A stretch of 64,000 nucleotides of DNA from Leptolyngbya iicbica LK (lineage in GTDB: Bacteria > Cyanobacteriota > Cyanobacteriia > Phormidesmidales > Phormidesmidaceae). The translations under genes were made by a program, and so were the position numbers. Location of the stretch: assembly GCF_004212215.1 (NCBI RefSeq), contig NZ_QVFV01000005.1:1-64000 (forward strand), in the 5' to 3' direction. The notes below the pieces were generated by a model. That model did not search any database and was not told where the DNA came from. It saw only the letters and a list, made by a program, of their open reading frames with translations. Shown here one piece after another: positions 1-64,000 of the stretch (within the stretch, counting starts at the first letter, position 1; each line of letters starts with the position of its first letter).

Positions 1-18
1 CGGTGCCAGGTCCCTAAT

Positions 19-54
19 AACCGTCCTCTGTTGTTCCCGCAGCAGAGGACGGTT
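19..54 (+). terminator. Strong stem-loop, probable terminator of a gene left of the window
   Basis: A 12-bp perfect stem (AACCGTCCTCTG, 19-30, with CAGAGGACGGTT, 43-54) encloses a 12-base loop and is followed by TTACTTTAAAA. In the frame starting at base 3 the first codons read V-P-G-P and then TAA at 15-17, so this could be the end of a plus-strand gene that runs in from the left. That gene cannot be identified from five codons. The hairpin also lies downstream of dapB on the minus strand and may serve both directions. Confidence 0.6.
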
Positions 55-292
55 TACTTTAAAATGAAAGGCTGATTTAAGGAAAGGTTCACCTAATCTA
101 GAAGCTCTACAAATCAATAGTCTCGCTAAAGATGGCCTTCCATAACTCTTTTCATGAAATGTAGAACCGTCTTTTGGTTGACGACTGCGCTCAGGGTGAC
201 GACTTGTAGTTTAATGCGCTGCGTAGATAAAGAAGAATTTCGTCGAAAAGTTCTTTGCTCGATTGCTCTGAGCTAAGGGATGATATCGGTGT

Positions 293-1117
293 CTACAAAA
301 TTTTATCCAAGCCGTAGATGAGGGACTTCAGAGGCATGACTCGCCGCACTGCCAGCAGTACACCGGGCATGTAGCAGGCACGATCGCTGGTATCGTGACG
401 CAGAGTATAAAGCTGTCCCGGTGCCCCAAACAGCACTTCCTGATGGGCAATCAGACCGGGCAATCGAACGCTATGGATACGAATGCCATCGTCAGTGGTG
501 CTGCCGCGAGCACCAGTCATTTTTTCGGATTCTTCTACTTGGGCAGGGTTGAAGGCTTTGTCAGGGGTAGAGAGCATTTGAGCAGTCTGGATGGCCGTGC
601 CGCTGGGGGCGTCGGCCTTTTGATTATGGTGTAGCTCGATGATCTCGACGTGGTTGAAGTATTGTGCTGCCTGCTGAGCCGCCTGTTGCATCAATACGAC
701 TCCGATAGAAAAGTTGGGAATGATCAGGCAGCCGATGCTGGCTTTCTCTGCAAATTCTGCCAGTTCCTTAATCTGGTCTGCTGTCAAGCCTGTGGTACCT
801 ACGACGGGACGAACGCCATAGGCGATCGCTGCTCGCACTGAGTTGTAGATGGTATCGGGGTGGGTGAAATCAATCATGACTGCCAAGCCTTCGCTTTGGG
901 CTTGTACCAGTGCTGCTTCAAGATCCGGCGTGACCGGAATTTCCACCGGACCGCATCCTGCAATTTCGCCGATGTCTTCGCCAAGGACCGCAGGATTTTT
1001 GTCGATCGCTGCCACCAGGGTCATATCTTCAGCAGCGGTGACGGCCTTGATAACTTCGCGGCCCATCTTGCCACACGCGCCATTTACCACCACAGGAATC
1101 GTAGATTGTGCTGCCAT
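293..1117 (-). CDS. dapB: 4-hydroxy-tetrahydrodipicolinate reductase DapB
   Basis: 274 aa, normal family length. It reduces 4-hydroxy-tetrahydrodipicolinate with NAD(P)H in the diaminopimelate/lysine pathway, in the cytosol. The nucleotide-binding loop is visible as G13-x2-G16-x2-G19 (NGACGKMG). The catalytic region [15 protein letters not shown] (residues about 161-175) holds the conserved HH, K167 and the SGTA loop that binds the substrate. The PNFSIG segment (134-139) is also typical. The ATG at 1117 begins [11 protein letters not shown], directly before the Rossmann strand, so the start is secure. It follows the metallophosphoesterase gene on the same strand, 123 bases downstream of it; they are not obviously one functional unit. 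Confidence 0.97.
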
Positions 1118-1240
1118 GAATCTGATTTTGAACGGCCAACAGGATGAGTTTAGAGCAATTTGGGGGCGGTAGCGGAAAAGTGGATAGATAGAGGATGCTG
1201 GTCTGTCGATGCAGCTGGTGCTGTGAGCGAGGATTAGGGG

Positions 1241-2479
1241 TTAACTGCACAGGGCGGTTCCGAGCTTTGCTTGACAGGCGCTTTGCTCGGCGGTGCTCAG
1301 GTCAGCCAGTTCGAGGTCACGACGAAGCACCATGCCGTTGTGCCCTGCTAAATAGCGGGGGAGTTGACCGTACTCAATCAACTCCAGTGTCTGAATGTCA
1401 TAGGTGGTATAACGAATTAGCTCGCTCTCAGCTTGCTCAAAGTCTATATCGAGTACGGTGATGGCTTTCCAGCGGGGCAAGTCGCTATCGATCAAGGCGC
1501 GAGGCCCCGAGCCGATGATCCCCATGTGGAGGAGCTGTAATTTGCCTCGATGGCCAGGATAATAAGCGTGGTGATGGCCGCTAATGTAGGTATGCACGTT
1601 GTACCGCTCTAGCATGGTCCGTAACTGCTCTGCGTTGGCCATTACTTCACCGGGGGCGTTGCGTCCTTCGGCCACGGCATACAGCGGCAGATGGCTCAAC
1701 AAAATCCGCAGGCGAGCGCTCTGGGCGGCTTCGCTGGCTAGGCTTTGCTCTACCCAGGTCAGCTTGTCGGGGGGAATCTGGTGGGTCGAGCCATCCCATG
1801 CCATAAAGAAGACATCGCCCTGGCGAAAGGTATAGAAAAAGGGATAGTCAGCGCGATCGATGAACTCGACGTCGGGAGTGTGCTCTGGCGCTTGCCAGTA
1901 GGCAGTAGCCAAATCTCGCTCTTGCTGAAAGGTAAACTGGCCGTTGGCCCCACGGGCTCCGGAGGCGTCGTGGTTGCCGATGGTAAAGCCGAAGGGAATA
2001 CCTGCTGCATCCAAAGGGGCGCGAACATGTTCATCAAAGGCGGCCCACATGGCCTGAATTTGTGCTGTTGTCAATGAGGACGATTGCCCTGCAATCATGT
2101 CGCCACCGGCTACAACTAAATCCGGTTGCCAGAAGGGAATGAGGGCGATCGCTTTATCGACATCGGGGTCGTAATCGGTAGATCCGTAGGCCCCATTTAG
2201 GTCACTAATAGCCACCAGCCGCAGATCGCCGCGCTCAGGCTGAAACGGCGCTTGATTAAGGCTCGCGAGCAGCGCTTGAGTCGCGGCGGGCAGTTCGATG
2301 GAGGGGGCAGTGACGGCTAGGGCCTCAGTGGGGGCAGCGACCTCAGTTGTGGTGATTTCGGTGGGGGCTTTGGAGGTTGTAGTTGGTGGTGGGGCTTGCA
2401 TCGCAGCGTGGGCATAGGCGAATACGATGCCACTCAGCAGTCCCAAGATAATCAAGAGTCCTAGCCGTTTCCAATTCAT
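1241..2479 (-). CDS. Membrane-anchored/secreted metallophosphoesterase
   Basis: 412 aa, calcineurin-like phosphoesterase. Residues about 5-26 form one hydrophobic segment (signal anchor or signal peptide), followed by a Pro/Thr/Ala-rich linker to about residue 65, so the enzyme domain acts outside the cytoplasm. Metal-binding blocks are in the right order: D93 in ISDLNG, GGDM (125-128), GNHDASG (about 168-174), and a late GHHH motif in YISGHHHAYYPGH. The substrate cannot be told from sequence; nucleotide, phosphodiester or phosphate-monoester hydrolysis are all possible in this family. The ATG at 2479 (MNWKRLGLLI) precedes the hydrophobic stretch directly. No operon partner is evident. Confidence 0.85.
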   Translation of the reverse strand: MNWKRLGLLIILGLLSGIVFAYAHAAMQAPPPTTTSKAPTEITTTEVAAPTEALAVTAPSIELPAATQALLASLNQAPFQPERGDLRLVAISDLNGAYGSTDYDPDVDKAIALIPFWQPDLVVAGGDMIAGQSSSLTTAQIQAMWAAFDEHVRAPLDAAGIPFGFTIGNHDASGARGANGQFTFQQERDLATAYWQAPEHTPDVEFIDRADYPFFYTFRQGDVFFMAWDGSTHQIPPDKLTWVEQSLASEAAQSARLRILLSHLPLYAVAEGRNAPGEVMANAEQLRTMLERYNVHTYISGHHHAYYPGHRGKLQLLHMGIIGSGPRALIDSDLPRWKAITVLDIDFEQAESELIRYTTYDIQTLELIEYGQLPRYLAGHNGMVLRRDLELADLSTAEQSACQAKLGTALCS

Positions 2480-2997
2480 CGCCCCTCGTCACTTGTGAAA
2501 AGCTCTACGGCCCATACTCTACCCCACATTTAGAGGTCGGCGAGCACATGACATGCTGCTTAAGAGGGAGGGATGAGGTCCGGGTGGATGAGAACGCGGG
2601 GCAGGCGAGCCCCAAAAGTTTTGACAGAGACAGATTTAGGGGGAGATTGATGGGGCTGCCCACCACTGCTGAGGAGAGAGTTCTCTGTTGAACTGGTTGA
2701 ATAATAGTCAGCATTAGTTCGAGGGAACCGTTCCCTTCTGTAAGCTCATTCCCTTAAGGCTCACTAGCAAAAAGCAGCGTCAGGTTGACGAGAATTTGGC
2801 GAAAAGCAGCTAAAGATACAAAATTATCTCGGTCTTTTATCAATCCTTAATTTGAGCCAGATTGAGACTGTGATGTTGGGTTGGCTTGATGGCGGCGATC
2901 GCTGCCCGGCAAAATTGTTTGTTGGCCGATATTCTGAGCCCATTCACTAATTCTGCCTCCCCTTTTCAATGCCCCATTCCTTGTAGGAGAAAACGCT
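2480..2997. other. Gene-free intergenic region
   Basis: A 518-base divergent region between the metallophosphoesterase (minus) and the BMP lipoprotein gene (plus). It must hold both promoters. The only clear signal is the ribosome binding site of the plus gene (GTAGGAG at about 2983-2989). Short minus-strand reading frames here (for example 2505-2714) have no recognisable protein character. No known riboswitch was recognised. Confidence 0.6.
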
Positions 2998-4200
2998 ATG
3001 ACTCAACGCCGATTTACCCGCATCTCTCGTCGCCAGATGGTGCGCGGTTTGATGGCGACTACTGCCTTTGGCGTGGTTACCAAGTTTGGCACAGCCTGCA
3101 GCCCGGCTCCGGAGGGCGATGCCACTACTGACGAAGCCGCCACGGGGGACGCTGGTGGTGAGGAGTTAGTTGTCGGATTCATCTACGTTGGCCCCAAAGA
3201 TGATTTTGGCTATAACCAGGCCCATGCCGAAGGGGCTGCTGCCATGGTCGCCAACGTTCCCGGCATCAAGCTAGTGGAAGAAGCCAGCGTACCTGAAACG
3301 ACCGCCGTCGCCGAAACCATGCGCAGCATGATTGAAATTGATGGTGCGAAAGTCTTGTTTCCCACATCCTTCGGTTATTTCGACCCCTACATCTTGGAAC
3401 TAGCCGCAGAGTTTCCGGAGGTGCAGTTCTTCCACGCTGGGGGGCTCTATCAAGATGGCGTTCATCCCGACAATGTGGGTAGCTACTTTGGTTATATTGA
3501 CGAGGCGCAATATGTCGCCGGGGTTGTGGCGGGTCATATGACGCAGTCTGGCAAGCTCGGTTTCGTTGCGGCCAAGCCGATTCCACAAGTGTTGCGCAAC
3601 ATCAATGCCTTTACTCTGGGCGCGAAGTCTGTAAAGCCAGAAATTACTACCCAGGTCATCTTCACTGGGGACTGGGCAGAGCCGGTGAAGGAAGCCGAAG
3701 CAACCAATAGCATGGCCGACCAGGGTATTGACGTGGTGACCTGTCACGTTGACAGTCCTAAAGTCGTGATGGAAACCGCAGAACGTCGGGGCATTTATTC
3801 CAGCGGCTATCACGCTAACCAAGGTCCGCTTGCCCCCGAAGGTTACCTCACTGGGGCCGAGTGGGACTGGTCGAGCATTTATTCTCAACTGGGCGAGCAG
3901 TTCAAAGCGGGGCAAACGCTCATGGCCGGTGACATTCCTCACATTTTGCGGGGGGGCCTTGGTGGGAAGTTCTGTAAGCTGTCGCCCTACGGCCCAGCCG
4001 TGACCGATGAGGCTAAGGCAGCTGCCGATGCCGCTCGCGAGCAGCTGATCGCAGGCGAATTGGTCATCTATAAGGGTGAGCTGAAAGATAACGGCGGCAA
4101 TGTCATTTTGACCAGTGACCAAGAATACAAGCAAGATGACATTGAGCTAGAGAAGATGGATTACCTCATCGAAGGGGTTGAAGGTAGCATTGACGGCTAA
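2998..4200 (+). CDS. BMP family ABC-type substrate-binding lipoprotein
   Basis: 400 aa periplasmic binding protein of the BMP/PnrA (Med) family, whose members mostly bind purine nucleosides or nucleobases. The N-terminus has a twin-arginine pair (ISRRQMVRG, residues 9-17), a hydrophobic stretch and a lipobox-like GTAC with C34, so it is likely exported by Tat and lipid-anchored. The body shows the family pattern: VGFIYVGPKDDFGYNQAH near residue 60, a repeated Rossmann arrangement, and a C-terminal region ending in a basic/acidic tail. AGGAG lies about 9 bases ahead of the ATG. No permease or ATPase genes accompany it here, so its transporter is encoded elsewhere or it acts as an orphan receptor. 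Confidence 0.88.
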   Translation: MTQRRFTRISRRQMVRGLMATTAFGVVTKFGTACSPAPEGDATTDEAATGDAGGEELVVGFIYVGPKDDFGYNQAHAEGAAAMVANVPGIKLVEEASVPETTAVAETMRSMIEIDGAKVLFPTSFGYFDPYILELAAEFPEVQFFHAGGLYQDGVHPDNVGSYFGYIDEAQYVAGVVAGHMTQSGKLGFVAAKPIPQVLRNINAFTLGAKSVKPEITTQVIFTGDWAEPVKEAEATNSMADQGIDVVTCHVDSPKVVMETAERRGIYSSGYHANQGPLAPEGYLTGAEWDWSSIYSQLGEQFKAGQTLMAGDIPHILRGGLGGKFCKLSPYGPAVTDEAKAAADAAREQLIAGELVIYKGELKDNGGNVILTSDQEYKQDDIELEKMDYLIEGVEGSIDG

Positions 4201-4246
4201 AGCTTAGTCGCGTCCTCATAACTGGCTGAAATCTACATATTGATGA

Positions 4247-4282
4247 AAACCGGGCCGGGAGCGATCGCTCCCGGCCCGGTTT
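4247..4282. terminator. Perfect 36-bp palindromic bidirectional terminator
   Basis: A perfect 36-base palindrome between two convergent genes (BMP lipoprotein and groEL). Each arm is AAACCGGGCCGGGAGCGA, so the centre is the HIP1 octamer GCGATCGC at 4261-4268. The GC-rich stem is flanked by A and T runs on both sides, which fits termination in both directions. Confidence 0.8.
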
Positions 4283-4320
4283 AGTTTCAGACGGATCGGT
4301 TGGTTAAGCGCTGGGCGGGC

Positions 4321-6027
<1,707 letters not shown>

Positions 6028-6054
6028 TTAGCACTCAATTGTGTCGAGTGCTAA
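6028..6054 (-). promoter_or_regulatory. CIRCE element (HrcA operator) of groEL
   Basis: Exact match to the CIRCE consensus: TTAGCACTC, nine bases, GAGTGCTAA. It lies 31 bases ahead of the groEL start codon, in the expected 5' leader position. HrcA binding here represses groEL until heat stress inactivates the repressor. Confidence 0.97.
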
Positions 6055-6221
6055 CCAGCATAGAATAGCCCCTTCGGTGCGTGCTTATAAGTGGCGATAA
6101 CCGACCATTGAGGGGGTGAGGGCAGGTGGGTGTGAGGATAAGGAGTGGATGAGTCGATCAGTAATAGAAACGGTTATGAAGGGCAATGGAGGAACAGTGA
6201 CTGTTAAGGCTTTGGGAACCA

Positions 6222-6731
6222 TCAGACTGGCACAAGAAACCTATCGAGTTCACAGCTTAGTCCCTCTAAGCTCTTGCTGCCATTAGAAGATGCAGACCCA
6301 AAATCCTTTTTATGCATCGCCCAACCGACCAATCCACCGATCATCCTAAACTTAGAAGCGTCTGGTGATTTTGCCTCTCCAGTTGCCAACTCCCATGCAA
6401 AATGCTGGCAATTATTGTAGACGATGTGATAGTCGCTATCGTGATACTTGGACTTAAGGTGACGGACTCTTTGCTTGATTTCAGATGTATTCCATGAAGT
6501 CGTAGGCAATCTTCTTAGCGTGTATTCAGGCAAGCCATCACTTATAGGATGCTCATTAGCAATCGAGAAATCAATAAGAACCAACTTGCAGATCATTTTA
6601 CGCTTTGACTGGTCTTTTTGAGCAATTAGCTCGACCGATCTGTTGTGGTCTACTACAACTCCACAGTGAGGATAATCATGACTTGTGAGTTGAATAATGC
6701 TTCCGATGGGGTATTCAAATTTGTTGTTCAT
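6222..6731 (-). CDS. LRAT-like (NlpC/P60 superfamily) cysteine acyltransferase/hydrolase domain protein
   Basis: 169 aa from the ATG at 6731 (MNNKFEYPIG); an in-frame ATG at 6752 would add seven residues. The protein has the two hallmarks of lecithin:retinol acyltransferase-like domains: an early His in a strand after a Gly/Ile segment (GSIIQLTSHDYPHCGVVVDH, His near residue 19) and a later N-C-x-H-F-x-x-E block (NCQHFAWELATG, residues about 110-121) that holds the catalytic Cys. A Gly-rich helix (GGLVGWAM) follows. Bacterial members are mostly uncharacterised; acyl transfer or thioester/amide hydrolysis is plausible but not shown. The start lies inside the end of the 74-aa gene upstream, so the two are probably co-translated. 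The region is visibly AT-richer than its neighbours. Confidence 0.7.
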   Translation of the reverse strand: MNNKFEYPIGSIIQLTSHDYPHCGVVVDHNRSVELIAQKDQSKRKMICKLVLIDFSIANEHPISDGLPEYTLRRLPTTSWNTSEIKQRVRHLKSKYHDSDYHIVYNNCQHFAWELATGEAKSPDASKFRMIGGLVGWAMHKKDFGSASSNGSKSLEGLSCELDRFLVPV

Positions 6732-6939
6732 CCTCTTCTCCCAGAAAATCATCTAGGTTCTTCTCAAACTGATCTGGCAGGCAAAGAGCCTTGGAGGCAT
6801 TGATGAATGAGCCTGAAATATGCTTTGCAATAACCTCTTGGTTTTCTTCATCTTCCAGAAAATCTTCCAAGGCTTCAGTAGCCAACTCGATAGCAATTTT
6901 TCCTGCGATTGAGGCAGAAGCTTCTGAACTAAAAGTCAT
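6715..6939 (-). CDS. Small acidic hypothetical protein
   Basis: 74 aa, not recognised. It is acidic (ALEDFLEDEENQEV in the middle, DDFLGEEDEQQI at the end) with two predicted amphipathic helices and no membrane segment. It lies directly upstream of, and overlaps by 17 bases, the LRAT-like gene, which suggests one transcript and linked function, for instance an inhibitor, partner or immunity protein of the LRAT-like enzyme. That role is inference only. A further 66-aa frame (6936-7136) touches its start but has no protein-like composition. Confidence 0.5.
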   Translation of the reverse strand: MTFSSEASASIAGKIAIELATEALEDFLEDEENQEVIAKHISGSFINASKALCLPDQFEKNLDDFLGEEDEQQI

Positions 6940-7285
6940 AGCAAGTGTATCCCTATTGCGTTGAAGCAGAGTTTATAGAGGAGTTTATGTATCAGAACCA
7001 ATTCTTTTTTTCTGGAATTACCCGCACTTATACATAAAGCTGTACTCATGCATAAAATTAAGTTTCCCGTTTTACTTCTCTCTATATCGTGAATATCTAT
7101 TGATTCATGCTCTTGAGCAAGATCATAGATGAACATCTAAGTCTCTACCAGGAGGAATCCTAAAGCTCTAAATACACTGCGCCCCTTATTCTGATTTGGA
7201 TAAGGGGCGCAGTTCTTTACTTAATTGCTCTACCTGTTCTGTAAAAAAGACTTAGAGAAAAGTCTACAAACGGGAATGCCACCAA
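6940..7285. other. Gene-poor stretch with hemL terminator
   Basis: About 346 bases between the small acidic protein gene and the end of hemL. Apart from the terminator at 7176-7213 it holds only a doubtful 66-codon minus-strand frame. It must contain the promoter of the 6222-6939 gene pair. Confidence 0.5.
7176..7213 (-). terminator. Rho-independent terminator downstream of hemL
   Basis: A 14-bp perfect stem (ACTGCGCCCCTTAT with ATAAGGGGCGCAGT) and a 10-base loop, 73 bases past the hemL stop codon. T-rich sequence follows on the plus side (TTCTTTAC) and TATTTAG on the minus side. Confidence 0.8.
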
Positions 7286-8587
7286 TTAAAGGTTGCTGAG
7301 CACTTGGCAAGCGGCGGCGATCGTCTTCTCAATATCCTCGTCGGTGTGGGCCAGCGACATGAAGCCCGCCTCGTATTGCGAGGGAGCCAGGTAAATGCCC
7401 GCCTCTAACATGCCGCGATGGAAGCGGCTGAACTTCTCAGTGTCAGCTCCTTTGGCGTCGTCGTAGCTATGCACGTCTTTATCGGTAAAGAACATGCCGA
7501 ACATGGCGCTGATGTTGCCGCCAGTAGCGGCATGGCCCGTTTCATGGGCCGCGGCCAACAGTCCGGTGATGAGCTTGTGGGTCATCGTTTCAAGTTGTTC
7601 GTAGGTGCCGGGACGCTGCAAGATTTCGAGGGTCTTGATGCCTGCGGTCATCGCCAAGGGATTGCCAGACAGGGTGCCGGCCTGGTAAACCGGGCCAGCG
7701 GGGGCGATCATTTCCATGATGTCGCGGCGACCGCCGTAAGCGCCGACGGGTAGCCCACCGCCGATTATTTTGCCGAGGGTGGTGAGGTCGGGGGTGACGC
7801 CAAATTTCTCCTGAGCACCGCCGTAGGCAATGCGGAAGCCGGTCATGACTTCGTCAAAGACGAGCAGGGCGTCGTATTCACGGGTGAGTTCGCGCAGCCC
7901 TTCGAGGAAGCCGGCATCGGGAGTGACAAAACCAGAGTTGCCCACGACGGGTTCGAGAATGACGCCGGAGATTTCGCCGGGATTTTCTTCAAACAGCTTT
8001 TTGACCGCTTCCAGATCGTTGTAAGGGGCGGTGAGGGTGCTCTGGGTGGCGGCTTTGGGGACGCCAGGGGAGTCGGGGAGGCCCAGGGTGGCGACGCCCG
8101 ATCCGGCCTTCACCAAAAACATGTCGGCGTGGCCGTGGTAGTTGCCTTCAAATTTGATGATTTTGTCGCGTCCGGTAAAGGCGCGCATCAGGCGCAGCAC
8201 GGCCATGCAGGCTTCGGTACCGGAGTTGACGAAGCGCACCATCTCGATGCTGGGGACGGCGTTGATCACCATCTCCGCCAGTACGTTTTCGAGATAGCAG
8301 GGGGCGCCGAAGCTGGTGCCTTTTTCGAGGGCGGCGGACAGGGCTTGCAGCACTTCGGGGTGGGCGTGACCGCAGATGGCGGGGCCCCAGGTGCCGACAT
8401 AGTCGATATATTGGTTGTTATCAACGTCCCAAATGTAGGCACCTTTGACGCGATCGAAGACGATGGGTTGGCCACCGACCGATTTGAAGGCGCGAACCGG
8501 AGAACTAACGCCACCGGGCATGAGGTGTTGAGCGGCGCTAAAAATCTCTTCAGATTTGCTGGTTTTGAGTGGGGCTGTACTGACCAA
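7286..8587 (-). CDS. hemL: Glutamate-1-semialdehyde 2,1-aminomutase
   Basis: 433 aa PLP enzyme that isomerises glutamate-1-semialdehyde to 5-aminolevulinate, the last step of the C5 route that feeds heme, chlorophyll and bilins. The full aminotransferase class III layout is present: [17 protein letters not shown] (118-134) for phosphate binding, NYHGHAD (149-155), FDEVMTGFR (244-252), and the PLP lysine K273 in [14 protein letters not shown]. Length is standard. The ATG at 8587 begins [14 protein letters not shown]. It is monocistronic, with its own terminator. Confidence 0.97.
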
Positions 8588-8766
8588 AGTGTTTTCCTCT
8601 TAAATACCTGGCTAAAGTCGGTTGAGCAGGGCGATCGCCCGCTGTATGACCTGTTCTAAAAAGTTGCTGTTTATTATCCTATCGATCGCGTTGCCACGAT
8701 TTCAGCCATGTCAAGAAGTATTAAGGACTTGTGGTTGCGGATGATGGGCCAACTGCCGCGATCGCG

Positions 8767-9735
8767 TTAAGACGGTCGACTTTGCTGAGCTGCGCGGGCA
8801 TTGCGTCGCCACATAGAGGGTTTAATGCGCCGCAGGGCCGAGGCGGGAAAGCGACGATTCCAGTCGACCTCACTCAAATTCGTTAACTCGGCCAGGTTAG
8901 GTGCCACGTTATCGGGGTAAGGCTGAAAATCTTTCACATCCGTGGGTTGGGCAAAGCGTTGGTTCCAGGGGCAGACGTCTTGGCAGATGTCGCAACCCGC
9001 CACCCAGCCGTGTAGGTTTTGCGCAATGTTGGGGGGCAGCGTTGGGTCGCGGTTTTCAATGGTGTGGTAAGCGATGCAGCGGTTGGCATCAACGACGAAG
9101 GGGGCGGCGATCGCATCCGTGGGGCAAGCCTCGATACACCGGGTGCAGGTACCGCAGTGGGCGGTATGGGGAGTATCGGCGGGCAAATCTAGATTGGTGA
9201 GGATTTCGCCAAGAAACACCCAGGAACCGTAGTCACGGGTGATGACGTTGCCGTTTTTAGCGATCCACCCGATCCCGGCCTGCTGCGCCCAAAACTTATC
9301 GGAAACCGGGCCAGTATCGACATAAAAACGGGTTTGAATGTCGGGATGGTGCGATCGCAGCCATTCTGACAGCGCCTTCAATTTTTTTTGCATGACGCGG
9401 TGATAGTCGCGTCCCCAGCCGTAGCGCGAGATTTTGCCGTGCTGAGCATTGTCGGAGTGCTGATGCGGGGTGTAATAGTTCAGCGCGACGCAGATCAGCG
9501 ATCGCACCCCTGGCATGACTTGTTGAATGTCTTGGCGTTTGGGATTGCTCATCCACGCCATATCAGCCTGATAGCCTTGGTGCAGCCAATTTTGCAGGGC
9601 AGTGTTAGCGGCGATCGCGGCGGGTTGACTGTGATCAATGCGAGCGATGCCGACGCGATGAAAGCCAACGTGATGCGCTTGTTGGCGAATGACATCAATA
9701 TCAAGGGTCAGTAAAGGTAGCGGATGATCGCTCAC
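8767..9735 (-). CDS. queG: Epoxyqueuosine reductase QueG
   Basis: 322 aa, cobalamin- and iron-sulfur-dependent enzyme that reduces epoxyqueuosine to queuosine in tRNA anticodons. The two [4Fe-4S] ligand sets are clear: C-x2-C-x2-C-x3-C in [16 protein letters not shown] and a second set in [11 protein letters not shown]. The N-terminal QueG domain has the usual [14 protein letters not shown] and [11 protein letters not shown] segments, and [20 protein letters not shown] is a family hallmark. This is the short form, without the C-terminal HEAT repeats of some homologues. The start [12 protein letters not shown] fits the family. Confidence 0.96.
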
Positions 9736-9826
9736 AGGGAAGAGTGGTCTTAAAGGGTCGCCTTAACAATAGCGACTCAGGTGAGCCCTGATCAGCGATC
9801 GCGGTTACCTCAGTGGCTCTCTGTGG

Positions 9827-10207
9827 CTAAATTGCCATCATGAGATTTTGCTCAGCGGTACAGGTCACCCAAGCCGTTTCGACCCGATAAGTGCCTTCTA
9901 CTTGTTTTGCTAAGCTGACCAACTCTCTTAGCATGGCGTGATCGCTCACAACACCTTGAAGAATGACCACGCGGCCCCGCTGACTAACGGTCAAACGCTC
10001 TAGCTCTGAGGGCACAAACTGTTGAGAAAACACAGCCTCGACGCGCTTTTGCAGGCCATGGTAATCATATTCGCCCTGTAACCCAATGCGCTCAGGAGGA
10101 GGCGTTTGAAACCAACTCGGAAACGCCTTTGCCCATTCAAATGGCAGCGGATCAGCTGGCTCAAGTGACTCGGCGTGAGTCATGTGTTTGCATTGATAGA
10201 TACCCAT
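9827..10207 (-). CDS. Conserved hypothetical protein, BON-like C-terminal domain
   Basis: 126 aa. The ATG at 10207 (MGIYQCKHMTH) is chosen because AGGGAG lies eight bases upstream; an in-frame ATG at 10231 has no such site. The N-terminal half is Pro/Trp-rich (PFEWAKAFPSWFQTPPPERI). The C-terminal half (YHGLQKRVEAVF...VVILQGVVSDHAMLRELVSLAKQV...YRVETAW) resembles a BON-type alpha/beta fold with the short strand VVILQGVV. There is no signal peptide or membrane segment. The function is not known and neighbours give no hint. Confidence 0.6.
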   Translation of the reverse strand: MGIYQCKHMTHAESLEPADPLPFEWAKAFPSWFQTPPPERIGLQGEYDYHGLQKRVEAVFSQQFVPSELERLTVSQRGRVVILQGVVSDHAMLRELVSLAKQVEGTYRVETAWVTCTAEQNLMMAI

Positions 10208-10417
10208 TCTCTGCTCCCTGGCGATCGCCAATCTGACTCAATCTTGCCTAACCTGCGAGAGAACCTACGTAAATACCCTGATTGTGTTCTACAGGATACA
10301 CTTTTGCCGCCAGGCTCTTGGGTCATTCCTTCACAAAAACCCAAACTAAGTTAACTGTAACTTTACATTCAGAAATGTAATTATTACCGTCATCCTGATG
10401 ACATTTGTGCAAGTTGC

Positions 10418-10903
10418 TCAGGTCGAAGCCCTAGCAATCAGCACGACAGCATAAGCGGCAATGCCTTCTTCACGACCTGTGGGGCCGAGCTTTTCATTCG
10501 TGGTGGCTTTGACGCCGACTTGGTCGGGGGCAAGATTTAACGCTGCGGCTAGGGCACTGCGCATGGCAGCGATATGGGGCTTGAGCTTGGGACGTTCGGC
10601 AACGACGACGCTATCGACATTGACGATCGCCCAACCGCGATCGCGCACCATTTGGTAGACCTGGTCGAGCAATTTCAGACTATCGGCACCCGCCCACTGG
10701 GGGTCACTGGGGGGAAAGTAGGTGCCAATATCGCCCAGGCTTAAAGCGCCTAGCAACGCATCGGTAATGGCGTGGGTCAGCACATCGGCATCACTGTGAC
10801 CGAGCAGGCCCATGACGTGGGGAATGGTTACTCCCCCTAAAATCAAGGGCCGCCCTTCTACTAACCGATGGATGTCGTAGCCGTTGCCGATCCGTATATT
10901 CAT
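10418..10903 (-). CDS. ispF: 2-C-methyl-D-erythritol 2,4-cyclodiphosphate synthase
   Basis: 161 aa, the MEP-pathway enzyme that cyclises CDP-methylerythritol 2-phosphate for isoprenoid synthesis. The Zn-binding Asp and His are in GNGYDIHRL (residues 7-15), and [20 protein letters not shown] (33-52) carries the third ligand and the substrate loop. The C-terminal [19 protein letters not shown] motif is complete. The other MEP gene in this window, ispD, is 26 kb away and not in the same operon. Confidence 0.97.
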
Positions 10904-11017
10904 AAGTCGATGGTAGCAAATTTACAGAAAACGTCTAGGTATAACTCAGCACATTTGACTAAGTATGAGCGATTTTGACCAGCCATCAATGTCTGAGGAT
11001 AGGGTGTGAGTGGTCAG

Positions 11018-11743
11018 CTAGGGGGACTCGGTTGAGGACTGCTGGGCTTGCCAGGTGGCGTATAAATCGGGGCGACGCTGCCGTGTCCGATTCACTTGCT
11101 GCTGGTGCCGCCAGGCGGCGATCGCGGCGTGATTGCCCGATCGCAAAACGTCGGGTACGGTCCACCCCCGAAACTCGGCCGGACGAGTGTATTGAGGATA
11201 ATCCAGCAGGTCCGCTTCAAAGCTTTCGAATTTGAGCGAATCGGTTTTGCCGACGGTGCCCGGTCGCAGCCGCACTACGCCGTTAATCAGGGTCAACGCC
11301 GGGATTTCGCCACAGGTGAGGACAAAATCGCCGAGGGAAACCTCGCGATCGACCAGATGCAATACCCGCTCATCGACCCCTTCGTAATGGCCGCAAATCA
11401 GCACAATTTGGTCGAGCTCAGCATTGAGCTGCCGGAATAAGGGCTGGGCCATCGTTTCGCCCTGGGGCGTCAGCAAGATGACTTCTCGCCGAGGATAGGT
11501 GGGCAGGGACTCGACGGCGGCGAAAATCGGTTCCGGCTTCATCAACATGCCGACGCCCCCGCCATAGGGTTCATCGTCCACTTTGCGATGCTTGTCAGTG
11601 GTGAAATCGCGAGGGTTCACCAAGTTGACGCTGGCGATGCCCCGCTCTAGCGCTTTGCCCAACAGGCCAGACTGCAACGGCGACGCAAAGAAGTCAGGAA
11701 ATAAGGTGACGACATCAAACCTGAGCGGAGATTCCGAATTCAT
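11018..11743 (-). CDS. trmD: tRNA (guanine-N1)-methyltransferase TrmD
   Basis: 241 aa SPOUT-class enzyme that methylates G37 of tRNAs that read CNN codons. The trefoil-knot motifs are intact: YGGGVGMLMKPEPIF (residues about 60-74), ICGHYEGVDERV (about 114-125) and LGDFVLTCGEIPALTLI (136-152). The Asp of the catalytic loop lies in EADLLDYPQYTRP. It ends with PDLYATWQAQQ, usual for the family. The gene stands alone, upstream of ispF on the same strand with a 114-base gap. Confidence 0.97.
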   Translation of the reverse strand: MNSESPLRFDVVTLFPDFFASPLQSGLLGKALERGIASVNLVNPRDFTTDKHRKVDDEPYGGGVGMLMKPEPIFAAVESLPTYPRREVILLTPQGETMAQPLFRQLNAELDQIVLICGHYEGVDERVLHLVDREVSLGDFVLTCGEIPALTLINGVVRLRPGTVGKTDSLKFESFEADLLDYPQYTRPAEFRGWTVPDVLRSGNHAAIAAWRHQQQVNRTRQRRPDLYATWQAQQSSTESP

Positions 11744-12042
11744 AACACAATTACGCAGGGGAATTGACCGCGATCGCCCCCAGCCTCATGACCACGGGCG
11801 ATGCTCACTCTACCGCAAACCGGATGGGTTTGGTTTAGCGGGGTTGAGACTTTGATGTCGAGTCGGTCCCTCCGAGGTCGGCTGGCGCTCAGGGCGGGTC
11901 AAGAGAGTTTGACAATAATGATGCACAATAGCTTTGGGGTTGGGGGGAGGACGTCTCCCCAATGTTTTTGCCTCTCTACGGGCGCAAACGGATGCTGCGC
12001 GTAGAAGAGAGGTTGGTTGTCACCCTCTGAGCCCAAGCTGCT
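11744..12042. other. Divergent intergenic region with a terminator-like hairpin
   Basis: 299 bases between trmD (minus) and tetR (plus). A GC-rich imperfect hairpin (TTGGGG at 11940-11945 with CCCCAA at 11957-11962) is followed by TGTTTTT, so it looks like a plus-strand terminator although no plus gene ends here. It may be an attenuator in the tetR leader. Nothing else was recognised. Confidence 0.45.
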
Positions 12043-12636
12043 ATGGCTAATCTGAAGCGCACCCGTGAGGATATTCTCGAAGCGGTCATCGACACGGTTC
12101 ACCGCCAGGGGTTAACCGCTACGGGGCTGAGCGAACTGTTTCGGTTGAGCGGCGCTTCGTCGGGCAGTTTTTACAACTATTTTGAATCGAAGCAGGCGTT
12201 GGGGCATGCGCTGATCGATTTTGAATGGGAGAAGCTGGAGAAAAACGTGCTGGAACCCGCTGTGACCCGGCATGAATCGCCCATTGATCAGGTGTTTTGG
12301 ATTCTCGATACGCTGGAAGCGAAGCAAACCCGTGAGCCGTTTTGTGGCGGCTGTCTGCTCGGCAACCTGATTGTGGATCTGGTGGAGCAGGACGATAGCT
12401 TTCGCGAGCACTTGCAAACAGTGTTTGCGCGGTGGGAGGGGGCGATCGCTCAACGACTCCATGCCGGACGTGACCAGCTCTTACCTGCCACCGACCCCGA
12501 TTTGCTGGCGGCGCAAATTATGACGGTAATTGAGGGGGCAATGCTGATGGGTAAGCTGCACCGCGACACCCAGCGCCTTCACGCCAGTTTTGATGTGGCG
12601 CGGCAGTTGCTCACCCTGGCGCTCAAACCTGCGTAG
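12043..12636 (+). CDS. TetR/AcrR family transcriptional regulator
   Basis: 197 aa. The N-terminal helix-turn-helix is typical: ILEAVIDTVHRQGLTATGLSELFRLSGASSGSFYNYFESK can be read from residue 11 to 50. The ligand domain carries a Cys pair, C101 and C104, in EPFCGGCLLGNL; in NemR-like relatives a Cys near this point senses electrophiles or reactive chlorine, so redox sensing is possible here. It lies directly upstream of osmC on the same strand, and a palindrome fitting a TetR operator lies 12 bases ahead of the osmC start, so osmC is its likely target. Confidence 0.92.
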   Translation: MANLKRTREDILEAVIDTVHRQGLTATGLSELFRLSGASSGSFYNYFESKQALGHALIDFEWEKLEKNVLEPAVTRHESPIDQVFWILDTLEAKQTREPFCGGCLLGNLIVDLVEQDDSFREHLQTVFARWEGAIAQRLHAGRDQLLPATDPDLLAAQIMTVIEGAMLMGKLHRDTQRLHASFDVARQLLTLALKPA

Positions 12637-12735
12637 CTGCGTAGCTGTTGAAGACTTGCGGGTGATGCAGCCTTCCCGATCGCCCAAACTGTAGCCATCA
12701 CCACATTCCCCAAACGAGAAGTTTCCTTTAATATA

Positions 12736-12755
12736 AATAGATAGATCGTTCTATT
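12736..12755 (+). promoter_or_regulatory. Probable TetR operator ahead of osmC
   Basis: A 20-base palindrome AATAGA-N8-TCTATT with a GATC core at 12744-12747. It ends 12 bases before the osmC ATG, where bound repressor would block transcription or the promoter. The size and symmetry suit a TetR dimer site. Confidence 0.65.
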
Positions 12756-12766
12756 TGGTGAACCTT

Positions 12767-13291
12767 ATGTCTGATACCGCCAAGGTGTCCATCGCGCCCA
12801 TTCCCAAAGATGGCCTGCAAGAGCTCGGCGAAAAGAACCGCGCCAACCCCGCCGACAAGACCCTCAAGGTCAAGACCGTTTGTGAGCGCAAGTTCCGCAG
12901 CTTGAACTACGCTCGCGATTTAGAGCCCTTTGTGGTGGATGAGCCCCCCGGTCTCTTGGGCGACAATACAGCTCCCAATCCCTCGGAGATTGTGTTGGGT
13001 GCGTTCGGTTCCTGTTTGGCGGTGGGGCTGCAGGCCAATGCTGCCGCTCGCGGTATTACCCTCACCAAGCTTGAAATTTCTCTCGAAGGTGACATCAATA
13101 TCACCAGCACCTGGGGCACGGGCGAGTTGGCGAAGCCGCAAATTGGCTTTACCGATGTCCGGGTCAAGGTTGACATTGACGGTGACGCCTCGAAAGAAGA
13201 GTTGGCCGAAATGGTGGCCCATGCCAACAAGTGGTCGCCTGTGTCCGCCACTTTGAGCAATCCGATGCCCGTCAGCGTGGAAATGGCGTAA
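12767..13291 (+). CDS. OsmC family protein
   Basis: 174 aa. OsmC/Ohr proteins are cytosolic thiol peroxidases that act on organic hydroperoxides. The peroxidatic Cys is present as C83 in GAFGSCLAVGLQANAAARG. The second Cys position is not: the region that reads K-x-C-P-V in OsmC itself is ANKWSPVSATLSNP (about 146-159), so this belongs to the subgroup without a resolving Cys and may have another activity. The ATG at 12767 is preferred over an upstream TTG at 12755 that would place the operator inside the gene. It follows tetR by 130 bases. Confidence 0.88.
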   Translation: MSDTAKVSIAPIPKDGLQELGEKNRANPADKTLKVKTVCERKFRSLNYARDLEPFVVDEPPGLLGDNTAPNPSEIVLGAFGSCLAVGLQANAAARGITLTKLEISLEGDINITSTWGTGELAKPQIGFTDVRVKVDIDGDASKEELAEMVAHANKWSPVSATLSNPMPVSVEMA

Positions 13292-13629
13292 GCCCCGCGA
13301 TCTCAACGGCTCAAGTCTTCTCGGCTAGAGAAGTCAGTCAGTGAGGGCTGAAGCAGAGCCCGGCTCTGAGCGATGGTCATACTCCCGAATCATGACCATC
13401 GCGCCACTTCAGCCCTTTACGGCTGGTGTCCACCCGCATCATGAATGGTTACTGATGGCTGTTGACAGTTACTCACCCAGGCAACGTTCCGTGGGTAAGC
13501 CGCTTGGCAGCCGCCCCCAAAGTCATAAATGTATAGTTAAGTTAACGTCTGAAAGCAGCTGTTAATGGCTGTTTTTGGTCTGCCCTAATAGGCGCTTTGC
13601 ACCGATAAAGAACTTCACCATCACTCACA
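13292..13629. other. Intergenic region osmC - acyl-CoA-dehydrogenase-like gene
   Basis: 338 bases on the plus-strand path. It holds the possible structured RNA at 13344-13425. A weaker stem (TTACTCAC with GTGGGTAA, around 13468-13500) lies further down. No ribosome binding site stands directly ahead of the ATG at 13630 and no exact GTA-N8-TAC box was found here. Confidence 0.5.
13344..13425 (+). ncRNA. Possible structured RNA: three-way junction with a competing hairpin
   Basis: The plus strand can fold into a three-way junction made only of perfect stems. P1 pairs AGGGCTGAAG (13344-13353) with CTTCAGCCCT (13407-13416). P2 pairs CAGAGCC (13354-13360) with GGCTCTG (13362-13368). P3 pairs GCGATGGTCAT (13370-13380) with ATGACCATCGC (13392-13402) around an 11-base loop. 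The 3' strand of P1 can instead pair downstream, CAGCC (13410-13414) with GGCTG (13421-13425). This gives two exclusive folds, as in riboswitches. It starts 53 bases past the osmC stop and lies about 205 bases ahead of the next gene. It matches no RNA family known to me. Confidence 0.4.
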
Positions 13630-14793
13630 ATGCAGACGATTCAACAAGCTTCTCAGACTCACGCCGCCATGGACTATCACGCCGCGACTGAGGCCGTGTC
13701 AGCGGTGGTTAAGCAACAGCTCACGCCCAAGGTGGCTGATATCGACCTCAAAGGGGAATATCCTCGCGAGATTTTGCATCAGTTGGGCGACGTAAACGCT
13801 TACGCCCACGCAGTGGCTCCAGAATTGGGCGGCACGGGCCTGGGTTTGAAAGCGGCGATTCAAAGCATTGAAGAGATTTCTAAAGAGTGCATCTCCACCG
13901 GGTTTATGGCTTGGTGTCAGGTGGCCTGTACCTGGTATTTGCAAAACACGGACAATCAGGCGTTGGCCCAGGAATTGCTGCCAGATATCGCTACGGGTAA
14001 GCAGCTGGCGGGCACTGGCCTCTCGAACCCGATGAAGCATTTCGTGGATATTGAAAAAATTGCCCTGACGGCAGAACCCGTGAAAGGGGGCTTCCGCGTG
14101 AATGGCATGTTGCCCTGGGTCTCGAATTTGGGGCCTGGTCACTGGTTTGGAGTGGCGGCCAAAATCGCCGACAGCGATGATTACATGATGGCTGTGGTGT
14201 CGGATGACATGGAAGGCATGACGTTGCGTTGCAATGCTCACTTCATCGCGCTGGAAGGGACTGGCACCTATAGCTGTGTGTTCCGCGATGTGTTTGTGCC
14301 CGATGCTCGCGTGTTGGCGGCCCCCTGTGATGACTATGTGCTGCGGATTCGGCCCGGTTTTATCCTGACGCAAGTGGGGATGGGGCTCGGTTTGGTAGAT
14401 AGCTGCGTGGAGCTGATGAAACGCACCAATAAGCGGCTGGGCCATGTGAATCGCTTTTTGGATGACCAGGCCGAAGACATTGAAGCGGACTTGCAGATGG
14501 CACGCGATCGCACTTACGCTCTGGCCGATCGCCTCGACGCCACTGACGGCATTATTGACGACCAACTCTTGCGTGAAGTAATACAGGCTCGCATTGCGGG
14601 ATCGGAGTTGTCGTTGCGGGCGGCTCAGGCCACTATGCTGCACGCCGGAGCGCGGGCTTACGTTCACGGCAGCGCGCCGGAGCGGAAGTTGCGAGAAGCT
14701 TATTTCATCGCCATTGTGACGCCCGCTTTGAAACATTTGAAAAAAATGCTGTTTGCGATGCCAGAAGAAGCACTCACGTCTGTTGTTTCTTAG
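13630..14793 (+). CDS. Acyl-CoA dehydrogenase-like flavoprotein
   Basis: 387 aa with the acyl-CoA dehydrogenase fold: an all-helical N-terminal domain (APELGGTGLGLKAAI near residue 59), a middle beta domain (GTGLSNPMKHF near 131 and GFRVNGMLPWVSNLG near 155) and a C-terminal helical bundle (RLGHVNRFLDDQAEDIEADLQMARDR region). The usual catalytic Glu cannot be assigned with confidence, so an oxidase, monooxygenase or desulfurase-type member is also possible. Genes of this family are rare in cyanobacteria, which lack ordinary fatty-acid beta-oxidation. It sits between tetR-osmC and the NrtA-like/GNAT/AIR-synthase genes and ends at a strong terminator. Confidence 0.82.
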   Translation: MQTIQQASQTHAAMDYHAATEAVSAVVKQQLTPKVADIDLKGEYPREILHQLGDVNAYAHAVAPELGGTGLGLKAAIQSIEEISKECISTGFMAWCQVACTWYLQNTDNQALAQELLPDIATGKQLAGTGLSNPMKHFVDIEKIALTAEPVKGGFRVNGMLPWVSNLGPGHWFGVAAKIADSDDYMMAVVSDDMEGMTLRCNAHFIALEGTGTYSCVFRDVFVPDARVLAAPCDDYVLRIRPGFILTQVGMGLGLVDSCVELMKRTNKRLGHVNRFLDDQAEDIEADLQMARDRTYALADRLDATDGIIDDQLLREVIQARIAGSELSLRAAQATMLHAGARAYVHGSAPERKLREAYFIAIVTPALKHLKKMLFAMPEEALTSVVS

Positions 14794-14849
14794 ATGCTCT
14801 TCGAGAATAATTAAAGTCGATTCATCATCGACAAACATCGCTCCGTTTT

Positions 14850-14890
14850 GACCTAGCTGCCTCAGGTATGATTGGCTAGGTCTTTTCTTT
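14850..14890 (+). terminator. Rho-independent terminator
   Basis: Stem GACCTAGC (14850-14857) with GCTAGGTC (14875-14882), followed by TTTTCTTTTG. It closes the acyl-CoA-dehydrogenase-like transcript 57 bases past its stop codon, so the downstream gene needs its own promoter. Confidence 0.8.
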
Positions 14891-15491
14891 TGCTTCAAGC
14901 TAAAAATGCTGATCCCATCCTCACATTCACTGCCAGAAAAAAGGGGGGGTGAATGTTGGACGGTGGCGAGTATATTGAGGCTTTAGGGTGCTGTTGGGCT
15001 CACGCTGAAATACTCCTGATGACTTGTTCGCCTCCGGTAGAAAACCTCTGAGATATTCACAAAGTTGATATCCCGTTGCAATTAATGAGCGATCGCGAGC
15101 TGTGAAAAAGCTTCTGTGAATTCCACGGCCTCATGATTTTTGGGACTAGTTTTAGATACCGTATTTTTAGTTACAAAAATGTTGCCTGAACGCATTTCTA
15201 ATGGAATTAATTCAGGACTTGGCCTTACTGCTAAAACGACAATTGGTGAGTTAATATTGCTTGCTCAAAATTGACTGTTTTATCGGTGGGCTTGAGCTTG
15301 CGGGATCGCAGCGATCGCTAACGGTTTCTGAGCGTCGTTCTTTACTATTTGTTGCTTCGATGGGAATGACAGAGATGGCTGCTTGGTAGCATTGATGTCG
15401 CCCATCAGCACAAGTGTTTAGCTCAGCACAACCAGGCCAAAGGGTCGTTGTATTTGCTGCCGAGGGCTTTATTTAGCGAGACCATTGAATA
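14891..15491. other. Long intergenic leader with an NtcA-type promoter
   Basis: About 600 bases without a gene between the acyl-CoA-dehydrogenase-like gene and the NrtA-like gene. It contains a GTA-N8-TAC box with a correctly spaced -10 (15161-15202), which predicts a start of transcription near 15209 and a 5' leader of about 280 bases. No other structure was recognised in it. Confidence 0.55.
15161..15202 (+). promoter_or_regulatory. Probable NtcA-activated promoter
   Basis: GTA (15161-15163), eight bases, TAC (15172-15174), then exactly 22 bases to the -10-like hexamer TCTAAT (15197-15202). NtcA-dependent class II promoters have GTA-N8-TAC about 22 bases ahead of TAN3T; the second base of the -10 differs here. 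It faces the NrtA-like gene, whose downstream neighbours belong to nitrogen-starvation families. Confidence 0.6.
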
Positions 15492-17117
15492 ATGATTAAC
15501 TCTGTATCGACTCCCAGCCAACGGTGGAATGCCCTGACCTGTGACCAGGGCAACCTCGGCGATCTAGCCATCCGGTGTTTGATTTGTGGCAGCATCCACG
15601 CCACCGAAGACCACTGGAAATTTATGGCCGATATGCCCCATGATCCGGCTAATTTGATCAACGATTTGGTCAAAATGCGGTTGTATCAGCCGGAAGCGAT
15701 CGCCGTCGCCGATGCCATCAGCCAGGCTGAGTTGCGCAAGGCCCTGTTTGTGCAGATGGCGGGCAAAGGCAGCCCCAAGCGCGAGAAGCTGGTGCTCGAC
15801 TTGATTAAAGTGGCTGGGGGATTGGACGAAGCCTTTGCGGCGGCCTTTGGCCCCAAGGCTGGACAGTTCTTTACCGACGCTCAGCGGATGAGTCAGTTCA
15901 CCCGCCGCAAGTTTTTGAAGAATATCGCCGTCGGGGCTGCCCTTGTTTCCCTCGCGAATTGTGCCCAACAGCCTACGGAAGAAGCGGTGCCTGAAGGCGA
16001 AACGCCGCCCCCGCCCCCCACCACGGGTGAGTTGGAAAAGAATGATCTGAAGATTGCCTTTTTGCCCATCACCTGTGCCACGCCCATCATCATGTCGGAT
16101 CCATTGGGCTTTTATGACAAGCATGGGCTGAATGTGGAGCTGATGAAGTATGCCAGCTGGTCGGTGGTGCGGGATGCCGCGATCGCGGGCGAGTTGGACG
16201 CTTATCACATGCTGGCTCCCATGCCCATTGCCATGTCCCTCGGGCTTGGCTCGACGGCCTTTTCCGTCAAGTTGGCCAGCATTGAGAACAATAACGGCCA
16301 GGGCATTGCGGTCGCCAAAAAGCATTTGGGCAAGGTGAATGGCCCCGCTGACTTTAAGGGCATGACCATCGGCATTCCCTACGACTATTCCAACCACAAC
16401 CTGATTTTGCGGTACTACCTCGCCTCGGGCGGGCTGGACCCTGACCAGGACGTGAAGCTGCTGATTTTGCCGCCACCCGATGCGATCGCTCAAATGTCCA
16501 CGGGGCAAATTGACGCCTTCATCCTGCCGGATAACTTTACCCAGCGGGTCGTGTTTAACGACATCGGCTTCATCCACCTGCTGACGAAGGATTTGTGGCC
16601 CGGCCATCCCTGCTGTGCCTTTGTGGCTGCTCAAGATTGGATTGATGAGAATCCCAACACTTTCCGCGCGTTGAACAAGGCCATTATTGACGGGGCGACC
16701 TACGCTAATGAACCCGCCAACCGCAAGGAGATTGCCGCCGCGATCGCCCCTCGGGAATATCTCAACCAACCAGTAGAAGTGCTGGAAGCGGTGATGACGG
16801 GCAATTTTGATGATGGTCAGGGCAACACGCTGGAAGTGCCCGATCGCATCTATTTCGATCCCTATCCCTGGAAGAGCTTTGCCAGCTGGATTTCGACTCA
16901 GTTGGTGCGCTGGGGCTACATGCCGACCGAAGACGCCAACTACGACGAAATTGGCGAGCAAATCTTCCTCACTGACCTGGCCCGAGAACTGGCCGAGGAA
17001 CTCGGAGCCGAGGCCCCGCAGGAACTCACCCGAGTCGAAAACCTCAAATTTGGGGACTTTGACCCCGCCCAGCCCGAGGAGTATCTGAAAGAGCAGATTG
17101 ACCAATACGGCGTTTAG
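15492..17117 (+). CDS. NrtA/CmpA-like ABC substrate-binding lipoprotein with unusual N-terminal extension
   Basis: 541 aa. Residues about 170-500 form an NMT1/NrtA/CmpA-type periplasmic binding protein (IAFLPITCATPIIMSDPLGF, KGMTIGIPYDYSNHN, DPYPWKSFASWI), related to binding proteins for nitrate, bicarbonate, sulfonates and cyanate. A Tat-type lipoprotein signal with twin Arg and a Cys lies inside the frame: FTRRKFLKNIAVGAALV then SLANC (residues 136-157). Ahead of it is a 132-residue, mostly helical segment without a signal, including an RCLICGSIHATEDHW stretch. Either the true start is the ATG at 15888 (M133), or a separate cytosolic domain is fused in front. The open frame over 396 bases favours coding. 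No permease or ATPase gene is nearby. Confidence 0.82.
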   Translation: MINSVSTPSQRWNALTCDQGNLGDLAIRCLICGSIHATEDHWKFMADMPHDPANLINDLVKMRLYQPEAIAVADAISQAELRKALFVQMAGKGSPKREKLVLDLIKVAGGLDEAFAAAFGPKAGQFFTDAQRMSQFTRRKFLKNIAVGAALVSLANCAQQPTEEAVPEGETPPPPPTTGELEKNDLKIAFLPITCATPIIMSDPLGFYDKHGLNVELMKYASWSVVRDAAIAGELDAYHMLAPMPIAMSLGLGSTAFSVKLASIENNNGQGIAVAKKHLGKVNGPADFKGMTIGIPYDYSNHNLILRYYLASGGLDPDQDVKLLILPPPDAIAQMSTGQIDAFILPDNFTQRVVFNDIGFIHLLTKDLWPGHPCCAFVAAQDWIDENPNTFRALNKAIIDGATYANEPANRKEIAAAIAPREYLNQPVEVLEAVMTGNFDDGQGNTLEVPDRIYFDPYPWKSFASWISTQLVRWGYMPTEDANYDEIGEQIFLTDLARELAEELGAEAPQELTRVENLKFGDFDPAQPEEYLKEQIDQYGV

Positions 17118-17321
17118 TCGTGAGCCATTGAGGCTCGTTTGGGGGCTGGAATACGCTTGCCCACGAGGTAAAGCGCTCGACTTTTTCAGTTCCCTTGCGC
17201 TCTCCCCATTGCCCCCTACAAGGGGGCAGTGCAGTTTGGGAAATCTGCAAGTCTTCAATTTTTTTGAGCGTCACCTTACACGCCCGAGAAGCTGTTCCGT
17301 ATCCGCAGACCGAGGTATCCC

Positions 17322-17840
17322 ATGTCGAGCAAACGTTACACCTTTGAACTGGCGCGATCGCCCCAGGACGTTCGTGCTTACTATCGATTGCGACAGGCCA
17401 TCTTTTGCGAAGAGCAAGGCTTATTTGACGACCATGACGAAGACAATATTGACGCGATCGCTTACCCCATCATCGCGGTGGAAAATGACGTGATTGCGGG
17501 GAAAAAGATTGTGGGCGTCGTGCGTATTTATGAAGAAAAGTCGCGTCATTGGTATGGTGGGCGGCTGGGCGTACATCCTGACTATCGGCGGGTGGGCCGC
17601 ATCGGTAAAGGCCTAATCTACAAAGCGGTAACGACGGCAAATACCTGGGGGTGCGATCGCTTCCTGGCGACGGTGCAATTGCAAAATGTCCGCTTCTTCC
17701 GTCGTCAGCACTGGGAATCGATTCAGGAAATTTCCGTGTGCGATCGCCCCCATCACCTGATGGAAGCCGACCTCGACTTTTATCCACCGGGGAACGAACT
17801 GCGTCCCGTGCTCTCCTCCGGAGCCCTCAAGGTGTCGTAA
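17322..17840 (+). CDS. GNAT N-acetyltransferase, MSMEG_0567/Sll0786 nitrogen-starvation family
   Basis: 172 aa. GNAT fold with the acetyl-CoA-binding segment GGRLGVHPDYRRVGRIGKGL (residues about 79-98). The N-terminal FELARSPQDVRAYYRLRQAIFCEEQGLF and the C-terminal VQLQNVRFFRRQHWESI are characteristic of the family named after Sll0786, found with a nitrilase, a radical-SAM protein and an AIR-synthase-like protein in the Nit1C gene set. The acetyl acceptor is not known. The ATG at 17322 follows the NrtA-like gene by about 200 bases. Its stop codon overlaps the start of the next gene by one base (TAATG), so the two are translationally coupled. Confidence 0.88.
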   Translation: MSSKRYTFELARSPQDVRAYYRLRQAIFCEEQGLFDDHDEDNIDAIAYPIIAVENDVIAGKKIVGVVRIYEEKSRHWYGGRLGVHPDYRRVGRIGKGLIYKAVTTANTWGCDRFLATVQLQNVRFFRRQHWESIQEISVCDRPHHLMEADLDFYPPGNELRPVLSSGALKVS

Positions 17841-18814
17841 TGCTGGCCGATTTGGTGGCGGCCTTGCGGCCTGCCCTGGGGATTCTCAACAAACGCGACA
17901 TTCAAACCGCTGCCGATCACTTAGGCCGCTATGTGCCGCAGGCCGCCACAGGCGAATCCATTGCCTTGGGTGACGACACGGCAGCTATTCCCGATGGGGA
18001 TGGCTACCTACTGCTCGCTGCCGAGGGCATTTGGCCCACCCTGGTGCGGGAAGATCCCTGGTTTGCGGGCTGGTGTGGTGTCTTAGTCAACGTTAGCGAC
18101 ATTTACGCCATGGGCGGTCGTCCCATCGCTGTGGTCGACGCCCTGTGGACCGAATCGGCTGAGCAGGCCGAGCCCCTTTGGCAGGGCATGGTCGCCGCCG
18201 CTAAAACGTTTAACGTGCCCATCGTCGGCGGCCACACCAACTGCCACAGTCCCTACGCGGCGCTGTCGGTGGCGATTCTCGGTCGTGCTACTCGCCTGAT
18301 CACCAGTTTCGACGCCCAGCCGGGTGATGCCCTCGTTCTCGTAATGAATCTGGAAGGGCGATCGCACCCTAAATACCCCTTTTGGGATGCCGCCACTATG
18401 GCTAATCCGGTAGATTTGCAGCGCCATTTCGCCTTGCTGCCCCACATTGCCGAACAAGACTGGTGCAAAGCGGGCAAAGACGTGAGCATGGGCGGCATCA
18501 TCGGTACAAGTCTGATGCTGCTCGAAACCTCTGGCTGCGGTGCGATTCTGGACATTGACGCCATTCCCCGTCCCAACGCGGAACCGCTCGCCAAATGGCT
18601 GCTTAGCTTTCCCAGCTACGGCTTTTTGTTGAGTGTGTCGCCAGCAAGTTTTTCCCAGATGCAGCCCCATTTTCAGGCTGAGGGATTGGTTTGTGACGCG
18701 ATCGGGCAGGTGACAGCAGGGTCGCAATTGGTGCTGCGATCGCACGACGAATCCACGGTTTTTTGGGATTTTACCCAGGATGCGTTGACTGGGTTTGGCG
18801 ATCGTGGCGCTTAA
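17840..18814 (+). CDS. AIR synthase-related protein, Sll0787 family
   Basis: 324 aa from the ATG at 17840, which shares its A with the GNAT stop codon; a longer frame back to 17651 lies within the GNAT gene and is rejected. PurM/ThiL/SelD-like ATP-binding fold: SIALGDDTAAIPDGDGYLLLAAEGI near the N-terminus carries the acidic metal/ATP motif, followed by VNVSDIYAMGGRPIAVVDAL and VPIVGGHTNCHS. These blocks are shared with ThiL and PurM, which phosphorylate or activate substrates. The family is a fixed partner of the Sll0786-type GNAT in the nitrogen-starvation/Nit1C set; the reaction has not been established to my knowledge. Confidence 0.88.
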   Translation: MLADLVAALRPALGILNKRDIQTAADHLGRYVPQAATGESIALGDDTAAIPDGDGYLLLAAEGIWPTLVREDPWFAGWCGVLVNVSDIYAMGGRPIAVVDALWTESAEQAEPLWQGMVAAAKTFNVPIVGGHTNCHSPYAALSVAILGRATRLITSFDAQPGDALVLVMNLEGRSHPKYPFWDAATMANPVDLQRHFALLPHIAEQDWCKAGKDVSMGGIIGTSLMLLETSGCGAILDIDAIPRPNAEPLAKWLLSFPSYGFLLSVSPASFSQMQPHFQAEGLVCDAIGQVTAGSQLVLRSHDESTVFWDFTQDALTGFGDRGA

Positions 18815-19109
18815 TTGTGCCCTCTAAGAGCAGTTGCTCTGGTCAACGGTGCGTGATCTCAATCCCCAATCTCAGATCATCTTTATGGTTTCCGCAAAGG
18901 GTGAGGTTGTGATGTGTTGCGATCGCTGGTACTGCATAGCTACGGCCTTTTTCTAACTCAGCATTAAGTCCGAAAAAAAACTCAAAATCCCGCTTGGAAA
19001 ACTGTCAACCTTGCTAAATTTAACCGTTCAACTAAATTGTTTGGGCCAAGTTCTTAAGACGGATAATTCTCATTCCTAAGTTCTTGGGCTGAGTCCTTCA
19101 GGTAATCAT
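18815..19109. other. Intergenic region between convergent genes
   Basis: 295 bases between the AIR-synthase-like gene (plus) and the membrane ABM protein (minus). A short perfect palindrome AGAGCA-GT-TGCTCT near 18828 could end the plus transcript but lacks a T run. Nothing else seen. Confidence 0.45.
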
Positions 19110-19928
19110 TTAAGCGAGGATGTTGAAGAGTAAAACCATCGCTCCCATGGCTAAAAGTGTTGATGAAGTGCCCAAAACTTCGGCCCGCACTGAAATTTCT
19201 TGGTGAGCAGGCTGCAGCCAAAAATCCAACACCCTAACGACAAAAGGCATAACTACGAATGTCAAAATGCTACTAGTGATCATCAAATTGACCCACATGG
19301 CACTCGCCATCGACCAATCTTCCATAATGCCGAAATACTCAAATATCCGATCTTGCACCATGATGACCGGATAAAGTGCTAGCACCACAGACAGAATTTG
19401 CTTCCACGCCGCAGGGCCAAGACTATCCATCTCAGTCCCAGATCGCCGAGAAAACCACCCTTCTAATCCTGTGGTGAAAGACTTAAATCGATAACTTTCA
19501 AAGATGTCACGCCCCTGTTGCAAGATTGCTTCTCGTTCTTTGGAAGCAAGCCACTGGTTAAGATGCTCCGGTTGATCAAAATGCACCACCCAATACCACT
19601 TGAGTACACCGTCTTTGCAGTTGAGGGGACGATGGCGGTCAACCCGGACAAACCCTGAAGAATCACGCGCACTCCGAATCAGTTGTGCATGCCACCCACG
19701 AAACGCCCAACTTTTTTGTTTGGGGACAATATACTCAACAACGACGCTGGAATATCGAATATTGTTGTGGTCTGGAAGGGCTTCGATGAGGCTGATCGAG
19801 GCTGATCGCGAAACAACAGCTGTGCGCCATAGCAAGCGTTTCAGTCCTGTCAAGACATTATTCGCTGTCAACCTCAATTCTTCTTTGGAAATATTCATAC
19901 CTGACCGATCGATCTTCTTTGTATACAT
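19110..19928 (-). CDS. Antibiotic-biosynthesis-monooxygenase (ABM)-like protein with C-terminal membrane helices
   Basis: 272 aa. Residues about 55-165 resemble a dimeric ferredoxin-like ABM domain (SVVVEYIVPKQKSWAFRGWH, then FVRVDRHRPL, WVVHFDQPEHLNQWLASKEREAIL). A linker EGWFSRRSGTEMD leads to three membrane helices (KQILSVVLALYPVIMV, AMWVNLMITSSILTFVVMPFVV, SSTLLAMGAMVLLFNIL). It is a paralogue of the 22120-22803 gene: FRAYRFKSFTTGLEGWFSRR-type linker and LYPVIM/LYPLIM are shared. Cyanobacterial ABM-plus-membrane proteins have no assigned function. The start codon overlaps a TGTATACA operator-like site (19920-19927). Confidence 0.72.
   Translation of the reverse strand: MYTKKIDRSGMNISKEELRLTANNVLTGLKRLLWRTAVVSRSASISLIEALPDHNNIRYSSVVVEYIVPKQKSWAFRGWHAQLIRSARDSSGFVRVDRHRPLNCKDGVLKWYWVVHFDQPEHLNQWLASKEREAILQQGRDIFESYRFKSFTTGLEGWFSRRSGTEMDSLGPAAWKQILSVVLALYPVIMVQDRIFEYFGIMEDWSMASAMWVNLMITSSILTFVVMPFVVRVLDFWLQPAHQEISVRAEVLGTSSTLLAMGAMVLLFNILA
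19920..19927. promoter_or_regulatory. GntR-type operator copy 1 (TGTATACA)
   Basis: TTTGTATACATT, one of four WWTGTATACAWT copies found only between 19.9 and 25.9 kb. It overlaps the start codon of the membrane ABM gene. A partial second half-site (GCATACAAA, 19932-19940) follows. Confidence 0.5.
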
Positions 19929-20094
19929 TCAGCATACAAACTTTAGACAGGGGAAGATTCGGTCTTAAGATATCCTCATTTTAGTGAGGGTATCTGCATG
20001 AGTGTATCTGAATGCAGCGACGACTGAACCAATCACGAGAGGACATCATCACTGGGTACCACTACGGCCTTGCTTCGCTCAATGTGAGAACGAG

Positions 20095-20343
20095 TCAGCG
20101 ATGAAAAACAATGGCTCTGAAAGCGAAAAAGCCGCCAATCAGAGTCAGGATAAAGAGGTTTTGCTTCAAGCTCTTTAATTGTGAAATGATTTGTTCGGCT
20201 TGGGCTGAAGTGATTCCTGAGGGCAGCTCGGTTGATTGGGGAGTCGACACTGATGACGCTGAGCGAGCCTTCTGCGCTGGCTCTTGAAGCACATCATGGT
20301 TGTCAGGAGTGCTGGCTGTATTGTTGGAGTCTGCTTGAGTCAT
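20095..20343 (-). CDS. Small single-pass membrane protein, hypothetical
   Basis: 82 aa from the ATG at 20343, which has AGGAG six bases upstream; an in-frame start at 20367 has none. Residues 1-45 are hydrophilic and Ser/Thr/Gln-rich. The segment SGITSAQAEQIISQLKSLKQN is an amphipathic helix, and NLFILTLIGGFFAFRAIVF near the C-terminus is one membrane helix. No family was recognised. It stands alone between the two ABM-type genes. Confidence 0.55.
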   Translation of the reverse strand: MTQADSNNTASTPDNHDVLQEPAQKARSASSVSTPQSTELPSGITSAQAEQIISQLKSLKQNLFILTLIGGFFAFRAIVFHR

Positions 20344-20582
20344 CGTTTCTCCTAGCTGATGTGACAAAGCTCGTTAGGGGGTGATTTGTGCCAAATGTTT
20401 GCGGTGTGTAGCGATCGCGGATAAGGAAACTAGAGTAATCGGTCACTTAGGTCAGGTATGAACTGAACCTAACACACAGCCCATCCACATTCGGCATCAA
20501 AGCGCTAAAACGCCTGCTGATTCAAGAATTTATTGTCGAATCAATATAGCTTATGTACCTTTTCTAAGGTGGCAACAAACAA

Positions 20583-20590
20583 TGTATACA
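20583..20590. promoter_or_regulatory. GntR-type operator copy 2 (TGTATACA)
   Basis: AATGTATACAAT in the divergent region between the 82-aa membrane protein (minus) and the secreted helical protein (plus). Same 12-base pattern as the sites at 19920, 24863 and 25879. Confidence 0.5.
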
Positions 20591-20608
20591 ATAACAATAT
20601 CGTCTGCA

Positions 20609-20656
20609 ATAATGTCATTGCATGGAGATGTTTCACTGGCAAGGCAATGACATTAT
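20609..20656. repeat. Perfect 13-bp inverted repeat
   Basis: ATAATGTCATTGC (20609-20621) and GCAATGACATTAT (20644-20656) are exact inverted copies separated by 22 bases. It starts 18 bases past the TGTATACA site. It could be a stem-loop in an untranslated RNA, the ends of a very small mobile element, or a two-site operator. Confidence 0.6.
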
Positions 20657-21157
20657 AAAGATGTAAGAGAGTTTTCGAGTCAGATGTTACGATGACCGAG
20701 CTAAATCAAGAGATTTGTTAGTCTGAAATCGACGGCATTCAGTGGGAGGAATTTACTGTATAGTCGTCCTATCCCTGAAATCTGGATTGATGACTCAGGT
20801 TTGGTACGCACGAGGTGTGTTCATATACTCTTTCCCATCTAAAGAAAGGTGCCAAAATTCATCTGGCCCGGTTTCTTATAAGGATCTAGGAGTGATGCTG
20901 CTAGTGCTGAGGTAAGGTCCAATACCAAAACTCGGTTTTGACTCTAGATGAGGTTTATTGTCACTGTTGATTTAGTCCTACTGCTGGGTTAATTCTAAAT
21001 TGTCTAGGTTGAGGATTCTTGCAGAGATTCAACAAGGCTTTATCAATTGTTGGTCTCTATTGCTTTGAATCCAATTACAGCTGAACCACAACTTTCAGGT
21101 TGACAGATGACTAGGCAACTTAGGTTTGAGTTATGTTTTCACCTTTCGGAGGTTTTT

Positions 21158-21805
21158 GTGCTGAAAATTAAGTCTCAATTTTCCAAACAACTTGTCCGCG
21201 TGGCGTTGATTAGTGTGTTAGTGCTTGGACTTGGATTGTTAGGTAATCCTTCACGTGCGTTGGCTTCTAGTAAGGTTGCTACTCCTGAAGCGTTAAATTT
21301 AGCAATCAACGAAGCGGCTCAAGAGTTTGTTGAGTCTATCTTGGATGACTACGGCGATATTTTGGAGAGCTCTTTTGATACAGCTTACGATCCCTTTAAG
21401 ACGGCAGTAAAAAGCCTCTCTAAACAAATTAGCAAGGCTGAAAAATCGGCTCAGAAGGCAGGGGAAGAGGCAACAACACCTACGTTAATGATTCCAGAGG
21501 GGGCGTTTCAATCAGCGGTTGATGCTTTCTCAACTTTGCAAGAAACTACTGCCGGATTTAAGGCTCAGTTAGAGTCGGCCCCTGAAGTAGTTCAAGCTCT
21601 GATTGACGAGCAAGTTGGCGCTAAAATGGATGCGCTTGATCAGGCGATCGCAGAAGTTTCAACTGTTGTCGATCAGCTTGCGGCAGATGTTGCCGGTTTA
21701 GATGCGGCTGATCCCTCGGCAACGGCTACTTTCAATGAGCATGCAACTGCGTTGACCCAGTCAATCCAGGCTGTGGATTTGGCGATTGATGGGTTTGATA
21801 GCTAG
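21158..21805 (+). CDS. Secreted helical protein, hypothetical
   Basis: 215 aa from a GTG at 21158, chosen because GGAGG lies five bases upstream and a signal peptide follows at once (KLVRVALISVLVLGLGLLG then cleavage near SRALAS). A longer frame from 21107 lacks such a site. The mature part is rich in Ala, Glu, Asp and Ser and almost all helical (FVESILDDYGDIL; AVKSLSKQISKAEKSAQKAGEEA; EQVGAKMDALDQAIAEVSTVVDQLAADVAGLDAADP region), which suggests a coiled-coil periplasmic or extracellular protein. No enzyme motif or family was recognised. It ends in a strong terminator. Confidence 0.72.
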   Translation: MLKIKSQFSKQLVRVALISVLVLGLGLLGNPSRALASSKVATPEALNLAINEAAQEFVESILDDYGDILESSFDTAYDPFKTAVKSLSKQISKAEKSAQKAGEEATTPTLMIPEGAFQSAVDAFSTLQETTAGFKAQLESAPEVVQALIDEQVGAKMDALDQAIAEVSTVVDQLAADVAGLDAADPSATATFNEHATALTQSIQAVDLAIDGFDS

Positions 21806-21836
21806 GTTTGCAAAGCTTTGATAAATAGACTTGAGG

Positions 21837-21868
21837 ATGTGGCTTGGATTACAGGCCACATTTTTTTA
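21837..21868 (+). terminator. Rho-independent terminator
   Basis: Stem ATGTGGC (21837-21843) with GCCACAT (21855-21861), followed by TTTTTTT. It closes the transcript of the secreted helical protein and overlaps the end of the convergent small membrane gene. Confidence 0.85.
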
Positions 21869-22108
21869 GACTATTTGTTGAAATAAGTGAACGATCTCCT
21901 CGGGTAAATGGCTGATTTCTAACCAGAGTTGTCGAGGGCTAATATTAAACACAAACTGCAACAAGAGCACGATCGCGACGATCGCTAAAATCGTCTTTGC
22001 TTCTTTATTCAACAGCCGGAACATTAACCGGGAAATTAATAGAACAATTGCGATCTCTCCTGTGAGAGTAACCGTTTGCGCATCAATAGCTTGGGCGATC
22101 ATATCCAT
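21866..22108 (-). CDS. Small two-helix membrane protein
   Basis: 80 aa, starting at the ATG at 22108 (MDMIAQAIDAQ), nine bases after GAAGG. The longer frame back to 22411 runs antisense-like through the ABM gene and is not credible. Two hydrophobic segments (GEIAIVLLISRLMFRLL and AKTILAIVAIVLLLQFVF) are followed by an amphipathic tail (LWLEISHLPEEIVHLFQQIV). It begins 11 bases after the stop of the ABM-type membrane gene and is surely co-transcribed with it. No function is known; it could be a partner subunit. Confidence 0.6.
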   Translation of the reverse strand: MDMIAQAIDAQTVTLTGEIAIVLLISRLMFRLLNKEAKTILAIVAIVLLLQFVFNISPRQLWLEISHLPEEIVHLFQQIV

Positions 22109-22119
22109 CAACAAAACCT

Positions 22120-22803
22120 TCAAACCTCTTGAAACACCAACATCATGGTGAGTAATCCAGCGCAGATGATACCTAAACCCGTTAAATCGACCGAGAAGGT
22201 CGATTGACGATAGGCTGGATAAAGCCAAAAACTCATCATTCGCGTAATGAACGGCATGACACCAATTGAGAGCAAAGACGAAGTTGCTAAAGTTGCCAAA
22301 AGTGTCACTGCCGCAGGGGACCAGTTGCTCAAAAATGACTCCGGCCAGAATGCCAGTCTTAGCATGATTAAGGGATACAGTCCCAGCACGACGGCTAAAA
22401 TCTGTTTCCACACGGGTGGGCCGAGATGACTTTTCTCACCACTAGATGCTCGCCGAGAAAACCATCCTTCTAGACCTGTAGTAAAAGACTTAAATCGATA
22501 AGCCCGAAATACTTTTTGCCCTTGCTCAGTTAAGTGCTTGCGCTCTTTGGAATCGACCCAGTCTTGTAAATTTTCAGGGGAGTCAAAATGGATAATAGTG
22601 TATCGCTTGACAACATCATTTTCACAGACTAACGAAGGACATTGATCTAATCGGATGAAGCCAGGTTGGCGACTCGCTAATCTCTGTAACTCCCATTGCC
22701 AACGGTCAAATGCAGCTATCGCTGAGTTGGGAACTATATGCTCAACCACCAAACTGCTGTAAAAAACATGGCTGTCTGGATGATTTTTTGCTGTACTTGA
22801 CAC
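22120..22803 (-). CDS. ABM-like protein with C-terminal membrane helices (second copy)
   Basis: 227 aa, paralogue of the 19110-19928 gene. The ABM-like domain covers residues about 12-120 (VFYSSLVVEHIVPNSAIAAF, GFIRLDQCPSLV, TIIHFDSPENLQDWVDSKER), then the conserved linker RFKSFTTGLEGWFSRR, then three membrane helices (KQILAVVLGLYPLIML, AAVTLLATLATSSLLSIGVMPFI, GLGIICAGLLTMMLVF). It lacks the first 40 residues of the other copy. It forms a two-gene unit with the small membrane protein downstream. Confidence 0.72.
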   Translation of the reverse strand: MSSTAKNHPDSHVFYSSLVVEHIVPNSAIAAFDRWQWELQRLASRQPGFIRLDQCPSLVCENDVVKRYTIIHFDSPENLQDWVDSKERKHLTEQGQKVFRAYRFKSFTTGLEGWFSRRASSGEKSHLGPPVWKQILAVVLGLYPLIMLRLAFWPESFLSNWSPAAVTLLATLATSSLLSIGVMPFITRMMSFWLYPAYRQSTFSVDLTGLGIICAGLLTMMLVFQEV

Positions 22804-23029
22804 GCGATGACCTCATAATTTGAATGACTCTCGCTCTCAGACTCAAGCTCTGGTGATCAGAAAAGTGCGTGGGCAAATGTTTGAGAGCAATCGCTATTTC
22901 TGGATGCCGATTAGACCTCGCCTGCTAGATTTGACAGAACAGCCAGGGAGAATCAAATAGAAAATCCTTGGCTAAAGCAAGATAATTCAGAAGCGGATGA
23001 AGGAATGGGCAAACTTCTGCAGGACGATA

Positions 23030-23653
23030 TTAGTCATCGCTCCCTGTGATGTTCTCCATTTCCGCTTCTGCTTGTTCCATTCCGGCTTTGATCTTGTCCA
23101 TAATCTCTTCTGACGAGGGCATGAATTTATCTCTCATTTCAACGCCGGTTTTGATCTTGTCCTTGACGGCTTCGGGAACTGATGCCCCTTCGGGAATCTT
23201 GGACTCAATTTTGTCAATGATTTCTTCGGAAGAGGGCATAAAAACCTCTTTCTTCTTCAGAAAAAGCTCTTTCTTCTCCATCGCTGACAGGGTTGAAAAG
23301 GCGTCTCTTTGAGGGATTGTGTTGATCACGGACTTGATTTCTCGCTTCTGTTCAGGCGTTAACATGAGCGATCGAAAAGTCTTACGAAAGCTCTCGCCTT
23401 CCAACATATTGGCCTCAAACATTTCCTGCTGCAGGGGCGTCAAGATTTCCACAAGCTGAGGTATGACATCTGATTTGAGCTGCTTTAAGCTTTGCGTCTC
23501 ATTGACTGACGATGAATGGCCAAACAAGCTAAATCCCAAAGTCGTACTCATCGGAGCAATGCTACTGGCATGAACTGGACTAAGCGCTCCGAACGCAGCA
23601 CTTAGGATCAATAAGCCAGACAAAATTGAGACTAAAAAGCGGTTGAGTTTCAT
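23030..23653 (-). CDS. Secreted LTxxQ-motif protein (Spy/CpxP-like), hypothetical
   Basis: 207 aa with a clear signal peptide (FLVSILSGLLILSAAFGAL, cleavage near VHASS). The mature part is helical and charged and has two L-T-P-x-Q boxes (ILTPLQQEMFE near residue 75; LMLTPEQKREIKSVI near 97), as in Spy/CpxP periplasmic chaperones. The C-terminal third holds a repeated block: F-M-P-S-S-E-E-I-(I/M)-D-K-I at about 137-148 and again at about 176-187. An extracytoplasmic stress or chaperone-like role is inferred from the motif only. It lies just downstream of a DUF1275 membrane gene on the same strand. Confidence 0.68.
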   Translation of the reverse strand: MKLNRFLVSILSGLLILSAAFGALSPVHASSIAPMSTTLGFSLFGHSSSVNETQSLKQLKSDVIPQLVEILTPLQQEMFEANMLEGESFRKTFRSLMLTPEQKREIKSVINTIPQRDAFSTLSAMEKKELFLKKKEVFMPSSEEIIDKIESKIPEGASVPEAVKDKIKTGVEMRDKFMPSSEEIMDKIKAGMEQAEAEMENITGSDD

Positions 23654-23694
23654 GGTGTTTGGTTTACCCTTTCACGCAATGGCAAAAAACTGTT

Positions 23695-24486
23695 TTACGA
23701 CGCTGACGGCTGAGTATAGTGGTGAACATAAGCCGCGATCGCTAATACTGAGATGATGATGGTTGGAAAAACCAGTGTCCACCATGACTCTGAGACAAAG
23801 ATTAAAAATGCAGCGGCTACCCCACCTATAGCAAAACCAATAATTACTGGAAGATAGCGACTAATGCGCTCCCAAGACTCGGCAGCCTCCTGTTTAGCCA
23901 CTTCTCCGGAGTCAAATTTAGCTCCGATAAGCTGTACTAAATCGATGGTCAGCTGGGTCGTATTTCCCGTCATAACGGTAGTCGGAATATAGCTTTTGAA
24001 TACTCGTGCCTCCTTCATCAACGTATTCTGAATGGCCATAGCCACAACCCCCGACATGCCGATAGGAAAGATGTATTCTTCCTGAACATCTAGAATCAAA
24101 GCAGGTGTAAGGGTGGCGCTGATAATTAGAAAAATCGTAAGGGCAACTGCTTCTGCCGTGAGCAATACGGCAAAGACTGGCCATTGGCGACGACGAGCAA
24201 ACCTAGCTAATAGTGAAGTTAAAGCGACTGACAACATAAATACAGGAATCATCAACAGGCGCGTGAGGGTCGATTCTTCTTCTTGATCGACGAAGGAAGC
24301 GCCTGCCAGAGCAATGTTTCCGGTGACGTGAGCCGTAAAAATGCCAAATAGGATAATGAAAGCTGACGTATCGATGAAGCCAGCGACTAAACTCAGCAAA
24401 AATCCTGCAGGGCGATCGCCCACCAGATAACCACTGATGCTAAAGATCCTGTGGGGCTTTGAAATTGACGTCATTTCGCCAGTCAA
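23695..24486 (-). CDS. YoaK/DUF1275 family membrane protein
   Basis: 263 aa with six to seven membrane helices. The family pattern is clear: AGFIDTSAFIILFGIFTAHVTGN (residues about 35-57), then SGVVAMAIQNTLMKE, and a conserved TTVMTGNTTQLTIDL (about 168-182). YoaK-like proteins are widespread and of unknown transport function. The start at 24486 is TTG, about ten bases after TAGGAG; an ATG at 24474 is the alternative. A GTA-N8-TAC box lies at 24760, with a TAGATT hexamer 24 bases away in this direction. The gene is divergent from gntR. Confidence 0.85.
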   Translation of the reverse strand: MTGEMTSISKPHRIFSISGYLVGDRPAGFLLSLVAGFIDTSAFIILFGIFTAHVTGNIALAGASFVDQEEESTLTRLLMIPVFMLSVALTSLLARFARRRQWPVFAVLLTAEAVALTIFLIISATLTPALILDVQEEYIFPIGMSGVVAMAIQNTLMKEARVFKSYIPTTVMTGNTTQLTIDLVQLIGAKFDSGEVAKQEAAESWERISRYLPVIIGFAIGGVAAAFLIFVSESWWTLVFPTIIISVLAIAAYVHHYTQPSAS

Positions 24487-24759
24487 AAATTCAGTTCTCC
24501 TATCAATCTTGGGGCTGCGATGACAGCGGGTGCAGGGCCACGGTTATCGAGCTAACTCGATCTGCCAGACAGTTGCATTTGTATTTAAGCTACTAACTAA
24601 AAAGCGGTGTTTACCAAAAAGTCGAGCAGTTGAATGTTAATCAAAATTCAACATTCAGCCATGCAAATGCGATTAACATACCTTTCTTGCCCTGATTGGC
24701 TAGAACAGCGGCATAGCCATATCTATATGAATCTAATCTCAACTAATCCAGTGAAATCT

Positions 24760-24773
24760 GTACCTAAAACTAC
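24760..24773. promoter_or_regulatory. NtcA-like box (GTA-N8-TAC)
   Basis: GTACCTAAAACTAC. Read to the left (minus strand) a TAN3T hexamer TAGATT occurs 24 bases away, which could serve the DUF1275 gene. To the right no -10 is found at 22 bases. Such boxes occur by chance about once in 4 kb, so this is only suggestive. Confidence 0.35.
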
Positions 24774-24862
24774 AAATTAAGCTGCAAACTCCCTCACAGG
24801 CACCGAACATTTCCCAAGGCTGAGCAGCATTCTTAGCTCCATTAATGTCAATGCATACCAAT

Positions 24863-24870
24863 TGTATACA
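24863..24870. promoter_or_regulatory. GntR-type operator copy 3, upstream of gntR
   Basis: ATTGTATACATT, 46 bases before the gntR ATG. It matches the general FadR/FCD-type operator T-x-G-T-x2-A-C-x-A. The position suggests autoregulation. Confidence 0.6.
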
Positions 24871-24915
24871 TTGAATTAGCACTGTGAATTCAGATTTTCT
24901 ACTTTACAATGTTAT

Positions 24916-25635
24916 ATGCCGCTGACTTTTGCGACAGATTTTATGGGCAAGCTTTTTAGCAAGATTTATTGGGCACTGCGGCAAGAGATTTTGTCCGGCC
25001 AACTCTCCCCTGGGGAAAATTTGATCGAACAAGGGTTAGCCGATCGCTTTGCGGTGAGTCGCACTCCCATTCGGGAAGCTGTTCGCCAGCTGCAGCAGGA
25101 AGGGTTGATCGATGCTGATCCGCGTGGCGGCATTCGAGTGGCGGTGATTACAGTGGCAGATGCCATTCATCTATACGACTGTCGCCTGGGGTTAGAGCAA
25201 GTGGCGGCCATGGGGGCCTGCGAAAACGCGACCCCGCAGCAGTTGGATGAATTGCAGCGCTGTTTGCTAGAGGCACAGTTCTCTAATCTCCCTCAAGCTG
25301 AAGCGTCAGCGGCGGAATTAGAAAACCGCTTACAGATTGATCGCAGCTTTCATTGCCTGATTGCAGAAAGTTCAGGTAATCCCTGGCTGACTCAACTGCT
25401 CAGCCAAATTTTGAACAAAATGTCACTTCTAGGTAGCCGTGTCACCCATCACAATCCAGCCGCGTTAGAGATTTGGGCCGAGCACGAGCGAGTAGTTGAA
25501 GCAATTTTGGAGCGAGATGCTTCAGCGGCTTCGATCGCCATGCGTGACCACTTAGTGGCGAGTAAGGCACGCGTTGTTCAAGAACTCCAGGGATTACAGT
25601 CTAACGTTGCTTTAAACAGTCTCAAGATTATCTGA
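24916..25635 (+). CDS. GntR family regulator, FCD (FadR) subfamily
   Basis: 239 aa. N-terminal winged helix: ALRQEILSGQLSPGENLIEQGLADRFAVSRTPIREAVRQLQQEGLI reads as a standard GntR domain (residues about 20-66), with SRTPIREA the recognition helix start. The C-terminal FCD domain is all-helical, with DRSFHCLIAES (about 146-156) and HERVVEAILERDASAASIAMRDHL carrying the metal-binding His and Asp. Ligands of this subfamily are small organic acids, sugars or nucleobase breakdown products. TGTATACA sites occur upstream of itself and of the NCS2 permease, so the permease substrate or a product is the likely effector. The regulatory link is inference. Confidence 0.93.
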   Translation: MPLTFATDFMGKLFSKIYWALRQEILSGQLSPGENLIEQGLADRFAVSRTPIREAVRQLQQEGLIDADPRGGIRVAVITVADAIHLYDCRLGLEQVAAMGACENATPQQLDELQRCLLEAQFSNLPQAEASAAELENRLQIDRSFHCLIAESSGNPWLTQLLSQILNKMSLLGSRVTHHNPAALEIWAEHERVVEAILERDASAASIAMRDHLVASKARVVQELQGLQSNVALNSLKII

Positions 25636-25837
25636 CGTTAACGATATGTCATCCCTCAATCGGTTTGCTCCCCAGGTTTTAAAAAGGAGTCACACAACTC
25701 TGGGCTACGTGAAATGCGAGACAATTCTTAATTAATTTGGAGATTTGAGAGAGTTACTTAGGTTTTAGTGTTTTGCATTTAGATGTCGATCGCGGATATC
25801 TCAATGCATTGCTTCTTTGTTAGTAAATTGAGAATGT

Positions 25838-25879
25838 GTAACGTTAAATACCGATTCGCTAAGGACTTTATTTTAGTTT
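25838..25879 (+). promoter_or_regulatory. Canonical NtcA-type class II promoter
   Basis: GTAACGTTAAATAC (25838-25851) is a perfect GTA-N8-TAC. Exactly 22 bases later comes TAGTTT (25874-25879), a perfect TAN3T -10. This is the textbook layout of NtcA-activated nitrogen-control promoters in cyanobacteria. It faces the NCS2 permease gene. Confidence 0.78.
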
Positions 25880-25887
25880 GTATACAA
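25878..25887. promoter_or_regulatory. GntR-type operator copy 4 on the permease promoter
   Basis: TTGTATACAA, a perfect 10-base palindrome. It overlaps the last two bases of the -10 hexamer and the predicted transcription start, the ideal place for repression. Confidence 0.68.
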
Positions 25888-26053
25888 TCTTGGTCGCCTT
25901 AGCTAAAAACACTTTCAGAGATTCTTATTGACTTTGTTTTGGTGGAATTTGTCTGCGTGAGAGTGGTTGTTTAGCCTCAGGCCATCGTGGGCGTTGAGCC
26001 ACATTTGTTGTTAGCTACGCACCTTAAATTTAGATTTTGGAAAAGTTTGGCTT

Positions 26054-27463
26054 ATGACTAATCCCGAAGCCGCTCCAGACCAGATGATGTTGTCCGAAGA
26101 GGATACATCTCTGGAAAGCGCTCCCACTGGAGTTGATTTGATTTACGGGCTAGAAGATCGTCCTCCCCTGCGGGAAACGCTATTCGCTGCGGTGCAACAC
26201 GTTTTTGCCTGTTTTGTCGGTATTATCACACCTGCTCTGATTATTTCTGGGGCGCTAGGGTTGGATCCTGCTGATGGGGCTTATCTCGTCAGCATGTCGC
26301 TATTTGTCTCTGGCGTCGCTACGTTCATTCAGGCTAAGAAGATTGGCCCTATCGGGTCTGGTTTGCTCAGCATTCAGGGTACGAGCTTTGCCTTTATTGG
26401 CCCGATTATTGCAGCGGGTGTGGCGGTGACGGGGGCCGGTGGTACGCCGCAGTCTGCACTCGGTACCATTTTTGGGCTGTGCTTTCTGGGGTCATTTGTG
26501 GAGATGATTCTCAGCCGATTTATTCAGTTTGCCAGCAAAATCATCACGCCACTAGTCACCGGCATTGTCGTTACACTCATTGGTTTGACGTTAGTTAATG
26601 TTGGTCTTACCAGTATGGGTGGGGGCTTTGCCGCGCGCGAAGCGGGCACCTTTGGCAGCCCTGCCTACCTGGGACTGTCGCTGTTGGTATTGGCCATCAT
26701 TGTGATTCTAAACAACGTCGGTGGTGCATTTTTGCGCATGTCGTCGGTTGCGATCGCGCTAGTTGTGGGCTACATCATCGCGATTCCGATGGGGTTGGTG
26801 AATTTCAGCAACCTCGCCAATTTGGGTGGAATTAATGTTCCAATTCCCTTCAAATATGGGTTTGGATTCAACTTTTCGGCGTTCATTCCGTTCATCTTTC
26901 TGTACCTCATCACCACCATTGAGTCGACTGGTGACTTGACGGCAACGTCGCTGTTGACGGGGCAGCCAATCACCGGGCCAAAGTATATGAAGCGGATTAA
27001 AGGCGGTATTTTGGGCGATGGGGTTAACTCGGCGATCGCAGCAGTTTTCAACACGTTTCCCAACACCACTTTCAGCCAAAACAACGGGGTAATTCAGTTA
27101 ACGGGGGTTGGCAGCCGCTATGTGGGGCTATTTATTGCCGGTATTTTCGTGATCCTCGGCATTGTCCCAATTGTGGCCGGTGTGTTTCAGACCATTCCGC
27201 AGCCGGTCTTAGGCGGGGCCACCATCATTATGTTTGGCTCGGTGGCGGTCGCTGGCATCAAAATTTTGTCGTCGGTCAATTTAGACAAACGGGCCTCGAT
27301 TATTTTGGCGACTTCTTTGGGCTTAGGACTAGGCGTCAGCGTTGTGCCCGACATTTTGGAACAGATGCCGCCTTTAGTGAAAAGCATCTTTTCATCGGGT
27401 ATCAGTACAGGCGGTTTAACGGCACTGGTGCTGAATATGGTGCTACCGGGTCGCCGCATTTAG
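26054..27463 (+). CDS. NCS2 (uracil/xanthine/urate) nucleobase permease
   Basis: 469 aa with about 12-14 membrane helices. The NCS2/NAT hallmarks are present: AVQHVFACFVG in helix 1 (the QH pair) and the signature QNNGVIQLTG (Q-N-x-G-x4-T) near residue 343. The helix-8 Glu lies in TTIESTGDLTATS, typical of xanthine/urate-type carriers. It imports a purine or pyrimidine base with H+ or Na+. The start MTNPEAAPDQMM gives an N-terminal cytosolic extension. A single-gene transcript is likely, with an NtcA-type promoter, a GntR operator and a strong terminator, which suggests use of nucleobases as a nitrogen source. Confidence 0.92.
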   Translation: MTNPEAAPDQMMLSEEDTSLESAPTGVDLIYGLEDRPPLRETLFAAVQHVFACFVGIITPALIISGALGLDPADGAYLVSMSLFVSGVATFIQAKKIGPIGSGLLSIQGTSFAFIGPIIAAGVAVTGAGGTPQSALGTIFGLCFLGSFVEMILSRFIQFASKIITPLVTGIVVTLIGLTLVNVGLTSMGGGFAAREAGTFGSPAYLGLSLLVLAIIVILNNVGGAFLRMSSVAIALVVGYIIAIPMGLVNFSNLANLGGINVPIPFKYGFGFNFSAFIPFIFLYLITTIESTGDLTATSLLTGQPITGPKYMKRIKGGILGDGVNSAIAAVFNTFPNTTFSQNNGVIQLTGVGSRYVGLFIAGIFVILGIVPIVAGVFQTIPQPVLGGATIIMFGSVAVAGIKILSSVNLDKRASIILATSLGLGLGVSVVPDILEQMPPLVKSIFSSGISTGGLTALVLNMVLPGRRI

Positions 27464-27500
27464 GGCCTCTCGTTCATCGACACATCGGATAGCTCACGAT

Positions 27501-27535
27501 AGCTTCAGGTTTACACATCACCTGGAGCTTTTTTG
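27501..27535 (+). terminator. Rho-independent terminator of the permease gene
   Basis: Stem AGCTTCAGGT (27501-27510) with ACCTGGAGCT (27520-27529), one wobble pair, followed by TTTTTTG. It lies 38 bases past the permease stop codon. Confidence 0.88.
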
Positions 27536-27720
27536 TGTGGCTGATTTGAGGAGAGTCCCAACTAGCGGTTGAGTGAGCGCGATCGCCCATAACGGCTCCC
27601 CGGTTTTATTCCATGAGTAAGTTTAATGGAATCGCTGAAACCTAGTTTTGGTAATCCTTTTTAAGATTGTCTATCGTAGATGTATCGAAGGAAAACGATT
27701 CATCTCAGGCGGTAGATACG

Positions 27721-27918
27721 ATGCAAGTCACGACCAGTAACCTTTCCCCAGTAGGCTTTGTGCAACTGGCCCATAGCCTATTTTTGGGCCGCACTCTAGC
27801 CGATACCTACGGCTTTGGCACGGTGACGGCTGACTATCTGCGGGTTCCTCAGCAGAACTGGACACTCGATCAACTGTTGCTGCTGTCTAGTGCCCGGTCG
27901 AGCACCACTCTCGCTTAA
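27721..27918 (+). CDS. Small protein, tandem paralogue 1
   Basis: 65 aa from the ATG at 27721; a TTG at 27667 would add 18 residues of low character. Not recognised. It shares with the next gene a core of L-G-R-x-L-x3-Y-G-x-G, then P-x3-W-T-x2-Q-L-x3-S-x-A-x-S (here FLGRTLADTYGFG and NWTLDQLLLLSSARS). The pattern suggests two helices with a short linker, no membrane segment and no Cys. It lies between the NCS2 permease and a LysR gene. Confidence 0.6.
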   Translation: MQVTTSNLSPVGFVQLAHSLFLGRTLADTYGFGTVTADYLRVPQQNWTLDQLLLLSSARSSTTLA

Positions 27919-27963
27919 AGATCGCAATTTGTTTTCGCTGCGTTTAAAAAAGGAGTTAATCAA

Positions 27964-28158
27964 ATGAAACCGACTAGCAATCACGCATCTCATCGCAATC
28001 TGACCGATGCTGCTCGCCGATTGAATTTAGGCAGAGCCCTGGAAGAAGCTTATGGAGCAGGCGTTATGGGGACTGACACCCGGCAAGCTCCGTCCAGAGC
28101 CGGGTGGACGGTCGCCCAATTGGTGGCAATGTCTGAAGCCAAGTCGTTGTATAACTAA
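27964..28158 (+). CDS. Small protein, tandem paralogue 2
   Basis: 64 aa with a strong site AAGGAG ten bases ahead of the ATG. It aligns with the preceding gene along its whole length: LNLGRALEEAYGAG and GWTVAQLVAMSEAKS correspond to the two conserved blocks. It is 45 bases downstream, so one transcript is likely. Its stop codon overlaps the stop codon of the convergent LysR gene by three bases. Function unknown. Confidence 0.65.
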   Translation: MKPTSNHASHRNLTDAARRLNLGRALEEAYGAGVMGTDTRQAPSRAGWTVAQLVAMSEAKSLYN

Positions 28159-29114
28159 TCGCTGTCTGGTAGCCCGATCTGAGGAAGCGGGGTTTCGGGC
28201 GAGATCGCGGCTGGTGGAGTAAATTGAGATCGCAAAATATCCAGCAAAGCATAGACCGCTGGTGTCAGCAGGGCATCGGCTAAGACCGCAACGCCGATGG
28301 TGCGCATTAACGGTGTCGGCAGAGAATATACCTGTACCGTTGGCGGAATCGGCTCTGCTGACAGTCGAGGCAAAATCGTGCCCCCTAATCCCTGGGCCAC
28401 TAAGCTGACGGTGGCCGCATCCGTCTCAATTTCGTTGACCACGTTGAGCCAGTAGCCGAGCCCGTTAATGTGTTCGTACACTGGGCGCATCATCACATAA
28501 TCAACTGGCGGCATGATTAACGGCTGTTGTGTCAGTTCTTCCCAAGTCAGAGGGGCGCTCTTGAGCTGGGTGTCTGGCGGCAACAACACAACGTATTCAT
28601 CCTGCAGCAATTCCCAGGTTTGCAAGCCCTGACCGGCAGGCAGCGTCACGATACTAATATCGGCGCGACCTTCTTTGAGGGCCTGCTTGGCCTGTTGATC
28701 GTCGTCATGTTCATTCAGGTTGATGATAATGCCCGGAAATCGCTGATGCAGCTGTTTGATGCTGCTGGGTAAGACGTGGGTGGCCACGCTGCGAAAGGTG
28801 GCCACTCGCACTTTGCCGTGCTCGACCCCTTTCGCGATCGCCGCCTCGCGCAAAATGGCCTCAGTGCTATTTAAAATGCTGTGGGCATGGGCCAGAATGC
28901 GATCGCCCACAGGCGTCAACGTCGCCCCATGCCGCCCCCGAGAAAAAATAATGACGCCCAGCGTCTCTTCCAAAGTAGAAATGGCATGACTCACTGCCGA
29001 TTGCGAAATACCTAATGCCAGGGCCGCCTCACTAAAGCTGCTCGTCTTTGCCACCGCTGCCACAATTTCGAGTTGCGTGAGCTTAACTTGGTTGTGCGGC
29101 AGCTTTTTCATCAC
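28155..29114 (-). CDS. LysR family transcriptional regulator
   Basis: 319 aa. The N-terminal HTH is standard: TQLEIVAAVAKTSSFSEAALALGISQSAVSHAISTLEETLGVIIF from residue 13. The effector domain follows (VRVATFRSVATHVLPSSIKQLHQRFPGI; GRADISIVTLP; EYVVLLPPD). The ATG at 29114 begins MMKKLPHNQVKLTQLE. No divergent partner gene shows its target. The closest genes are the two small paralogous proteins, convergent and overlapping at the stop codons. Confidence 0.93.
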   Translation of the reverse strand: MMKKLPHNQVKLTQLEIVAAVAKTSSFSEAALALGISQSAVSHAISTLEETLGVIIFSRGRHGATLTPVGDRILAHAHSILNSTEAILREAAIAKGVEHGKVRVATFRSVATHVLPSSIKQLHQRFPGIIINLNEHDDDQQAKQALKEGRADISIVTLPAGQGLQTWELLQDEYVVLLPPDTQLKSAPLTWEELTQQPLIMPPVDYVMMRPVYEHINGLGYWLNVVNEIETDAATVSLVAQGLGGTILPRLSAEPIPPTVQVYSLPTPLMRTIGVAVLADALLTPAVYALLDILRSQFTPPAAISPETPLPQIGLPDSD

Positions 29115-29592
29115 TCACTCGAGAAACCGTGGAACTTTAGGGATATACGGAGCAATCATTTGCCCGTCGTTGCGACCAGAAGAGTCAGGCTTCCGTTCCC
29201 TGCCCTCTACTGAGAATGTTTGAGCGCTGATAGCAACCGCTTCTGCAAGGGATGTCTGACCAAGACAGCGTCCAACAAGGTGGCAATGTCTATGCCTGTT
29301 GTCGCCCAAACAGCCAGTCGGATTAAGGATTTAAGCCAGCCAACTCAAGGTTTGAGCAGGCCAACTCAAGCGTTTTGATGCTCGGTGACGACAAGATGCT
29401 TCTCATAAAAAAACACCTTAGCCAGCTTGTATCCCTCTTTTGAGAGATTATCTAAAGACGCCAAATCCGGTAAGTGACATGGCGGCGCTGAGAATTACAA
29501 GACCCAAGACATTGAACGATCACGTTGCTTTGGCTGAACAATCACAGAAGCTGGTTAGAGTAAGCCGCAAGTTTCCCAAAATTCAGCATATT
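29115..29592. other. Intergenic region with a possible gene remnant
   Basis: 478 bases. On the minus strand a short frame from about 29335 down to a stop at 29207-29209 reads like the C-terminus of a protein (WATTGIDIATLLDAVLVRH, then PLQKRLLSALKHSQ) but has a stop just upstream and no start, so it may be a decayed gene end. The 11-mer GCCAACTCAAG occurs twice, 22 bases apart, near 29338-29370. Nothing else seen. Confidence 0.35.
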
Positions 29593-30756
29593 CTAGAGCG
29601 GTTTTTCAATATCCTCTGGAGGAGTCGTCATGGCTGTTTTAGCAGCCGGATTTGGGTATTCTCCCTCAACATAGGTGTATACGCCGTAGCTGGCGAGACC
29701 AAATAGCATGACCCCCATAATGGCCCCGCTACTGAGGCAGAGTTTGCGCACGGCTTTGGAGGCCCGTGCCGCAATGGGATAGTCGCCCCGGCGATAAGCT
29801 GGTTTGACTTGGGCGGCTAATACGAGAGCCAGCACCCCAAATGGCGGAAACAGTAAGAGTGTGGTTGCTACGGCATCGCGCCAATGGGGAGAAGGACAGG
29901 GGGCTTTGTCATAAATGCCGTAGGTTTGATCCCATTCCGATAGAGAGGAGTCGCCAGCCTTAGCAAGGAGTCGAAATCGCCGCACCTCTGGTAGTTGTAG
30001 CTCGACCAGGCGATCGCGTAAAACATTGGGCAATTGAAAATAATTGACCGGAGTGCCCACCGGACGGTGCAAAGTCAGGGTGAGCTGAGTTCCTTGCTGT
30101 TCTGCAGCGATCGTTAACCCAGCAGGCAGTAAATCTTGAAATTGGTCTTGCAGATTCAACGAATCGACCTGAGTTTGAGTCTGCACTAATAGTTGTTGGG
30201 CTTCGCTCAACCGTAAATCATTGCATAAGGCGATTTCCCAATCTTTAACTGCACCAGCTTGATCCCCCAGTTGGTTTCTGACTTTGCCCCGGTGCAAATA
30301 GGCTTCAGCCAATAGCGGATTTTGAGCGATAGCCACGTTAAAGTCTTCTAAGGCAGCTTGGTATTGGCCTTTCTGGGCCATGACCAGGCCCCGGTTGTAG
30401 CGCACAGTGCCATCGCTGGGATTTAACTTTAATGAGGTGGCCCAGTCGGTCAGCGCCCCGGTTTCGTCACCGAGTTGATAGCGTACTAAGCCGCGATGGC
30501 CGTATGCGGTAGCTTGGTTGGGGGCAATCGCGATCGCCTGATCAAAATCAGTCAGCGCCTCGGCATAGCGCTCTTGCTGTAGGTAAAGCAACCCGCGCCG
30601 TACAAAAATCTGGGTTGGCTGCGGATGATAACTAAGAGCTGCCGTCAGCGATTGGACCGCCGCCGGATAGTTGCCTTTTTGGGCAAAGTTTAGGCCCCGT
30701 CGCAGCAGATATCGTCCCTGTTGCTGTTGTGCCCAAGAATGCAAGAATCGTGACAT
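29593..30756 (-). CDS. TPR-repeat membrane protein
   Basis: 387 aa. Residues about 16-190 hold four to five tetratricopeptide repeats (for example AEALTDFDQAIAIAPNQATAYGHRGLVRY and YQAALEDFNVAIAQNPLLAEAYLHRGKVR regions), followed by a beta-rich domain (about 195-275) and a C-terminal part with two membrane helices (AVATTLLLFPPFGVLALVLAAQV and LCLSSGAIMGVMLFGLASYGV). The segment RRGDYPIAARASKAVRKLC resembles the CD225/dispanin type of loop between two helices. It is probably a scaffold on the cytoplasmic side of a membrane; the partner is not known. Confidence 0.82.
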   Translation of the reverse strand: MSRFLHSWAQQQQGRYLLRRGLNFAQKGNYPAAVQSLTAALSYHPQPTQIFVRRGLLYLQQERYAEALTDFDQAIAIAPNQATAYGHRGLVRYQLGDETGALTDWATSLKLNPSDGTVRYNRGLVMAQKGQYQAALEDFNVAIAQNPLLAEAYLHRGKVRNQLGDQAGAVKDWEIALCNDLRLSEAQQLLVQTQTQVDSLNLQDQFQDLLPAGLTIAAEQQGTQLTLTLHRPVGTPVNYFQLPNVLRDRLVELQLPEVRRFRLLAKAGDSSLSEWDQTYGIYDKAPCPSPHWRDAVATTLLLFPPFGVLALVLAAQVKPAYRRGDYPIAARASKAVRKLCLSSGAIMGVMLFGLASYGVYTYVEGEYPNPAAKTAMTTPPEDIEKPL

Positions 30757-30956
30757 GATTTTCGGCCTCGCTGGACAGTTCCATAATGCCCACTTCCCAA
30801 CGTGACAAACTTATTCCGTAACGACAACGACAACTTGTAATTGTATTAAGCGGCGCTCTATCACAGAGCACTAACTCGACATTGCGGTTGCTGAGGCGAT
30901 CGCCGCTACGAGAGAATACTTTCAACTAAATCAATGGGTTGTGTGAGGGTAACGAG

Positions 30957-31556
30957 ATGAACCGATTGATGCCAGCGACCATCATCCTCAGTTGGGGGAT
31001 AAGCATTGCGATATCGTTATTCTCGCCGCCTGCATTTGCGCGCTCGTGCCGGGCAACCCCGCCAGCGATCGCGAGCCCCGACCTACAGACCTTCAGCGTC
31101 GATGCGTTGGGGGTGACCCTAGAGATTCCCCGCAATTACCGCTCGATGTTGCGGAGCAGTGGTCACATTACGTTTCACGACCCCCATAGTTTTAGCTTTA
31201 TTCAGTGTTTAGCCCGCACAGGGGAATATGGGGCCGTTCCTCCGTATGTCGCTTTAGAAGTGCATCCGGCGATCGACCCTACCCAGTCCTTGGTGGATTT
31301 GCTGCGCGAACGGCGGCCCTGGTTAGATTATTACAATCCCGAGTATGTGGCTTCTACGTTCGCTGGGCAGCCCGCCGTGCGTTATGTCTACTTCAATGAA
31401 ATCTATCGACTAGAAATCGCAAACCTGACCTTTCTCAGCCAGGATGGCCGCACCTTATTGACCCTGACAGGACCCACCGATCATCCCATCATGGTGAATG
31501 TGCTGAATGCGCCCGCTACGAATTTGTCAGACTTACAGCTTCCACAGCAACGGTGA
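30957..31556 (+). CDS. Secreted hypothetical protein
   Basis: 199 aa from the ATG at 30957, with GAGGG about ten bases upstream; a longer frame from 30939 is less likely. A signal peptide is evident (PATIILSWGISIAISLF, cleavage near AFARS). The mature part is a beta-rich domain with no recognised motif (VTLEIPRNYRSMLRSSGHITFHDPH; LTFLSQDGRTLLTLTGPTDHP). One Cys pair (C in RSCRA and IQCLA) could form a disulfide. It is divergent from the TPR gene. Confidence 0.68.
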   Translation: MNRLMPATIILSWGISIAISLFSPPAFARSCRATPPAIASPDLQTFSVDALGVTLEIPRNYRSMLRSSGHITFHDPHSFSFIQCLARTGEYGAVPPYVALEVHPAIDPTQSLVDLLRERRPWLDYYNPEYVASTFAGQPAVRYVYFNEIYRLEIANLTFLSQDGRTLLTLTGPTDHPIMVNVLNAPATNLSDLQLPQQR

Positions 31557-31630
31557 TGTTCTAAACCGTAGCAGTCTGTCAGCTGACCGAGTTGCCCCAA
31601 TCAACCTGATGCCTGGCCTCAGCTATGCAG

Positions 31631-32722
31631 CTAGTGTCCGGCGTTAAAAGCATCGGTCAGATAAGCTGCTGCCGCCTCAACCGCCGCGATCGCATTTTCG
31701 TACATCATGCGAGTGGGGCCCAAAATGCTCACACTGCCGATGGGCAAGGTGTTTTGGCAATAAGTTGAAGAGACCAATGCACAGCCCTGCATCGGTTCGA
31801 GCGGATTTTCCGAGCCGATGAGGACGCGCACCCGACGACCAGAGTTATCTTCCGCATCCGTCTCAAAGACTAAGGGCCAGATCTGGGCCTGTTCTTCTTC
31901 TAACAGCTGGACGATCGCTTGCACCTGTTGCGCTTCCGAAAATTCTGGCTGCCGCAGTACTTCCCCGAGCCCACTCATGACGAATTGGGTGCTTTCCATC
32001 GCTTTTTGATTGCGTTGGGCCAGCAAAGCCATGGCCTCGGTCAGAGTGTCGGCATATCGCTGAAACTCGCGGTTGAGCTGACCCCAGTCTAACTCCGCAA
32101 TCTTATGGAGCGGACATCCGACTAGATGCGCGGTGAGAAAATTTGAGAGAATCCTTGATTCCCGCTCTAGTGCTTCAACCTGGGCGGATGTGTCAACCTG
32201 ATCGCCCGGTAGCTGAATCACCATTGACTGAGTTTCGAGCGAATCTAGCACCACCGACATTAATAATTGAGTCGGCCCCAGCAGCACAATTTGGACATGA
32301 CGAATTCTGGCATTTTGCTTGGTGGGCACGGTAATGAGGGTCAGATAGCCGCTGACCGTTGACAAAATCTGTGCGGCTCCTCTCAGCAGCGCCTCTAAGC
32401 TCCAGCCATCCCACTTGAGCGTTGCTGAGAGCTGGGTATCAATGGTTTGGGCAACTCCCTCGGCGGGATGAATCAGATTGTCAACATACAGTCGATAGCC
32501 AAAGTCTGAGGGTACTCGCCCAGCCGAAGTGTGGGGTTGGAATAGCAGCCCGGCTTTTTCCAACATGCTCATTGCCTGCCGTACCGTAGCGGGGCTCACT
32601 TTCAGGCCATACTCTTGAACCAGCGCTTTAGAGCCGACGGGCTCTGCCGTCGAGACATACTGACGCACAGTCGCCCAGAGTACCTGCTGCTGACGCGTGT
32701 TTAAGATGACAGGGTCTAGCAT
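31631..32722 (-). CDS. hrcA: Heat-inducible transcription repressor HrcA
   Basis: 363 aa. HrcA binds CIRCE elements and represses chaperonin genes; GroEL itself helps keep it active. The N-terminal winged helix is clear: RQQQVLWATVRQYVSTAEPVGSKALVQEYGLKVSPATVRQAMSMLEKAGLLFQPHTSAGRVPSDFGYRLYVD from about residue 9 to 80. The insert and GAF-like domain end with the family block GSVSILGPTRMMYENAIAAVEAAAAYLTD near the C-terminus. Its only visible target in this window is the perfect CIRCE ahead of groEL at 6028-6054. It stands alone, not in a dnaK operon. Confidence 0.96.
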   Translation of the reverse strand: MLDPVILNTRQQQVLWATVRQYVSTAEPVGSKALVQEYGLKVSPATVRQAMSMLEKAGLLFQPHTSAGRVPSDFGYRLYVDNLIHPAEGVAQTIDTQLSATLKWDGWSLEALLRGAAQILSTVSGYLTLITVPTKQNARIRHVQIVLLGPTQLLMSVVLDSLETQSMVIQLPGDQVDTSAQVEALERESRILSNFLTAHLVGCPLHKIAELDWGQLNREFQRYADTLTEAMALLAQRNQKAMESTQFVMSGLGEVLRQPEFSEAQQVQAIVQLLEEEQAQIWPLVFETDAEDNSGRRVRVLIGSENPLEPMQGCALVSSTYCQNTLPIGSVSILGPTRMMYENAIAAVEAAAAYLTDAFNAGH

Positions 32723-32860
32723 GCAATGATTAGGTTGCTTTCAAAGAATTTAAAGATTGCATTCAACCTTAGCAGATTGATTCGCCGTTGGGGGCAACAG
32801 CAGTAACCGCACAGTCATGATTGGGGCTGAGTGCTTCACATTTTTGACTAGGAACGGCAA

Positions 32861-34261
32861 CTACTCCGGCAAGTTGCGCGGCGGCAGACCATCGCCCTTA
32901 TAAAACTTTTGCTCTAACTTGCCGAGCCACAGCCAGAGGGCTCCGGCTGCAATGGGCAGCGCGGTGAGCGATATTCCCAAGGTGAGGGAGAAGGTTCCTT
33001 GTAGGGCAATGCTCAAAGGAAGGGCAGACCAGATGAGCGCACTAAAGATGAGGGCGGCTTGACGCAGTTTCTGGATGTTGGCCAGCGCGGGACGACAGCT
33101 ACCGCAATGTTGAGTGTGAGAATGGTAGCGATCGAGCAGGTCTAGTTTTGACCACTCCGCCGGGAGCGCTTGCCTGGGAAATGGATCAGCGCTAAAGTCG
33201 CGGATCCACTGGCGAAAGACCATTACATAGCGATCGGCTGGAGTTGGCAAATAACAGGCTTGAGCGTAAGACTTATTCCCAGCTTTCTCCAACATTCGTT
33301 CTTGAATGTGCAAAAAGATTTGGTCATCTTCTAGCACGCGATTGTTGCCGATGTGGCTGTACCAACGCGGCGTCAGTTTGATGAAGAAGCTGGGTAATTT
33401 GGACGAAAACTTGAAGGGGAATCGAGCAAACAGACGACACTCGCCTTTACGTGTCGGCACGGCATAGACAACTGTCAGCGTGCGCCCAAATTGCTTTGAA
33501 GTCAGGTCGTGATACATCAGCGAAGGCGCCACAAAGGTGGTGTGTTGCGTTCCCAACTTGCCTTTCCGCGGCCCCTCCGGCCAAATGCCGGTGAATCCTT
33601 GCTTGCCCGCGGTCAAAACCTCCATTTCCATGGGCGCGGCGTTCTCCCGTTTGCCGACCGTTTTGTGATGGGTATAGGGGATATGGCTGGCGTCCAAGAC
33701 GTTTTCGAGCAGGGTCAGGGCGTCATAGGGCAAATCGCGAAAGGTGTTGAGCAATACCCAACCATCGGGATCTTCCTCAAGGGGATCAATGCCAGGCACT
33801 GCGACCTTTTCGGCGTTTTCAGCTTTGCCCGGATATACGAAGAGCAACCCCTGATGCGTTGTCGTTGGCAAGGACTTGGCACAAGCCCGATTAGAGCGTT
33901 GGGCCTCAAGCTCGGGGGCCGCTTGGGGAATGTGTTCGCAGGTGCCATTTCCAGCAAAGGCCCAGCCATGATAAGGACATTCCAGTAAGCCAGCTTCATT
34001 CACTCGTCCCTCAGACAAAGGGGCCAAGCGATGGGGACATTGGTCGACGAAGACGCGCCAATTATCAGCGTTGGGATCCCACCAGATGACCAGGTCTTGC
34101 TCTAGCAGGGTGAAGCGAGTCGGACGGGTTTTGTCCAGATCTTCGACATAGTGGACGGGATACCAAGCTTCGGCCCAGTCAAAGTGCTCTGCGTCTGGCC
34201 CGCCAGCCGGTAGGGTCGTAGGAATCTGGTCGGGCTTAGCTGCGTCTTGGGTAACCGTCAT
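32861..34261 (-). CDS. Rieske oxygenase of the pheophorbide a oxygenase/Tic55 family
   Basis: 466 aa. The Rieske cluster ligands are C75-P-H77 and C95-P-Y-H98. The mononuclear iron site N-x2-D-x2-H-x4-H is at 187-198 (NVLDASHIPYTH). The PaO-type C-terminal domain, a C-x2-C pair (HCGSCRPAL) and two C-terminal membrane helices (AALIFSALIWSALPLSIAL, FSLTLGISLTALPIAAGALWLWL) place it with the plant PAO/Tic55/PTC52 group. Plant members oxidise chlorophyll-related substrates or phyllobilins; the CxxC is a possible thioredoxin target. The cyanobacterial substrate is not settled. It would sit on the thylakoid or plasma membrane. Confidence 0.9.
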   Translation of the reverse strand: MTVTQDAAKPDQIPTTLPAGGPDAEHFDWAEAWYPVHYVEDLDKTRPTRFTLLEQDLVIWWDPNADNWRVFVDQCPHRLAPLSEGRVNEAGLLECPYHGWAFAGNGTCEHIPQAAPELEAQRSNRACAKSLPTTTHQGLLFVYPGKAENAEKVAVPGIDPLEEDPDGWVLLNTFRDLPYDALTLLENVLDASHIPYTHHKTVGKRENAAPMEMEVLTAGKQGFTGIWPEGPRKGKLGTQHTTFVAPSLMYHDLTSKQFGRTLTVVYAVPTRKGECRLFARFPFKFSSKLPSFFIKLTPRWYSHIGNNRVLEDDQIFLHIQERMLEKAGNKSYAQACYLPTPADRYVMVFRQWIRDFSADPFPRQALPAEWSKLDLLDRYHSHTQHCGSCRPALANIQKLRQAALIFSALIWSALPLSIALQGTFSLTLGISLTALPIAAGALWLWLGKLEQKFYKGDGLPPRNLPE

Positions 34262-34355
34262 AGTTTTGAGAAATCACAGTGGTGCTTTTTCTATTGTGTT
34301 ACATATCTTCACTGACTGACAGCTCAATTGTCCTTGGCAGATGTTGCCAGTTGGA

Positions 34356-35267
34356 TCAGTCCCAGTGATGTTGACGAGCCTCATTGACCATCCATTGTGC
34401 TTCTTCGAGAGAGATGCGGTAACGAGTGCTCAATAGCTGGGGGATTCGATCACAGGCTCGGTTGGGATTGAGATCGGGCTGCTGACCATAGGACGGCAAA
34501 GCCACATGACACAACAGCGGTGAAGGTTGAGTTTCTAGCTGGAACGGTTCCAGATTGAGTACATCGCGCAAATTGGTGAAAAATAGCAACGCATTGCTGA
34601 GATTGGTGTCGCTAAAATTGGCTCGGCTGAGCAGCGTGCAGTTGAGATCAGCCTCGCTGAGATTGGCCTGTCGAAAGTCCGCGCCGCTCAGGTTGGCATA
34701 GCGACAGTCTGCACCACTCAGATTGGCGTAGCGCAATGAGGCATCGCTCAGATTGGTGCCGTTGAGATTGGCACTAATCAGGTCGGCCCCATTCAGGTTG
34801 GCCCGGCTGAGATTGGCTCCACAAAGGTCAGCGCCATTGAGGTCGGCCCCATTCAGGTTGGCACCACTCAGATCCGCGCCGCAGAGATCGGCCCCATTTA
34901 GATTCGCACCACTCAGATTCGCGCCGCAGAGATCGGCTCCACTTAGATTCGCACCACAGAAGTCCGCTTCGCTCAGGTTGACGATCGCATCGTTTTCCGC
35001 CGCCAAACGGTACTTAAACAGCAGGGAAAGTCCACCAATGACTGCCGCGATCGCCCCGATATGGCTGACTGGTGTGGTGTGATAGGGCTGTATCGGGGTG
35101 ACGGTTTCGTGCTCAGTGGGACGAGCCGACTCGCTGGGTAATTTGCGCTCGGGGAGCTGCCACAGCGACCACATTACGACCATGGCAACTGGTGTGGCGA
35201 TCGCTCCCACAATCCAAGTTATATATGGTTTTGGCTGAGATTGCGGCTGCTTGAATCTTTTCCACAT
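34356..35267 (-). CDS. Pentapeptide-repeat membrane protein
   Basis: 303 aa. Two membrane helices at the N-terminus (ITWIVGAIATPVAMVVMWSLW and VSHIGAIAAVIGGLSLLFKY) are followed by about 25 tandem A-(D/N)-L-x-x repeats from about residue 98 to 225, which fold into a right-handed quadrilateral beta helix. The C-terminus has a short helical tail ending ISLEEAQWMVNEARQHHWD. Such proteins are common in cyanobacteria and mostly of unknown role. The repeats make strong tandem DNA similarity at about 34620-34975. Confidence 0.88.
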   Translation of the reverse strand: MWKRFKQPQSQPKPYITWIVGAIATPVAMVVMWSLWQLPERKLPSESARPTEHETVTPIQPYHTTPVSHIGAIAAVIGGLSLLFKYRLAAENDAIVNLSEADFCGANLSGADLCGANLSGANLNGADLCGADLSGANLNGADLNGADLCGANLSRANLNGADLISANLNGTNLSDASLRYANLSGADCRYANLSGADFRQANLSEADLNCTLLSRANFSDTNLSNALLFFTNLRDVLNLEPFQLETQPSPLLCHVALPSYGQQPDLNPNRACDRIPQLLSTRYRISLEEAQWMVNEARQHHWD

Positions 35268-35499
35268 GCCTGAGCCCCGGTCAGTACGAGCTCATTATTG
35301 CTTCCCTCAATTGACGCCTCACGAATACTTAATGCCTGCTTAAACACTAACGGCATGGACTTTATAGTCCGCAATGATGCCGTTTCAGTGTGCCCCTAAA
35401 AGGTTGGCCCAGCATTCGCGGCGAGCCATTGAGTTCCCCTAAAATCCAGGTGGCAACTATTTCAACTCTAAGGAGAACCACCGTCAGGCAAAGCTTCGC

Positions 35500-36027
35500 T
35501 TAAGCGTCTTCGGAGGCTTCTGCCTCAAGGCTGGGACTGCTGCTGGTGGGAGCTACTGACTCGGTGGTCGAGGGGGAATCGGGGACGGCGGTTGAACTAG
35601 GGGCCGGAGGTGGCTCGGGAGCGGGTGATTTGGCCTGATGGGTTTCAGCCTTGGGTTTCTGTGGCTTGGGAGCGGGCGGCTCAGCATCAATTCCGAGTTG
35701 CTTTTTCGCTTGGTATAGTAGCGTCCCTGCCCCGGTGCCCACTGCCGACAGCGCCGACTGGCCGATTTCTGTTGCCGACTTAGACTCAGCCTCGCTGCTG
35801 GTCTGTAGCCCTTCATACCAGTTGCGAGCAGACTGACCTAACGAGATGGAATTTTGCCAAAACCATTCGCCGCCGACAAAGACAAGACAAATCACTAACC
35901 AGAGCAAAACCCCAGTTTCACGCAGGATGGCCCAGGTCAAGGTGATGGCCTTTTTGTAAGTTGCTCCAGTATCGGCAGCAAAGATAAGTTCACTCACTTT
36001 GCCGGCTTGGCTTTTGATCTTTTCCAC
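35500..36027 (-). CDS. Single-pass membrane protein with Pro/Ser-rich tail, hypothetical
   Basis: 175 aa. An N-terminal amphipathic part is followed by one membrane helix (ETGVLLWLVICLVFVGGEWFW, residues about 34-54), then a helical piece (GLQTSSEAESKSATEIGQSALSAVGTGAGTLLYQAKKQLG region). The last 65 residues are Pro, Ala, Ser and Glu-rich and probably disordered. No family recognised. It lies just upstream, on the same strand, of the GT9 gene with a 76-base gap. Confidence 0.65.
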   Translation of the reverse strand: MEKIKSQAGKVSELIFAADTGATYKKAITLTWAILRETGVLLWLVICLVFVGGEWFWQNSISLGQSARNWYEGLQTSSEAESKSATEIGQSALSAVGTGAGTLLYQAKKQLGIDAEPPAPKPQKPKAETHQAKSPAPEPPPAPSSTAVPDSPSTTESVAPTSSSPSLEAEASEDA

Positions 36028-36103
36028 GGTTTTGCCCTCTCAATACAGGATTCAGCTTGGCAATGGCAAGGTCGCGACCGATCGCGTTGTCGGCCATCAG
36101 GCA

Positions 36104-37069
36104 CTAGCCTTCGCCCCACACCTTGCTCAAGACGGTATCAACGGCGATGTCTGCCACCTGGTTAGTGGTTGATGTAATCCCCAAAAAGCGCTGCTCGGTG
36201 TCGTCCACCGGGGGCAGACGATCGGCTGGGGTGTTGCCACCAAATAACACCAGGGTAAAGACACTCAGCGCGACGCCCAACTCTGATACGTAGCTGTCGG
36301 TCGCGAGTAGCAGGTTAGCGCCCGCCACCAAAGCCGCAATTTGCCCTAAATTATCAGGCCGCATGATTTTCAAACTGGGCACCCCTTGGACGATCGCTTT
36401 AACGGCATCCGCGGTTTCTGGCTGCTGCAATAAGACTAGAGGGAGTCCCGGTTGGCGGCGTTGGAAATCTTGAGCGATCGCCGTCCAATTTTCCACCGGG
36501 TAAATATCCTGGTTATGACTATCGGTCGGGCCAGGGTACATCAGCACGTAGCCTTGATCGCCGATTTCCTGGGTTTGGAGTTGCCCTTCTACCCAGCCAA
36601 TATCACCCTGGGGCACGTTGATGACGGTCTCTGGACAAGGCTCGACGAGGTCCAGTGGCCCAAGCAAATCGTGATAGCGAAAAGCGGCATACTGCTGTGG
36701 CTTGTCGGGCACTGTCGCCGTCAAAAATAAGTTGTTAGCTGAGCCTTGATAACCGATACGAGTGGGAATGCCGCTCAACCACAACAGCAACGCGGTGGCC
36801 CAGTCTTGGGTCGCCGTCAGCACGACCTCGTATTCGCGATCGCGCACGATTCCCAACAGGTTGGCCCAGTCAGCCGGACTGTTATTTTTGCCAAATGGAT
36901 AAGGAATGGTGGACTTTACCACCTTGGAAACTCGATAGGCCGCTGCTGCCGTCGGCTCTACCACTACAGAAATCTCGGCCTTGGGGAAGGCTTGTTTGAG
37001 CTGCTCAAGCGTCGGAAAAAAAAGAAGCTGTTCGCTGATTCCACCCGGAACGAGAGCCAGTACTTGCAT
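36104..37069 (-). CDS. Glycosyltransferase family 9 (heptosyltransferase-like) protein
   Basis: 321 aa, GT-B fold. The N-terminal ALVPGGISEQLLFFPTLEQLKQAFP matches the start of ADP-heptose:LPS heptosyltransferases, and the C-terminal part has GPTDSHNQDIYPVENWTAIAQDF and ATDSYVSELGVALSVFTLVLFGG, the donor-binding GT9 pattern. Cyanobacterial LPS usually lacks heptose, so another sugar is likely. The gene is divergent from ispD. Confidence 0.84.
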   Translation of the reverse strand: MQVLALVPGGISEQLLFFPTLEQLKQAFPKAEISVVVEPTAAAAYRVSKVVKSTIPYPFGKNNSPADWANLLGIVRDREYEVVLTATQDWATALLLWLSGIPTRIGYQGSANNLFLTATVPDKPQQYAAFRYHDLLGPLDLVEPCPETVINVPQGDIGWVEGQLQTQEIGDQGYVLMYPGPTDSHNQDIYPVENWTAIAQDFQRRQPGLPLVLLQQPETADAVKAIVQGVPSLKIMRPDNLGQIAALVAGANLLLATDSYVSELGVALSVFTLVLFGGNTPADRLPPVDDTEQRFLGITSTTNQVADIAVDTVLSKVWGEG

Positions 37070-37238
37070 AGCTGTCCATCTTGCTTATCCGTTCCACATT
37101 CTAGAGGAACGTGGCCAGTAAGAATGCGTTGTTCCCGACAAAACTACCAATAATTAATGGTGAGATTTGCTTATCAGTCTGGCAGCTGCGGGTTTCAGGG
37201 TAGGGTGGGGAGAGAATTCTGCGAAAGGAGTGTCGGTC

Positions 37239-37928
37239 GTGCATCTGTTGATCCCTGCTGCTGGAGTTGGGCGTCGCATGGGCAGCGATCGCAACAAACT
37301 GCTGTTGCCATTGCGGGGGCAACCGATTTTGGCGTGGACCCTGCGAGCAGCGGCAGCCAGCGCCAGCATTGAGTGGGTTGGCTTGATTTGTCAGGAAATT
37401 GACAAGCCCGATTTGCTGGCGATTTTAGATACTCTCAACCTGGCGAAACCCGTCGTGATGGTGCTGGGGGGCGAGACTCGTCAAGAGTCGGTTTATAACG
37501 GTTTGCAAGCGCTACCCCCCACGGCTGAGCAGGTGCTGATTCACGATGGGGCTCGGTGCTTAGCCACCCCCGACTTGTTTGATCGCTGTGCTGCCGCCCT
37601 GCAAACTTGTCCGGGCCTGATCGCGGCCATTCCCGTCAAAGACACCATCAAAATTGTGAACGACGATGGCATCGTGACGGCAACGCCCGATCGCAACTAT
37701 CTTTGGGCCGCCCAAACTCCCCAAGGGTTTCATGTCGCCCCGCTCAAAGCTGCCCATGATGAGGGCAAAGCTAAGCAATGGACCGTCACCGACGACGCGG
37801 CCTTGTTCGAAAAAGTGGGCCTGCCGGTGAAAATTGTGCCGGGCGAAGAGACAAACTTAAAGGTCACCACCCCCGAAGATTTGAAGATTGCTGACAGTGT
37901 GCTGAGCGATCGCGAAACCGCCGCGTAA
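37239..37928 (+). CDS. ispD: 2-C-methyl-D-erythritol 4-phosphate cytidylyltransferase
   Basis: 229 aa, MEP-pathway enzyme that joins CTP and methylerythritol phosphate. The start is a GTG at 37239 (VHLLIPAAGVGRRMG) with AAAGGAG eight bases upstream; the ATG at 37167 would add an unrelated N-terminus. Motifs: PAAGVGRRMGSDRNKLLLPLRG (CTP loop), VLIHDGARCLATPDL, TPDRNYLWAAQTPQGF and TDDAALFEKVG. All catalytic Lys and Arg positions appear intact. Confidence 0.96.
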   Translation: MHLLIPAAGVGRRMGSDRNKLLLPLRGQPILAWTLRAAAASASIEWVGLICQEIDKPDLLAILDTLNLAKPVVMVLGGETRQESVYNGLQALPPTAEQVLIHDGARCLATPDLFDRCAAALQTCPGLIAAIPVKDTIKIVNDDGIVTATPDRNYLWAAQTPQGFHVAPLKAAHDEGKAKQWTVTDDAALFEKVGLPVKIVPGEETNLKVTTPEDLKIADSVLSDRETAA

Positions 37929-38070
37929 GCTATGAACAATCACGGCTGGAAGGTGGTCAGCTCAGTGCTCCCTGAGTGGCGCGATCGTCTGCATGGCAGG
38001 GCGAGATGAAGCGACTTGAGCGAACGATCACCTTCCAGCGTTGCCTCAGTTTGCACCACAGAAGGTACAT

Positions 38071-38553
38071 ATGGAACTCAAAGCCATTCCCCTAACCATT
38101 CCCGATGGGGCCAATGTCATCTTGGGACAATCCCATTTCATCAAAACGGTTGAAGATTTATATGAAGTCATGGTGGGGATTTCGAGCCAGGTCAAGTTCG
38201 GCTTGGCTTTTTGTGAGGCGTCTGGTCCTTGCCTGATCCGCCAAGCGGGCAATGACCCTGAATTGACCGCGATCGCCGTCGAAAATGCTCGCAACGTAGC
38301 TGCTGGGCACACCTTTCATATTTTGATGCAAGAGGCTTTTCCGATTAATTTCCTGCCCGCAATCAAAGCCTGTCCCGAAGTCTGTGGCATTTACTGCGCC
38401 ACGGCCAACCCGGTGCAAGTGATCGTGGCGGAAACAGACCAGGGCCGGGGCATCTTAGGGGTGGTCGATGGCAGTTCGCCCCAGGGAGTTGAAGGGCCTG
38501 AGGATGCGGCAGACAGGCACAACTTTTTACGGCAAATTGGTTACAAGCTGTGA
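38071..38553 (+). CDS. Adenosine-specific kinase family protein
   Basis: 160 aa from the ATG at 38071 (MELKAIPLTIPDGANVILGQSHFIK), with AAGG eight bases upstream. It matches the adenosine-specific kinase family (first seen in archaea): FIKTVEDLYEVMV, KFGLAFCEASGPCLIR, HTFHILMQEAFPINFLPAIK, GIYCATANPVQVIVAETDQGRGILGVVDG can be followed from residue 24 to 150. The fold was described as a new kinase type, but activity in bacteria is poorly tested. It is 142 bases downstream of ispD on the same strand; no functional link is obvious. Confidence 0.85.
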   Translation: MELKAIPLTIPDGANVILGQSHFIKTVEDLYEVMVGISSQVKFGLAFCEASGPCLIRQAGNDPELTAIAVENARNVAAGHTFHILMQEAFPINFLPAIKACPEVCGIYCATANPVQVIVAETDQGRGILGVVDGSSPQGVEGPEDAADRHNFLRQIGYKL

Positions 38554-38757
38554 GTTCTTGTCTCGAAGACGTCGATCCTGAAAGAGGCGCGGTGTCAACG
38601 TGTCGCCCGATTGCGCCCAAAGCGGAGACCGCCGTTGCCTCAGTTTGGATGGAAGGCGATCGCTCGTCCTGATGGCAGATTTTTTGACTCCTGGCCCGCC
38701 GCCTCAAGTCAGCCATCATGAGTCAACTTTTTCACGCTCAACAGAGCCTGGTGAGAG

Positions 38758-39552
38758 GTGATTAGATCCCTGGAAAATCAGGGATTTCAGGGACTGATTT
38801 CAGTGAATTCCGTAGTTAGAAAATGCAACATTCGGGGCAAGTTAATAACACGGAGTCACGTCTATCACCCCAGTGGGATTTACGCCTTCGATTTTAATGC
38901 TCCTATCCCCTTCATCTATTCATACGCCGTGCTATCTTCCGCCACCTTGAAATCCCAACTCACTCAATCCGAGCTGTCCTTACAGCCAGTCAAGTTGCTC
39001 TCGCAACGCGACGATTACACAACTTGCCATGTCTTCATTCCTGAGCCTGGAGTGCCCGGGGGCGGGCACCGCTCTCCCGCAATCGTGCTAGACGGTGGCT
39101 TTTACAGCTTCTTTCGCTCAGCTACTGACCCGGTCAAGATTTTCAGCCTCTTGCAAAAGCTGGCTGCCAATGGCGAACTTGCGGTCATGACGCCGACCCC
39201 CAAAGGCTATGCTATTTGGGTTGCTGAACCCGAGGCTTATTTGGTGGCTCCCAGCGGTCAACAACCGAGAACATTACCACCGTCGTTTGGGCCAGCAAAT
39301 TGTTGGATTATCAGTGATCGCCAACCGGGGTATCGTACCTGCACCCTTAAGGTGCCCGACCTGCCGGATACGGTGCCGGGGCTCGCCGAGGGACAAAAGC
39401 TTTTTAGTCTCTATCGCCGTGAAACCGAGGCTGACACGGCGCTTAAATTAGGCTCTCGCCTCTCGCAGCGGGGTGACGAAATTGTGATTGTGGCCGCTCA
39501 ACAAGAATATGCCATCTGCATCTATGAGCCCGGCGCGACGATCGCGGAGTGA
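38758..39552 (+). CDS. Conserved hypothetical protein
   Basis: 264 aa if the GTG at 38758 is used; a GTG at 38803 is an alternative, and the first 40 residues look less protein-like. The body is beta-rich with repeated blocks around L-K-L/S-Q-R-D-(D/E) (LSQRDDYTTCHVFI and LSQRGDEIVIVAAQQEYAICIYEPG), so it may be an internal duplication. No signal peptide, membrane segment or known motif. A bidirectional terminator follows. Confidence 0.6.
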   Translation: MIRSLENQGFQGLISVNSVVRKCNIRGKLITRSHVYHPSGIYAFDFNAPIPFIYSYAVLSSATLKSQLTQSELSLQPVKLLSQRDDYTTCHVFIPEPGVPGGGHRSPAIVLDGGFYSFFRSATDPVKIFSLLQKLAANGELAVMTPTPKGYAIWVAEPEAYLVAPSGQQPRTLPPSFGPANCWIISDRQPGYRTCTLKVPDLPDTVPGLAEGQKLFSLYRRETEADTALKLGSRLSQRGDEIVIVAAQQEYAICIYEPGATIAE

Positions 39553-39581
39553 GCGATCGCAAAGGAGGCGCAATAATGGCG

Positions 39582-39617
39582 AAAGACCTGGCTATCAAAG
39601 TAATAGTCAGGTCTTTT
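39582..39617. terminator. Bidirectional terminator
   Basis: Stem AAAGACCTGGCTAT (39582-39595) with ATAGTCAGGTCTTT (39603-39616), one wobble, flanked by an A run on the left and a T run on the right. It lies between the convergent hypothetical gene and ccmK4. Confidence 0.85.
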
Positions 39618-39722
39618 CATGTTTCAAAGCTGTGCAATTAGCAAGGCTTTCACTTTCTTGCGGTGAGGATTTGAGCCCAGTACCCCAAAAATGTAGGTGG
39701 CCGAACCGGACCGCCGGTGTGA

Positions 39723-40076
39723 TTAGCTGCGCCCGCCGTTACCGCCTGGCAACACAGGCTGTTCAACGGCTTGACGGAAGACTTGAACATCTTCACCAAA
39801 GTCGATGGGTAAAACCGCAACCACGTTTTCATGGGGACGGGGAATGATGACCCAAGTTTCCAATACCCCACCGGGGGAGTTTTCGGCAGCGGCAACGCCA
39901 GCCTCCATGGCTGCTTTCACTTCAGAAATGTCGCCCCGAATGTTGATGCAAAACCGAGCACTGCCAGCGCGAATGTAGTTCACCAAAGTTACTCGCCCGG
40001 CTTTTACCATGGCATCTGCTGCCGCCAAAACAGGCGGAAAGCCTTTCGTCTCAAGGGAGCCAACTGCCTGAGGCAT
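39723..40076 (-). CDS. ccmK4: Carboxysome shell protein CcmK4-type (BMC domain)
   Basis: 117 aa, one BMC domain. The start AVGSLETKGFPPVLAAADAMVKAGRVTLV follows the CcmK pattern. The loop that lines the hexamer pore reads RAGSAR (residues about 37-42), as expected for CcmK4, and INIRGDISEVKAAMEAGVAAAE is conserved. The C-terminal tail PGGNGGRS is short. It is the second gene of a ccmK3-ccmK4 pair separate from any main carboxysome operon; such satellite shell proteins adjust shell permeability. Confidence 0.92.
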   Translation of the reverse strand: MPQAVGSLETKGFPPVLAAADAMVKAGRVTLVNYIRAGSARFCINIRGDISEVKAAMEAGVAAAENSPGGVLETWVIIPRPHENVVAVLPIDFGEDVQVFRQAVEQPVLPGGNGGRS

Positions 40077-40269
40077 TACCTTATCTCCTAAAAATTAAGC
40101 CTGTACCTAAACCAACATTGTACGAGTCTTGTGGACTCTAGCGCGATCTCGGGGGAGGCTTTTTCCCTGACTGATACATTCTTTACCTTTATCAAGGTTC
40201 AGTTACGTAATTAAGGGGTGCCCTTTACTTCAGTAACCCTTGGGACTTGGCTCAAACCATGCGCCAGTT

Positions 40270-40614
40270 TTAAAATCCGGGTAAGCGATTGTCCCGAATT
40301 TCTTCAATCCAAAACTCTTCAGATGCTTCAGTGAAATCAATCGGCAAGACCACTTCCAGATTTTCGGGTGGGTTGGGCACGATGTAGTGCGTCGTGACGC
40401 ATCCCTCATTGGGCAAATCGCTACCGACAATCAGGCCCGCTTCCACTGCGCGTTTGACTTCAGACACAGGACCGCGAATGCAGACAAACTGGCGGCCACT
40501 GTCGGCTTGTTCATACTTCACAATCGTGACTCGGCCTGCCTTAACCATGGCGTCTGCCACAGCCAGCATGGCTGGAAATCCGTACGTTTCGATCACACCA
40601 ACAGCAAACGGCAT
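40270..40614 (-). CDS. ccmK3: Carboxysome shell protein CcmK3-type (BMC domain)
   Basis: 114 aa, one BMC domain (AVGVIETYGFPAMLAVADAMVKAGRVTIVKYE). The pore loop departs from CcmK2/CcmK4: it reads YEQADSGRQ, with an acidic residue and no K/R-x-G-S-G/A pattern. This fits CcmK3, which is known not to form stable homohexamers but to join CcmK4 in mixed hexamers. It lies 194 bases upstream of ccmK4 on the same strand, the usual gene order. Confidence 0.9.
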   Translation of the reverse strand: MPFAVGVIETYGFPAMLAVADAMVKAGRVTIVKYEQADSGRQFVCIRGPVSEVKRAVEAGLIVGSDLPNEGCVTTHYIVPNPPENLEVVLPIDFTEASEEFWIEEIRDNRLPGF

Positions 40615-40695
40615 AGATCTCTCTGTCCACCCAAAAACGGTCGTTCAGCCCCAGCCCCTTAAATCAAAGCCGACTAAAGTGCTTAGGCTTTAGAA

Positions 40696-41280
40696 TCATA
40701 CCTTGATTGAGCTGGGCTCAGCGATCGCGGCAATGATTCGTTCACATCCTGAGTCGGGGCGAGCCCAGTCGTAATGACACACTTTGGGATCCCCCCAGCA
40801 CAGGCGCAGGTAAAGCTCGGCGCGGGTGGCGTCAATTTCTGCCCACTCAGCCTCGGCGATCCACCGTTCGATGGTGTTCAGTTCCAGCGGTAATGGCGGC
40901 GTGCCCGATCGCCACAGCCGCAGATTCGCGATTGAATTGCGCCAAAACTCAATGACGCCCGTTTTCGCAGATTGCAGGGTCTGCTTGTCAGCTGCCGTCG
41001 CGATGAGTTGGGGATGGAGCTCGGGAAACTGGTGCGATCGCCCCTGAAAGCGGCAGGTATGCCAGACGAGTCCGGAAACATTGTGCTCGCGCTGGTAGTG
41101 ATGAATCTGGTCGCGAAAATCTTGTACGGCAAAGACTTTACTGAGCTTTTCAGTACCGATCGCCTTCGCCACTACGGGATTTAGCCGCTCTTCGGAGGAC
41201 AACACCATGCGTTCGCCGCGCCATGCTGCCCGCAATTCCTGATCGAGAAAGTCGAGAAGTTCCGCAGTGGTGTAGACCAT
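40696..41280 (-). CDS. Conserved hypothetical protein
   Basis: 194 aa from the ATG at 41280 (MVYTTAELLDFLDQEL); a GTG two codons earlier is possible. It is a soluble alpha/beta protein rich in Trp and Arg (LVWHTCRFQGRSHQFPELHP; YLRLCWGDPKVCHYDWARPDSGCERI). No catalytic motif was recognised. It lies just upstream of ccmK3 on the same strand with an 81-base gap, so co-transcription with the shell genes is possible but not supported by any shared function. Confidence 0.65.
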   Translation of the reverse strand: MVYTTAELLDFLDQELRAAWRGERMVLSSEERLNPVVAKAIGTEKLSKVFAVQDFRDQIHHYQREHNVSGLVWHTCRFQGRSHQFPELHPQLIATAADKQTLQSAKTGVIEFWRNSIANLRLWRSGTPPLPLELNTIERWIAEAEWAEIDATRAELYLRLCWGDPKVCHYDWARPDSGCERIIAAIAEPSSIKV

Positions 41281-41326
41281 GGGCACAGTGACTCAAGTTT
41301 CTTCAATCTTATCAACCCCATTTTGA

Positions 41327-42268
41327 TCAAACCGATAAAGAATCGGAATTTTCTAATCGCTTTGTCAGCAATTCATAAATGCCCTCGGCCTCTACGGTGT
41401 CCACAATGTCCACCCAGGGGGCTTCACGAGCGTCCCGACTCACCACCGTTTGCCCCAGCGTGAGTGGACTGCTGAGCTCCACCTGCACGTACCCGCGATA
41501 CGTCGTGAACAGATCGGGCCGCAACAAATAAGCGATGACACAAGGGTCGTGTAAGGGGGCACCGACTGTGCCCAGGCGTTGTTCATCAACTTTGCCGTAA
41601 TGGCCGAGTATTGCGGCGGCGACCTCGCTCACGGGGTTGCCCAATGTTTGGATGGCCGCTAACCGTGCCGGCGTCGTCAGCACTTGATGGGTGATATCCA
41701 AACTGATGAAGGTAATAGGAATACCGGAATCAAAGACAACCTGGGCTGCGTGGGGATCCACATAAATATTGAATTCGGCGACGGGGGTAATGTTGCCGTG
41801 GGTAATGCCGCCACCCATCATCACGATGCGCTCAATGCCCTCAGCAATCTCTGGTTTTTGAATGAGTGCCACCGCCAGGTTGGTAAGCGGGCCAAGGGTG
41901 GCGATGGTCAACGGCGCGGGTGTGGTGCTGAGCGTGTCGATGAGATAGTTCACCGCGTGGGTCGTTTGCAGTGGCAGAGTGGGGTCGGGCAGCGTCGCTC
42001 CTTCCAGCCCGGTTTTGCCGTGAATGTCTTCGGCGGTGATGAGCGATCGCACCAACGGGCGTGGGCACCCGGCGTAAATCGGCACATCTCGGCGGTTCAA
42101 TAGCTCGCAAATCTGACGGGCATTGCGCTGGGTGAGCGCCAGGGGCACATTGCCTGCGACGACGGTGATCCCTTGGACATCGAGTTCCGGCGATCGCAGG
42201 GCCAGCATCAGGGCGATCGCATCATCCACTCCGGGATCGCAGTCAATAATGATGGGTTTTACCGCCAT
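41327..42268 (-). CDS. Inosine/uridine-preferring nucleoside hydrolase family protein
   Basis: 313 aa from the ATG at 42268 (MAVKPIIIDCDPGVDDAIAL); AGGTGAGG lies just upstream and the ATG at 42292 is not needed. The Ca2+-binding cluster D-x-D-P-G-x-D-D is at residues 9-16. Further motifs are ITVVAGNVPL, EDIHGKTGLEGA, ATLGPLTNLAVAL and the C-terminal HDPCVIAYLL with its last Ca ligand Asp. It splits nucleosides to ribose and base, for salvage or nitrogen supply. Confidence 0.93.
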   Translation of the reverse strand: MAVKPIIIDCDPGVDDAIALMLALRSPELDVQGITVVAGNVPLALTQRNARQICELLNRRDVPIYAGCPRPLVRSLITAEDIHGKTGLEGATLPDPTLPLQTTHAVNYLIDTLSTTPAPLTIATLGPLTNLAVALIQKPEIAEGIERIVMMGGGITHGNITPVAEFNIYVDPHAAQVVFDSGIPITFISLDITHQVLTTPARLAAIQTLGNPVSEVAAAILGHYGKVDEQRLGTVGAPLHDPCVIAYLLRPDLFTTYRGYVQVELSSPLTLGQTVVSRDAREAPWVDIVDTVEAEGIYELLTKRLENSDSLSV

Positions 42269-42357
42269 AAACCTCACCTCTAAGGAGGACAATCCTGCGC
42301 TAGCGTGATAGCTGAAGCTAGCGCCAGCATAACGGCTTTTTAGAAAGGATGAGGGGT

Positions 42358-43395
42358 ATGAATTACGGCCAAGCCATTCGGGCGATCGCGAGTCTGGTAA
42401 CCCTGGGGTTGCTCACGGGGTGTGCGGGCAGTTCCCTGGGGGACAACGTGCAGCAGTCTTTAGAGGCCGACCCCCAACTAGAGGAGTCGGCTCCCTTTGG
42501 TGACGATGCTGCTGACAGTGAAACGGACCGTTCCGCCGCCGAGGCGACGAGCGAGGACTCTGACATTGCCGCAACCGATACGGCACCCGCTAGCGATGCG
42601 ACGAATTCCCCTCGCCGCCGCGAGTTAACACCCCCGGATTACACGCGCTCCTCCTACAGTACCCCCCGTTCCACTGCTCAATCAACAGCAACCACTCAGC
42701 CCTCTGAGTCGAGAGGTTCGCTCAAGGGGGTACCTGCCGATTTGCAACCCTACCTTCGTGATTTGCAAGCTTTGGCCGGTGTGGAATTAGCGATCACCTC
42801 CCGCTCCAACAACAATTCCACCGCCAGTACTGGCGAATCGCCCTTTACCCAAACCATCACTCGGCGAGAATATGCCCGCTGGTTATTTGAAACCTACAAC
42901 GCGATTTATGCCGATGAACCGGGTGAGCGCTTGCGTCTCGGCAATTCCAGTGATGACCCCATCTTTCAAGATGTCACCTCAGAGGATTCCGATTTTGCCG
43001 TTATTCAAGGTTTGGCCGCAGCGGGGTTGATTCCCAGTGCGGTGGCGGGTAATAGCACTGACGTGAACTTTCGCCCTGATGCGCCCCTGACTCGAGCCGA
43101 CCTGATTTTGTGGAAGGTGCCCCTCGATACGCGCGCGGCGCTGCCCACCACAACTCCAGAAGCGGTCAAAACGGCTTGGGGGTTCCAAGATGTCGACAGT
43201 GTTGAAGCCCTGGCGCTGCGGGCGATCGCGGCAGACTTTCAACTGGGGGATTTTGCGAATTTCAGTCGAGCGTTTGGCTACACCACTCTCTTTCGCCCCG
43301 AGAAGACTGTGAGCCGAGCCGAAGCGGCCGCTGTGTTGTGGCGGTTTGGCACTCAAACTGAAGGTGTGAGCGCTGCCGACCTGCTGGCCGATTAA
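42358..43395 (+). CDS. SLH-domain lipoprotein
   Basis: 345 aa from the ATG at 42358, with GAGGGGT just upstream. A lipoprotein signal peptide ends in LLTGC (C near residue 24). An acidic, Ser/Thr/Pro-rich linker (about 30-125) follows, then a region from about 165 to 340 with S-layer-homology-like motifs (ITRREYARWLFETYNAI, FQDVTSEDSDFAVIQGLAAAGLIP, NFRPDAPLTRADLILW, FRPEKTVSRAEAAAVLWRFG). Cyanobacterial SLH proteins usually bind the cell wall or outer membrane. Confidence 0.85.
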   Translation: MNYGQAIRAIASLVTLGLLTGCAGSSLGDNVQQSLEADPQLEESAPFGDDAADSETDRSAAEATSEDSDIAATDTAPASDATNSPRRRELTPPDYTRSSYSTPRSTAQSTATTQPSESRGSLKGVPADLQPYLRDLQALAGVELAITSRSNNNSTASTGESPFTQTITRREYARWLFETYNAIYADEPGERLRLGNSSDDPIFQDVTSEDSDFAVIQGLAAAGLIPSAVAGNSTDVNFRPDAPLTRADLILWKVPLDTRAALPTTTPEAVKTAWGFQDVDSVEALALRAIAADFQLGDFANFSRAFGYTTLFRPEKTVSRAEAAAVLWRFGTQTEGVSAADLLAD

Positions 43396-43446
43396 TGAGC
43401 AACCCGCTTTCTTTGTACCCAGGACAAGGTAAAGATCCCTGGCGGT

Positions 43447-43480
43447 AAAGGGACGTTCCCTTTCGAAGGGAGCTTCCCTT
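43447..43480. terminator. Two adjacent hairpins of the same motif between convergent genes
   Basis: AAAGGGA-CGT-TCCCTTT (43447-43463) and AAGGGA-GCT-TCCCTT (43466-43480) are two short perfect hairpins two bases apart. They lie between the SLH lipoprotein gene (plus) and the next gene (minus) and probably act in termination. Confidence 0.5.
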
Positions 43481-43545
43481 GAGCAAGTGAGAATCGCGCT
43501 GGTCAGCATAGAGGGCTGTGACGATTGTCTTGCGACTTCTCAGGT

Positions 43546-44172
43546 TCAAAGCTGGATGGGTTGTCCCTGTTCGGTAAAGATCACCGCACTGATGCCCAGT
43601 TCAGGATTTTGCAAAAGTGTTTCTCGTACGCTGCCAAATAAGACTTGTTGTTCACAGATTGACAGTGAAATAAAGTGGCGCGTGGCACCGGGCTGACGAC
43701 GAAAATCGATAGTGAGGGTGTTGCCCTGGTCGCCAGGTAGAATCCGATATCCCGCCAGCTCAAAATCCAGTAAATTCGACGTTTGCTCGGTCAATAAAGC
43801 GTGCACAATTTGCGCGATCGCTTGGTCGGCGGCCACTGCTTTACGGTCGCCTTTATAAGCATCACAGGAAGCGGTCGGCGTGTAGAGCGTCACGGTCAAC
43901 AACTTTGCCCCGTCGCCGTCGGGAGACGCAGTACGCGAAATGTCCATGTGAATGCGCTGAGCGGTGTTCAACAGAGCAGTTGGACCAGTTGAGGTGGCAG
44001 TCAGCGGTGCGAAATTGGGTTCGATGGCTATAGTCTTAGGCGTTGGGGTTTCTTCCGTGAGCGACGGCGGTGGAGCGATCGCTCCGACGGTCAAAATTCC
44101 CAGGCCCAACCCCAGCGCTAGCAAAAATCGCTGAGGCAGCTTGGCAAAGCGGTGTAAGCTTACTTTGGTCAT
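43546..44172 (-). CDS. Secreted or membrane-anchored protein, possibly GerMN-like
   Basis: 208 aa. One N-terminal hydrophobic segment (FLLALGLGLGILTVGAIA) acts as signal peptide or anchor, followed by a Pro/Thr-rich linker to about residue 55. The globular part (KLLTVTLYTPTASCDAYKG; AIAQIVHALL; LTIDFRRQPGATRHFISLSICEQQVLFGSV; GISAVIFTEQGQPI) has a weak GerMN-like layout, but this is uncertain. It is divergent from pyrB with 43 bases between the starts, so the promoters overlap. Confidence 0.62.
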   Translation of the reverse strand: MTKVSLHRFAKLPQRFLLALGLGLGILTVGAIAPPPSLTEETPTPKTIAIEPNFAPLTATSTGPTALLNTAQRIHMDISRTASPDGDGAKLLTVTLYTPTASCDAYKGDRKAVAADQAIAQIVHALLTEQTSNLLDFELAGYRILPGDQGNTLTIDFRRQPGATRHFISLSICEQQVLFGSVRETLLQNPELGISAVIFTEQGQPIQL

Positions 44173-44215
44173 GAATCTATGCGCTCCTGATTGATACCCT
44201 GCGTGGGCTACTGCT

Positions 44216-45247
44216 GTGGCTGAAACCCGTTGGAACCATCGACATATCCTGTCGCTGTCACGGTTTACCCCAACTGACTACGACACTGTGGTTAATACTG
44301 CCGTCAGCTTTGACGAAGTGCTGTCGCGGCGAAACAAAAAGGTGCCGACTTTGCAAGGTAAAGTGGTCACTAATCTGTTTTTTGAGCCGTCGACCCGGAC
44401 CCGCAGCAGCTTTGAACTGGCGGCCAAGCGGCTGTCGGCGGATGTGCTGAACTTTGCCCCCGGTAGTTCCTCCCTGACGAAGGGTGAGACCATTCTCGAT
44501 ACGGCTAAAACCTATCTGGCCATGGGCGCTGACATCATGATCATTCGTCATGCGGCGACGGGTGTGCCCCATGCGATCGCCGCCGAGCTGGATCGGTTGA
44601 AAACCGGGGTGGGCGTGTTGAATGCGGGTGATGGGCAACATGAGCATCCGTCGCAAGCATTGCTAGATCTTTTGACCCTCTGCACAGTGCTGAATCCGGA
44701 AAAACCCAGCATTGATTCGCTCAAAGGCAAAAAGATTGCGATCGTGGGCGACATTATTCATTCTCGTGTGGCGCGATCCAATATCTGGAGTCTGACCGCC
44801 TGTGGTGCCACCGTTCACCTCGCCGGGCCACCCACGTTATTGCCACCGGAATTTGGGGCGGGATTTCAGCGATCGCCCGTCGATCCTCCCGATTTACAGC
44901 GTCAACTCGTCCAGCACACCGACCTCGATGCCGCTTTGGAGGGAGCCGATTTTGTCATGACTTTGCGGCTACAACGCGAGCGCATGACCCAACATTTGTT
45001 GCCCAGCCTGCGGGAATATCACCGCCAGTTTGGCCTCTCGCACCAACGCCTCCAAGCTTGTGCCCCGGATGTGAAGGTGTTGCATCCGGCCCCAGTCAAT
45101 CGTGGCGTCGAAATCACCTCCGAATTGATGGATGATTCGGAGCGCAGTCTGATTAGTCAGCAGGTCACCAGCGGCGTCGCCACTCGCATGGCCCTCCTCT
45201 ACCTCATCGGTACGGGCGGCCAGAGTGCTGCCGATATTGGCCAGTAA
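44216..45247 (+). CDS. pyrB: Aspartate carbamoyltransferase catalytic chain
   Basis: 343 aa, second step of pyrimidine synthesis. The start is a GTG at 44216 ([17 protein letters not shown]). Carbamoyl-phosphate site: [19 protein letters not shown] near residue 58. Further motifs: [17 protein letters not shown] (about 139-155), [14 protein letters not shown], and the aspartate loop [11 protein letters not shown] near 291. It is slightly longer than the E. coli enzyme, as is usual in cyanobacteria. No pyrI or pyrC is adjacent. Confidence 0.96.
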
Positions 45248-45364
45248 AAAAGTGGCCGTAGCAACCCTCAGCGTTGAACTATTTCGATAGGCAGTTGCTC
45301 ACCCTGACCAAGCCATAATTTGTCATCTGTGCCAATATCCAGGAAAGTCGAGTCGCCATGGCCT

Positions 45365-46309
45365 ATGAGAACCCAACAGCTCCAGATTTCTCACCTGACG
45401 GTTCAACTGATGGAGCATCCCGAAGTTTGGTCGCCGCTCAGTGCGGTGGAGATGCTCTCGTTTTTAGTCGAGCACGGCATTCTTAAAGCCTTAGACCAAC
45501 AACAGGTATTAGATTTTGGCACGGGTTCAGGCATTGTGGGCATTGTCTGCGGGCTGCTAGGCGCAACTTCGGTCACCCTGAGCGATTATTCGGCGATCGC
45601 CGCGCAAGTCGCCGCCGCTAATGCCCGTCAGAATGGCTTAACCAACGTGATGGGAGTGCAGAGCGATCGCTTCCAACAAATCCCTCCGACTCCTTACGAC
45701 TTGGTGATCAGCAACCCCCCGGTGCAGCCTTGGCTGTTCACGAACCTCGATCAGCCTGATAACCGGACTCAAGTCGCTGCGTGGAATGAAGCGGGAGCCG
45801 ATGGCCGTCTCGTGCTCGACGCGCTGTTGACCACGGCGATGCAGTTTTTAGGCCCGGGCGGGCGGTTGATTACCTCATCATCATCACGCCATGGGCATCG
45901 CCAAACCTTAAATTTATTAGATACCTATTGGCCCCAGCGCTGGCGCCAGATTTATGCCGCTCAGCATGCCATTCTGCCCGACTATCACGGCCCGTACATC
46001 CAGATTTGGCAACACTTACAGGCGTTAGATGGCGACTTACGAATCTATCAGCTAGACGAACGCGATCGCCGCTTTGCCCCCCAAACGGATGCGGCTGGCA
46101 ACCCCATCGTCATTACTGAATTGTCCTTATCGGGACCGCCTCAGCCCACGATCCTTCGCTTGCTACCGTCTGGCGACTGGGCCGCTGAGTCCCCCCAGGG
46201 CGATCGCCTCACAATCCTCAGTGCTCAGGACGATCGCTTGCCAGGAAAAGCCACCAGCGAGCACTGGTACTACGAATACTATCTATTCGAGGCCTGGCGC
46301 GAGGGTTGA
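45365..46309 (+). CDS. Class I SAM-dependent methyltransferase
   Basis: 314 aa from the ATG at 45365 (MRTQQLQISHLTVQLMEHPEVWSPLS). Rossmann methyltransferase motifs: VLDFGTGSGIVGIVCGLLGA (motif I, SAM loop), VTLSDYSAIAAQVAAANARQNG (motif II) and DLVISNPPVQPW, the N-P-P-V/Y motif of enzymes that modify nitrogen atoms of bases or amide side chains (PrmC/RsmC-like). The C-terminal 100 residues are an added beta-rich part. The substrate is unknown. A 14-bp inverted repeat overlaps its stop codon. Confidence 0.82.
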   Translation: MRTQQLQISHLTVQLMEHPEVWSPLSAVEMLSFLVEHGILKALDQQQVLDFGTGSGIVGIVCGLLGATSVTLSDYSAIAAQVAAANARQNGLTNVMGVQSDRFQQIPPTPYDLVISNPPVQPWLFTNLDQPDNRTQVAAWNEAGADGRLVLDALLTTAMQFLGPGGRLITSSSSRHGHRQTLNLLDTYWPQRWRQIYAAQHAILPDYHGPYIQIWQHLQALDGDLRIYQLDERDRRFAPQTDAAGNPIVITELSLSGPPQPTILRLLPSGDWAAESPQGDRLTILSAQDDRLPGKATSEHWYYEYYLFEAWREG

Positions 46310-46342
46310 GGGACGGACACCGGCTCCACAACCCTCGCGCCA
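46295..46342. terminator. 14-bp perfect inverted repeat overlapping a stop codon
   Basis: TGGCGCGAGGGTTG (46295-46308) and CAACCCTCGCGCCA (46329-46342), loop of 20 bases. The left arm contains the last codons of the methyltransferase gene and the first two bases of its TGA. There is no T run, so it may protect the mRNA end or act as a Rho-assisted terminator. Confidence 0.6.
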
Positions 46343-46390
46343 AATCGTTCATCCATTTGGAGTCCCTGTCAGGGCTCCTGTCTTGTCGCC

Positions 46391-46440
46391 CATCTACCAG
46401 GGGCGCTCATTTCTAGAGAACACCTGATAGATGGCGCCCC
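46391..46440. other. Pseudoknot-like arrangement of complementary arms
   Basis: CATCTA (46391-46396) pairs with TAGATG (46428-46433), and GGGGCGC (46400-46406) pairs with GCGCCCC (46434-46440). The order A-B-A'-B' gives an H-type pseudoknot, not a nested hairpin. It lies between convergent genes; function unknown. Confidence 0.3.
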
Positions 46441-46543
46441 CCTCAGCATTCAGGCTTATGCAACAGCCACCGATATCTCAATCGTTACGGCAATGGGTAG
46501 TGAATAGCGGAAACGGCTGTCGCATCTGCTTTGACACCGATGG

Positions 46544-47707
46544 TTAAGACTGCTGGCCGAGTAATTCGGCAATTTCATGGTGTTCGATCGGCGGTTTAGC
46601 GAGTTCGGCCTGGCGAGTATCAGTGATGAGCCAGTCGAGGGCAGCCGCCTGCATGTCAATGGAAGCGCCGGTCTTATCGACGCAGTAACGACCAAACACT
46701 AACTTGTCGACCAGGCGCACACCAGGGCCAATGCGAGAATATTCAAAGATGACACTGCGATCGACGATCGCGTTGCTGCAAATTGCGCAGTTCGGGCCAA
46801 TCATCGTCGGCCCAATAATGGTCGCGCCATCCTCGATGTGGGCTCTGGCTCCAATATAGACCGGCCCTTGGATGTCGACTTTGTCCCAGTTCACCTTGAC
46901 GTTTAATCCCGTGTAGATACCCGACTTGACCTCTTCCCCCGGAATATCGATGAGTTTGACCTGTCCAGTCATGACGTCTTGGATAGCTTGCCAATAGTCG
47001 GGGACTTTACCGATATCAACCCATTCAAAGTCCATGCGGATGCCATAGAAAGGGGCTCCGGCGGCTACTAATTTCGGGAACAGGTCTCCCCCAATGTCAT
47101 ATTCCATCCCGGCGGGAATGTAGTTGAAGATTTCGGGTTCAAAAATATAGATTCCAGTATTGATGTCAGTACTCAGGGCTTCTTCGACCTTGGGCTTTTC
47201 TTGAAAGGACTTAATGCGACCATCTTCGCCAGTAACCACGACGCCGTAGCTGGGCACCTGTTTGATCGGCACGGATTTCATCACGACGGTGGCGATCGCC
47301 CCTTTCTCTTTATGCTGGCGGACTGCCTCAGTTAAGTCGAGATCAATCAATGCATCTCCACACATGACGACAAAAGTGTCATCAAAAAAGGGCGAAAACT
47401 CCTGAATTTTTTTCATGCCGCCAGCAGAGCCCAAAGCATCGCCGACCAGTTGGCCATCTTCGATACGGCCCTCAAAGGAATACGCGATTTCAACCCCAAA
47501 GCGCTGACCATCCCGGAAATAGCCTTCGATTTCGTTGGCGAGGTGACTCACATTGACCATGATCTGGTCGAAACCATGATGCTTGAGGAGGTCAAGCAAA
47601 AACTCCATTACTGGCTTTTGCAAAATTGGGATCATCGGTTTCGGAATTGTATAAGTGATGGGCCGAACCCGTGTTCCCTTACCAGCGGCCAGAATCATGG
47701 CTTTCAT
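46544..47707 (-). CDS. NDP-sugar pyrophosphorylase (mannose-1-phosphate guanylyltransferase-like)
   Basis: 387 aa from the ATG at 47707 (MKAMILAAGKGTRVRPIT), with AAGGATG upstream; the frame back to 47767 lacks a site. The nucleotidyltransferase domain has AAGKGTRVRPITYTIPKPMIPI (signature G-x-G-T-R and the K of P-K-P) and FVVMCGDALIDLDL (metal Asp). A left-handed beta-helix follows from about 265 (VYIGARAHIEDGATIIGPTMIGPNC). Such enzymes make GDP-mannose, or UDP/dTDP-glucose; the sugar cannot be fixed here. It lies next to, and divergent from, the polysaccharide locus and may supply it. Confidence 0.9.
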   Translation of the reverse strand: MKAMILAAGKGTRVRPITYTIPKPMIPILQKPVMEFLLDLLKHHGFDQIMVNVSHLANEIEGYFRDGQRFGVEIAYSFEGRIEDGQLVGDALGSAGGMKKIQEFSPFFDDTFVVMCGDALIDLDLTEAVRQHKEKGAIATVVMKSVPIKQVPSYGVVVTGEDGRIKSFQEKPKVEEALSTDINTGIYIFEPEIFNYIPAGMEYDIGGDLFPKLVAAGAPFYGIRMDFEWVDIGKVPDYWQAIQDVMTGQVKLIDIPGEEVKSGIYTGLNVKVNWDKVDIQGPVYIGARAHIEDGATIIGPTMIGPNCAICSNAIVDRSVIFEYSRIGPGVRLVDKLVFGRYCVDKTGASIDMQAAALDWLITDTRQAELAKPPIEHHEIAELLGQQS

Positions 47708-47846
47708 AGGGCATCCTTGTGAACTTAAAAATACAACCTTAAAGAGAAATACACGCCTGAGAGTCAAATTTCAGCAGATTATCGAACTCAGCTCATGGAC
47801 TGCGATCGCTAATCAACCTTACCCACCGTATCCTTTGGCAGTTGGA

Positions 47847-47864
47847 GAATCTTCATCTCCTCTC
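47847..47864 (+). repeat. 18-base direct repeat, copy 1
   Basis: GAATCTTCATCTCCTCTC, identical to the copy at 47985-48002, 138 bases apart. Meaning unknown. Confidence 0.6.
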
Positions 47865-47984
47865 AAACAAGCACATGCTATCAGAGGATACCCGGAGCAA
47901 TAGAGAAGTTCACGCAAGGGTGAAGTGCTCTCTTTGCAAAGCTTCCACAAAGGCTACTGAGATTTACGGATTGCAGCCGTCGCT

Positions 47985-48002
47985 GAATCTTCATCTCCTC
48001 TC
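47985..48002 (+). repeat. 18-base direct repeat, copy 2
   Basis: Identical to the copy at 47847-47864 in the same gene-free region. Confidence 0.6.
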
Positions 48003-48506
48003 TCTGCCATCATCATTGCTCGTTGCTACTCCCAGTCAATCAGAATCGAGACTAACAAGTCCCAACACGTTGACTAATGCTGCCTATGCTTGCTCGCGCA
48101 CGAGCACTTTGCCCAGCGATTACCACGTCCGTGACCTGGCTACTCTCTCCCTGAAATAGCCGCCCATGTCAGTCGAATCGGCAGAATCATCACCCACATC
48201 GATTTTCATCAAACAACTGGGTACTCTCACTTAAGCGGAGTTGCGAGACATCGATGACTACTGTCTAGCAATAATTGCGAAATAGCAAATGTTCATAGCT
48301 TGATCAATGTGGAGACGGCTAACCCCAAGTGTAGGTTCACTCCACACCAAAATTATCGACAAGAATCCACGAGATAAGTTTTACTGTTCCACCAGCATGA
48401 CGCAAGCCAATCCTTGTTCATATTCCCATTCATTTGCCTCGGTCTTGGGGTATCCATGCTGACTAAAACCTTGATGCGGTAGCAAGATATTCTTTGAAGA
48501 ATTCCT

Positions 48507-50567
48507 ATGGTTAATCGGCTACAGACAACAATGACCTCTCAACCCTCTACCATCGCTGCGTCTCCAGGAGTGTCCTTCACCCCCCGACAAATGCTATGGC
48601 AGGTCGCGAAGAAATATCCTCTGAAAATTATCGCTAGCATTATCACCGGCTTTTCGGGTGCCTTATTTAACGGTATTGGCACCGCGTTGGTGGTACCGAT
48701 TATGTTGAGTTTGCTGGGGCAAGATGCGATCCTCAAAGACGGCCCGCCGATCTTCCAAATGCTCCTAGCCCCCTTTCAAGGTTTACCCGAAACCTATCGA
48801 TACGCCGCGATGGCATTAGCAGCACTGTTGCTGATTGTTTTAAAGAATGCCAGCAACTATTTGAGTGCACTCGCTTCTGGAATGCTCTCTCGGGCGATGA
48901 CTTCTGACTTGCAAAGGCAAGGCTTAGACATGATTTTGAGCGTTGATCTGGAGTATTTTGGCAAGGCTCAAGTGGGTGAACTCGTGAATCGGCTAGGCGG
49001 TGAAATGAACCGAGCTGCTACCGCAATCACTGCAACCATCCGACTCTTTGTGACCGTTGCTACTGTCTTGGTTTTTCTAGGCATACTGCTATCAATTTCT
49101 TGGCAACTAACCATTGTCGCCACCCTTTTACTACCCATATCAAGTCTGGTCGTGCAAATCTTGGTGAAACGGACAAAACACTACAGTCGGGCGTTCACTC
49201 GCCTGAACAGCTTGTATTCTGGAGGGTTGGTCGAGCTAATTAGCGGCATTCGATTGGTCAAGTCTGTGGTTGCCGAAGATCGAGAATATGAACGCTTTGC
49301 CGGGTATATCAACGAGAGAGAGGATCTCAACCTCAAAATCCAGATGAATTCTGGAATCGTCAATCCATTAGGTGAGGTGCTCAATATCTCGGTGTTATTT
49401 ATTTTGATCTTGTTAGCACGATGGCTATTTCAAGACCAACTCGCATCACTTGCTGCGGTCATGGTGACTTATCTGGTTCTACTTAATCGTCTGTTACCCT
49501 ACATCTCACAAGTCAACAGCGGTCGCAATCAACTAGCTCAAGTATCAGCATCAGTCGATATTGTTCATAACTTATTACGCACCGACAATAAATCTTTCAT
49601 GCAAAATGGTGCGATATCTTATTCCGGACTGAACGAAGGCATTGAGTTTAGAAATGTCTGTTTTCACTATCCAGATGTTCAAAATCCAGTACTTCAGAAT
49701 ATTAACCTGAAGCTACCAAAGGGGACTACGCTCGCCCTAGTGGGATCTTCGGGAGCGGGAAAATCAACCCTAGCGGACTTAGTGCCTCGATTTTTCGACC
49801 CGACAGCAGGTCAGATTTTAGTCGACGGCCAAGACCTCAAAAGTTTCAATATTGCTCAGATCCGCAAAGCGATGGGCATTGTCGGTCAAGAAACTTTTTT
49901 GTTCAATAACACCGTGCGCTATAACCTCGCCTATGGCAATTTTGAAGCCACGGATGCTGAAATCTTAGATGCGGCTAAGCGTGCAAATGCCTACGATTTC
50001 ATCATGAATTTGCCGGAGGGCTTAGACACGATGATTGGCGATCGCGGGGTGATGTTATCTGGTGGTCAGCGACAGAGATTGGCGATCGCTCGTGCTCTGG
50101 TGCAAAATCCCGAAATCCTCATTCTCGACGAAGCCACTAGCGCACTGGATACAGTTTCAGAGCGATTAGTCCAAGAAGCGATTGATGAGTTGAGTCGCGA
50201 TCGGACAACATTAGTAATCGCTCACCGCCTCTCAACGGTTCGCAAAGCTGACCAAATTGCCGTAATGGCGAGCGGGCAGGTCGTTGAGTTAGGAACTCAC
50301 GAAAGTCTCATAAAGCAAAACGGAACTTATAGTAAGCTTTGCCAGCTGCAGTTCCAGGATGAAAATTCAGAGCAAGATAGAACAAGTCAGCAAATAGCAG
50401 AAACTTCATACAAATTCCGCTCTAACTTGAACAACATGACAGGATTGTTGTCAATTTTAGAGTATGAAGAAGATGAAACTGAACATGCAAGTATCATGGA
50501 AAAGATACTTGAAATGCTCGAAGAAATGCTGCAAGATCTCGAGAAAGTTGAGGGCGGAGCATCCTAA
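48507..50567 (+). CDS. HepA-like ABC exporter (fused permease-ATPase) with C-terminal helical hairpin
   Basis: 686 aa. Residues about 25-330 hold six membrane helices of the MsbA/LipidA-flippase type. The ATPase follows (about 375-610): Walker A GSSGAGKST, signature LSGGQRQR, Walker B ILILDEATSALD, and the H-loop AHRLST. After the ATPase there are 55 extra residues (632-686) with the pattern of a histidine-kinase dimerisation hairpin, YKFRSNLNNMTGLLSIL then a second acidic helix, but with Tyr at the place of the phospho-accepting His. Such extensions occur in cyanobacterial HepA-type exporters. It is the first gene of the glycan locus and likely flips a lipid-linked glycan. An ATG at 48531 is an alternative start. 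Confidence 0.9.
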   Translation: MVNRLQTTMTSQPSTIAASPGVSFTPRQMLWQVAKKYPLKIIASIITGFSGALFNGIGTALVVPIMLSLLGQDAILKDGPPIFQMLLAPFQGLPETYRYAAMALAALLLIVLKNASNYLSALASGMLSRAMTSDLQRQGLDMILSVDLEYFGKAQVGELVNRLGGEMNRAATAITATIRLFVTVATVLVFLGILLSISWQLTIVATLLLPISSLVVQILVKRTKHYSRAFTRLNSLYSGGLVELISGIRLVKSVVAEDREYERFAGYINEREDLNLKIQMNSGIVNPLGEVLNISVLFILILLARWLFQDQLASLAAVMVTYLVLLNRLLPYISQVNSGRNQLAQVSASVDIVHNLLRTDNKSFMQNGAISYSGLNEGIEFRNVCFHYPDVQNPVLQNINLKLPKGTTLALVGSSGAGKSTLADLVPRFFDPTAGQILVDGQDLKSFNIAQIRKAMGIVGQETFLFNNTVRYNLAYGNFEATDAEILDAAKRANAYDFIMNLPEGLDTMIGDRGVMLSGGQRQRLAIARALVQNPEILILDEATSALDTVSERLVQEAIDELSRDRTTLVIAHRLSTVRKADQIAVMASGQVVELGTHESLIKQNGTYSKLCQLQFQDENSEQDRTSQQIAETSYKFRSNLNNMTGLLSILEYEEDETEHASIMEKILEMLEEMLQDLEKVEGGAS

Positions 50568-50745
50568 AACAGTAAGCTACTTTAGGATGCAAACAGTTTA
50601 CTCTTAGAAGTTCTTGCTATTGCCACCCAACTACCAGCCAAAAACTGTCAGCGATTTATTTCTTTTGTGCTTCAAAGATATGCGGTTTTTTTGATTATCA
50701 TGATTTCGCTGACACCCAATATTACAGTAACTCGTCAAACGCTTT

Positions 50746-51609
50746 ATGATTACTAATTTACATGTGATAGATCCTAAAAATATCGGGGATCTATATTCGT
50801 CGCCTCTAAAGTACTTTGATTTTCCAGGATATGCTTGCAAAGCTACTGATATACGTAGTTTTACTAGAGAAGACTTGCAAGACAACCATCTTATTGTTGG
50901 CGGCGGTGGGCTGATCTTCAACCGGTTTTTGCCTGAGTTTCAAACGATTGCGGCTGCTTTTACCAAAGGTAAGCGCATTTTATGGGGAGCTGGATATCAA
51001 ATTTATGGATGTAACCCAAGTCGATGGCCTAAAGACTTTGACTTTTCTCCCTATTTATCCGGCTTTGACTTAGTTGGGTTGCGAGATAAAGGCACTGCGT
51101 ACGAGTGGGTTCCTTGCCCTAGTTGTATGCACCCAGCCTTTGATAAAGATCGCACACCAGAACACGAGTTTGTTGTTTTTTCTCACAAAAAATTCCAGAT
51201 TAATATCCCAGGTCTACCGAGACTCTCTAATAAAGAAAGCAACTTTGAAAAAGTGTTAGACTTTTTGGGCTCTGGTGAGACTATCCTGACCAGTTCTTTC
51301 CATGGCGCTTACTGGGGAACACTCCTAGGGCGACGTGTACTGGCTTTTCCATTCAGCAGCAAATTTTTTACCTTACAGCACTCTCCGGCTTTTTATCCGG
51401 TAGAAAAATGGACTCAAGCAAAGTTTAAATTTGCTTTGTTTGGAAAAGTTTTGCACACGTCAAATTATGATAACGAGAAGTTCTCGTGTGTCACACAAAA
51501 CTGGATTCAACATGCTCTCAAGTCTCCTATTTACCCAGATCTTGTAGAAGAGTGTCGAGCGAAAAATCGTGCTTTCTATCATCAAGTGATGAATGTCTTA
51601 GCCGATTAA
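50746..51609 (+). CDS. Polysaccharide pyruvyl transferase-like protein
   Basis: 287 aa, GT-B-like fold of the polysaccharide pyruvyl transferase family. Typical blocks: N-terminal PKNIGDLYSSPLKYF (N-x-G-D), LIVGGGGLIF (about 50-59), RILWGAGYQIYG, and the C-terminal ILTSSFHGAYWGTLLGRRVLAFPF (S-x-x-H-G, residues about 183-206) that binds phosphoenolpyruvate in characterised members. It would add pyruvate ketals to a sugar of the exported glycan. AT-rich like the following genes. Confidence 0.8.
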   Translation: MITNLHVIDPKNIGDLYSSPLKYFDFPGYACKATDIRSFTREDLQDNHLIVGGGGLIFNRFLPEFQTIAAAFTKGKRILWGAGYQIYGCNPSRWPKDFDFSPYLSGFDLVGLRDKGTAYEWVPCPSCMHPAFDKDRTPEHEFVVFSHKKFQINIPGLPRLSNKESNFEKVLDFLGSGETILTSSFHGAYWGTLLGRRVLAFPFSSKFFTLQHSPAFYPVEKWTQAKFKFALFGKVLHTSNYDNEKFSCVTQNWIQHALKSPIYPDLVEECRAKNRAFYHQVMNVLAD

Positions 51610-51661
51610 TTATGGCCTTTAAATAAATGTGGATTTCATAGTCAATAGAGAGTAATAAATT

Positions 51662-52825
51662 ATGCTCGCTTCGAAACAGGCACAAGTAGTCGTTTGGCAA
51701 CCTTATTTTAGAGGTGGTGGAGCGGAAGCAGTTGCTCTATGGATTCTAGAAGCGCTCCAAGATGATTTTGATGTCAGTCTCCACACGTTGGCCAATGTGG
51801 ATCTAGCAAAGCTAAATATGATGTATGGCACCCATTTATCTGAAGAGAGAATTGAAGTGATTTCTTCAATTCCTAGAAGTTTAAGTGGCTTGGCCTATTC
51901 AGCAATGGCGAAAAGCGAAATCATCAGAATGGGGCTAGTATACCTGACTATTCATCATCTAAAAAAGAAGTCGTTGCAATACGATGCCGCTTTTTCTGCC
52001 TTTAACGCCATTGATATGGGATGCGTCGGCTTACAATACTTGCACTGGGTTCGTGTAGTTGAAACATCTCCAGAGAAAGCTCCACTTTGGTATCGCGCTT
52101 TGATGAAATGGGTTGACTTTTCTTATGAGAGTTTGCAGGATAATGTTTCGATCTCGAATTCATGTTACACGGCCGATCAAGTCAAAAAGACGTACGACAT
52201 GGATTCTATGGTTGTCTATCCTCCTGTAGTAACAGACATAGATGCACTACCTTGGGACAAAAAGGAAAAAGCTTTTCTTTGTAGCGGGCGACTGGTTGAA
52301 GCAAAGAGTCCTCATCGTGTAATCAATATCCTCAAAGCCGTTCGTCAAAAGGGCTTTGAGGTTGACTTACATATTACTGGTGGAGGTGGAGGAGTTTATG
52401 CAAATAAATATCAAAGAAGCCTGCGGAAACTCATCCAGGAGAACTCTGATTGGGTGCATTTACATCAAGATTTACCTTATGCAGATTATCTAAAGATTGT
52501 TGCAAAATGTCGCTATGGAATTCACTGGAAACCTGAGCCATTTGGCATCTCAGTTGCAGAGATGGTAAAGGGTGGCATGGTACCTTTTGTCAAATCAAAG
52601 GGAGGACAGATTGAGATCATTGGAGATGACCATGCTGAATTCCTTTCCTTTTCTAAGGATGACGAGGCTGTACAAAAGATAGTCAAGGTTCTCAGTGGTG
52701 AGAAATTGCAAGAGTCGCTTCGGCAATCGCTAGAAAAGCGCAAGAAACTTTTCACAACTCAAAGGTTCACGAAACAAATAAGAGATATTGTTTATGAGTT
52801 TATCGAGAACAAGAAAGTGTGTTAG
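51662..52825 (+). CDS. Glycosyltransferase family 4-like protein
   Basis: 387 aa, GT-B. The N-terminal YFRGGGAEAVALWILEALQDDFDVSL is the acceptor-side Gly loop. The C-terminal donor domain reads FLCSGRLVEAKSPHRVINILKAVR, VDLHITGGGGG, VHLHQDLPYADYLKIVAKCRYGIHWKPEPFGISVAEMVKGGMVPFV, including the E-P-F-G-I-S-x2-E motif (E-x7-E) of GT4 enzymes. It probably builds the glycan repeat, sugar unknown. It is 52 bases after the pyruvyl transferase gene. Confidence 0.88.
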   Translation: MLASKQAQVVVWQPYFRGGGAEAVALWILEALQDDFDVSLHTLANVDLAKLNMMYGTHLSEERIEVISSIPRSLSGLAYSAMAKSEIIRMGLVYLTIHHLKKKSLQYDAAFSAFNAIDMGCVGLQYLHWVRVVETSPEKAPLWYRALMKWVDFSYESLQDNVSISNSCYTADQVKKTYDMDSMVVYPPVVTDIDALPWDKKEKAFLCSGRLVEAKSPHRVINILKAVRQKGFEVDLHITGGGGGVYANKYQRSLRKLIQENSDWVHLHQDLPYADYLKIVAKCRYGIHWKPEPFGISVAEMVKGGMVPFVKSKGGQIEIIGDDHAEFLSFSKDDEAVQKIVKVLSGEKLQESLRQSLEKRKKLFTTQRFTKQIRDIVYEFIENKKVC

Positions 52826-53163
52826 GTAGCCCTTAACAGGTGAGTATATCCGAACACTCGTGGGTGAAAGTGCCGAAAACAAGTGTGCTTGGATTCGTTG
52901 GAAAGCGGAGCAACTGTCTAAAGTTCGGCATCTCGTTGTGGCTGCGTATACACAAGAAGTCCACCACAAGTATTTCTTCTTCGCATAAGAAATATCCCCT
53001 CAATTTAGAAGATAATTTAGCAGAAAATGCTTTCATCTGGTGAGTCTGTGGCATGAAGCCGATATTCCAGCAACTTAATTGGGTATTATCAGGATGTGCA
53101 TTATTAAATGCAAGGTCTGACTGCCAAGCTTCGGATGGATAAAACTTATCCAACTTTACTTAT
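52826..53163. other. Intergenic gap inside the glycan locus
   Basis: 338 bases. Frames exist on both strands (for example 52833-53153 minus, 106 codons) but none resembles a known protein. It may be a relic of a lost gene. Confidence 0.4.
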
Positions 53164-54057
53164 ATGAATAACCAGTTTTGTTTTTGCACACTGGCTGTAG
53201 GAAAGCGATATCGCTTGCATGCTCTGCAACTTGCCCAAGATTTGAGAAAATATGCTCCTGGTATCCTTCTTATTGTCTTAACTGATCAGACCGCTGAATT
53301 TGAGAATTCATCTAATGTTGAAGCGATTCAACATCAGCTTCAGAGTATTAAGGGCTATCATGATAAGCGCTTTGCAGTGGCAGCAGCGATCGAAAGATTT
53401 GAAACCTGTACTTTTATTGATTCAGACGTTCGTATTACTGCTCCCATAAACCAAGAGAGAATTAATAACTTTCCTCCTGGTTTGACTGCCCGTTTTGGTT
53501 GTAGCGTAGTCAAGCACAATCAAGGACTCAGTAATAAGAAGAAATCAACCAAGAGCTTATCTATTATTCAAGATATTGCAACCTGTCACAGCCTAGACAT
53601 CCAAGAAGTAAACTGGTTGCACGAATTTATGTTTACTCTACGTCGTCAAGATGATCGTGAACAAGACTTTCTAAGATACTGGCAAAATTTTTCCTACTAT
53701 TTTGAATTAAATGGCATCTACGATGGCGAGGGGAATACCATTGGGCTTGCAGCAGCAGCAGCAGGTTTGAATTTCACATTCCGTCGCACTGATTGGTTTT
53801 TGATTTTTAAGGATTGCATTGTAAAAGAGAAAATAAAAAATGGAGGGTTTCAGATAAAAAACGTTTCGAATCTCTTTAAAGAACACCAAAAAATTGAATA
53901 CCCTAGCCGTAGCCTATCCGCAAAAGTGAGTTTAAGAATCTCTAGGGTAATTCAAATATTCAATAGACATTTGCAGTTAAGACTACGTGCAATCCTTGAC
54001 TCAAATTTTCAGCGCTGGCTTGACAAACTCAAAGCTTCTAAGCTCACAGCTGAATAG
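53164..54057 (+). CDS. DxD glycosyltransferase-like protein, pair A copy 1
   Basis: 297 aa, GT-A-like. The N-terminal strand-helix (FCFCTLAVGKRYRLHALQLAQDL) is followed by LIVLTD and a D-x-D motif in CTFIDSDVRI (D86, D88), which would bind the metal-nucleotide sugar. LNGIYDGEGNTIGLAAAAAG (about 180-200) is shared with the next gene. It is about one-third identical by eye to the neighbour at 54107, so they arose by tandem duplication. Family name not certain; a sugar transferase is inferred from the fold pattern. Confidence 0.7.
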   Translation: MNNQFCFCTLAVGKRYRLHALQLAQDLRKYAPGILLIVLTDQTAEFENSSNVEAIQHQLQSIKGYHDKRFAVAAAIERFETCTFIDSDVRITAPINQERINNFPPGLTARFGCSVVKHNQGLSNKKKSTKSLSIIQDIATCHSLDIQEVNWLHEFMFTLRRQDDREQDFLRYWQNFSYYFELNGIYDGEGNTIGLAAAAAGLNFTFRRTDWFLIFKDCIVKEKIKNGGFQIKNVSNLFKEHQKIEYPSRSLSAKVSLRISRVIQIFNRHLQLRLRAILDSNFQRWLDKLKASKLTAE

Positions 54058-54106
54058 TCTATGTTATCTTTAATGCGAAATAATTTTTATCTTGCTTATT
54101 TTAGAA

Positions 54107-55003
54107 ATGATGAATCGGAGTATTTGCTATACAACCATTGCTTTGGGATATGAGTATAGGCAGCATGCAAAGAATTTGGCAGGTGATATAGAGGCAATGT
54201 CTCCTCAAATTCCTTTCGTGATCCTTACGGATCGACCAAAAGAGTTCGGGGGATTTAAGAATGTCATTGCCCTAAAGCATCGCATCCAGTCTGTAGGACT
54301 TTATCACGATAAGCTATTCTGCTTCGGAGAATGTCTGGAAAAATATGAAACAGTCATTTTCCTGGACGCAGATTGTAGAATGTTTGGTGATTTCTCAGCC
54401 ACAAGGAATTGGAAAGAAGGTTTAACGGCAATTAGCTGCTGTGATTTACTAAGGCAAGTAACCCTTGTTTGTAAAGACAAAGAAATTGGTAACATGCAAA
54501 GGCAACTGACTCTTGCTGCATGTGCAGAACTCGATATCGATATGGAAAAGTGTAAGTTCGTTTTTGAAGGGATATTTGTTCTAAGCAGATGTGGGCAAAG
54601 TGGCTCTGACTTTGTCAACACTTGGAAGCAGTTGAGGGATCACTTCGAGTTACATGGATTGTATGATTCTGAAGGCATTTCCATTGGTCTTGCCGCACAG
54701 AAATCTGGGCTTCAGGTATATCACTATAAATCGAATTATTCGGATACGAGTGAGCATTTAAATTTGAATACAGTTTATAAGGATAAACTATTCTACAAGT
54801 ACTTACTTAGTGGAGATGATGCTGGCCTATCAGAACACTTATGTCAGAAGTTGACAGAGTGTGACTCTATGCGGAAAAAGACAGCTCAAATCCCCTTTCA
54901 TCGAAAGATAGAGAAAAAAATTATGTATCCTTTTCTTAAAAGCATTAGAGCTTTGAGATTACATATAAATAAGAAAAAGACCTGGAGTTTTAATCGCACT
55001 TGA
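54107..55003 (+). CDS. DxD glycosyltransferase-like protein, pair A copy 2
   Basis: 298 aa from the ATG at 54107 (MMNRSICYTT). Paralogue of the preceding gene: same ALGYEYRQHAKNLAGDIEAM start, FVILTDRPKEF, YHDKLFCFGECLEKYE, D-x-D in VIFLDADCRM (D87, D89) and LHGLYDSEGISIGLAAQKSG. The C-terminal tail is basic. An ATG at 54092 would add five residues. It probably transfers a different sugar from its twin. Confidence 0.7.
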   Translation: MMNRSICYTTIALGYEYRQHAKNLAGDIEAMSPQIPFVILTDRPKEFGGFKNVIALKHRIQSVGLYHDKLFCFGECLEKYETVIFLDADCRMFGDFSATRNWKEGLTAISCCDLLRQVTLVCKDKEIGNMQRQLTLAACAELDIDMEKCKFVFEGIFVLSRCGQSGSDFVNTWKQLRDHFELHGLYDSEGISIGLAAQKSGLQVYHYKSNYSDTSEHLNLNTVYKDKLFYKYLLSGDDAGLSEHLCQKLTECDSMRKKTAQIPFHRKIEKKIMYPFLKSIRALRLHINKKKTWSFNRT

Positions 55004-55046
55004 AATCGATATTGGTGATTGCTGATAATTTGAATAGGATCTCTAT

Positions 55047-55919
55047 ATGAAGCTTTATCACTGGAAACCTGATGATACTTTCAAGAATTTTGGAGACGAT
55101 CTAAATCCCTGGATTTGGAATCAGTACATACCGAATATTTTGGATGAGGATGACTCTCAGGTATTTATCGGTATCGGTACTCTGTTAAACTATAATCTCC
55201 CTAAAAATACTCGTAAGGCAAGATTTAGGATTGTCTTCGGTAGTGGGGTAGGTTACGGGAACTACGTTCCAGAACTTGATGACACTTACCATGTTTATTG
55301 TGTGCGGGGACCCCTCTCAGCCCAAAAATTAGGCATCCCTGATCAGCTAGCGGTAGTGGATTCAGCATTTTTAATTCGAAAACTTTATGATTTTGGTAAA
55401 AGGAAGAAACGATATCGATGTTCTTTCATGCCTCACTTTCAAAATTCTTGTGAGTCTTGGCGAGCTATCTGTCAGCACTTGGGATGGGGATACATTGACC
55501 CTGCCGCTCCTCTCGAAGAGGTTATGGTGAAGATTGATGAAACAGAAATTTTACTTACGGAAGCAATGCACGGGGCAATTGTTGCCGATGCCTTCCGAGT
55601 TGCCTGGCTCCCGATTGTGACAACGCCAAATATTCTTGCCTTTAAATGGCATGATTGGTGTCAATCGATTGGAGTTGAATATTACCCTCATCATATTGGT
55701 CGGCTCTTTGATTTTCGCCAGAAGAATGACTTGCTAGATCCATTACGTCAAGCAAAGGGATGGCTTAGACGTAGAGAAGCGGCGAGTAGTTTATCTAAAA
55801 TTGCGAAACAAGCTCAGCCTACTCTCAGTAAGGAACAGACTGCCAAAGAGTTGACCGAACGTCTTGTCGAAAAGCTCGACTGTTTCAAGGCAGATTTCCG
55901 GAGTGGAAAGTTTTCTTGA
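55047..55919 (+). CDS. Polysaccharide pyruvyl transferase-like protein (ExoV-like)
   Basis: 290 aa. ExoV-like start: LYHWKPDDTFKNFGDDLNPWIW (N-F-G-D), then FIGIGTLLNYNLP, RIVFGSGVGYG, VYCVRGPLSAQKLGIP, and the C-terminal ILLTEAMHGAIVADAFRVAWLPI (T-E-x-M-H-G-A-I-V-A-D-A, residues about 170-190). This second family member of the locus is not close to the first (50746). It adds a pyruvyl group to a sugar if active. Confidence 0.82.
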   Translation: MKLYHWKPDDTFKNFGDDLNPWIWNQYIPNILDEDDSQVFIGIGTLLNYNLPKNTRKARFRIVFGSGVGYGNYVPELDDTYHVYCVRGPLSAQKLGIPDQLAVVDSAFLIRKLYDFGKRKKRYRCSFMPHFQNSCESWRAICQHLGWGYIDPAAPLEEVMVKIDETEILLTEAMHGAIVADAFRVAWLPIVTTPNILAFKWHDWCQSIGVEYYPHHIGRLFDFRQKNDLLDPLRQAKGWLRRREAASSLSKIAKQAQPTLSKEQTAKELTERLVEKLDCFKADFRSGKFS

Positions 55920-56164
55920 TTTAGAGAGGCAATATAGGACATGGATGTAGTTGAATATAACCTTGAGTTTTGAGATCTTTTTGACATAGCTGTAGTATGC
56001 TTCTAGCTTGCTTTACTTCAGCGTTTTTGTGTGAATGAAACGAGATGAAAGTAGCTAAAACTCTTGATTAATGTTGTCTTTCCTTACTTGCTTGTCACGA
56101 TGACATTCTAAACTGGATCACTATTTGGCTCTTCTAGTCTTTCTAAGAGGATAGTAAATCTAAA

Positions 56165-56947
56165 ATGTTTAAGGTCAAACAAAAAATTTCTAAAGTTTAT
56201 AAAGATTTCAAACCGAGAGAATTTCACTGCTACTGCATAGGAGCTGCAAAAACTGGGACAACATCGATTGCTTCGAGCTTTAGTAAAAGCTATAGATCAG
56301 GGCATGAGCCAGAAACCAAGAAAACAAATCGCCTTATTATTGATTACTTGGAAGGGGAGGTTAGTGTAGACACATTGAAGCAAAAGCTGAGAGAGCGGGA
56401 TGAAAGATTACGATTAGAAGTCGAATCTGCACATCCATTAGGATACGTTTCTGGAGTACTCGCTGAGATATTTCCCCATGCTTTGTTCATAGTGACATTA
56501 CGGGAACCACTTTCTTGGCTTCGCTCTCGTCTGAACTATCACTACAGTGCTAATCCATCAGCGTGGGAAGAGTATAGAGATTACTTCTGGACACAGCGTC
56601 ACCAGAAGTATGAACCAGAAGAGATTGCACTTCAAAAATGGAACCTTTGTTCTCTTGACACTTATTTGAGTCAGTACGCTGATCATTATAATCGGGTGCT
56701 ATCTCAAGTTCCTGAATCCAGAAGATTACTGGTTCTGACATCAGATATTAATCTTCGGCTTCCAGAAATTGCTAATTTTGTAGGTGCGAATCCTAGAAAA
56801 CTCCTCATCGCCCATAGCAAGCGTTCTGACAATAAGATTGATCCTCTTGACAGCATAAACAAGCAATTTGTGGATGAGCGTATTATGCATCACTGCGGTG
56901 ACCTAATTTCGAATTTTTTTCCTGACAAATTAAGAGACTATTTGTAG
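56165..56947 (+). CDS. Sulfotransferase-like protein, PAPS-dependent
   Basis: 260 aa. A P-loop-like 5'-phosphosulfate site is visible in CYCIGAAKTGTTSIASSF (residues about 22-39). The 3'-phosphate site lies in IVTLREPLSWLRSRLNYH (about 110-127), with the Arg and Ser expected for PAPS binding. It would sulfate a sugar of the glycan. It follows the ExoV-like gene by 245 bases and is followed by a dead transposase fragment. Confidence 0.8.
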   Translation: MFKVKQKISKVYKDFKPREFHCYCIGAAKTGTTSIASSFSKSYRSGHEPETKKTNRLIIDYLEGEVSVDTLKQKLRERDERLRLEVESAHPLGYVSGVLAEIFPHALFIVTLREPLSWLRSRLNYHYSANPSAWEEYRDYFWTQRHQKYEPEEIALQKWNLCSLDTYLSQYADHYNRVLSQVPESRRLLVLTSDINLRLPEIANFVGANPRKLLIAHSKRSDNKIDPLDSINKQFVDERIMHHCGDLISNFFPDKLRDYL

Positions 56948-56990
56948 CATGCCAGCACTTAAATTAACGAATTCAAGTCACCATATAGCG

Positions 56991-57263
56991 TCAAAGCTCT
57001 CGATCTCCTATTCTCTTAGCCGCGCCCAGGAGCTTCCCATAAACCGCCAAACCAACTGTTTGCCAACGCTTCAACGTCTTGTGCACCGTCTCCACATGCC
57101 AATTGAAGTAAGCGGTGATGGTTTCAACATAATCCCCCCGAGCATTCATCCGCACCACGTCGGCGCGATCCTTCACCCGTTGAGGAATGGTCGTGGCTCG
57201 GCGTAACTCTCGCAGGGTTCGGTCTTCCTCAGAGGTGAGAAATACACGCAATCGCATTCCCAT
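56991..57263 (-). pseudogene. IS630-family transposase fragment, frameshifted
   Basis: The frame encodes the N-terminal HTH part of an IS630-type transposase (MRLRVFLTSEEDRTLRELRR, TTIPQRVKDRADVVRMNARGD, FNWHVETVHKTLKRWQTVGLA). Directly after GLA a one-base loss shifts the frame: the other frame would read GLWEAPGRG, the expected continuation, and then meets a stop. The DDE catalytic part is absent. It is a dead remnant. Confidence 0.82.
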
Positions 57264-57616
57264 AACGGCACCTCGCTGTCGGTCTCAATCGAAGCTTTAC
57301 TCTCCGAAATATACCTCGATCTTTTTATCCCAAGCTACTTATACCCTTCGACTGTTGATTAACCTAATAGCAATTAGGCAAAGCATTTTGCTGTCAGTTT
57401 TTGCCTTTAATTAGAGTCCACGTTAGTTCGCGGATGATGTGGGTATACTATTTTTATGAAAATATCGAACGTGGAATTTCTTTCAAGGTAAGTCTTTTGC
57501 AGATTTTGTGGTTTAAATTCTTAGAAAGAATCATTTTTTGGAGTCAGTAAAATCTACGTTGGATTTCTCTGCTTATTTATGCTCCATTTTTAAATTTCGA
57601 AAGCGAGAGTCAATCA
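57264..57616. other. Intergenic region between glycan genes
   Basis: 353 bases, AT-rich, with no gene. It may hold a promoter for the 57617-60501 group; no motif was recognised with confidence. Confidence 0.4.
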
Positions 57617-58624
57617 ATGAGTCAAGGTATTTATACATTAGCAAATGATAAGGTGTTTGACCAAGTTGTTGCTCTCATTAACAGCATTGAGGAGAATGCA
57701 GGAAAAGATTTTCCAGTCATCATTTTTCCCTATGACGATTGTACAGAACGTTTGAAGACACTGACTCAAAAATACCCTCAAGTAGAGGTTTTCGAAGATC
57801 AGAAGATAATTCAACGTTGGGATGAATGGGTTAAGGATATCTGGGCTACACACCCGACAGCAGCGGAAAAATGGCTAGCTGTTGATGGGAAACCCGGTAT
57901 TCATCGCATGGGTACGCATCGGAGACTATGTGCTTTTGATGGTCCTCTAGATCACTTTATTTACATGGATGCGGATACATTATTGCTGCAGTCGCCGAAC
58001 CTGATCTTTAAAGCTCTGGAGAGGGTGGACTGGGTGACCTATGACTTTCAGCATAAAGATCTGAGTCATGCTTTTGACACTAGTTCTTTCCGTCTATTTG
58101 AGTTATTTCCTGAAGATGAAATCAAGTCAAAAGTATTTTGCTCAGGCTTTTTCGGGGCAAAACGAAACATTGTAGATGGACAGGATATTCAGTTTTATCT
58201 AGAGAAATTATCTAGCGGTGAGGCCGAAGTACTTTATCCGATGGCTCCTGATCAAACGGTACTCAATTATTTTGTTTTGCGTAAACCAATCAGTTCTGTG
58301 AACTTGGCCCTATCGCTACCATCAGACCAGGTTACGGGCAATTCTGTCACTTCACCTCACTTTGAAGAGGTTAGAAGTAAAGTTTTAGATAAAGGCGTTC
58401 CTTTGCTTTACCTTCACTATATTGGAATATCATCTAAAATTTTTAAGCGCCTCTGCAAGGGCGAAAATATCGACTTTCCCTATCGAGACACTTTTCTGCA
58501 TTATCGATATTTGAAGGCACCAGAGGAGCGTCCTCAATTTCAAGGTGAGCCACTTTCTTACAAAACATCTAAAAAGGCTAGTCTCCCAAAGCGATTCTTT
58601 CGGAAATTGGGTCTTGTAAAATAA
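57617..58624 (+). CDS. Glycosyltransferase-like protein, pair B copy 1
   Basis: 335 aa, GT-A-like. IYTLANDKVFDQVVALINSI at the N-terminus, VIIFPYDD, then the D-x-D motif in GPLDHFIYMDADTLLLQS (D118, D120), and FCSGFFGAKRNI with PDQTVLNYFVL further on. These features are those of a cyanobacterial group close to the proteins called Npun_R2821/Npun_R2823 family; that assignment is from memory. The C-terminus is basic. Its twin follows 18 bases downstream. Confidence 0.72.
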   Translation: MSQGIYTLANDKVFDQVVALINSIEENAGKDFPVIIFPYDDCTERLKTLTQKYPQVEVFEDQKIIQRWDEWVKDIWATHPTAAEKWLAVDGKPGIHRMGTHRRLCAFDGPLDHFIYMDADTLLLQSPNLIFKALERVDWVTYDFQHKDLSHAFDTSSFRLFELFPEDEIKSKVFCSGFFGAKRNIVDGQDIQFYLEKLSSGEAEVLYPMAPDQTVLNYFVLRKPISSVNLALSLPSDQVTGNSVTSPHFEEVRSKVLDKGVPLLYLHYIGISSKIFKRLCKGENIDFPYRDTFLHYRYLKAPEERPQFQGEPLSYKTSKKASLPKRFFRKLGLVK

Positions 58625-58642
58625 GAGTGAGGAGAGAAAGGC

Positions 58643-59548
58643 ATGAGTGATGGTGTTTATATTGTTGCGAATGATCGCGTTTTCGATCAAACAATCGCGC
58701 TCCTCAGTAGTTTACGATTGCATAATCCTGAAATCCCCGTTTTTCTAGTCCCCTTTGATGAGAAATACGGGCAGATCTGGCCGATCTGTCGTGATCGCTT
58801 CAAGGTCCAAATGTTTCCAGACTTGCCTTTTCTAGGCAGGTTAACCCAAGACATTGCCGATATCTTTCCCCGGGACTTTTTGCGTTTGCCAAATAAAATG
58901 CGGAAGTTAAGCTTGTGGTTTGGTCCATTAGATCATTTTGTTTATATTGATGCCGATATTCTCTTATTTCAGAGCATTGAGAGCAGCCTCGAATATCTAA
59001 ACAATGCTGACTTCTTTTGCTGCGACTTTCAAGGCAAAGGCAGAGGGCTGGCAGAGGTTTTTACTTCTGTGATTCACGAGAGAAACATCTTCACGGAAAC
59101 TGACTTGAAAGACATCTTTAATAGCGGTTTTTGGGGGAGTCGCAAGGGGCTATTTACCTACGAAGCAATGCTGGAGTTACTCAAAGACTGTGCTGCTCAT
59201 CGAGAATACTTTGATTTTTCAACGGGGACAACTGACCAACCCATTCTCAATTACCTGGTACTTAAAGCGGCAGAACGTAGAGTGAATATCACCCAGGCCA
59301 ATCCAGATGAGCCGGGGAGTTGGGCAGGAAGTTCACACTTTCAGCAGAAAGGAAATATTCTCTATGACGACGATCGCCCTTTGCGATACTTACATTGGGC
59401 TGGCTGTCCTATGCGACCAGATGGTCCCTATTGGGAGTTATGGAAAACCTATCGTTTTATGGATGTCTCGGCTCCTTTGCAGAATTTGCAGCCCCCTAAG
59501 AAGGCGGGAATCTGGGAGCGATTGAAAAACAAAGTAAAGTCTTCATGA
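58643..59548 (+). CDS. Glycosyltransferase-like protein, pair B copy 2
   Basis: 301 aa, paralogue of the preceding gene. Shared blocks: VYIVANDRVFDQTIALLSSL, VFLVPFDE, GPLDHFVYIDADILLFQS with D103-x-D105, FNSGFWGSRKGL, TDQPILNYLVLKAA and YLHWAGC. The spacing to its twin is 18 bases with GGAGAG as binding site, so the genes are in one operon. Its stop codon overlaps an ATG of the next frame (ATGA). Confidence 0.72.
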   Translation: MSDGVYIVANDRVFDQTIALLSSLRLHNPEIPVFLVPFDEKYGQIWPICRDRFKVQMFPDLPFLGRLTQDIADIFPRDFLRLPNKMRKLSLWFGPLDHFVYIDADILLFQSIESSLEYLNNADFFCCDFQGKGRGLAEVFTSVIHERNIFTETDLKDIFNSGFWGSRKGLFTYEAMLELLKDCAAHREYFDFSTGTTDQPILNYLVLKAAERRVNITQANPDEPGSWAGSSHFQQKGNILYDDDRPLRYLHWAGCPMRPDGPYWELWKTYRFMDVSAPLQNLQPPKKAGIWERLKNKVKSS

Positions 59549-59577
59549 TTCTGTTTCTAGCGGAGTTCTTATTGATT

Positions 59578-60501
59578 ATGGCGAATAAAGTTGTTTTTAT
59601 TTTAGGGATTGGTCGATCGGGGTCGACAATGTTGGATTTGATGCTGGGTAGCCACTCTGAAGGCTTTTCCTTAGGGGAGATCAGTAAGTTGCCAGAGATT
59701 TATCGACGCCACCCATCTCCGGCTAGTTTTTGTCCAACAGGTACTTTTTGGCAGGACCACTTTAGTCAAAAAGATGCAGAGCAGCTGGCTTTAGGATTAG
59801 GAGGACGACGACTCAACCAGTTTGTTCCTCTCAAAGTAGAGCGCTGGGTGCGTGAGCTAGTCGGCAAAGATGCCGTTCTAAACCCTTATTTACTGTTGCA
59901 TGAGCGGATTCAAAAGTCTTTGCTAATTGATTCTAGTAAGTATCCAGACTGGGTGGGACAAAGGTTAAAAGCCCGTGAATTTCGGCAAAATAAGCTTGAA
60001 GCTTATGTGATTAATGTTGTTCGTGACGGACGAGCTGTCTTGAACTCGTATTTGCGGGCTTATCCGGACCGGACAGTTGAAACTTTGAGTCGGAGATGGC
60101 TGTCAAACTTGGAAGAATCTGAACGAGTTTATGATTCAGTTTCTCCAGAACGACGTCTGCGAGTCCGGTATGAAGAATTAGCCACGAGTCCAACTGAGAC
60201 AATGCAGCAAGTTTGCTCTTTTCTTAAGATTCCGTTTGAGCCGGACATGCTCGAGTACTGGAAGCATGAGCATTACTATATTGCAGGCAGTCGAAGCGCC
60301 AGAGCTTTAATTGCCCGATACCATGAACAGCCAGTTCCCGATGCGGTGAAAGAAGTCCATGGAAACTACTATGCCGATATGGATTTAACCATCAAACTTG
60401 ATCAGCGATGGCGTAAAGAGCTTAGTGCTGAAAAGATTAAAGCTTTTTATGACATTGTGGGCGATCGCAATCGCCCCCTTGAGTGGAATGAGTCAAGCTA
60501 G
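59578..60501 (+). CDS. Sulfotransferase family protein
   Basis: 307 aa from the ATG at 59578 (MANKVVFILGIGRSGSTMLD), the usual family start; an ATG at 59545 overlaps the previous stop codon and would add eleven hydrophobic residues. The 5'-phosphosulfate loop is GIGRSGSTMLD (residues about 10-20) and the 3'-phosphate site is VVRDGRAVLNSYLR (about 143-156). RVRYEELATSPTETMQQVCSFLKIPF is the typical C-terminal block. It is not close to the other sulfotransferase (56165), so two positions may be sulfated. Confidence 0.86.
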   Translation: MANKVVFILGIGRSGSTMLDLMLGSHSEGFSLGEISKLPEIYRRHPSPASFCPTGTFWQDHFSQKDAEQLALGLGGRRLNQFVPLKVERWVRELVGKDAVLNPYLLLHERIQKSLLIDSSKYPDWVGQRLKAREFRQNKLEAYVINVVRDGRAVLNSYLRAYPDRTVETLSRRWLSNLEESERVYDSVSPERRLRVRYEELATSPTETMQQVCSFLKIPFEPDMLEYWKHEHYYIAGSRSARALIARYHEQPVPDAVKEVHGNYYADMDLTIKLDQRWRKELSAEKIKAFYDIVGDRNRPLEWNESS

Positions 60502-60684
60502 CCGATCGTTTTCGGCCAGCCCATCGCACCTGTTGCTGAGAGGGAAAAATCGTGAACTTGGTGATGATGTTTGACCGGTTGTCCCTAACGGGTAAGGATA
60601 TGGAGCGGAATTTCTAACGAAGAGGCGATGCCGCGATGGCAAAACTCTGTGAACCTGGAATCAGATTGCGATTGATTCAAGTTC

Positions 60685-60996
60685 ATGTCCTCTCCATTGC
60701 CCACTTGTCCAGCGTGTCACTCCTCGAACGTCGTCAAAAATGGCAGCATCCACAACGGCAAGCAGAATCACAAGTGTAAAAACTGCGGACGTCAGTTTGT
60801 GCAAGACCCGCAAAACAAAATCATCGATGAGGCCACCAAGCGCTTGATCGACAAACTCTTGTTGGAGAAGATTCCCTTAGCGGGAATTGCTCGTGTGGCA
60901 GAGGTTTCAGAAGTCTGGCTGCAGCAATACGTCAACACCAAATATCAGCAGGTGGAACGTCAAGTGAGGGTGAGCCCTCAAAAAAAGGGCGCTTGA
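60685..60996 (+). CDS. IS1 transposase frame A (InsA-like)
   Basis: 103 aa. A zinc ribbon C-x2-C...C-x2-C is seen in LPTCPACHSSN and HKCKNCGRQFV, followed by an HTH (AGIARVAEVSEVWLQQYV). It ends SPQKKGA. The A7 run at 60980-60986 holds the heptamer A-AAA-AAG in the correct phase for -1 slippage, which continues into frame B with G-R-L-T-V-E-C-D-E. Confidence 0.88.
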   Translation: MSSPLPTCPACHSSNVVKNGSIHNGKQNHKCKNCGRQFVQDPQNKIIDEATKRLIDKLLLEKIPLAGIARVAEVSEVWLQQYVNTKYQQVERQVRVSPQKKGA

Positions 60997-61406
60997 CGGT
61001 GGAATGTGATGAGGCCTGGTCCTTTGTCGGCCACAAAGGGAACAAACAATGGATTTGGCTCGCCATCAACCGAGACACCCGTGAGATTGTGGGGATGCAT
61101 GTCGGCGATCGCTCTCGCGACGGGGCTCGAGCACTTTGGCAATCCTTGCCGCCCCTCTATCGTCAGTGTGCGGTGGCCTACAGCGACTTTTGGGAGGCTT
61201 ATGAAACCGTGCTGCCTAGCCAGCGGCATCGGGCAGTCGGTAAAGACAGTGGTCAAACTAATCACATTGAACGGTTCAACTGCACGCTGCGACAACGAGT
61301 CTCCAGGTTAGTGCGCAAGACCTTGTCCTTCTCAAAAAAGCTCGAAAATCACATTGGCGCAATCTGGTATTTCATCCACCACTACAACGCATCCTTACAG
61401 CTTTAG
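60987..61406 (+). CDS. IS1 transposase frame B (InsB-like), made by -1 frameshift
   Basis: About 139 aa after the slip. The catalytic acidic residues are visible: D in VECDEAWSFVGHK, D in VAYSDFWEAYE, E in TNHIERFNCTLRQRV. The fused protein is 240 aa, normal for the family. A TTG at 60993 could allow independent translation but the frameshift product is the known active form in IS1. Confidence 0.86.
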   Translation, partial: GRLTVECDEAWSFVGHKGNKQWIWLAINRDTREIVGMHVGDRSRDGARALWQSLPPLYRQCAVAYSDFWEAYETVLPSQRHRAVGKDSGQTNHIERFNCTLRQRVSRLVRKTLSFSKKLENHIGAIWYFIHHYNASLQL

Positions 61407-61428
61407 GACTACCGTTTGACCAAGCTGA

Positions 61429-61452
61429 GAGTGGCATTTTTGTATGCCACTC
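61429..61452. repeat. Small hairpin after the IS1 transposase
   Basis: GAGTGGCAT (61429-61437) pairs with ATGCCACTC (61444-61452) around a six-base loop, 23 bases past the transposase stop. It may be part of the IS end. Confidence 0.55.
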
Positions 61453-61464
61453 AGTAGCTTGTTC

Positions 61465-61502
61465 GTAGGCGTGGGCCACTTTAGTAGGCGTGGGCCACTT
61501 TA
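61465..61502. repeat. Perfect tandem 19-base duplication
   Basis: GTAGGCGTGGGCCACTTTA occurs twice head to tail (61465-61483 and 61484-61502). It lies just outside the IS1 transposase gene. Confidence 0.75.
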
Positions 61503-61676
61503 AATGATGTTTGTTCTTGTAGTACGTGGCCAATGAGTTAGAGGTCAATCGGTAACCTTGACTCATTAAAACCACAGGGAATGCTGATGCCAGGGAGTCC
61601 TGTGAGGTTGGCAGGGATCGCCATTAGGATGGATGACCGTTAAGCAACGCCTGTAACTTCTAAGATTGCGTTGAAA

Positions 61677-62612
61677 CTAGGTTTGAGGTGGCATGAACAC
61701 GACTTTGGGCAATAATCGAGTTTCGTCGGTGTCGGGAATGAATGCCCAAGCAGTTATACCTAAAAATGTTTGGTCAGGGTTGTAGACCTGATAGTAGGAG
61801 CAGCTCAGGTCGGCTTCGCGAAATTTGTAGGGGATTTTTTGGCCCTGTTGCCAGCGGCGTGCCCAGTCAGCGGACAACTCAATGCGAGGATGGTGCTGAA
61901 GGGCGATTTCGGGCGGTAGCGGCTGATAGGTGCCCTTTTGCAGTTGTGACTCTAAGTCAGCAAGCGGCAAACTGCTGTCGAGGGTGAAGCCGCTACTTTT
62001 GGTGCGTTCGAGGGCGGCTAGTGTGCCTCCAACCCCTAACTTGTTGCCCAGATCGCGGGCGATGGAACGAATGTAAGTGCCTGCGCCACAGGTAATATCG
62101 ATCGTCAATTCCGGGAACTCGCCAGGTTGCCAGGTGATGGGTTCAATGTGGTGCACTGTGACCGTCCGTTTTGGCACGTCAAAGTCTTGGCCTTTGCGGG
62201 CCAGATCATATAGGCGTTGCCCTTGTACCTGGATGGCACTGTAGCGAGGCGGCAGTTGCTCAATCGTGCCGATGAAGTCTGCCAGGGGGGCGATCGCGTC
62301 TGCCTGGCTCAGGTGTGCTGCGCTGGTGGTTTGTAGAATGTCGCCTTCTAAATCATCGGTTGTGGTAGTCATGCCCAGGCGAATCACGGCCCGATATGCC
62401 TTATCCGACGGCAAAAACTGAAGCAGTCGGGTGGCTCGTCCCAGCGCCATGGGCAATACTCCGGACGCGGCGGGATCGAGTGTTCCGCCATGACCGACCT
62501 TTTTTTGTTGCAGCAGTCGCCGCACTTTGGCCACACAGTCGTGGGAGGTCCAATGCACTGGCTTGTACAAATTCAAAAAACCATCTACCACGGGCAAGAC
62601 GTCCTCAAGCAC
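61677..62612 (-). CDS. truB: tRNA pseudouridine(55) synthase TruB
   Basis: 311 aa. It makes pseudouridine 55 in the T-loop of tRNAs. The start region VDGFLNLYKPVHWTSHDCVAKVRR and the catalytic block KVGHGGTLDPAASGVLPMALGRATR (catalytic Asp in G-G-T-L-D) are intact, as are FIGTIEQLPPRYSAIQVQGQRLYDLAR and CGAGTYIRSIARDLG. The C-terminal PUA-like part is longer than minimal. The gene is complete, so the nearby IS did not disrupt it. Confidence 0.96.
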   Translation of the reverse strand: MLEDVLPVVDGFLNLYKPVHWTSHDCVAKVRRLLQQKKVGHGGTLDPAASGVLPMALGRATRLLQFLPSDKAYRAVIRLGMTTTTDDLEGDILQTTSAAHLSQADAIAPLADFIGTIEQLPPRYSAIQVQGQRLYDLARKGQDFDVPKRTVTVHHIEPITWQPGEFPELTIDITCGAGTYIRSIARDLGNKLGVGGTLAALERTKSSGFTLDSSLPLADLESQLQKGTYQPLPPEIALQHHPRIELSADWARRWQQGQKIPYKFREADLSCSYYQVYNPDQTFLGITAWAFIPDTDETRLLPKVVFMPPQT

Positions 62613-63314
62613 AAACTCCGAATCAGGGGCTCAGTTACTGGCAGGGCTTATCTGCGGTTGCCTGGTCGGATAAATGAGGCAAGAATTCGCCTGCTGGCAA
62701 CAACTGGGATCACCTAATAATAGTTAGGTTACTCAATCCTTACCTAACCTGAGTTCGGGTTAAGCTGTGCGGATCATTCGCCAAGGAATAAATCGCCCTG
62801 GCTCACAGCAGAAGTCCGTTGAAACGGATGACCAATTTGGAGATGAGGACCGGCTTGAGTCCGTTTTAACGGACTTCGACCAATGAGCCGTGGGCTTTGA
62901 GTCCCCGGCGGGGGGATAACGTCAGGGATTTCTTGTCCTGAACTGACGTGATTCGGTTTGGACCGCAAATTCGGGAGGCCAGGCGTTGCGACTAGAGGGA
63001 TGCGATCGCTCACCCACGACAGTTTTCGCTGGCGTAGGGTTTTGGCTAAATTAGTTTGACGCCCAGAACGCTTACCGCCCATCCGCAGATGCGGCAACCG
63101 CAACGATTTGGCTTGATCCGTTGGCTGAACCACAATCCCTAGCGACCCCAATCACAGGCTATGCCCTCCATGATCATGAGCGCTTCTGACCTTGACCTTA
63201 GACGTTTGGAATCGTTCTGAGTCACGGGTGCATGAGCGGCATGCAGTCAAAAGACGGCGGCGGCGATCTGTGTAACATGATTGACAGCCTGGGGCGTTAC
63301 CCGGTTTTGAGCAG
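62613..63314. other. Gene-free region with related small hairpins
   Basis: 702 bases between the divergent genes truB and dinB. Two related hairpins occur at 62815-62828 and 62858-62875. The minus-strand frame 62774-63151 (125 codons) has Arg/Pro/Ser-rich composition without protein features and may be part of a degraded mobile element. No other gene seen. Confidence 0.5.
62815..62875. repeat. Two related inverted-repeat hairpins
   Basis: TCCGTT-GA-AACGGA (62815-62828) and AGTCCGTT-TT-AACGGACT (62858-62875) share the core TCCGTT/AACGGA and lie 29 bases apart. This looks like a dispersed intergenic repeat or remains of a small mobile element. Confidence 0.5.
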
Positions 63315-64000
63315 ATGGCGCATTCTGAAGGGTTACCGCTACGCAAAATCATCCATATCGATATGGATGCCTTTTATGCCTCAGTTGAGCAGCGCGACGA
63401 GCCCGCCTATCGCGGCCAGCCGATTGTCGTGGGGGGCACGCCGGAGCAGCGCGGGGCAGTCGCCGCTGCCAGTTATGAAGCGCGTAAATTTGGCATTCGG
63501 TCAGCCATGCCCGCCCGAGTGGCGCAGCAGCGGTGTCCGCACCTGATTTTTGTGAAACCCCGCTTTGAGGTGTATCGCGAGGTGTCGCGGCAGGTCCGCG
63601 CCATTTTTGCCCGCTATACCGACTTGATTGAGCCGCTGTCGCTGGATGAGGCGTACTTGGATGTGACGCAGAATTTGCTGGGAGAGCCATCGGCGATCGC
63701 GATCGCCCAGGCCATTCGCCACGACATTCACCAAGAAACTCAGCTCACGGCGTCGGCGGGGGTTTCCATCAACAAATTTCTGGCCAAAATTGCCTCTGAT
63801 ATGGACAAGCCCGATGGGCTGTACGTGATTCGCCCGGAGCAGGCGGCGGCCTTTGTCGCCACCCTCCCCATCGACAAATTTCACGGTATTGGCCGCGTGA
63901 CTGCCGCCAAAATGCACCAACTCGGCATTCACACCGGGGCCGAACTGCGGGAATGGTCCGAAGCTGATTTAGTGCAAAAGTTTGGCAAAGTGGGTCGGTT
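63315..64000 (+). CDS. dinB: DNA polymerase IV (Y family), 3' part beyond the window
   Basis: The ATG at 63315 starts a frame open to the window end (228 codons seen). Family motifs: IIHIDMDAFYASVEQRD (residues 12-28, metal Asp), VGGTPEQRGAVAAASYEARKFGIRSAMP, and the catalytic SLDEAYLDVT near residue 102. The helix-hairpin-helix part begins near the end (DKFHGIGRVTAAKMHQLGI). It is a lesion-bypass polymerase without proofreading. The C-terminal little-finger domain is outside the window. Confidence 0.95.
   Translation, partial: MAHSEGLPLRKIIHIDMDAFYASVEQRDEPAYRGQPIVVGGTPEQRGAVAAASYEARKFGIRSAMPARVAQQRCPHLIFVKPRFEVYREVSRQVRAIFARYTDLIEPLSLDEAYLDVTQNLLGEPSAIAIAQAIRHDIHQETQLTASAGVSINKFLAKIASDMDKPDGLYVIRPEQAAAFVATLPIDKFHGIGRVTAAKMHQLGIHTGAELREWSEADLVQKFGKVGR

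Follow-up and report, generated by a model that had tools for sequence, protein, structure and literature searches.

Which signals control the gene of a cyanobacterial nucleobase permease, and are the same signals shared by other genes of purine use? The question is raised by a region of the window (the whole 64-kb stretch of DNA analysed here) in which an NtcA-type promoter and a candidate GntR-type operator appear to be combined upstream of such a gene. The region was read directly and compared with the rest of the genome (G000, 5.72 Mb) and with other cyanobacteria.

Promoter architecture upstream of the permease gene

On direct reading of the window, an NtcA box (GTAACGTTAAATAC, of the form GTA-N8-TAC) is located at 25838-25851 on the + strand. 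A spacer of exactly 22 bases (25852-25873) separates it from the hexamer TAGTTT (25874-25879, + strand), which has the TAN3T form of a -10 element. The palindrome TTGTATACAA at 25878-25887, to which no strand is assigned, overlaps the -10 element and the predicted start, and it is a candidate GntR-type operator. The first-pass annotation had marked the box, the N22 spacing, the hexamer and the palindrome, and every one of its coordinates was found to be correct. The ATG of the permease is at 26054. Transcription would start around 25885-25886; if it does begin about 7 bases past the -10 hexamer, the center of the NtcA box falls near -41.5. The predicted 5' leader (25888-26053, + strand; approximately 168 nt from the putative start) has no Rfam match. 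A riboswitch in this leader was considered and rejected: the Rfam search of 19000-29500 yielded a single snoRNA model, below threshold and at another place.

Canonical NtcA promoters carry GTAN8TAC at about -41.5 and TAN3T as the -10 element, and activation by NtcA is established to follow the rise in 2-oxoglutarate that nitrogen shortage brings about, according to the available part of PMC3898017. NtcA is encoded by the host (TIGR03697, 379.8 bits against a cut-off of 244.95). A GTAN8TAC box (GTN10AC in its relaxed form), a center near the predicted -41.5, a TAN3T -10 element and a host-encoded NtcA are therefore found together, and the NtcA-type layout that had been proposed for this promoter is canonical class II. 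Concerning the operator, TTGTATACAA is a palindrome with the GT..AC core of FadR/FCD-type GntR sites. Its 2-nt GT..AC spacing is that of HpxS, UxuR and other sites of the FadR subfamily, as given in the portion of PMC4494728 at hand.

Conservation of the module

By itself, the NtcA motif is not significant, since the full pattern is not enriched genome-wide: it occurs at 11 + 5 = 16 places in the genome, and the reversed pattern at 22. The window has one perfect match only, and five matches with at most one mismatch against 3.7 expected; TTGTATACAA with up to two mismatches is not enriched in the window either (19 found, 19.7 expected). For TTGTATACA, 15 strand matches at 12 distinct places of the genome stand against nine matches of the reversed control, which is a modest excess, and four of the 12 places (19919, 20582, 24862 and 25878) fall within 6 kb of sequence in the window. 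It is because of its conservation across permease loci that the module rises above chance.

Homologues of the permease were found in 29 of 59 relatives. TTGTATACAA is present upstream in five of the 29 homologue loci examined (a count that includes one locus without upstream sequence), and three of these five have a perfect NtcA box. Two more loci, from Phormidesmis priestleyi ULC027bin1 (L084) and Phormidesmis sp. RL_2_1 (L085), came from searching named genomes for GntR, which brings the permease loci with TTGTATACAA to seven. In an ungapped alignment on the operator, GT-N10-AC stands exactly 40 bp before it in 7/7 loci (GTAN8TAC in three, GTAN8CAC in three and GTGN8TAC in one), and TAN3T follows at N22, i.e., at offset -4, again in all seven. 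At any other of 400 offsets GT-N10-AC never appears in more than one of the seven loci. The leader differs in length and sequence among the loci while the position of the module stays locked. Between this genome and G005, aligned bases (gaps left out) are identical at 47/57 positions of the module and at 173/358 of the remaining intergenic region. Additionally, G013 bears a further permease locus with GTAACTGATGATAC-N22-TAN3T, the -10 element of which is inside TTGTATACCGTATG. This comparison backs the NtcA-type layout, and it also favors the earlier reading of the palindrome as a GntR-type operator lying across the -10 element and the probable start.

The 16 NtcA patterns are nevertheless not randomly placed: seven of them stand approximately 100-230 bp before a correctly oriented gene that is nitrogen-related or of the purine set. 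These genes are glnA (TIGR00653), urtA (TIGR03407), nirA (NF007125), a nitrogen-starvation gene of the Sll0783 family (C1; TIGR04044), an M20 allantoate-amidohydrolase-type gene (NF006771) beside the gene of the paralogous regulator GntR-B described below, an ABC substrate-binding gene that follows a biuret-amidohydrolase-like gene, both below cut-offs (perfect pattern L008 at G000:C2:119697), and the NCS2 permease of the window (pattern at 25838). The remaining nine comprise one before a flavoprotein-like gene, on the opposite strand of the Sll0783 intergenic region, one located 75 bp before a response-regulator-like gene, two at distances of 584 and 728 bp from other genes that they precede, and five that fall within frames, at their edges or antisense to them. 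On C1, the Sll0783-family and nitrilase-like genes occur with two NtcA patterns pointing opposite ways. The Sll0786/Sll0787 nitrogen-starvation set is represented in the window too, by GNAT and AIR-synthase-like genes at 17322-18811 (TIGR04045 and TIGR04049, above cut-off).

The permease and its predicted cargo

The permease (26054-27463, + strand) belongs to the NCS2 family, as the first-pass annotation had it, and is a probable urate/xanthine symporter. It scores 436.1 bits with TIGR03173 (pbuX; cut-off 414.15), and among PDB sequences it is closest to a uric acid-xanthine permease. The cargo had initially been left as purine or uracil; the purine half is borne out by the pbuX model, the PDB match and the gene neighbors, while uracil was rejected, the uracil permease model giving 108.7 against a cut-off of 477. 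Specifically, the permease of G024 is beside an HpxO urate hydroxylase and an M20 allantoate-amidohydrolase-type enzyme, and that of G029 is beside an OHCU decarboxylase and an 8-oxoguanine deaminase. In L085 it is near a LysR gene, a broken hpxO-like frame and a hydroxyisourate-hydrolase-like gene, as read from translations. The host itself has hpxO, HIU hydrolase and OHCU decarboxylase genes clustered at G000:C2:215.7-217.9 kb, each scoring above its curated cut-off. Family models, PDB match, purine-gene neighbors and host urate genes thus make urate/xanthine the best guess, and the cargo is most likely urate or xanthine and not uracil. The hpxO-like gene of L085 (12349-13508) extends over two frames of a metagenome assembly, reflecting decay or sequencing error.

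The two GntR regulators

Upstream of the permease, a GntR/FCD regulator (GntR-A) is encoded at 24916-25635 on the + strand (Pfam GntR 66 bits, FCD 83.8 bits); no NCBIfam model matched it above its cut-off. Its true start is probably 24943 (MGKLFSK, as in relatives), and its orthologues are 67-79% identical. A second operator-like site, TTGTATACAT, is located at 24862-24871 (no strand), ends 45 bp before the annotated start of gntR and probably serves autoregulation. GTATAC also precedes gntR in G029, L084 and L085, and G005 has none before its gntR. Linkage of GntR-A to the permease is seen in five of the seven loci, and in four of those five its own gene has an upstream GTATAC.

The genome also encodes a paralogue, GntR-B (G000:C11), which is 48-50% identical to GntR-A and has the same VSRTPIREA stretch. 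Its divergent promoter reads GTAAATCATTTTAC-N22-TACGCT with TTGTATACAGTATAC. Typed by percent identity, GntR-B types are present in 29 of the 30 genomes (out of 59) that have a GntR match. In G004 and G024, TTGTATACAA is present and GntR-B was detected, with GntR-A not found (the contig of G004 ends 469 bp upstream), so that the paralogue may read the site too; G029 has the operator and GntR-A, with no match for GntR-B. The operator may be read by GntR-A, by GntR-B or by both. The earlier assignment of control to the adjacent GntR protein is thus favored by the linkage in 5/7 loci and weakened by G004 and G024.

A possible wider regulon in cyanobacteria

The composite GTAN8TAC-N12..22-GTATACNGTATAC, in which GTATACNGTATAC has the form GTATAC-N-GTATAC, occurs at 19 places in 18 of the 388 genomes of the class, and the reversed control at none. 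For 17 of the 19, the 3-kb locus has a homologue of purine-type genes or of GntR from this genome or G029 (the set being GntR, M20, HpxO, OHCU decarboxylase, dihydropyrimidinase-type HydA and NCS2), one of the 17 being this genome's own GntR-B locus. The two composites without such a homologue are L110, with a hydantoin-racemase-like gene by eye and an ABC ATPase, and L116, with nothing. The gaps are 19 (eight places), 12 (five), 22 (three), 21 (two) and 15 (one). TAN3T at N22 is within the operator or overlaps it in 13/19 composites; at gap 19 the operator sequence itself dictates this TAN3T, which therefore adds no independent evidence, and what counts is the preferred spacing. The commonest gaps, 19 and 12, differ by one 7-bp repeat, which would place the -10 element on the first or the second repeat.

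Counted alone, GTATACNGTATAC is present at 148 places in 76/388 genomes, with 12 places in 10 genomes for the reversed control (places added by eye). Forty non-composite GTATACNGTATAC regions were picked by hand among the matches listed; 30 of them have a purine-set homologue, two of these resting on a 26-27% deaminase match, and 10 have none, against 0/20 control regions. Site and GntR match co-occur among 57 relatives (16/18 vs. 14/39, Fisher p 1.9e-4, relatedness not corrected). A perfect NtcA box stands at 12-22 bp in 19 of the 148 places, and the idea that the box belongs to every GTATACNGTATAC site was not supported. The flanks of 43 other sites hold GTAN8TAC three times (0.8 expected), GTA-N6-TAC, which has no known meaning, seven times, and the relaxed GT-N10-AC 45 times against 21 expected, base composition being uncontrolled.

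We lean toward the view that a so far undescribed regulon for purine nitrogen is shared among cyanobacteria. It would fuse an NtcA-dependent promoter with a GntR operator and would reach from porin, permease and ABC transporter to urate and allantoin enzymes. In such a fused promoter, the -10 element (TAN3T, N22 from GTAN8TAC) would be within GTATAC-N-GTATAC or overlap it, and with the -10 inside the operator, NtcA-driven polymerase and a purine-sensing GntR protein would compete for the same bases. The permease promoter of the window would be the single-palindrome variant of this design.

Neighboring genes and further sites in the genome

A LysR regulator is encoded at 28155-29114 on the - strand (Pfam). 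LysR genes, those of other loci being read from translations, also accompany the permease in G004, G029 and L085, and one lies close to GntR-B; the LysR protein is a possible second input. A DUF1275 membrane protein (23695-24486, - strand) is a recurrent neighbor with a homologue in seven of the 40 sampled operator regions, recurs in G005 and G029 as well, and may be a purine-related transporter. Two predicted membrane proteins without Pfam match, encoded on the - strand at 22120-22803 and 19110-19928, resemble each other by eye. The former is likewise a recurrent neighbor, with homologues in L115, L126 and 1/40 sampled regions, and TTGTATACAT lies at 19919-19928 over the annotated start of the latter. 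Relatives of the two adjoin NCS2/GntR or hpxO loci, and the pair is a possible unrecognized part of purine use. Another operator-like site, ATGTATACAA at 20582-20591 (no strand), is in a long intergenic stretch with no evident target gene.

The 12 genomic TTGTATACA places divide into four in the window, one at GntR-B (C11) and seven others; of the eight outside the window, C11, C2:71660 and C2:1032654 fit the regulon. At C2:71660 (L074), TTGTATACAA is followed after about 40 bp by an OprB-type porin gene. The porin homologue of G005 (65% identical) has TTGTATACAA at a similar place (L105:10119), and a homologue (55%) adjoins the permease in G029, making the porin a possible outer-membrane route for purines. 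C2:1032654 (TTGTATACAGTATGC) precedes an ABC ATPase that is 71% identical to the ATPase behind the composite site of G054. At C4:373366 (L079), TTGTATACA is 47 bp before a DUF1028 gene. The four remaining places are in or over other frames. The porin, ABC and DUF1028 sites all lack a perfect NtcA box at distances up to 120 bp. The host hpxO cluster was rejected as a member, neither NtcA box nor operator being found upstream; the hpxO genes of G155, G156 and G167 do have the site.

Proposed mechanism and alternatives

Judging from the sequence comparisons, we are largely confident that urate/xanthine uptake would be activated by NtcA and controlled through the GntR operator. The NCS2 permease would import urate or xanthine for use as nitrogen. 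When nitrogen runs short, NtcA would bind GTAACGTTAAATAC, centered approximately 41.5 bp upstream of the start, and activate the class II promoter, TAGTTT serving as the -10 element. A GntR/FCD repressor (GntR-A and/or GntR-B) would bind TTGTATACAA across the -10 element and start and block RNA polymerase, until a purine-derived ligand at its FCD domain released it. The output would then be nitrogen shortage AND purine signal.

The operator could be read mainly by the unlinked GntR-B running a wider purine regulon, with GntR-A as a duplicate of the same or a narrower role. The spread of GntR-B types over 29/30 GntR-positive genomes, the TTGTATACAGTATAC in its own promoter, the VSRTPIREA stretch shared with GntR-A and the TTGTATACAA of G004 and G024, where GntR-B alone was found, all agree with this; as the linkage of GntR-A in 5/7 loci, the GTATAC before its own gene in 4/5 and the presence of operator and GntR-A in G029 with no GntR-B match speak against it, we regard it as possible but doubtful. 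A different question is the sign of the GntR effect, which could be that of a ligand-dependent activator or dual regulator, as for HpxS of Klebsiella, and not of a pure repressor. HpxS is named among the GntR activators or repressor/activators in the accessible part of PMC4609117, and its sites share the 2-nt GT..AC spacing in the available part of PMC4494728. The operator of the window, however, overlaps the -10 element and the predicted start, a position typical of repression, and the -10 is within or overlaps the operator in 13/19 composites, so that activation or dual action is unlikely.

The identity of the activator has also to be weighed, because LysR genes near the permease in several loci, and near GntR-B in one, would allow the GT-N10-AC element to belong to the LysR protein of 28155-29114 and not to NtcA. 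The element nevertheless matches the NtcA consensus, position and -10 published in PMC3898017, as far as its available part goes, and glnA, urtA and nirA of this genome are preceded by the same pattern; ownership by LysR is thus very improbable. Still less credible is a chance match with the true promoter nearer to the gene: the genome-wide lack of enrichment and the long predicted leader (~168 nt) would suit it, but the motifs are position-locked in 7/7 loci, in contrast to a leader of variable length and sequence.

Comparison with known systems

To our knowledge, the use of organic nitrogen by cyanobacteria is understood mostly for urea and amino acids. Among the matches listed in the open-licence literature, NtcA together with GntR at cyanobacterial purine genes was not found, which leaves absence from print unproven; in the same literature we found no paper on NtcA with xanthine dehydrogenase in cyanobacteria, and nothing related on NtcA with allantoin. 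NtcA and GntR are not mentioned in a work on purine exchange in the sea (PMC11698098), nor are cyanobacteria in PMC4562309. With an NtcA-GntR promoter conserved at genes of the urate, xanthine and allantoin type, a purine-nitrogen regulon would become directly testable. Such a regulon would predict which strains live on urate or allantoin, and when, and it suggests functions for recurrent neighbors such as the DUF1275 and unnamed membrane proteins. Engineers of cyanobacteria would, in addition, gain a small natural AND gate from this promoter.

Taken singly, the parts are known, as is the principle of a nitrogen regulator with a GntR protein at purine genes. The permease resembles NCS2 urate/xanthine permeases (pbuX; UapA) in its pbuX score and PDB match, its substrate here being assigned from family and neighbors. 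The NtcA class II promoters of glnA, urtA and nirA have the same GTAN8TAC near -41.5 and TAN3T -10 element (PMC3898017, available part). Unlike in those promoters, a candidate GntR-type operator here overlaps the -10 element and predicted start. At the nir operon, NtcA works with NtcB, a LysR-type activator, and the likeness consists in NtcA having a pathway-specific co-regulator, i.e., AND-type control; here, in contrast, NtcB is replaced by a GntR protein that probably acts as a repressor. In 2011, Guzman et al. reportedly described HpxS, a GntR protein, with NAC at the hpxSAB purine/allantoin promoter of Klebsiella. HpxS is a dual regulator and NAC belongs to the LysR family. Both systems combine an FCD-type GntR protein with a nitrogen regulator at a purine/allantoin promoter, and the HpxS sites resemble TTGTATACAA in their spacing (PMC4494728, portion at hand). 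In the promoter presented here, however, NtcA, of the CRP family, would replace NAC, the candidate operator is placed on the -10 element of the permease, and the host lineage is unrelated.
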